A stretch of 22,619 bases of DNA from a virus. Below the pieces are notes generated by a model. That model worked only from the letters and a program-made list of their open reading frames with translations, searched no databases and had not been told where the DNA came from. The DNA lies in IMG/VR virus record IMGVR_UViG_3300021185_000914, positions 1 to 22,619 of that record; one strand, 5' to 3'. Shown in pieces: positions 1-22,619 of this stretch (the first letter of the stretch is position 1; each line of letters opens with the position of its first letter). The position numbers were made by a program, and so were the translations under genes.

Positions 1-546
1 CAATTCATACAAGACATAATCGACCCCAAAATAAACTGGGTAACTGTCCTCTGGCCCTTTTTCACTTCAATTGTACAAAATGACTATACATGGGCTAAGC
101 CAAATCGCGCATATATCAGCGAAGACGAGTATCTACCAAGTATGCGCTCAGAAGGCGCTGGTCACTTTGCCATTATCTTAGACACTAGCGCTTCTGTGAA
201 TGATAAAGAACTTACTGAGTTCTTTACTGAGATAGCTGCTATACACAGAGAGCTGCAACCAGAGCTTATAACAATCATACAATGCGATACTAAAGTCACA
301 GACGTAAAGCAGATAGAGCAAGAAGACATCTTCAAAACTAACGACATTCAAGTATTAGGTAGAGGAGGTACTAGATTTTCTCCTGCTTTTCAGTATATAA
401 ACGACAATCTACATAACGTAGAAGCTGCAGTTTATCTCACTGACTTAGAATCCGACGACTTTGGAGATGCACCAAGCTACCCAGTACTTTGGGTGTCTAC
501 CACTAATCGCACAGAAGCTCCTTTCGGGAGAGTAATACGGATGTAA
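1..546 (+). CDS. VWA-like / DUF2201 C-terminal domain protein (5' partial)
   Basis: The reading frame is open from base 1, so the gene starts left of the window; the ATG at 142 is internal. The visible 181 codons match the C-terminal VWA-like half of the DUF2201 putative metallopeptidase family: a segment with W-P-F-F, then DYTWAKPNR, YLPS and a MIDAS-type metal site. The MIDAS parts are DTSAS (codons 61-65), a Thr in GRGGTRF and an Asp in YLTDLE. The family normally has an N-terminal metallopeptidase-like domain, not visible here, and in phages and bacteria is often encoded beside a MoxR-type AAA+ ATPase. That partner would be expected just upstream, which is inference. The role in phages is unknown; chaperone-like remodelling with the ATPase is the usual suggestion. 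It ends 10 bases before the cell-wall hydrolase. Confidence 0.75.
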   Translation, partial: QFIQDIIDPKINWVTVLWPFFTSIVQNDYTWAKPNRAYISEDEYLPSMRSEGAGHFAIILDTSASVNDKELTEFFTEIAAIHRELQPELITIIQCDTKVTDVKQIEQEDIFKTNDIQVLGRGGTRFSPAFQYINDNLHNVEAAVYLTDLESDDFGDAPSYPVLWVSTTNRTEAPFGRVIRM

Positions 547-556
547 GGAAAAGCCT

Positions 557-961
557 ATGTTAACTTCCCTTATGTGCTTAGCAATCGCCGTATACTTTGA
601 GGCGCGGGGTGAACCAACAGCGGGGCAGCTTGCTGTAGCCCATGTGATACATAACAGAATAAAAGACCCTCGATACCCAGACAGCGCATGCGAAGTAGTT
701 AAACAAGGCTATTATTGGGATGGCAACCCAATAAGAAATAAATGCCAGTTTAGTTTTTACTGTGATGGTAAAAGCGATGTACCTAATAACAAACAAGCAT
801 GGTACAACGCCCTTTATATAGCATGGCTAAGCGGCATAATAGAAGACAAAACAAACAACGCAACTCACTACCACAGCGTCAATGTGTTTCCCGAATGGGC
901 ATACAATGGCGAGATAACCGTTAAAATCAATAAGCACATCTTTTACAAAGGCATTAATTAG
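557..961 (+). CDS. SleB-like cell wall hydrolase (probable endolysin)
   Basis: This 134-aa protein fits the Hydrolase_2/SleB family, which cleaves peptidoglycan glycan strands. Visible hallmarks are the N-terminal helix with YFEARGE (Glu15 is the expected catalytic acid), an AVAHVIHNRI helix, the Cys-containing CQFSFYCDG segment (Cys63, Cys69, with Cys45 upstream) and the late ATHYHSVNVFPEWA segment. The length is that of a single catalytic domain with no separate binding domain. The first 12 residues are hydrophobic (LTSLMCLAIAVYF) but belong to the family fold, so I do not call a signal peptide. AAGGA lies about 7 bases before the ATG. The gene is far from the holin/lipase cluster on the other strand, so it would be transcribed separately. 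It is the only clear peptidoglycan hydrolase in the window. Confidence 0.85.
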   Translation: MLTSLMCLAIAVYFEARGEPTAGQLAVAHVIHNRIKDPRYPDSACEVVKQGYYWDGNPIRNKCQFSFYCDGKSDVPNNKQAWYNALYIAWLSGIIEDKTNNATHYHSVNVFPEWAYNGEITVKINKHIFYKGIN

Positions 962-1209
962 TGACAACAACTAAAGTAAATAAAATAACTCCTGAAGAAC
1001 GAGACTTACTCCGCGAAGAGTTAGCACAACAAATAAAAAACTATTTAAAGAAAGGCGGAACTATAACAAAATGCCCCCCTCGCGCATTCACACCAGACCA
1101 AGGCCCAAAGAAAAAATTTGCTGGCAGTCAGTTTGACTCTTTAACTGATCCAACCAACCGAGACGTAGGCGCGGTACGCCCTACCAAAAACAAAGGCGGG
1201 AGTGACTAA
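961..1209 (+). CDS. Small SutA-like protein (possible RNA polymerase-associated regulator)
   Basis: An 82-aa protein starting at GTG, overlapping the previous stop by one base (TAGTG), with AAAGG about 9 bases upstream. The N-terminal part is a charged helix (ERDLLREELAQQIKNYLKKGG), followed by a low-complexity, Pro/Lys-rich and probably disordered tail with PKKKFAGSQF. The pattern of acidic helix, [FY]L.KGG, Pro-rich stretch and basic tail ending in a Gly-Ser motif resembles SutA, a small gammaproteobacterial protein that binds RNA polymerase and modulates transcription during slow growth. The likeness rests on my reading of short motifs in a low-complexity protein, so it is tentative. It could instead be an unrelated phage early protein. 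It is part of the tightly packed left operon. Confidence 0.6.
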   Translation: MTTTKVNKITPEERDLLREELAQQIKNYLKKGGTITKCPPRAFTPDQGPKKKFAGSQFDSLTDPTNRDVGAVRPTKNKGGSD

Positions 1210-1617
1210 ATGTATGACTACCAGTGTAAAATTGTCCGTGTTGTCGATGGAGATACTATCGATGTTGATATTGACCTTGGGTTTGATACTTGGCGTTGCG
1301 GTGAGCGCATTCGTTTGTACGGTGTTGATACTCCAGAGTGCCGCACACGCGATGCTGACGAAAAAGCTGCCGGATTCTTGGCAAAGGAGTTTGTCGAAGA
1401 CACGCTACACGTCGGAGAAACCTACACTCTCACCACCAAAGAAAAAGGAAAGTTCGGCAGATACTTAGGCGTCATCATGCTAAGCGATAAAACTTCAATC
1501 AATGCAGCTTTAGTTAAAGAGCACTTAGCCGTGCCGTATCACGGGCAAAGCAAACAAGAAATAGAAGACGCCCACGCAGCAAACTACCAAATACTAAAAG
1601 ATAAATGGTTGATATGA
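1210..1617 (+). CDS. Staphylococcal nuclease-like (SNase/thermonuclease) endonuclease
   Basis: A 135-aa protein with the SNase fold signature: VVDGDTIDVDID near residues 11-22, RIRLYGVDTPE at 33-43 and KGKFGRYLG at 79-87. The expected catalytic and metal residues are present: Asp15 and Asp40 for calcium, Arg35, Glu43 and Arg84. The family hydrolyses DNA and RNA phosphodiester bonds with Ca2+. No signal peptide is visible, so it probably acts in the host cytoplasm, for example in host DNA breakdown or nucleotide salvage (inference). The ATG directly follows the previous TAA, and GGGAG lies 7 bases upstream. A different-frame ORF starting at 1202 is a shadow. Confidence 0.88.
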   Translation: MYDYQCKIVRVVDGDTIDVDIDLGFDTWRCGERIRLYGVDTPECRTRDADEKAAGFLAKEFVEDTLHVGETYTLTTKEKGKFGRYLGVIMLSDKTSINAALVKEHLAVPYHGQSKQEIEDAHAANYQILKDKWLI

Positions 1618-1895
1618 GCTACTTAATACTATTCGCTGCTCAAACTTGTTATATAGCTACCAGAGCCTTCCAACAACTAAACGTAATGCACCATAAACGC
1701 CTATGGCTGTTTTGGACAAGTGCAATAATGGCAGTGTTTGAATGCACCGTATTTGGCTCAATAACCTTCAAAGCTATAGATGTCTTTGAGTCCGGTAAGC
1801 TTATAGAGTTCGCTTTATTAGCTATACCCTTATGGCTCGGAGGTAGTTTAGGCTCCCTATGCTCTATGGAAATACACAAGAGGCTTCGTAAATGA
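1614..1895 (+). CDS. Small membrane protein, three predicted TM segments
   Basis: I do not recognise a family. The 93-aa product (96 aa from an alternative ATG at 1605) has three hydrophobic stretches: near the N-terminus (SYLILFAAQTCYIA), in the middle (WLFWTSAIMAVFECTVFGSI) and near the C-terminus (ALLAIPLWLGGSLGSL), separated by basic segments. It ends in a basic HKRLRK tail that should face the cytoplasm. I prefer the start at 1614 because it makes the ATGA overlap with the previous stop that is common in this operon; neither start has a strong ribosome-binding site. It lies among DNA-metabolism genes rather than the lysis cluster, so an inner-membrane role such as superinfection exclusion is possible, but nothing in the sequence proves it. 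Confidence 0.65.
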   Translation: MSYLILFAAQTCYIATRAFQQLNVMHHKRLWLFWTSAIMAVFECTVFGSITFKAIDVFESGKLIEFALLAIPLWLGGSLGSLCSMEIHKRLRK

Positions 1896-2245
1896 CTGAT
1901 AACCCTAAACATATACAACAGCTAAAAGAAGGCAAGCCGCCTATGGAGTATGTCCCGTACGGCCCATTAGCCCAAGTAGCAAAAGTAATGCAGACAGGTG
2001 CTTTAAAGTACGGCAGAAAAAACTGGCGCCAAGACAAAATACTAGCCAGCACCTATGTCGGAGCTATAACCAGACACGCGCTGCTTGAATGGTCTGAAGG
2101 AGTAAACGTAGACAAAGAAAGCGGCCAACATCCTTTAGCACATGTAATAGCATGCTGCCTTTTAGTAATGGACGCAGAAACACACGGAACTTTAATAGAT
2201 GATCGAATGAGCACCGAGAGTAAAAGTTCAAATGAAATTTACTGA
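1892..2245 (+). CDS. dATP/dGTP diphosphohydrolase N-terminal family protein (DUF5664, MazZ-related)
   Basis: The 117-aa protein matches the DUF5664 family, now linked to MazZ-type dATP/dGTP pyrophosphohydrolases: MEYVPYGPL, then GALKYGRKNWR (residues 36-46), then RHALLEWSEGVNVDKESGQH (61-80) and PLAHVIACCLLVMDA. The all-helical MazG-like fold binds metal through acidic and His residues such as those in the ESGQHPLAH segment. The likely role is trimming the nucleotide pool, hydrolysing purine dNTPs to dNMP and pyrophosphate. The start overlaps the preceding stop (ATGA). MazZ helps make 2-aminoadenine (Z) DNA in some phages, but the family is also common in ordinary phages and no PurZ is visible in this window. 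The exact substrate is unproven. Confidence 0.75.
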   Translation: MTDNPKHIQQLKEGKPPMEYVPYGPLAQVAKVMQTGALKYGRKNWRQDKILASTYVGAITRHALLEWSEGVNVDKESGQHPLAHVIACCLLVMDAETHGTLIDDRMSTESKSSNEIY

Positions 2246-2633
2246 CTTACCTACTGTCTTTGAAGAAGTAAACTACCTAAAACAAAATGACCCTGAAACA
2301 TATTACTTAATCTTTTCAGATAATTACTACCATTTACTAACTCATGAAGAAACTCTCCAACCCGAGTTCAGATGTTTACAAGTATTAGAAACATTTACAC
2401 CCACAACTATGGACTTAACAATGCAAATAGAAGAATATATAAAACTTTCCGACCAATTTGACCTAACAACTGGCCCTGACAGCTTAGACCCAGCTGAACT
2501 AACTCAGTTTATAACGGTCTGGATAAAATCACGCAGCCCTGCCCTTTATGACTCTTTAAAAAGAGATTTTATTGCTATCGAATCAAACATTTACGCCCAC
2601 AGAGAATGCGTAGCCAATAAGTACGACATATAA
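2232..2633 (+). CDS. Hypothetical protein
   Basis: I do not recognise this 133-aa protein. It is acidic and rich in Tyr, Thr and Asp, with no membrane segment, no Cys cluster and no nucleotide-binding motif; it looks like a small, mostly helical cytoplasmic protein. It overlaps the upstream gene by 14 bases, with a weak GAGAG site upstream. Its position directly before the DNA polymerase gene suggests a role in replication or host takeover, by association only. Codon use looks like that of its neighbours. Confidence 0.7.
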   Translation: MKFTDLPTVFEEVNYLKQNDPETYYLIFSDNYYHLLTHEETLQPEFRCLQVLETFTPTTMDLTMQIEEYIKLSDQFDLTTGPDSLDPAELTQFITVWIKSRSPALYDSLKRDFIAIESNIYAHRECVANKYDI

Positions 2634-2636
2634 ACT

Positions 2637-2664
2637 AACTCTACCAGGAGCGGTACTTTGAGTT
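2637..2664 (+). promoter_or_regulatory. Hairpin presenting the polymerase Shine-Dalgarno in a GGA hexaloop (candidate CsrA site)
   Basis: TACC (2642-2645) pairs with GGTA (2652-2655), leaving the hexaloop AGGAGC (2646-2651). This loop is the AGGAG Shine-Dalgarno, 7 bases before the TTG start at 2658. An outer stem AACTC (2637-2641) with GAGTT (2660-2664) extends it, with a four-base bulge holding the first two bases of the start codon. A GGA triplet in a hairpin hexaloop over a ribosome-binding site is the classic CsrA target form. The pairing is visible; the binding is inferred from the csrA-like gene at 4475. Confidence 0.5.
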
Positions 2665-4475
2665 TAACAAAAGTCACTTTAGACTTTGAGACGTACTATG
2701 ACGTCAAACAAAGCTTAACCAAACTAACGACTATGGACTATGTCCGCCATGACAACTTTAAAGTCTGGGGCGTAGGCATCAAAGTCGAAGAAGAAGAAAC
2801 TCAATGGTACGGAGAAGATGAGGTAGACCAAGCTATACAAGATATAGACTGGTCAACTACAGCCGTTATCTGTCACAACACCCCATTCGACGGTTTTATA
2901 CTTACCGACTACTACAAAGTAATCCCTGCCTATTACATAGATACAGCCGCTATGTCTCGCGGTAACAACCCATCTAAGTCAGCAAGACTAAAAGATGTAG
3001 CAGAACGTATGTTCCCTGACGACCTTTCTATGCGTAAAGGCGATGAGCTTATAAACGCTAAAGGTATATATGACTTACCCCCTGACATAGAAGAACAGAT
3101 AGCCAGCTACTGCATTCAAGACGTAGATCTAACTTGGGCAATCTACAAAGAGTTTATGAAGACATTCCCTCAAGAAGAGCTAGATCTCATAGACCTTACT
3201 ACACGCATGTTCTGTGAACCCTCACTTAAGATTGACCGTGAACGACTGACCAAGTACCACGAATCAGAGCTGCATAACAATGAAACAACAATACTTGGCT
3301 CAGGTATAGAAAAAGACATACTAAGCTCTAACAACAAGTTTGTTGAGCTAGTAGAAAGTCTAGGCATCACTGTACCTACTAAACCAAGCCCATCAAACCC
3401 AGCAAAAAAGATTGCAGCCCTTGGTAAAAATGACGCTGGATTTAAACAAATGGCAGCTATGTACCCAGAGCATAACCATATATGGAATGCTCGCATAGCT
3501 ATAAAGTCGCGTCTTACTGAAACCAGATCAAAGCGCTTCTTAGACGCAGCTGACGATAACGACTACATACCTGCCCCAATCAGATATTACGCTGCGCACA
3601 CTGGTAGATTCGGCGGTACAGAAAAGCTAAACATGCAGAACCTGCCCAGAGGCGGTGAGTTACGCAAGTGTTTAATAGCGCCAGAAGGTCATCTTATCTA
3701 TGTAGCTGATTTATCTAACATTGAGGCCCGTATGCTGGCTTGGCTTGCTAACGAACAAGGTCTGCTCCAGCAATTCCGAAACGGTGATGATATATACAGT
3801 AATTTTGCTTCTGTCATATACAACAGACCAATAGACAAGAGCAATAACCCCACAGAACGATTTGTAGGTAAAACTGCAATCTTGGGCCTAGGCTATGGCA
3901 TGGGTCATGAGAAGTTCAAAGCTACTTTAAAGTCAGGTGCTATGGGGCCTGCTATGGAGTTTGATACAGAAGAATCAAGACGTATTGTTAATACTTATAG
4001 AAGCACTTACAGCGGTATCAAGAACCTCTGGTACAAGTTAGAAGACACTCTCAAACTGTCTATGGGTAAAAGCAACGAAGGAATGACCTATGGCCCCTTA
4101 ACTGTGGGTCATAATTCCTTAATTTTACCCAATCAAATGTCTTTGACATACAACAACTTACGTTCATCAAAAGACGGTTTGATCTTTGACTCTAAACTTA
4201 AATCAGAATACACCTACGGCGGGAAGATAACAGAAAATGTAATTCAGGCTCTTTCAAGAATTATCATTACAGACAGTATGTTACGGTTATCAAAATCCAT
4301 CCCAGGGGGAAAAGTAGCTCTAACAGTCCACGATGAGATCATCATGGTTGCGCCCGATACTAACCCTCATGCTACAATGGATAAGATCATCCAAGACATG
4401 TGTATAGCTCCTGATTGGGCAGCTGACATTCCCCTAGACGCCGAAGGCGGTTTTGATACTAGCTATAGTAAGTAA
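2658..4475 (+). CDS. polA: Family A DNA polymerase with 3'-5' exonuclease (Leu762 type)
   Basis: The 605-aa phage replicative DNA polymerase. The N-terminal DEDD 3'-5' exonuclease domain shows Exo I LDFETYYD (Asp9, Glu11), Exo II HNTPFD (Asp78) and Exo III YCIQDVD (Tyr151, Asp155). The polymerase domain shows motif A YVADLSNIEAR (Asp351), motif B with Arg401, Lys405 and YG at 413-414, and motif C TVHDE (His558, Asp559). There is no 5' nuclease domain. Aligned to E. coli Pol I, the position of Phe762 is Leu409 here (codon 3882-3884), a variant frequent in marine virus polymerases and thought to alter speed and fidelity. The TTG start is supported by AGGAG 7 bases upstream, itself inside a hairpin loop. 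The stop overlaps the csrA-like ATG by one base, so the two are probably translationally coupled. Confidence 0.96.
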   Translation: MSLTKVTLDFETYYDVKQSLTKLTTMDYVRHDNFKVWGVGIKVEEEETQWYGEDEVDQAIQDIDWSTTAVICHNTPFDGFILTDYYKVIPAYYIDTAAMSRGNNPSKSARLKDVAERMFPDDLSMRKGDELINAKGIYDLPPDIEEQIASYCIQDVDLTWAIYKEFMKTFPQEELDLIDLTTRMFCEPSLKIDRERLTKYHESELHNNETTILGSGIEKDILSSNNKFVELVESLGITVPTKPSPSNPAKKIAALGKNDAGFKQMAAMYPEHNHIWNARIAIKSRLTETRSKRFLDAADDNDYIPAPIRYYAAHTGRFGGTEKLNMQNLPRGGELRKCLIAPEGHLIYVADLSNIEARMLAWLANEQGLLQQFRNGDDIYSNFASVIYNRPIDKSNNPTERFVGKTAILGLGYGMGHEKFKATLKSGAMGPAMEFDTEESRRIVNTYRSTYSGIKNLWYKLEDTLKLSMGKSNEGMTYGPLTVGHNSLILPNQMSLTYNNLRSSKDGLIFDSKLKSEYTYGGKITENVIQALSRIIITDSMLRLSKSIPGGKVALTVHDEIIMVAPDTNPHATMDKIIQDMCIAPDWAADIPLDAEGGFDTSYSK

Positions 4476-4660
4476 TGCCAAGATTAGTTCTAACAAGAAA
4501 ACTTGATGAAACTGTAGTTGTCCATAAAGACGGCTTAAAGCTGCTTACTTTAAAAATAACTAAAATAGATCGTAACCAAGTACGAATCACCTTCGAAGCG
4601 TCTAAAGAAATTATAATTGACCGAGAAGAGGTGCTCTCCGCGCCCAAATCCGGCGAATAA
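4475..4660 (+). CDS. csrA: CsrA/RsmA-like RNA-binding translational regulator
   Basis: The 61-aa product has the full length and layout of CsrA: an N-terminal beta strand LVLTRKLDETVVV, a middle ITKIDRNQVRITFEA, and the KEIIIDREEV strand followed by a short tail. CsrA acts as a dimer that binds GGA in hairpin loops of mRNA leaders and usually blocks translation. By alignment with E. coli CsrA the RNA-contact residues correspond as Leu4 to Leu6, Arg6 to Arg8, Arg7 to Lys9, Val42 to Ile48 and Arg44 to Arg50, so the key basic residues are kept or conservatively changed; His43 is Asp49 here. The gene has no obvious Shine-Dalgarno and starts in a TAATG overlap with the polymerase stop, implying translational coupling. 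A phage replication operon is an unusual place for it. Targets could be host mRNAs, the flanking phage mRNAs, or both. Confidence 0.92.
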   Translation: MPRLVLTRKLDETVVVHKDGLKLLTLKITKIDRNQVRITFEASKEIIIDREEVLSAPKSGE

Positions 4661-4661
4661 C

Positions 4662-4684
4662 ATACTTCTCTAGGAGGAGAATAT
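4662..4684 (+). promoter_or_regulatory. Hairpin presenting the primase-helicase Shine-Dalgarno in a GGA hexaloop (candidate CsrA site)
   Basis: TTCTC (4666-4670) pairs perfectly with GAGAA (4677-4681), leaving the hexaloop TAGGAG (4671-4676), which holds most of the AGGAGG Shine-Dalgarno. With C4665 bulged, ATA (4662-4664) can also pair with TAT (4682-4684), which would bury the start codon. This lies directly downstream of the csrA-like gene and has the form expected of a CsrA operator. The pairing is read from the sequence; the function is inferred. Confidence 0.55.
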
Positions 4685-7202
4685 GAGAGTAACTTTTCTT
4701 GAGGCGACTAATGGGCTGCGCCTCAGCAAACAACATTCAGCGACTAAAGGTTTTACGCCTTATCCGCACGTAAAAGCAGTAACTTCTCACAGATATGACA
4801 TACCAATATCTGATTCAGGCTTAGATCAGTTTGAGCAGTTACTTCGAACCCACGGTAGCCAAGGTCATTGCTTGCTTAAAGGCGACCTTAAGCGTGATCT
4901 TATCGATGAAAGCCGTGCAGGGCTAGCTAATCGCAACGCCCTTACAAACTTGCTTGTTCTAGACATCGATGGAGTTACTCTTTCAAAGCAAGTCTCTACA
5001 TCAAAGCTTACAACTACAGACGTAATCTATCTAGCTAATCAAGTTATAGCCGAGTTACCTCAAGAGCTGCACAACGTCAGTTATATAGCTCAAGCTTCTT
5101 CTAGCTTGGGTCTCAAAGGTAATAAAACGTCCTTACATATATTTATGTTTCTGTCCGTAGCAATGCCACCCAAAGCAGTAAAGCTATGGCTGCAGGACTC
5201 TAACTACGAATCTGATATTTTCTCTGAGCAATTAGAGCTATCTGTAAACGGCCAATCATTAAAGTACCCACTAGACTCATCAGTAGCAGATAACTCAAAA
5301 CTTATATTCATAGCTCCTCCTACATTCGACGACGCTAAGAACAATCCCTTTGTTTCTGATCAAGATCGTATAGCTGTAGTTAAAAGAGACAACGCATCTT
5401 TTGATTTAGCTGCGCTTATGAAAAATATAAGCCCGCAAAAATGCCATGAAAAAAGCCAACTATTCAAAGACGCTTTGCGAGAAAAGTCTGGGTTTAAGAA
5501 AAAACCAACCAAGACTCGTTTAACTTCTGTAGACAATCAAACAGAAGAAATACTAGTTAACCCAGACAAGATGTCTATATCAGTGTCAGATACAACTAGC
5601 TTTCCTTACATACGTTGCAATATAAATGGCGGAGACAGTGGTGCTTATTACTTCAACATTGAAAAGCCCACGTACATGTATAACTTTAAAGACGAACCTA
5701 TCTTCGAAATAGAAAAAGCTGATAAAGACTTTTACGCTTCTATTTTTGATACGTTCGCTCAAGAGTTAGAAAAGATAGGTAAAGCTGAATTCCCTACTGT
5801 TATGAGAGACTTCGATACAGACACCTTTTACGCAGGTCTGTTCGATCCCAATCAAAATCAGTTCTCTGACAGCTTTCCACTAACGCCTATAGGTAAAGTT
5901 AACATCGAAGACTTTTTCATGACTCATGGAAAGCTTCCACCCGACTTTATACCAGACGCTAAAGTTAAGTTTATACCTACGTCTAACGAACCAGCAATTA
6001 ACCTTGCTAAGACGCCGTACGAGATAAATACATTTAGGCGCACCAAGTATGCTTTATCGCCAGAAAAACCAGCAAAGCCTCTTGAGTTTGGTACAGCTAA
6101 CAACTTAGAGCGAATAACTCCTCTTACCTACACAATCATGAACCACATGCTTGGCAACGGTAAAGAAGAGTTCGAACGCTTTATTAACTGGCTCGCTTAT
6201 ATATTCCAAACACGTAAAAAGACAGGTGTATCTTGGGTACTCTCCGGTACACAAGGCACTGGTAAAGGTATTTTCTACTCACGCATACTACGAGGCCTCT
6301 TTGGTACGCATCACGCTCCAATGAGATACCTACAAAGTATGGAAGAGCAGTTTAACTTGTATATGAGAGACGCTTTGTTCCTGGTCGTCGATGAGTTCCA
6401 TATGGCATCGTCTTCTAGCGGCGCTGGTAAGATGGCTGACAAACTAAAAAATCAAATAACAGAGTCAACCATTACGATACGAGGCATGCGCAGCAACCAA
6501 GTAGAAATGGATAACTATACAAACTTTATATTCTTAACTAACAGATCAGATGCCGTAAACATAGAAACCGGAGACAGGCGTTACAACATAGCACCTAAGC
6601 AAGATAAAAAACTCTTAGATGTCTACCCTGACCTCCCAGCCCGGTTAGATACTGACGAGCTTGAGCAAGAACTTTGGAAGCTAGCAGGTGTCCTCGAGAC
6701 ATTTGTCTATAACAAACGCTTTGTAGAAACTGCTATAGACAATACCGCTAAAGAACAAATGCGTAATGTATCTATGTCAGTGTTTGACGAGTTCTGCCAA
6801 TCACTAAAAGACGGCACTCTTATCTTCTTTGCCGACATATTAGACATAAACGTAGCTGCAGTATTACACAGCAATGAGATAGAAATCGCTCAAAGGTTAG
6901 TAAAAACATGGATAGCTCAATCTCAAGATGAATATTCTGTTATACCTATGGAGCACTTACGAACCATCTACCACGTACAAACAGAGCAAAACCCACGTTT
7001 CTCCCAACGCGAGTTCTCCAAACGTATGAGCAGAAACGATTTAGTCTCTGAGCGCAAACGTCCTTATGGTGCAGGCAGGAATGCTAACTTACTAAGCGGC
7101 ATAGTTGTTAATTGGAATATAACTGATATAGAACGTCAAAGGATCATAAACCAATACTTCAACAAAGAAGATAAATCTCTTTTACAAGCCGCTGATAACT
7201 AG
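4683..7202 (+). CDS. Primase-helicase: AEP-like primase N-terminus with SF3-type (DUF5906-like) helicase
   Basis: An 839-aa fusion expected to synthesise primers and unwind DNA at the phage fork. The N-terminal third has an archaeo-eukaryotic primase-like pattern: LVLDIDG (Asp94, Asp96), then TSLHIF (His152), then PLDSS (Asp198). After a linker rich in Lys, and a beta-rich segment with a single Cys (about 305-345), the C-terminal half is a superfamily 3 helicase. It has Walker A GTQGTGKG (about 522-529), Walker B LFLVVDE (565-571), the motif C strand FIFLTN (615-620) and a GDRRYN arginine finger (630-635). The first ATG follows a strong AGGAGG that sits in a candidate CsrA-bound hairpin. The family usually acts as a hexamer. 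Primase activity is inferred from three motif residues; the helicase assignment is firm. Confidence 0.9.
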   Translation: MRVTFLEATNGLRLSKQHSATKGFTPYPHVKAVTSHRYDIPISDSGLDQFEQLLRTHGSQGHCLLKGDLKRDLIDESRAGLANRNALTNLLVLDIDGVTLSKQVSTSKLTTTDVIYLANQVIAELPQELHNVSYIAQASSSLGLKGNKTSLHIFMFLSVAMPPKAVKLWLQDSNYESDIFSEQLELSVNGQSLKYPLDSSVADNSKLIFIAPPTFDDAKNNPFVSDQDRIAVVKRDNASFDLAALMKNISPQKCHEKSQLFKDALREKSGFKKKPTKTRLTSVDNQTEEILVNPDKMSISVSDTTSFPYIRCNINGGDSGAYYFNIEKPTYMYNFKDEPIFEIEKADKDFYASIFDTFAQELEKIGKAEFPTVMRDFDTDTFYAGLFDPNQNQFSDSFPLTPIGKVNIEDFFMTHGKLPPDFIPDAKVKFIPTSNEPAINLAKTPYEINTFRRTKYALSPEKPAKPLEFGTANNLERITPLTYTIMNHMLGNGKEEFERFINWLAYIFQTRKKTGVSWVLSGTQGTGKGIFYSRILRGLFGTHHAPMRYLQSMEEQFNLYMRDALFLVVDEFHMASSSSGAGKMADKLKNQITESTITIRGMRSNQVEMDNYTNFIFLTNRSDAVNIETGDRRYNIAPKQDKKLLDVYPDLPARLDTDELEQELWKLAGVLETFVYNKRFVETAIDNTAKEQMRNVSMSVFDEFCQSLKDGTLIFFADILDINVAAVLHSNEIEIAQRLVKTWIAQSQDEYSVIPMEHLRTIYHVQTEQNPRFSQREFSKRMSRNDLVSERKRPYGAGRNANLLSGIVVNWNITDIERQRIINQYFNKEDKSLLQAADN

Positions 7203-7217
7203 CAATAATTTATATAA

Positions 7218-7246
7218 TTGAGTACACTTGTCCAAACATTTAATAG
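7218..7246 (+). promoter_or_regulatory. Weak sigma70-like promoter candidate
   Basis: In the 53-base gap after the primase-helicase gene, TTGAGT (7218-7223) and TAATAG (7241-7246) are 17 bases apart. Each matches four of six consensus bases. AT-rich DNA gives such matches by chance, so this is only a candidate start for nuclease transcription. Confidence 0.28.
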
Positions 7247-7253
7247 GATATTA
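7241..7253 (+). promoter_or_regulatory. Weak AU hairpin with GGA loop over the nuclease ribosome-binding site
   Basis: TAAT (7241-7244) pairs with ATTA (7250-7253) around the loop AGGAT, which is the Shine-Dalgarno 7 bases before the GTG at 7256. The linear sequence around GGA resembles the CsrA-preferred AGGAT core. The stem is only four A-U pairs and would be unstable alone. It is listed because it repeats the arrangement seen at the polymerase and primase genes. Confidence 0.3.
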
Positions 7254-7255
7254 CT

Positions 7256-8005
7256 GTGACAAAGCTTACTCAAGACACTAGACCAGACAATCTTAAGCCT
7301 TTAGAAACACCAAAAACCCTTGGAGAACTAAGAGCTTGGTCTTACTCAGCTCTTAAAGTCTTCGAAGAGTGCCCGTACCGTTCTTACATACAAAAAGTAA
7401 AAAAGATACAAGAACCTTCTAGCCCTGCTGCTGAACGTGGTACTCAAATTCACCAGCAAGCTGAAGATTATGTAAACGGTACACTCGGTGAATTCCCAGA
7501 CACCTTAGCTAAATTTAAATCTGACTTCGAAGAACTTCGTGAGCTTTTCGCACAAGCCAAAGTAGAACTAGAAGGAGACTGGGGATTTAATCTTAGCTGG
7601 GAACCTTGTGGCTGGATGGAAAAAGATACTTGGGCACGCATCAAGCTAGATGCACTTGTTCACGAAGATGAACAAAGCGCGAGAGTTATTGACTACAAAA
7701 CTGGTAAAAAGTTTGGCAATGAGATTGGGCATGCACAACAAGCATTGTTATATGCAATTGCCACTTTCTTTAGATACCCTCATATCGAGTTTGTTCAAAC
7801 AGAACTATGGTATTTAGACAAAGGCGAACGAACAATAAAACAATACACTCGTGAGCAAGCAATGCAGTTTGCTCCAGGCTATCATCGCAGAGCCATAATA
7901 ATGACAACTTGTGGAGACTTCACTCCTACACCTTCCAAAGATTCATGTAGATGGTGTGCTTACGGTAAAGGTGAGCACCCAGAATGTAATTGGGGGGTAT
8001 ACTAA
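7256..8005 (+). CDS. Cas4/RecB-like PD-(D/E)XK exonuclease with a four-Cys Fe-S motif
   Basis: The 249-aa protein has the RecB/Cas4 nuclease layout. It opens with a helix WSYSALKVFEECPYRSYI carrying Cys39, then GTQIHQQAE (His66), then the catalytic core with KLDAL (Asp132) and IDYKTGK (Asp146, Lys148). A helix HAQQALLYA (Gln161) and a C-terminal cluster CRWC (Cys231, Cys234) plus Cys244 follow. One N-terminal and three C-terminal Cys match the 4Fe-4S cluster of Cas4 and AddB-type nucleases. It probably resects or processes DNA ends during replication or recombination; no cas1, cas2 or CRISPR array is present, so a CRISPR role is not suggested. The GTG start is supported by AGGAT 7 bases upstream. 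An intrinsic terminator follows the gene. Confidence 0.88.
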   Translation: MTKLTQDTRPDNLKPLETPKTLGELRAWSYSALKVFEECPYRSYIQKVKKIQEPSSPAAERGTQIHQQAEDYVNGTLGEFPDTLAKFKSDFEELRELFAQAKVELEGDWGFNLSWEPCGWMEKDTWARIKLDALVHEDEQSARVIDYKTGKKFGNEIGHAQQALLYAIATFFRYPHIEFVQTELWYLDKGERTIKQYTREQAMQFAPGYHRRAIIMTTCGDFTPTPSKDSCRWCAYGKGEHPECNWGVY

Positions 8006-8052
8006 CTCTCACCAATTATATAAATGTATCTCCCCTTAGATATGTAATTGGT
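7987..8052 (+). repeat. Competing inverted repeats upstream of a terminator (attenuator-like)
   Basis: TAATTGG occurs at 7987-7993 and 8045-8051, and its complement CCAATTA at 8012-8018 can pair with either. The right-hand pairing can add TATC (8027-8030) with GATA (8039-8042). A run of six G at 7992-7997 is also complementary to the C-runs at 8058-8062 and 8064-8068, the second of which forms the terminator stem. Alternative folds could therefore favour or disrupt termination. This is seen only as complementarity; regulation is inferred. Confidence 0.4.
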
Positions 8053-8063
8053 TTTAGCCCCCA

Positions 8064-8092
8064 CCCCCTGCCCCACACAGGGGGTTTTTTTT
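8064..8092 (+). terminator. Rho-independent terminator
   Basis: CCCCCTG (8064-8070) pairs perfectly with CAGGGGG (8078-8084) around the loop CCCCACA, followed by eight T (8085-8092). This is a strong intrinsic terminator on the plus strand, 58 bases after the Cas4-like nuclease gene. It separates the left operon from the SNF2-helicase block, which then needs its own promoter or partial read-through. Confidence 0.88.
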
Positions 8093-8105
8093 GCATGGAG
8101 AAAAC

Positions 8106-8279
8106 ATGGGAACCGTACTACTAAGAATATTAACCTTCATTGAAATATTAGTATTCCTCAAAAGAGCTAGACAAAATGACAATGATATACACTCGCGACA
8201 ACGTGCAGATACAGTACACGCTGAAGACGAATCCTCCGGAAGCAATGTATTGGACGACACACAACCTGAAAAAGACTGA
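8106..8279 (+). CDS. Small hypothetical protein with an N-terminal hydrophobic segment
   Basis: A 57-aa ORF beginning 13 bases after the terminator. GGAG lies about 5 bases before the ATG at 8106, so I prefer this start to the ATG at 8091, which is inside the T-run. Residues 1-18 are hydrophobic (TVLLRILTFIEILVFL), then basic (KRARQ), then an acidic, polar tail, which suggests a single-pass inner-membrane peptide. No family is recognised. It overlaps the next ORF by about 100 bases in another frame, so one of the two may be spurious; both have codon use like neighbouring genes. Confidence 0.45.
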   Translation: MGTVLLRILTFIEILVFLKRARQNDNDIHSRQRADTVHAEDESSGSNVLDDTQPEKD

Positions 8280-8550
8280 TATAAAACTAATAACTAAAAC
8301 AGATAAAGAAACAGCAGCACAAATACGCCAGGAAATATTCGATGACATCATTAGCAGAGAACCTAATCAACGTAAAAAATATACGCCCTCCGCTGACTCG
8401 GTTTCAAAAAGGAGTAAAGCAACCAACTCTAAACATGCTCAAGTCAGGAGCAAACAACAAAAAACTAGGCAGCAAAATAAAAGTAAAAAAGTGGAAAAAC
8501 ATGCCGCTGTACAGCCTAACTCTAGAAGAACGCGCAACGTGTCCAAGTGA
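8176..8550 (+). CDS. Hypothetical protein, Lys/Arg-rich C-terminus, in a nested overlap
   Basis: A 124-aa ORF. Its first two thirds look like a normal small alpha/beta protein (MTMIYTRDNVQIQYTLK and a helix QIRQEIFDDIISREP). The last 55 residues are strongly basic and low in complexity and are encoded opposite-phase within the start of the DUF7227-like gene, overlapping it by 209 bases. Only a weak GAG site precedes the ATG. The basic tail could bind nucleic acid or be a side effect of the other frame. No family is recognised. An alternative is that the true product is shorter or that the ORF is not translated. Confidence 0.45.
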   Translation: MTMIYTRDNVQIQYTLKTNPPEAMYWTTHNLKKTDIKLITKTDKETAAQIRQEIFDDIISREPNQRKKYTPSADSVSKRSKATNSKHAQVRSKQQKTRQQNKSKKVEKHAAVQPNSRRTRNVSK

Positions 8551-9037
8551 CTGTGAGCAATGGGAAAACTGTTATGGCGATAACATGCCATTTGCACACA
8601 GATATGATGACTCTGCTTCTGACTTCAACAGTATGCTTGAGACCCAACTAACTCAACTTTCTAACAAACACCCAAGCGGTTTTGTAATACGTCTCCATGT
8701 ACTTGGTGACTTTAGAAACAAACGCTACATAAACCAATGGAAACGTTGGTTAACCAAGTTCCCTAGCCTTAACGCCTTTGGTTACACTCACCACAAACTA
8801 ATGACTACCGAAGGACAATTAATAAACGCAATGAACAACGCATACCCTGACCGCTGGCAGATACGATTCTCAGATGACACTTCTACTTCATTCAATGCTA
8901 CAGTAACTAAAGACCCTAACTACAAACCAACTAAGACAGAAATAATGTGCCCAGAGCAGACAGGACTTACAGCTAGCTGCGCAACTTGCGGGTATTGCTG
9001 GTCATCAAATAAATCTGTCGTTTTTGTTGAACATTAA
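8342..9037 (+). CDS. Cys-rich phage protein (DUF7227-like; possible Fe-S / TIM-barrel enzyme)
   Basis: The 231-aa protein resembles a conserved phage family marked by NKKLGSKI, MPLYSLTLEERATCP and ENCYGDNMP. It has two Cys groups: Cys67, Cys71 and Cys77 (CX3CX5C), and Cys203, Cys213, Cys216 and Cys219 near the C-terminus. Between them are strand-like pieces VIRLHVLGDF, AFGYTHH and WQIRFSDD spaced as in a partial TIM barrel. The whole recalls radical-SAM-like phage proteins, but the first cluster is not the canonical CX3CX2C, so metal binding is likely while the chemistry is unknown. The ATG at 8342 is backed by AGGA 8 bases upstream, although the upstream ORF overlaps by 209 bases. Confidence 0.8.
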   Translation: MTSLAENLINVKNIRPPLTRFQKGVKQPTLNMLKSGANNKKLGSKIKVKKWKNMPLYSLTLEERATCPSDCEQWENCYGDNMPFAHRYDDSASDFNSMLETQLTQLSNKHPSGFVIRLHVLGDFRNKRYINQWKRWLTKFPSLNAFGYTHHKLMTTEGQLINAMNNAYPDRWQIRFSDDTSTSFNATVTKDPNYKPTKTEIMCPEQTGLTASCATCGYCWSSNKSVVFVEH

Positions 9038-9056
9038 TTATAAGTTATGCTAATAT
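9027..9056 (+). promoter_or_regulatory. Candidate extended -10 promoter for the SNF2-helicase block
   Basis: TTGAAC (9027-9032) and TAATAT (9051-9056) are 18 bases apart, and TGC immediately precedes the -10 hexamer, giving an extended -10 (TGCTAATAT). It lies at the end of the previous gene and before the ATG at 9084. It is plausible because an upstream terminator isolates this block, but the region is AT-rich. Confidence 0.38.
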
Positions 9057-9083
9057 TATAGAATATCAACGAGTGATACCCTT

Positions 9084-10433
9084 ATGCATGAAGCATTCGA
9101 ACATCAAAAAGTAACATCAAAGTTTATCTTAGATAACAAACGTGTGCTTATTACCTCCGACCCCGGTACTGGTAAAACGCGCAGCGTCATTGATGCTTAC
9201 AAAAAACAAAAAGAAGGCAAGCTGCTTGTATTAGCACCTCTGTCTATCCTCGGCGCGTCTTGGGGAGATGACATAGAAAAGTTTGCACCTGACCTTTCGT
9301 ACGCTATTGCGTACTCTAAAAACCGTGCAAAAGCTTTCCAAGAAGACGTTGATATAGTTATTACAAACCACGATGCAGTCAAATGGATCGTCAAAAATCC
9401 GCATGCATTACAGGGTTTTGACACTCTTTGCATCGACGAGTTTACAGCATTTAAGAACAAAGACAGCGCTCGCAGCAAAGCTATTCTTAAGATTGCTAAG
9501 CATTTCGACAAGCGCATAGCAATGTCTGGTACTCCAAACAGCAACACTATACTTGATATATGGCATCCAACCTTAATAGTTGACGATGGTGAGCGCCTAG
9601 GACGTAGATTCTATGGCTTCAGATCAGCTGTATGTACTTCAAAATTCAATGGTTTTGCTAATGAATGGGTTGACCGCAGTGACGCCCAGGAGATAGTCGG
9701 TGCAGCTTTATCTGACATAAACATCAGATACAAGCTAGAAGAATGCATAGACATGCCAGAGCAAACTATACGTCAAATGTACGTGCAACTACCTAAAGCT
9801 ATACAGACTCAATACGAAACGTTTGCCGCAGACTCTGTCTTGTATACTGGTGCAACAACTATTAACGCCGTCCATGCAGGAGCTAAAGTTAAAAAGCTAC
9901 TTCAGTTATGTACAGGCGCTGTGTATGACGAAGATGGTAATGCCCAAGGCATACACACTGAGCGTTATGACCTAGTAATGCAGCTTGTCCAAGAGCGTTC
10001 TCATTCTCTAGTTGCCTTTAACTGGAAGCACGAACGCGACCATATGACAGCGTTAGCTGACAAACTTGGCATATCTTACGGGATAATTGACGGCAGCACT
10101 GCTAGCCACAAACGCAAAGACATTGTTGATCGCATTCAAGCTGGTCAACTACAGGTTGTATTTTGCCACCCGCAATCAGCAGGCCACGGTCTAACTATGA
10201 CCAAAGCAACAACTATTATATGGTCATCACCAACTTACAATGCCGAGCATTATCAGCAGTTTAACAGACGTATCTACCGCGCCGGACAAACCCAAAAAAC
10301 AGAAATTATACAAATCGCTGCCAAAGATACTTGGGAAACAGACGTTTACGATAAGCTAGATGGCAAACTAACTCGAATGGAAGAACTACTTAATATACTA
10401 ACTGACTTACACACTAACAGGAAAAAACAATGA
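9084..10433 (+). CDS. SNF2-type superfamily 2 DNA helicase/translocase
   Basis: A 449-aa single-polypeptide SF2 helicase of the compact phage SNF2 type. Motif I is SDPGTGKT (25-32), motif Ia LVLAPLSIL (48-56), motif II CIDEF (116-120, a DEF variant of DEAH), motif III SGTPNSN (148-154), motif V SAGHGLTMT (365-373) and motif VI QQFNRRIYRAGQ (391-402). ATP hydrolysis should drive translocation on duplex DNA, with likely roles in fork remodelling, recombination or protein displacement. No nuclease domain is attached. It starts after a 46-base gap with a promoter candidate, has only a weak ribosome-binding site, and overlaps the next gene by four bases (ATGA). Confidence 0.92.
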   Translation: MHEAFEHQKVTSKFILDNKRVLITSDPGTGKTRSVIDAYKKQKEGKLLVLAPLSILGASWGDDIEKFAPDLSYAIAYSKNRAKAFQEDVDIVITNHDAVKWIVKNPHALQGFDTLCIDEFTAFKNKDSARSKAILKIAKHFDKRIAMSGTPNSNTILDIWHPTLIVDDGERLGRRFYGFRSAVCTSKFNGFANEWVDRSDAQEIVGAALSDINIRYKLEECIDMPEQTIRQMYVQLPKAIQTQYETFAADSVLYTGATTINAVHAGAKVKKLLQLCTGAVYDEDGNAQGIHTERYDLVMQLVQERSHSLVAFNWKHERDHMTALADKLGISYGIIDGSTASHKRKDIVDRIQAGQLQVVFCHPQSAGHGLTMTKATTIIWSSPTYNAEHYQQFNRRIYRAGQTQKTEIIQIAAKDTWETDVYDKLDGKLTRMEELLNILTDLHTNRKKQ

Positions 10434-10807
10434 CTCAAGAGTTAAACATAAATCAATTAATCGAAAAGCGAGCGGAAGTAAAAGCTGGTATGGAACAACT
10501 TAACCGTGAGCTAAAAGAATTGCGTGAGACACAAGATCAACTAGATGTCTTATTGCTAAAGAAGATGGACACCGAAGGTTTGTCTCGTACTGCGAATGAC
10601 AAGGCATCAGTGTCAATCAACGAGGATACTGTCCCTGAGGTTATGGACTGGGAGCAACTTTACCAGCACATAATGAGTACTCAAGACTTTAGCCTCATCC
10701 AAAGACGTGTTAGTTCAACTGCTTACAAAGAACTGCTAAAGCTTGGCGAAGCAGTGCCAGGTCTGCAGCCACGAACTGTACGTCGCATTAACTTTAGAAC
10801 CCTTTAA
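10430..10807 (+). CDS. Conserved phage protein with N-terminal coiled coil
   Basis: A 125-aa protein. Residues 7-45 are predicted to form a long charged coiled coil (LIEKRAEVKAGMEQLNREL and onward). A C-terminal part follows with a short beta segment KASVSINEDTVP, MDWEQLYQHI, and LIQRRVSSTAYKELLKLGEAVPGLQP. I have a general impression of similar proteins beside single-stranded DNA-binding proteins in phages, but know no proven function. It is coupled to the helicase stop by ATGA with AGGA upstream, and is followed by the putative ssDNA-binding protein. A recombination or replication accessory role is inferred from neighbours only. Confidence 0.7.
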   Translation: MTQELNINQLIEKRAEVKAGMEQLNRELKELRETQDQLDVLLLKKMDTEGLSRTANDKASVSINEDTVPEVMDWEQLYQHIMSTQDFSLIQRRVSSTAYKELLKLGEAVPGLQPRTVRRINFRTL

Positions 10808-10834
10808 TTATCAATGAACAAGGAACAATTAACT

Positions 10835-11503
10835 ATGAGTAGCACAGCGTTAGCAATCCCAGAAGATAAACTCCCAGCTCACCTCAAGAATTCAGTAGGC
10901 GTAGGCAGGGGTAACGAAAACGTTGGTAGCAACGTAACAATCCCCCGCGTTAAGCTCTTGCAAAAGATGTCTGACGAAGTAGATAAGCATCACGCTAACT
11001 ACGTAGCCGCGGCAGAGCCTGGTCATTTCTTAAACACTCTTACTGGCCAAAACTACGGCGAAGAACTGTATGCAATCAGTCTTACATTTAAGCACGAGTT
11101 TACAGTATGGCGTAAGCGAGATGCAGGCGGCGGTTTGTTAGGTTCTTTCCCGTCTAATGCAGATGCTCAAGCTGCTATCGACGTGCAAGAAAAACCGCTC
11201 GACTACGACATTACAGAGACTCACACTCACGTGCTTCTGCTTAAAAATCCAGAGTCAGGTGACCTAGAGCCTACTCCAGTAATCATGGACTTCGCTAGCT
11301 CTAAGCTGCGTATCTCCCGTAACTGGAACTCGCAGATCGGCATGAAAGGCGGCGACCGATTCGCTGGTCTTTGGAAGATCAAGTCAGTAGCTGTAGAAAA
11401 CCGTATGGGCAATGCGTTTATGAATCTAGACGTAGAGTTTGTAGGTTGGGCGCAGGAAGAAGACTACAAAGTAGCTGAGACTTTATATGAGCAGCATTCG
11501 TAA
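10835..11503 (+). CDS. Putative phage ssDNA-binding protein
   Basis: A 222-aa protein from the ATG at 10835, which has AAGGA ten bases upstream; the ATG at 10814 (229 aa) has no site, so I prefer the later one. The layout is a flexible N-terminus, VTIPRVKLLQKMSDEV, PGHFLNTLTG, a beta-rich core (LYAISLTFKHEFTVWRKRD, THTHVLLLKN, PVIMDFASSKLRISRNW), and a tail FMNLDVEFVGWAQEEDY ending in acidic residues. This matches the general form of phage single-stranded DNA-binding/annealing accessory proteins seen in marine phages. The assignment rests on overall pattern and position among helicase and nuclease genes, not on a catalytic motif. Confidence 0.6.
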   Translation: MSSTALAIPEDKLPAHLKNSVGVGRGNENVGSNVTIPRVKLLQKMSDEVDKHHANYVAAAEPGHFLNTLTGQNYGEELYAISLTFKHEFTVWRKRDAGGGLLGSFPSNADAQAAIDVQEKPLDYDITETHTHVLLLKNPESGDLEPTPVIMDFASSKLRISRNWNSQIGMKGGDRFAGLWKIKSVAVENRMGNAFMNLDVEFVGWAQEEDYKVAETLYEQHS

Positions 11504-11519
11504 TCTTTAAAAGGCGTGT

Positions 11520-11912
11520 ATGAACGAACACAGCTTTATTAAATCTGTGCATCGTTACCTTCCATCTGATTTATTTAAATGGAAAATACACGATACATAT
11601 ACTGGCGGGGTTCCAGATAGCTTTTATGCTGGCCCCGCTGGTATTTTGTTTGTTGAATACAAGTATGTAAAAACATTACCTGCTAAAGACTCTACAGCTA
11701 TAAAAACTACATTGTCGCCCCTGCAGGCTCAATGGTTAAACAGAATGCTAGACTTTAACCAGCGTGCCGCCCTTGTTATAGGCTGTGAAGATACAGCTGT
11801 AATACTGACAAACAAAGAATGGGCAGCTACTTTTACTAAAAAAGACTATGTAGCTCGTGCTGTACCTCGGAAGCAAGTAGCCACCTGGATAACTGAGAGC
11901 TGCTTAGGATGA
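11520..11912 (+). CDS. Small PD-(D/E)XK (VRR-NUC/resolvase-like) endonuclease
   Basis: A 130-aa protein with a minimal PD-(D/E)XK nuclease core: GGVPDSFY (Pro32, Asp33), a strand ILFVEYKYV with Glu46 and Lys48, and then LSPLQAQWLNRM, a helix typical of VRR-NUC and phage resolvase-like nucleases. The N-terminal helix and the HDTYTGG segment precede the metal site as expected. It probably cuts branched DNA or processes replication intermediates (inference from the family). The ATG has AAAAGG about 6 bases upstream. It overlaps the HTH gene by four bases (ATGA), suggesting coupled expression. Confidence 0.8.
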   Translation: MNEHSFIKSVHRYLPSDLFKWKIHDTYTGGVPDSFYAGPAGILFVEYKYVKTLPAKDSTAIKTTLSPLQAQWLNRMLDFNQRAALVIGCEDTAVILTNKEWAATFTKKDYVARAVPRKQVATWITESCLG

Positions 11913-12169
11913 CTTCTCCGCATAAAATACTACAGCTAGAATGGCGGCTTAAAAAACAAAAACTTAAAATAACTCAAGCCGAAGCTGCTGCTCATATTGG
12001 CTGGACTCAAAGTGCATTTAGCCAATACTTAAACGGTACAACTAAATTAAACCCTTCAGCAATAATAAAGTTTGCTACTTTTTTAGACATACCTCCGTCT
12101 AAAATAGATCCTTCTTTACAAGTGCTAACGGGCAACTCGCGCTGCCCGCATTGCAAAAAAGAAATCTAA
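11909..12169 (+). CDS. XRE-family HTH protein with C-terminal CPHC motif
   Basis: An 86-aa Cro/CI-like DNA-binding protein. The helix-turn-helix spans about residues 20-45 (ITQAEAAAHIGWTQSAFSQYLNG), followed by the usual dimer-like helices (PSAIIKFATFLDIPPSKI). The tail ends in CPHCKKEI, half of a zinc ribbon; a single CXXC per chain could bind metal only as a dimer or with a partner. It is the last plus-strand gene, coupled to the nuclease, and lies beside the convergent terminator. It could repress early phage genes or act as a Cro-like switch; no operator was identified, and a lone HTH protein does not prove a temperate lifestyle. Confidence 0.85.
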   Translation: MTSPHKILQLEWRLKKQKLKITQAEAAAHIGWTQSAFSQYLNGTTKLNPSAIIKFATFLDIPPSKIDPSLQVLTGNSRCPHCKKEI

Positions 12170-12187
12170 TACCCAGATTTCTTTTTC
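12155..12187. terminator. Bidirectional hairpin terminator between convergent units
   Basis: AAAAAGAAATCT (12156-12167) pairs perfectly over 12 bases with AGATTTCTTTTT (12175-12186), with loop AATACCC. In plus-strand RNA the stem ends in U-rich sequence; in minus-strand RNA the hairpin is followed by a run of six U. It overlaps the last codons of the plus-strand HTH gene and of a minus-strand Lys-rich small ORF. The stem is AU-rich, so strength is uncertain. A second, GC-rich stem CGGGCA/TGCCCG (12129-12134 with 12143-12148) lies just beyond it in the minus direction. Confidence 0.65.
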
Positions 12188-12243
12188 TTCTTCTTTTTCA
12201 TACCTTTAGGCTTTTGATTAATACAAGGCTGACCGTTGTGCAT
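12166..12243 (-). CDS. 25-aa Lys-rich small protein
   Basis: This ORF reads MHNGQPC, INQKPKGM, then a run of seven Lys, ending SGY and TAG at 12166-12168. AGGAG sits 7 bases before the ATG, and the start is 2 bases after the stop of the preceding minus-strand gene, a coupled layout typical of this phage. The Lys run is encoded by the purine-rich arm next to and inside the terminator hairpin. Poly-Lys peptides could bind nucleic acid or capsid. The alternative is that only the terminator is functional and the ORF is accidental. Confidence 0.45.
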   Translation of the reverse strand: MHNGQPCINQKPKGMKKKKKKKSGY

Positions 12244-12245
12244 GG

Positions 12246-12449
12246 CTATTCTCCTTTTGATCTTGAGTTTTTAATGTCTACACGCCTACCAAGAACTTCC
12301 TCCATCTTACTACCTAAAGAAAATCCTTGATCTGACAGTGTTTGAAAAGCTTCAAATATAGCTTCTTGTGCTATACCTTCTGCTTCTAGTTTCTCGTAAG
12401 CGTGCCTGCGAGACTCTATTGGGTCTTTCGTTAAGTTTCTATGAGACAT
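12246..12449 (-). CDS. Hypothetical 67-aa helical protein
   Basis: No family is recognised. The protein is charged and helical (PIESRRHAYEKLEAEGIAQE, AIFEAFQTLSDQGF), with no Cys and no membrane segment. It overlaps the preceding gene by 11 bases and is followed by the Lys-rich ORF after 2 bases, so it is expressed at the distal end of the tail operon. It could be a small virion or assembly factor; nothing in the sequence decides this. Confidence 0.6.
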   Translation of the reverse strand: MSHRNLTKDPIESRRHAYEKLEAEGIAQEAIFEAFQTLSDQGFSLGSKMEEVLGRRVDIKNSRSKGE

Positions 12450-12828
12450 TTATAATCAACCTTTTTGCTACGTACAAAGGATGCTTAAACTCAAACGAAT
12501 AATCTCCCCCAACGTTAGCAGTAAAAGATAACTCTCCGTCATCTTCTGGCGTTATTACGTTGTCAGGCCATCTAACTTTTGACCCTACAGGAATATTAGT
12601 AACGCTTATTACGCTTCCTACTGTAGCTGGAGAAACAGTAACGTCAGGAAACTCTGTCTTATCAACAATGGCACCACTACCATTTACATATTGTGCATCG
12701 TAGTCAGCAAATATGTCAGTGACCATGTACAACTGACCTTGGTCAATGTTCATTTCTATTTCATCTTCTGCGCAAGATATAACTTTGACTATAGTACCGT
12801 CGGGTTCATAAACAGCATAAATATTCAT
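12439..12828 (-). CDS. Tail-fibre-associated beta-rich protein
   Basis: A 129-aa protein that begins MNIYAVYEPDGTIVKVISC and continues with beta-strand-rich, Thr/Val-rich sequence. Its C-terminal part (VTVSPATVGSVISVTNIPVG to GGDYSFEFKHPLYVAKRLII) looks like an Ig-like or carbohydrate-contact domain. It starts in an ATGA overlap with the stop of the large fibre gene. Small proteins in this position are commonly fibre tips or accessory fibres in tailed phages. That role is inferred from position and fold impression; I cannot name a family. Confidence 0.6.
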   Translation of the reverse strand: MNIYAVYEPDGTIVKVISCAEDEIEMNIDQGQLYMVTDIFADYDAQYVNGSGAIVDKTEFPDVTVSPATVGSVISVTNIPVGSKVRWPDNVITPEDDGELSFTANVGGDYSFEFKHPLYVAKRLIINVS

Positions 12829-15671
12829 CGCTTAACCCCCAACAAAGAAATAAACCAATTACCGCCAACAGCACCTGAGCCTGTACTACTGCCATATATA
12901 CGGTAAGTAGTAGACCCAGTGCTAGGTGTATGAACAAAACCTGCGCTCATACAGTCAGAGAAACCTTGAAGACTAGACTGCCCAACTATGCCTTCCGAGC
13001 TATTAGCCGTTATTCTAAGCCCCCGCGTAACTTCGTTAGTACCAGTTGATGTAGCAATAATATTAAGCTGCCCAAAGAACTGCACTTGCGACGGAAGAAG
13101 CGAAGCGTCAGACCCCCAATTAACTGTAATAGAGCCTATTTGAGTCCACGCCGATCCAATAGAAACGCCGCTTGGCCCGGATATAGCACGGGGAACAGTA
13201 ACGTTTTCACCAGCAATCTTAAGGGTAGTTACTTGTGCTGATCCTATCTTAGCAGCTGTTATTTGAGCATCACCAATCTTAGCGGTCGTTATAGTAGCGT
13301 TGTCTATCTTGGCGCCCGTCACGGCTAAGTTATCAATTTTTCCTGTAGTCACAGCTAAATTGTCAATCTTCGCTACGTCTACCGCTAGATCCCCAATTTT
13401 GGCAGTAGAAATAGTACCGTTTTGTATAAACGCGTCGGTTATGTAAACCCCAGTGCCAACAGTTTCTCCGCCAATCGTTGTTGGACTCGTCCTTACAATA
13501 AAAGGAATATCGGAATTTTGTATTGTAGAACCGATAGCAAACTCATCGGCTCTTACATAGAACTTAGCAGAAGTACTGTTGTTAACTAGCCCGAACCCCG
13601 CGACCATGCCGTTTGAATCAATTCTTACTGAGTACTCGCCCTCCAGCCCATTTATTGAGGTTGAATTAGTCTGAACAGTTGTAGATAAATTCCCAACAGT
13701 TGTGTTTACTTGGCTAACGTCAGAAGAAAGCGTTTGAACTTCGCCATCTAACGTAGACACACTAGTTGTTAGCTGATTAACAGCTGTCGCAGTAGCCGCT
13801 ACACCTGTGGAAGGATCATTAACAGTCGATTCAAGTGCAGTAATATCAGAAGCATTTGTAGATATATTGTTACCCTGCTGGGTAACAGTCGTAGTTAAGC
13901 TAGACAGACCGCTAGATGTTGCTGCTACTCCAGTAGTAGGGTCATTGACGGTTGTTTCTAAAGCAGTGATGTCTGAAGCATTAGTTGTTATATCGTTACC
14001 CTGCTGGGTAACAGTTGTAGATAAACTAGATAAACCACTAGCTGTTGCCGCTACTCCAGTAGTAGGGTCATTAACGGTTGTTTCTAAAGCAGTAATATCA
14101 GAAGCATTTGTAGATATATTATTGCCCTGTTGGGTAACAGTTGTAGATAAACTAGATAAACCACTAGCTGTTGCTGCTACTCCAGTAGTAGGGTCATTAA
14201 CGGTTGTTTCTAGGGCAGTAATGTCTGAAGCATTAGTTGTTATATCGGCACCCTGATTGGTAACAGTCGTCGACAAATTTGACAGGCCACTAGCAGTCGC
14301 ATTAACTCCAGTAGTTGGATTGTTAACAGTTGTCTCAAGGCTCGTTATATCAGAAGCGTTAGTTGTTATATCGTTACCCTGCTGGGTAACAGTCGTCGAC
14401 AAATTCGATAGCCCACTGGCCGTTGCGTTGACGCCAGTGGTCGGGTCGTTAACGGTTGTTTCTAAAGCAGTGATGTCTGAAGCATTAGTTGTTATATCGT
14501 TACCCTGCTGGGTAACAGTTGTAGATAAGCTAGATAAACCACTAGCTGTTGCCGCTACTCCAGTAGTAGGGTTGTTAACTGTTGTTTCTAAAGAAGTAAT
14601 ATCAGAGGCGTTAGTTGTTATATCGTTACCCTGCTGGGTAACAGTTGTAGATAAGCTAGATAAACCACTAGCTGTTGCTACTACGCCAGTTGATGGGTCG
14701 TTTACAGTTGTCTCTAAAGAAGTAATATCAGAAGCGTTAGTTGCAGTAGTTTGTTGTAAAGTAGTTATATTTGAGCTATTTGATCCTACAGTTGTATTCA
14801 GATTAGTTATTTGCGAAGTGTGAGTACTAGTTATTGTCTCCAAAGAAACTATATCATTCTCAGCTGCGTTAATTAAAAGCTGCGCTGCAGCTATATCTGC
14901 TTCAGCTGCAGCTATATCTGCTTCAGCTGCAGCTATATCTGCTTCAGCAGTAGCTAAATTTGTTTCAACTGTAGATAGATTAGTTTCAACTGTAGATAAA
15001 GTAGTTTCAACCGCGGCTAAATTTGCCTCGTTAACTTCAATAAGGTCGATTCTGTCGTTAAGACCTTGGTAAAATGCATCTTCAGTTATAGCCCCTTGCA
15101 AAACTTCTAATGTGTTAACCACATCTAAAGCTGTTTGACCTAGCGTGCCCGCAGACGCATTATAAGGCCCGACTATAGCAGCCGTGCTTACGTGGCGTAT
15201 CCAATAGTAAAAAGACTGCCCTTCTCCGCAAGGATCAGAAAAAGCGAACCCGCTAGCAGTACCAATTAACTGTGCGTCGCCCAGCACATCAGAGTCATGC
15301 CGCCATATTTCAGTCAGAGAGTGATTGCTGTAGTTGGGGAAGTCCCAAAACAACAACATAACTGAATAGCCACCAGTTACTGAAAAACCAGTAGGCGCAG
15401 TTGGAATAGTAGTGTTTATTACTTCAGTGTCGCTACCAAAGTTCGAGCTGCCGTCAGGATTAAAAGGTCTGTTCGCCAGCTCTACTGCCAGCCCACTATC
15501 TATCAACTCCCTTAGAGTTACAGCTCGATCTCTTGTGTCTCCGCGTCTACCTAATCTTATCTCAACCGCTTCTGACAAACTCTCTAAGTATTTGCGTAAA
15601 GCAGGCGAGACGTCTCCTGGGGGTTTAGGTAACCCAGGTACTTTTGTAGGTTTTGTAGTGCGAACAGTCAT
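12825..15671 (-). CDS. Central tail fibre / host specificity protein with 42-aa repeats and DUF1983-like domain
   Basis: A 948-aa tail protein. After an N-terminal linker (PKPPGDVSPALRKYLESL) comes a fibronectin type III-like domain (about 90-173). A helical coiled-coil region follows with heptads such as AEADIAA (about 205-310), then eight tandem 42-residue repeats with the core TNASDITALETTV (about 310-646). A DUF1983-like domain YSVRIDSNGMVAGFGL (about 680 on) resembles the C-terminal part of lambda J-type proteins. Next come 11-residue AKIDNLAVTT-type repeats (about 750-822) and a beta-rich tip. It should form a trimeric fibre that contacts the host. The start overlaps the upstream stop (ATGA). 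Long plus-strand ORFs opposite the repeats are shadows. Confidence 0.88.
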   Translation of the reverse strand: MTVRTTKPTKVPGLPKPPGDVSPALRKYLESLSEAVEIRLGRRGDTRDRAVTLRELIDSGLAVELANRPFNPDGSSNFGSDTEVINTTIPTAPTGFSVTGGYSVMLLFWDFPNYSNHSLTEIWRHDSDVLGDAQLIGTASGFAFSDPCGEGQSFYYWIRHVSTAAIVGPYNASAGTLGQTALDVVNTLEVLQGAITEDAFYQGLNDRIDLIEVNEANLAAVETTLSTVETNLSTVETNLATAEADIAAAEADIAAAEADIAAAQLLINAAENDIVSLETITSTHTSQITNLNTTVGSNSSNITTLQQTTATNASDITSLETTVNDPSTGVVATASGLSSLSTTVTQQGNDITTNASDITSLETTVNNPTTGVAATASGLSSLSTTVTQQGNDITTNASDITALETTVNDPTTGVNATASGLSNLSTTVTQQGNDITTNASDITSLETTVNNPTTGVNATASGLSNLSTTVTNQGADITTNASDITALETTVNDPTTGVAATASGLSSLSTTVTQQGNNISTNASDITALETTVNDPTTGVAATASGLSSLSTTVTQQGNDITTNASDITALETTVNDPTTGVAATSSGLSSLTTTVTQQGNNISTNASDITALESTVNDPSTGVAATATAVNQLTTSVSTLDGEVQTLSSDVSQVNTTVGNLSTTVQTNSTSINGLEGEYSVRIDSNGMVAGFGLVNNSTSAKFYVRADEFAIGSTIQNSDIPFIVRTSPTTIGGETVGTGVYITDAFIQNGTISTAKIGDLAVDVAKIDNLAVTTGKIDNLAVTGAKIDNATITTAKIGDAQITAAKIGSAQVTTLKIAGENVTVPRAISGPSGVSIGSAWTQIGSITVNWGSDASLLPSQVQFFGQLNIIATSTGTNEVTRGLRITANSSEGIVGQSSLQGFSDCMSAGFVHTPSTGSTTYRIYGSSTGSGAVGGNWFISLLGVKR
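13205..13425 (-). repeat. Degenerate 33-bp (11-aa) repeats in the central fibre gene
   Basis: About six copies of an 11-residue unit of the form AKIDNLAVTTG or AKIGDAQITA follow each other in the fibre protein. Such KI repeats form a fibrous shaft in many phage tail proteins. The copies differ at several positions, so this is old rather than recent duplication. Boundaries are approximate. Confidence 0.7.
13734..14741 (-). repeat. Eight tandem 126-bp (42-aa) repeats in the central fibre gene
   Basis: Eight in-frame units of exactly 126 bases, each beginning TNASDIT and continuing LETTVNDPTTGVAATASGL, SSLSTTVTQQ and GNDIT or a variant. The first seven are very alike; the eighth (next to the C-terminal domain) is more diverged. 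The constant unit length points to duplication by recombination or slippage. Copy number would set fibre length. Confidence 0.9.
14885..14947 (-). repeat. Three perfect 21-bp tandem repeats (AEADIAA heptads)
   Basis: The 21-base unit at 14885-14905 is repeated exactly at 14906-14926 and 14927-14947. It encodes three identical heptads AEADIAA in the coiled-coil part of the fibre. Perfect identity at the DNA level suggests recent expansion and possible copy-number change between isolates. Confidence 0.9.
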
Positions 15672-17380
15672 ACGCTACGTATCTCATCTATGCTCTGGGC
15701 GAGACAAACCTCGTCGATATCTACTGCTCCAGAAACTTCTACTTCCCACACACGACCAACAACAGCGGGTAACCTCATAATTGGCTCGCGCAACGTGCCA
15801 GCAGATATGCCGACAGGCACGGTTGTAGTCTGGGTATAAACGCCAGCAGCCTCGTCTACAGAGTAGTTAGCTATTAAAACACCGTCAGCCCATACTCTAA
15901 CAGATACCGGATAATCTTGAGCAGTAACAGATACCCACGCCATACTTGTTGGTGCTGGCATAACTATTTGCTTACTCTTCCAAGCTAACGTGCGAGGCGT
16001 GGTGCCGCCTCTGTATTTTTTAATTTCACCAGCAACAATAAGATATAACTCTCCGTCTTTAGGGTTCATGTAACCCCCACGGATAGTGTCGTTGCCTGTT
16101 AATTTAGACAGTGCTGTTTCTTCAGCTCTCGGGTCATAGACAAACCCGCCACCGTCCCAGAACGCTACATAAGTACCTTCATGCCTAAACGCCTTAAACG
16201 TAGTAGGGTTGAAGTCAGCGTTCCACTGTTTTATAGACACAAGTCCCTTTGTAATGACTGTGCCTTCACCGCCAGAAACAGCGCAAAGCCCGTCAGGACT
16301 GGCGTACAAAAGATAGTTGCCCATATCAACAACGCTGTGCTTGTTAACACACGCTTGGGCTAAATCAACGCGGATAGCTGTCATTGCACTAGGTTCAGTG
16401 CCAGTGACAAAGTAGGGAGAACCGTCCGTAAGGCATATAACGCCATTACCAACGGCCCCTATAGCAACTATGTTTTCTTCAACTGTTATACGATAACCAA
16501 TAGGCCAAGCGTGAGGTAGATATGGCTCGCTAAGGCAGAATCTTTTGCCAGTGAACCCTGCAAACGTACCGTTGGCAACGGCAATTAACCCCTGCAAAGG
16601 GCCATCTGGATACAAAGAAGCATTATCGTCAGGCGGGCCTATCCACGTTTCGCTAGGCAGTACTTCTCCTAACGCTGCTGACGCTGAAGTGTCTGTATAG
16701 GAAACCGTGGAAAAAGGAACTTCTGCTACAAACTGGAAAGTCGTGTTTGTAGAGCCAGTGTTAGACCTGTATATGCGCTTTAAAGCGCCGTCTGGAACGC
16801 TAAAATTGTAATTACCATTTGGATGGTCAGCAGATGGCATACTGATCGTAACTGACTCTGTATCAGTGCGCTCTAACACTGCGCTTGCAGGGCTAGGAGG
16901 GCCTTCTTCACCAAAGGCCGTAACAAACGTGTATACATAAGCCACGTCGTCTGGCGTTTGCGTCTCGTCAGCCGTGCCAGTTTTAGAAATAGAGGGGGCG
17001 TTTGCTGGGGCAGGGACACCTAACCTAAAAGAATTAGCAGGATACCCACTAGCGCCACTAACTATAGTAGACACCGTGCCCATTCTAGGGAAATCTTGGC
17101 CTGTCCAATACAGACGATCCGTAGTATCGCCGGGGATTGGGCCTTCGACGGCTTTTACGTAGTCTTCATTCCACTCAAGCCAAGTAGTGTCTCGGTAGTA
17201 ATAAATAGAGTTACGAAAACCGCTAATTAAAGCAAACTCGACAGAATTATCAGTTATAGCAGACAGCCTGCCTGACTCAAAGTCTATATTGTCAGCAGTT
17301 TGAGCAAACTGTTCAGCTAGTAACCTTGGGGACACAGCTGGAGCTAATCCACTAAATCTGTCGCGTTTAAAATATACCAT
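15668..17380 (-). CDS. Tail hub / tail tubular-like structural protein
   Basis: A 570-aa protein from the ATG at 17378-17380, which reads MVYFKRDRFSGLAPAV. A longer version reaching 17434 would run 18 codons into the preceding gene, so I reject it. The start is one base after that gene's TAA. The sequence is beta-rich throughout with Gly/Pro turns, including a segment like a fibronectin domain (YVYTFVTAFGEEGPPSPASA) and blade-like repeats (GNGVICLTDGSPYFVTG, NYLLYASPDGLCAV) suggesting a beta-propeller. The start resembles the tail hub (gp10-like) proteins of podophages, PxLL.....A.N.DFESGRL. It precedes the central fibre gene, consistent with a tail hub. Siphophage alternatives cannot be excluded. 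Confidence 0.75.
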   Translation of the reverse strand: MVYFKRDRFSGLAPAVSPRLLAEQFAQTADNIDFESGRLSAITDNSVEFALISGFRNSIYYYRDTTWLEWNEDYVKAVEGPIPGDTTDRLYWTGQDFPRMGTVSTIVSGASGYPANSFRLGVPAPANAPSISKTGTADETQTPDDVAYVYTFVTAFGEEGPPSPASAVLERTDTESVTISMPSADHPNGNYNFSVPDGALKRIYRSNTGSTNTTFQFVAEVPFSTVSYTDTSASAALGEVLPSETWIGPPDDNASLYPDGPLQGLIAVANGTFAGFTGKRFCLSEPYLPHAWPIGYRITVEENIVAIGAVGNGVICLTDGSPYFVTGTEPSAMTAIRVDLAQACVNKHSVVDMGNYLLYASPDGLCAVSGGEGTVITKGLVSIKQWNADFNPTTFKAFRHEGTYVAFWDGGGFVYDPRAEETALSKLTGNDTIRGGYMNPKDGELYLIVAGEIKKYRGGTTPRTLAWKSKQIVMPAPTSMAWVSVTAQDYPVSVRVWADGVLIANYSVDEAAGVYTQTTTVPVGISAGTLREPIMRLPAVVGRVWEVEVSGAVDIDEVCLAQSIDEIRSV

Positions 17381-17381
17381 G

Positions 17382-17855
17382 TTATTTTTTCCCGTTGCTT
17401 CCGCCGAAAAAGAAAGCCGAAATACCCGAAACAAGACCGCCTAAGTAGCCTAATATAAGGTTAACAACGCCGTCATCGTTAGCGTCGGGGGGTTGTATAG
17501 TAACCATAAACACGTACCCGAGAAAGCCTATTAACGCTAACATGGCAAATACTCTAGGCGTAGGGTCGTCTGCAAACTTCTCTCTTGCGTCTTTCCTGTC
17601 GTCAACCTCAGCCTTAAAAGACTCAAGGTCAATCTCCATCTCTCGAATACGATCTTGAAACTCACGGTCAGCCTGCTTAACTAGTACAGCCTTCTCGGGT
17701 TGAGCCTCAAGAATCTTCTCAATCTGCTCTACATTTGCTTCGGGGCTACCTAATTTAGCAGCCACCATCTTTACAGCCATGCCCGCCATAGGCCCACCTG
17801 CGGCCTGCGCAAGTGTAGGAGCTAATGTCTTAAGCAAGCCGCCTATCTTAAGCAT
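17382..17855 (-). CDS. Holin (GTA_holin_3TM-like)
   Basis: A 157-aa membrane protein. The N-terminus (residues 1-36) is moderately hydrophobic and Gly/Ala-rich; a charged helical middle follows (QADREFQDRIREMEIDLESF, DDRKDAREKF). Two clear membrane segments come next: RVFAMLALIGFLGYVFMVTI and VNLILGYLGGLVSGISAFFF, ending in GGSNGKK. This is the layout of phage and gene-transfer-agent holins with a basic C-terminus. It would form holes in the inner membrane to release the endolysin. It sits directly after the lipoprotein and lipase genes, forming a lysis cluster, and overlaps the lipoprotein gene by 8 bases. Confidence 0.78.
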   Translation of the reverse strand: MLKIGGLLKTLAPTLAQAAGGPMAGMAVKMVAAKLGSPEANVEQIEKILEAQPEKAVLVKQADREFQDRIREMEIDLESFKAEVDDRKDAREKFADDPTPRVFAMLALIGFLGYVFMVTIQPPDANDDGVVNLILGYLGGLVSGISAFFFGGSNGKK

Positions 17856-18057
17856 CTTCTGCGACTATTTTGTCTATCGTGTCGCACACATCTTCTACAA
17901 TAACACCCGTAGTAGCTGATAGCGCAGAGCGGCCAACAGCACGCATGCCTTTGTAAACGCCTGAACAATAGAGTTCTTTGTTCTCTCGCACCTGTTCAAC
18001 GGTAGTACAGGATGCCATAAGCAATGAAATGCTAAATACCAACGCCAGTTTTGCCAT
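17848..18057 (-). CDS. Small lipoprotein with lipobox
   Basis: A 69-aa protein with a type II signal peptide: MAK, hydrophobic LALVFSISLL, lipobox MASC with Cys17 as the lipidation site. The mature part has two further Cys (in YCSGVY and VEDVCD) that could form a disulfide. It should be anchored to the outer membrane or the periplasmic face of the inner membrane. Between a holin and a lipase gene, it is a candidate lysis accessory such as an o-spanin-like protein, but no Rz partner with overlapping frame is evident. It overlaps the lipase gene by 26 bases. AGGA lies about 9 bases upstream of the ATG. Confidence 0.78.
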   Translation of the reverse strand: MAKLALVFSISLLMASCTTVEQVRENKELYCSGVYKGMRAVGRSALSATTGVIVEDVCDTIDKIVAEDA

Positions 18058-18733
18058 TTTTCTGATCCTTTAGAAATTTAGTCAATCGCTCTTTATAACC
18101 GTCCATAAAATGATCTGATACGCGGTCTTTGTAGCCCCTGTCCTTCTTACGTAAGTACTTGCTAGGGTTTATGTAGTCCACGCCACCATTAGAGAAGTAA
18201 AGCATATCTTGTGACTTGCTGGGGCCGTAAAAGAGCCTAGGAACCCGGCACACGGCATCACTGCCATTAACCACGGAGATCTGGTTGTCTAGCGTCATAG
18301 AACGCTTAAAACCTTTAAAGAATGTATTGGGCTTGCCAAAGGTAATCAAGTGGAGGTTGTCGTGCTTGCCGTTTAGTTTAACCGCTGTCAGCTCTGCCAA
18401 AGCGCCGCCAAGACTATGGCCACAGATTAGTGTGCGCTTATTATAGTCTATGTGCTTTTCTACCTCACCCCAAATAGAAGAATGAGCTGCTGCAAACCCT
18501 GCATGGCACATTCGTCCTGCGTACGGTACAGGAAATGGGATTAGGTTAAACGCCCAATCCTTTACCTGCTGTGTCCCACGAAACACAATAATATCTATAG
18601 TTTTGCGCTTTACTACAAACGCAGTAGTAGAAGTAAACGCCGATTCAATTTTGACGGCATCTCGATTTTCGTCGTTATAAGCCTTTATTGACCACGAACA
18701 GGCCATTGTCAGCATCACCGGGTCAAGTTTCAT
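18032..18733 (-). CDS. Class 3 lipase-like alpha/beta hydrolase
   Basis: A 233-aa protein of the Lipase_3 family. Hallmarks are DIIVFRGTQQVKDWAFNL (early strand and oxyanion region), CHAGFAAAHSSIW, and the nucleophile elbow LICGHSLGGALAEL with Ser107. LITFGKPNTFF and the acid NGSDAVCRVPRL with Asp159 follow, and the late DHFMDGY carries His208. The Ser-Asp-His triad is therefore complete and the enzyme should be active on acyl esters. No signal peptide is visible, so it would need the holin or cell leakage to reach the membrane or envelope. In the lysis cluster, hydrolysis of host membrane lipids to help release is a reasonable inference. It begins in an ATGA overlap with the upstream membrane gene. 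Confidence 0.88.
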   Translation of the reverse strand: MKLDPVMLTMACSWSIKAYNDENRDAVKIESAFTSTTAFVVKRKTIDIIVFRGTQQVKDWAFNLIPFPVPYAGRMCHAGFAAAHSSIWGEVEKHIDYNKRTLICGHSLGGALAELTAVKLNGKHDNLHLITFGKPNTFFKGFKRSMTLDNQISVVNGSDAVCRVPRLFYGPSKSQDMLYFSNGGVDYINPSKYLRKKDRGYKDRVSDHFMDGYKERLTKFLKDQKNGKTGVGI

Positions 18734-18951
18734 TTGTCAGCCTTATTTTCTAGTCGTTTAAATATAGCGCCGAGCATTTCCTTAACTTCTCGGATGTCTT
18801 CACGGTAGTCGTCCTTGGTTACATAAAGCATGGGGATAGCTTTCATATCAGCGTCAATACGATCTAAAAGCGCAAACACGCGATTAACCAACCATCCCAC
18901 AACAAACCCTGCTAAGGCGATTGCCACGTTAAACATCACTTGATAATCCAT
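18730..18951 (-). CDS. Small single-pass membrane protein with coiled-coil tail
   Basis: A 73-aa protein with one N-terminal membrane segment (VMFNVAIALAGFVVGWLVNRV), then a charged helix with DDYREDIREVKEMLGAIFKRL. The form recalls haemolysin XhlA-like and other lysis-associated phage membrane proteins. It is encoded immediately before the lipase (ATGA overlap) and 4 bases after the preceding gene, inside the lysis cluster. It may be a holin partner or i-spanin-like protein; the short periplasmic or cytoplasmic helix is not diagnostic. Confidence 0.7.
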   Translation of the reverse strand: MDYQVMFNVAIALAGFVVGWLVNRVFALLDRIDADMKAIPMLYVTKDDYREDIREVKEMLGAIFKRLENKADK

Positions 18952-18955
18952 CGCC

Positions 18956-19423
18956 CTATCCTACTACTAAGTTAACCATCCAGAAAGTTATACCCATTGT
19001 CGCTACCGTCATTAGGAGGATAAGGGCGCCGTCAATTATAAGTCGTTTCCGTTTAGCTCTAGCCTCTGCGGCTTCAAGGCGAAGTCTTCGTATACTGCGC
19101 CTAGTCTTCATCATCTCATTATAGAAAGCCTCACCCGGCCCGTAAACCACTATCATCTCTCTGAGTTTGGCCTCCATCTGCTGCGTCTTGTGCTTTGCCA
19201 TCTGTATTTCTAGGGCTTGAGCTTCTACCGACGAGCCTCGCATGAACTTAGGGCCATGCTGATTCTCTTTTTCTATTTCAAGAAGTTTCTCTTTAGAATC
19301 AAAGAACTTGCCTATGTACTGTGCTGTATCCTCTATCTCACGGCCTGCGTTAACCGCTTTGGTAATCATGTTATAGGCTTTGCTTGCGCCAGATATACAC
19401 GCGGTTATGGTTAGTGGATCCAT
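18956..19423 (-). CDS. Conserved phage protein with C-terminal TM segment
   Basis: A 155-aa protein starting MDPLTITACISGASKAYNMI at the ATG 19421-19423, which forms a TAATG overlap with the upstream stop and has GAGG about 8 bases before it; a longer start at 19468 lies within that gene and is rejected. The middle is a long charged helical region (KHKTQQMEAKLREMI, RRSIRRLRLEAAEARAKRKR), and the C-terminus has a membrane segment (GALILLMTVATMGITFWMV). Proteins starting MDPLTI with this layout are common in marine phages just before lysis genes. The function is unknown. A virion-associated or membrane-anchored lysis factor are both possible. Confidence 0.72.
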   Translation of the reverse strand: MDPLTITACISGASKAYNMITKAVNAGREIEDTAQYIGKFFDSKEKLLEIEKENQHGPKFMRGSSVEAQALEIQMAKHKTQQMEAKLREMIVVYGPGEAFYNEMMKTRRSIRRLRLEAAEARAKRKRLIIDGALILLMTVATMGITFWMVNLVVG

Positions 19424-19635
19424 TAGTACGGCCTCACTTTTGCGGGGTCTGCCCTTCGTGGTAAACAATAAGCTGCAAGGGCCACGCCTCTCGGCTCGTA
19501 ATTAAGTGTCCGTTCTACTTTCCCCCTAACAATCGCGTTTGCAAAATAGTTGCACCTATGAATGTCATAGAAATACATGTCCGAAGACTGTATTTGGCCG
19601 TTGACCAGTACCATTAACAAAAATAGGTGCGTCAC
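19423..19635 (-). CDS. Small phage protein with two Cys and hydrophobic N-terminus
   Basis: A 70-aa protein. It starts with a hydrophobic stretch (THLFLLMVLVNG) that could be a weak signal anchor, then MYFYDIHRCNYFANAI and VALAAYCLPRR, holding the only two Cys. Similar small proteins with C-x2-F-A and AYC-P occur in marine phage genomes to my knowledge, without a known role. Export and a disulfide are possible. It shares one base with the next start. Confidence 0.6.
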   Translation of the reverse strand: MTHLFLLMVLVNGQIQSSDMYFYDIHRCNYFANAIVRGKVERTLNYEPRGVALAAYCLPRRADPAKVRPY

Positions 19636-19645
19636 TATTCATACC

Positions 19646-19867
19646 TTATTGCTCTACAACCTCAGCAGCTTCCAAGGACTCAGTAAGCATCTTCAAAAAA
19701 GAATCTTTACCCACTTGCAATTGTTGAGTTTGAAAGTTCATGTTGTTAATCTTTCTGTCTAAATCAAGACAGTGATTCGTCATGACAATCTGCTCTTCAG
19801 TGAAGTTAGCTGTATCGTATTCAACATCGTTTATCGTAATCATTTGGGGTTTGTTGTCTTTACCCAT
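19646..19867 (-). CDS. DUF6447-like small phage protein
   Basis: A 73-aa protein. The opening MITINDVEYDTANFTEEQIVM, and the following helix with LDLDRKINNMNFQTQQLQVGKDSF, fit the DUF6447 pattern common in marine phages: a short beta hairpin ITI..xEYD, then a two-helix coil. AGGAG lies upstream of the ATG. No biochemical role is known. It is co-transcribed with virion genes, so a structural or assembly role is likely by position. Confidence 0.7.
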   Translation of the reverse strand: MGKDNKPQMITINDVEYDTANFTEEQIVMTNHCLDLDRKINNMNFQTQQLQVGKDSFLKMLTESLEAAEVVEQ

Positions 19868-19889
19868 TAGATTTTCTCCTAGTTAAAAA

Positions 19890-20225
19890 CTACCACGGAA
19901 CACCCGCAGCAGTGACAGGGTTGACCTGCAAATCAATGTTTGATTGCAGACTTGCTTCAGTAGCGTCTTTGTCTACTGAGTCGTACACCCACCCAAGAAC
20001 AATCTCTTGAGTAAGATCAGCATAGGGTACATAACCTTCTGCTGAGGGTTCAGGGTTGAAGCCACAAGTGCCGTAAGTAGACGCAGTGTAAGTTACAGCA
20101 TCGTCTCCTTCGCCAGTTGTTTCTTCAGCGTTTACTCTCCAGTGTGCGACTATGACAGCGCCATCCATATCAGAAGGCTGTAGGTCGTACTCTAAAGTTT
20201 GAATAGTCCAATTAAAAGTTGTCAT
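19890..20225 (-). CDS. DUF7936-like virion-associated protein
   Basis: A 111-aa beta-rich protein: FNWTIQTLEYDL, VIVAHWRVNAEE, YTASTYGTCGF, FVPYADL-like and the end IDLQVNPVTAAGVPW. This pattern (W-x-I, VxxxHW, YGT, TxxxVxxWV, final NPVxxxxxPW) is shared by a family abundant in marine phages, usually near tail fibre genes. The function is not known; a small virion or fibre-associated protein is likely. The GGAG ribosome-binding site is about 6 bases before the ATG. It follows the chaperone-like gene after 3 bases. Confidence 0.7.
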   Translation of the reverse strand: MTTFNWTIQTLEYDLQPSDMDGAVIVAHWRVNAEETTGEGDDAVTYTASTYGTCGFNPEPSAEGYVPYADLTQEIVLGWVYDSVDKDATEASLQSNIDLQVNPVTAAGVPW

Positions 20226-20228
20226 GTG

Positions 20229-20522
20229 TTACTCCGGTTTAGTAGGCCAATCTGTTTCTGTTAAGTTTGGAAAGTTAGCGTGAGTAGGTATATCTCGCAG
20301 TGCTTGGCGGTATGTCGCCCATGCTTCTTTATTAGGACTAGTATAGTCCGGCATTTGAGTCCAATCTGACTCTGTTAGTTTAGCGTCTCGCTCTGTGCGA
20401 ATCTCAGCAGCAGCGCGGTCATTAGCACCTGCTGCGTACTCAGCTTCCATTGCGTCCCATTCTGCTTCTTCTTCAGGAGTAAACGAAACAGTGCCTTCTG
20501 GTGTTGCTTTATAACGTGTCAT
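20229..20522 (-). CDS. Phage tail assembly chaperone-like protein
   Basis: A 97-aa protein with an acidic N-terminal helical part (FTPEEEAEWDAMEAEYA), then a conserved C-terminal motif: ERDAKLTESDWTQMPDY, WATYRQALRDIPTHANFP and DWPTKPE. The sequence R-x3-L-x3-DWTQ-x-PD...YRQALRDI....WP..P is the signature of the phage tail assembly chaperone family (PF16778-like) usually found beside fibre genes. It may help fold or attach the fibre encoded just upstream. AGGAG lies upstream of the ATG. Confidence 0.85.
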   Translation of the reverse strand: MTRYKATPEGTVSFTPEEEAEWDAMEAEYAAGANDRAAAEIRTERDAKLTESDWTQMPDYTSPNKEAWATYRQALRDIPTHANFPNLTETDWPTKPE

Positions 20523-20531
20523 TGTTTGCTC

Positions 20532-22619
20532 CTATGATTTTTTGTAGCCATACAATAATACTTCTCCGGCAGTTGCCAATGCGCTATTACTACCGAAAAT
20601 CTGTATTCCGGTAATGTTACCGGCCGCAGGGTTGTATCCTGCTAATATTGCATTTACGCCAGAACCAACCGAAGAAACATTAAATACCGGTGAATTTGCG
20701 TTGTTAATTTCTATACGTCCGCCCGACCCTCCCCAAGAGGATTCATATTGCGAAATAAATCTAAATTCAGTTTGACTAAACAGTGAGCCACTCCTATGGT
20801 AAAAAGAATAGCCAGAAGTAACTAAAGTTCCTCCTTTATAAACCCTCATGTAAATATCTCTATTAGCATTTAAAACTAAATTACTAAAGAAAATAACATA
20901 ATTATCATAAGTAGAAGAAAATCCGCTTGTTATGTCTATTGTGCTGACAGAGCTTGTAATAGTAGTAGTAGAGATAAGCTCCAAAGCACCACCACCACCA
21001 ACACCAGTAAGCCCTGAGCCATCACCTACGAATGCATTAGCATTTACAGTGCCAGAGAAATGAGCGTCTTTGAACTTGTAGGATGAAGAACCTATGTCTG
21101 TTATCCCATTTACGCCAGTATTGTTTTTATAAGGTCTAATTGTGTTAGTAGCAAACCAAAGACCTGAACGGTTATTGCCTTCAATAAACATTTCGGAGGA
21201 GTTAGCACTACCAATAGTGCCTACTTCAGTGCTATTTGCGCGTAAGCTAATTATGTCACCAGTAGTGTTTAGCCTATTTAGCAGTAACGCTCTAGAACCA
21301 TTAGAAATATGAGCCGCGTAATCTCCTTGCTGATCTGACAAAAATAGATGACCTACTGTAGATAAACTTGCAACAGACTGACCAACAAGTAGGTTGCCAT
21401 AGGCATCAATTCTAACTCGCTCTGAGCCGTTTGTGGTGTCTCCTGTTGTAAAGGTAATAATTCCACTTCGACCGCCTGACTGTCCCCACGAGCTGAGATT
21501 AAGATTTAAAGGCGAACCTGAAGCACTTATACCTGACCCAAAAAGTGTATTGCTGCCTGTTGTGTTAAGGTCTAACTGATATTGTGGAGCTGTGTTTCCA
21601 ATACCAACATTGCCTGATGAGTCAAGCGTCATTCTCTTGTTGCCAGTACCATCAGAGGCGCTAACCATAAACTCTAACGATCCAACCGTTCCTGTATCAA
21701 TGCCATATGATCGTATTTGTGATTTGCTAGAGCCTTCATGACCTAATACTAAAGTAGCGGCTGAGTGGGCTATGTTTTGGGCTGTAAATCGTCCGACTCC
21801 GACATTGGCTGTGCCTGATAAGTACAAGCTGTTGAACCTTGCTCCGGTATTTCCTAAATTAACTCCGGCGTCACGAATAGCAAGATTGCTTGGGTTCATT
21901 GGGTAAATTGAAGAATTGCCAGATATAAAACTTAAACCTATATTTGAGCTGCCAACAAAAAGATTGTTAGTAAAAGCAGTACCAATACTACCTACGGTTG
22001 TGCCGCCTTTGCGGAACTGCGCTATCGTGCCATCACTGGCTGTACGGTTTAGAACTAACGAAGTACCCGAAGAGCTATGGTGCGTTTGTCCACTTGACTG
22101 AAGCGAAGAACCTGTAGTTGTGCCAAAAGAAACGTCAGGGTTCGTAGTACCCACCAACAGGTTGCCAGAAGTGTCAACGCGGAAACGCTCCGAGCCGTTA
22201 ACGCCGAATAAAAATGGATCGTTTGTTTGCGTCCATAAAAACGCGCTACCAGTTGAGCTACTAGCCAATCTAACTTCTGTGTTGCTAGTTGTGTTATTTA
22301 TTTTTATCTGTTGTGTGCCACTGTTTTCTATAGTTAGCGAATGCGTAGGACTCGTAGTGCCAATACCGACATTGCCACTGGAGTCTATGCGCATGCGTTC
22401 TGTGCCGCTAGACGCAAAACTCATATAGTCTGTGTTGTGGTTATATTGTACATAACCACGATACCTAGCATCACCAGTTGTGCCGTCTGCAAATGCTAGA
22501 TAAGCTGTGTTGCTTGTTGCCGTTGACGCAATGGTTATACCGCCTTCAGTAGGGGCAGAAACAACTAAATTATCAGCATAATAATTTGTAGGACTACTAG
22601 TACCAATACCAACATTGCC
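20532..22619 (-). CDS. Large repeat-rich tail fibre protein (5' partial)
   Basis: The frame is open to the right edge: the 65 codons between 22619 and the first ATG at 22424 continue in phase and include another GNVGIGT repeat, so the gene starts beyond the window and at least 695 codons are present. The shaft has repeated units of the form RMRIDSSGNVGIGTT or RFRVDTSGNLLVGTT spaced by variable beta-rich segments, typical of trimeric tail fibres. Near the C-terminus is NANAFVGDGSGLTG, then a Gly-rich hinge and a C-terminal beta-rich domain (LELISTTTITSSVSTIDITS to VLLYGYKKS), the likely receptor-binding tip. No S74 autocleaving chaperone domain is visible; the next gene may supply the chaperone. 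Confidence 0.85.
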   Translation of the reverse strand, partial: GNVGIGTSSPTNYYADNLVVSAPTEGGITIASTATSNTAYLAFADGTTGDARYRGYVQYNHNTDYMSFASSGTERMRIDSSGNVGIGTTSPTHSLTIENSGTQQIKINNTTSNTEVRLASSSTGSAFLWTQTNDPFLFGVNGSERFRVDTSGNLLVGTTNPDVSFGTTTGSSLQSSGQTHHSSSGTSLVLNRTASDGTIAQFRKGGTTVGSIGTAFTNNLFVGSSNIGLSFISGNSSIYPMNPSNLAIRDAGVNLGNTGARFNSLYLSGTANVGVGRFTAQNIAHSAATLVLGHEGSSKSQIRSYGIDTGTVGSLEFMVSASDGTGNKRMTLDSSGNVGIGNTAPQYQLDLNTTGSNTLFGSGISASGSPLNLNLSSWGQSGGRSGIITFTTGDTTNGSERVRIDAYGNLLVGQSVASLSTVGHLFLSDQQGDYAAHISNGSRALLLNRLNTTGDIISLRANSTEVGTIGSANSSEMFIEGNNRSGLWFATNTIRPYKNNTGVNGITDIGSSSYKFKDAHFSGTVNANAFVGDGSGLTGVGGGGALELISTTTITSSVSTIDITSGFSSTYDNYVIFFSNLVLNANRDIYMRVYKGGTLVTSGYSFYHRSGSLFSQTEFRFISQYESSWGGSGGRIEINNANSPVFNVSSVGSGVNAILAGYNPAAGNITGIQIFGSNSALATAGEVLLYGYKKS

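Follow-up and report, generated by a model that had tools for sequence, protein, structure and literature searches.

The T4 RegA protein is a small translational repressor that is encoded in the core replication cluster and acts at translation starts, and the autogenous operators of T4 gp43 and gp32 are RNA elements at or near the ribosome binding site that control replication proteins (PMC3014915). For the bacterial regulator CsrA, most ligands selected by SELEX are short hairpins with GGA in the loop, residues L4 and R44 of the E. coli protein are critical for RNA binding, and repression occurs through ribosome exclusion or, as at psl, through stabilization of a hairpin containing the Shine-Dalgarno (SD) sequence (PMC7652899). 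The presence of csrA in phages was catalogued in 2020 for 30 phages (PMC7366521) and surveyed in 2021 across GenBank and IMG/VR, when a host-directed, anti-CRISPR role was proposed (PMC8450108). In the literature we found phage csrA read as a tool against the host, and no defined phage target of a phage CsrA. A previous sequence-only reading of the DNA described here had presented its csrA gene as a candidate new system. This wording is too strong, because csrA in phages has already been published; what appears new is a fixed polA-csrA-primase arrangement with a candidate operator, and no description of this operon or its hairpin was found in the open-access collection searched, which lacks most subscription journals.

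The window, by which we mean the whole 22,619-nt stretch that was analyzed (IMG/VR virus record IMGVR_UViG_3300021185_000914), encodes on its plus strand a family A DNA polymerase, polA (2658-4475, TTG start; Pfam PF00476 at 102 bits, PHROG 17), followed by csrA (4475-4660, ATG start, 61 aa) and a primase-helicase (4683-7202) with a DUF5906/VapE-like Pfam domain and matches to PHROG DNA primase families and phrog_24712. The primase-helicase follows csrA directly, as the sequence-only reading had it, at a distance of 22 nt. The TAATG overlap that it had described between polA and csrA is likewise correct, the polA stop codon (4473-4475) and the csrA ATG (4475-4477) having one base in common. 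The csrA gene has no SD of its own and no GGA near its start, and its translation should therefore occur via coupling to polA. Elsewhere in the window, an 82-aa ORF with a GTG start (961-1209, plus strand) matched the Pfam SutA-RBD family PF20661 at 31.9 bits against a cut-off of 29.3, and its predicted product is possibly an RNA polymerase-binding regulator of the SutA kind. The minus strand at 12825-15671 encodes a tail-tip/fibre-like protein of 948 aa that contains a long stretch of almost identical NASDITALETTVNDPTTGVAATASGLSSLSTTVTQQG-type repeats.

The product of csrA is a true CsrA-family protein, as judged by Pfam, fold search and conserved RNA-contact residues, and is predicted to bind RNA. 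The coordinates proposed for the gene were right, and the profile search against PF02599 that had been suggested for it gave 41 bits (E=1.8e-10) versus a family cut-off of 27; the ORF also matched PHROG 9500, 'CsrA-like regulator', and no second CsrA was found in the 22,619-bp record. Leu6, Arg8, Lys9, Ile48 and Arg50 occupy the positions at which they had been reported, and an alignment of 23 phage CsrAs shows no variation at Arg8, Ile48 and Arg50, very little at Leu6, and either Lys or Arg at residue 9. By alignment L6, R8, I48 and R50 correspond to L4, R6, V42 and R44 of E. coli CsrA, and with K9 at the place of R7 the equivalents of the RNA contacts L4, R6, R7 and R44 are all present. The nearest solved chains by sequence were RsmA, CsrA and their homologues. 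An AlphaFold2 model of the single chain, built from the 23 phage relatives (pLDDT 86), was used in a fold search of the PDB, in which the top 15 matches were all CsrA, RsmA or RsmE (probability 0.89-1.00, E-values above 0.001) and included RsmE bound to the hcnA SD. Strong purifying selection acts on the gene, with dN/dS values of 0.03-0.20 in the seven pairs that could be computed; two pairs, one of them the window and L068, were saturated.

Searches of viral contigs with CsrA, the primase and primase alignments as queries yielded 237 loci with a primase start. These were condensed to 125 distinct contexts in which the upstream sequence was long enough. A survey of relatives for the polymerase-csrA-primase order had been suggested by the earlier reading, and csrA was located directly upstream of the primase (within 140 nt) in 123 of the 125 contexts, a count that includes some loci found via the CsrA query and comes from alignment searches that gave the best 80 of 451 and the best 80 of 242 relatives, so that relatives lacking csrA may exist unseen. 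Among loci found with the primase alone, csrA was present in all that had upstream sequence. The two contexts without csrA are the distant cultured phages KPP25 and phiA008, with primases about 30% identical; they are the only such primase relatives among the matches listed, and are too distant for a test of hairpin presence against absence. At loci where both ends were called cleanly, the gap between polA and csrA was -4 to +8 nt, and at L123, a locus not recovered by the first BLAST, a divergent csrA that overlaps polA was read by eye. The lineage consists of uncultivated aquatic viruses of bacteria, and the genome contigs searched with the primase or CsrA alignment gave no host match. The occurrence of csrA in 123 contexts and the purifying selection acting on it indicate that it belongs to the core of the replication module in this lineage, and is not occasional cargo.

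Just downstream of csrA we identified a feature that was missing from the earlier note, the candidate CsrA operator CAUAcUUCUCU[AGGA]GGAGAAUAUG (4661-4685, plus strand), an RNA hairpin that covers the SD and start codon of the primase. Its core stem pairs 4666-4671 with 4676-4681 around a loop at 4672-4675, and this core persists when folded in a longer context. The SD (AGGAGGA) presents its first GGA in the loop, its second half is part of the stem, and the AUG falls within the outer stem. At this position the most numerous group of relatives carries GCUCU[GUAGGA]GGAGC. In the 29 distinct leaders sharing GUAGGA, 95.2% of the cells of a five-pair helix were paired, compared to 89.2% after shuffling (0/500), and the covariation score was 0.230 versus 0.111 (0/500); three of the five pairs showed compensatory changes on both sides, and every slid register of the helix scored worse. 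Other clades enclose the same GGA in unrelated stems, including AGGCUC[AGGAG]GAGCUU, AGAUUC[GUAGGA]GGAUCU, AUUGG[AGGA]CCAAU, AUAAAA[AGGA]UUUUAU and AGC[AGGA]GCU. Against a repressor model, roughly half of the divergent clades, the L065 and L038 groups in particular, have no convincing hairpin, and in most loops the A of the ANGGAN consensus is missing (PMC7652899).

Since GGA is part of any SD, we shuffled only those positions of each leader that lie outside the SD and the start codon. The window primase hairpin had p=0.01 in this test, and in a non-redundant set of 45 leaders, differing at more than 8 of 24 positions, p was 0.05 or less in 10 (binomial 6e-5) and 0.1 or less in 17 (7e-7). Hairpins of -4 kcal/mol or better were present in 29/74 primase leaders and in 11/408 other genes of the same contigs (control genes with GGA near a start codon picked by rule), a comparison in which many leaders are related by descent rather than independent and the SD supplies GGA anyway, both of which weigh against the repressor model. 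After clustering, the corresponding numbers were 8/40 for the primase and 6/222 for other genes (p=2e-4). By gene family, p≤0.05 was reached by 21/60 primase leaders compared to 4/63 for polA, 6/33 for Pam3 gp34-like genes and 7/49 for the exonuclease, and we rejected a genome-wide phage regulon, as the matches outside the primase were only scattered. Within the window, 30 gene starts were tested and only those of polA and the primase reached 0.05. The polA hairpin, UACC[AGGAGC]GGUA over the SD (2642-2655, plus strand; p=0.023), could be a further CsrA site restricted to the window; it is not kept in relatives, and polA was dismissed as a conserved target. Separately, a family of 290-aa genes (L058 8501, L062 8506, L063 8506) has GCUAAC[AAGGGAG or AACGGAG]GUUAGC over the SD, with p≤0.01 in 3/4 leaders, and this hairpin is possibly a second CsrA target in the L058/L062/L063 clade.

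A second recurrent element of these contigs, the palindrome ATTAGYNNNRCTAAT, has to be distinguished from the hairpins. It occurs in 161 distinct copies with a spacer of exactly 5 nt, compared to mostly 0-2 copies at other spacers (10 at spacer 8) and 0-2 for control palindromes. Most copies are 35-50 nt upstream of primase, exonuclease and helicase starts, for example at 1752, 6986 and 8869 in L071 and 3430 in L005, and in the main clade the palindrome is also found within the 3' end of polA, some 130 nt upstream of csrA. The window has a single copy with one mismatch (9040-9054), 44 nt upstream of the start of the helicase gene. In the half-sites the inner Y and R vary nearly independently, which fits a DNA operator and not an RNA stem, and the palindrome probably serves this lineage as a DNA operator or promoter element. 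The AUUAG[CAGGA/CGGGA]CUAAU hairpins of L058, L062 and L063 coincide with it and were rejected as CsrA evidence, and leaders of the L058 type were excluded from the count because the palindrome may look like a GGA hairpin, as in L058 and L062. The final count still contains two leaders of the L062 type (L188 and L192; p about 0.10), one of them counting at 0.1, and the conclusion of hairpin enrichment is unchanged by them.

The sequence-only reading had supposed that the phage uses CsrA to redirect host mRNAs, to time its own replication proteins, or both. The conserved GGA-loop hairpin over the primase SD lends support, at the level of sequence, to the timing of the phage's own proteins, and on balance we lean towards a domesticated CsrA that serves as a dedicated translational repressor of the replication operon through the hairpin at the primase start. 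With csrA translated by coupling to polA, the amount of CsrA would follow polymerase synthesis. A CsrA dimer would bind the loop GGA of the hairpin over the primase-helicase SD and stabilize it, keeping the ribosome off, and once enough polymerase had been made, synthesis of the primase-helicase would be limited or switched off.

It is rather unlikely, in our judgment, that CsrA instead acts mainly on the host, mimicking or outcompeting host CsrA so as to reprogram metabolism or repress defence genes like CRISPR-Cas, with csrA sitting among replication genes only for early expression. A host role has been proposed for phage CsrA/RsmA generally (PMC8450108, PMC7366521), and carriage by phage and host is correlated (PMC8450108); the plasmid-encoded RsmQ is reported to take control of host behaviour (PMC9928087). 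The RNA-contact residues of the phage protein are those of bacterial CsrA, and host sites should therefore be bound too, and the window also encodes the possible SutA-like RNA polymerase-binding protein. However, a host role leaves both the fixed polA-csrA-primase order and the conserved hairpin at the primase start unexplained, and it may be that host-directed action and primase repression both hold. CsrA could also activate the primase by opening the SD-sequestering hairpin, the primase then being made only after CsrA accumulates. The fold of the window leader pairs the AUG together with part of the SD, and CsrA-dependent opening of an SD hairpin is documented for E. coli ymdA (PMC7652899), which counts against the repressor model; but opening at ymdA depends on an additional site 5' of the hairpin, a further conserved GGA site was not noticed in the primase leaders, and sites on the SD itself more often give repression, and we regard activation as improbable. 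Equally little credence goes to a plain RNA structure, unbound by CsrA, that tunes primase translation or its coupling to csrA and has GGA simply as a part of the SD, since although every SD of the AGGAGGA type contains GGA and csrA and the primase are 22 nt apart in the window, the csrA-primase gaps of 40-80 nt in many relatives do not fit coupling, the hairpin exceeds shuffles even with the SD fixed and is far rarer at other genes of the same contigs, and the SD is placed with its GGA in the loop rather than paired to an anti-SD.

The phage system shares with bacterial CsrA, RsmA and RsmE (PF02599) a common fold, the RNA-contact residues and, in the candidate operator, a GGA-in-loop site over the SD. 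The phage protein differs in having about 4 additional residues between beta2 and beta3 and 2 at the N-terminus, and, unlike bacterial csrA, its gene sits in a replication operon beside its apparent target. Neither a CsrB-like antagonist RNA nor any other Rfam family was matched in the window, the record being a fragment. Legionella CsrT (PMC7366521), the plasmid protein RsmQ (PMC9928087) and the CsrA of pMBA19a are also CsrA proteins on mobile elements, but their reported or proposed action is on host behaviour or conjugation and not on a replication operon. Other phage csrA genes, in Pseudomonas F116-like phages and PA8 and in Vibrio VvAW1, D279 and 1.232.O, belong to the same CsrA family (PMC7366521), but in five cultured-phage regions csrA has other neighbours, such as the exonuclease-csrA-HNH order of VvAW1. 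Because of this different context we rejected the cultured csrA phages as closer relatives. A single GGA-loop hairpin below p=0.05 (PA8, L142 1871) was found among 48 gene starts in these regions.

Closer parallels to the proposed control are found in T4. The gp43 and gp32 operators resemble the candidate operator in that phage replication proteins are controlled through RNA located on or close to the ribosome binding site, but in T4 the replication enzyme itself represses, whereas here a separate protein, CsrA, would do so. We suggest, more tentatively, that throughout this lineage CsrA has been converted from a global regulator of the host into an obligatory cis-operon repressor and an independent counterpart of RegA. 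Its operator would lie at the start of the neighbouring primase gene and translation of the polymerase would meter its synthesis, forming a two-gene feedback that balances polymerase and primase-helicase. RegA-like translational control of phage replication would then have arisen independently a second time, and the lineage would offer a way to study experimentally why phages retain CsrA, since csrA here is an apparently indispensable replication-module gene with a short, specific candidate RNA target. RegA belongs to an unrelated protein family, and the phage protein showed no RegA homology, its Pfam matches being confined to CsrA families and its PHROG matches to families of CsrA-like or transcriptional regulators; RegA sites are without RNA structure, and RegA represses about 30 mRNAs. 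By analogy, RegA nevertheless appears to be the closest system in function and position, a likeness that, if the repressor model is right, lies in the proposed action of a small repressor at a translation start and in the place of its gene among those for replication.
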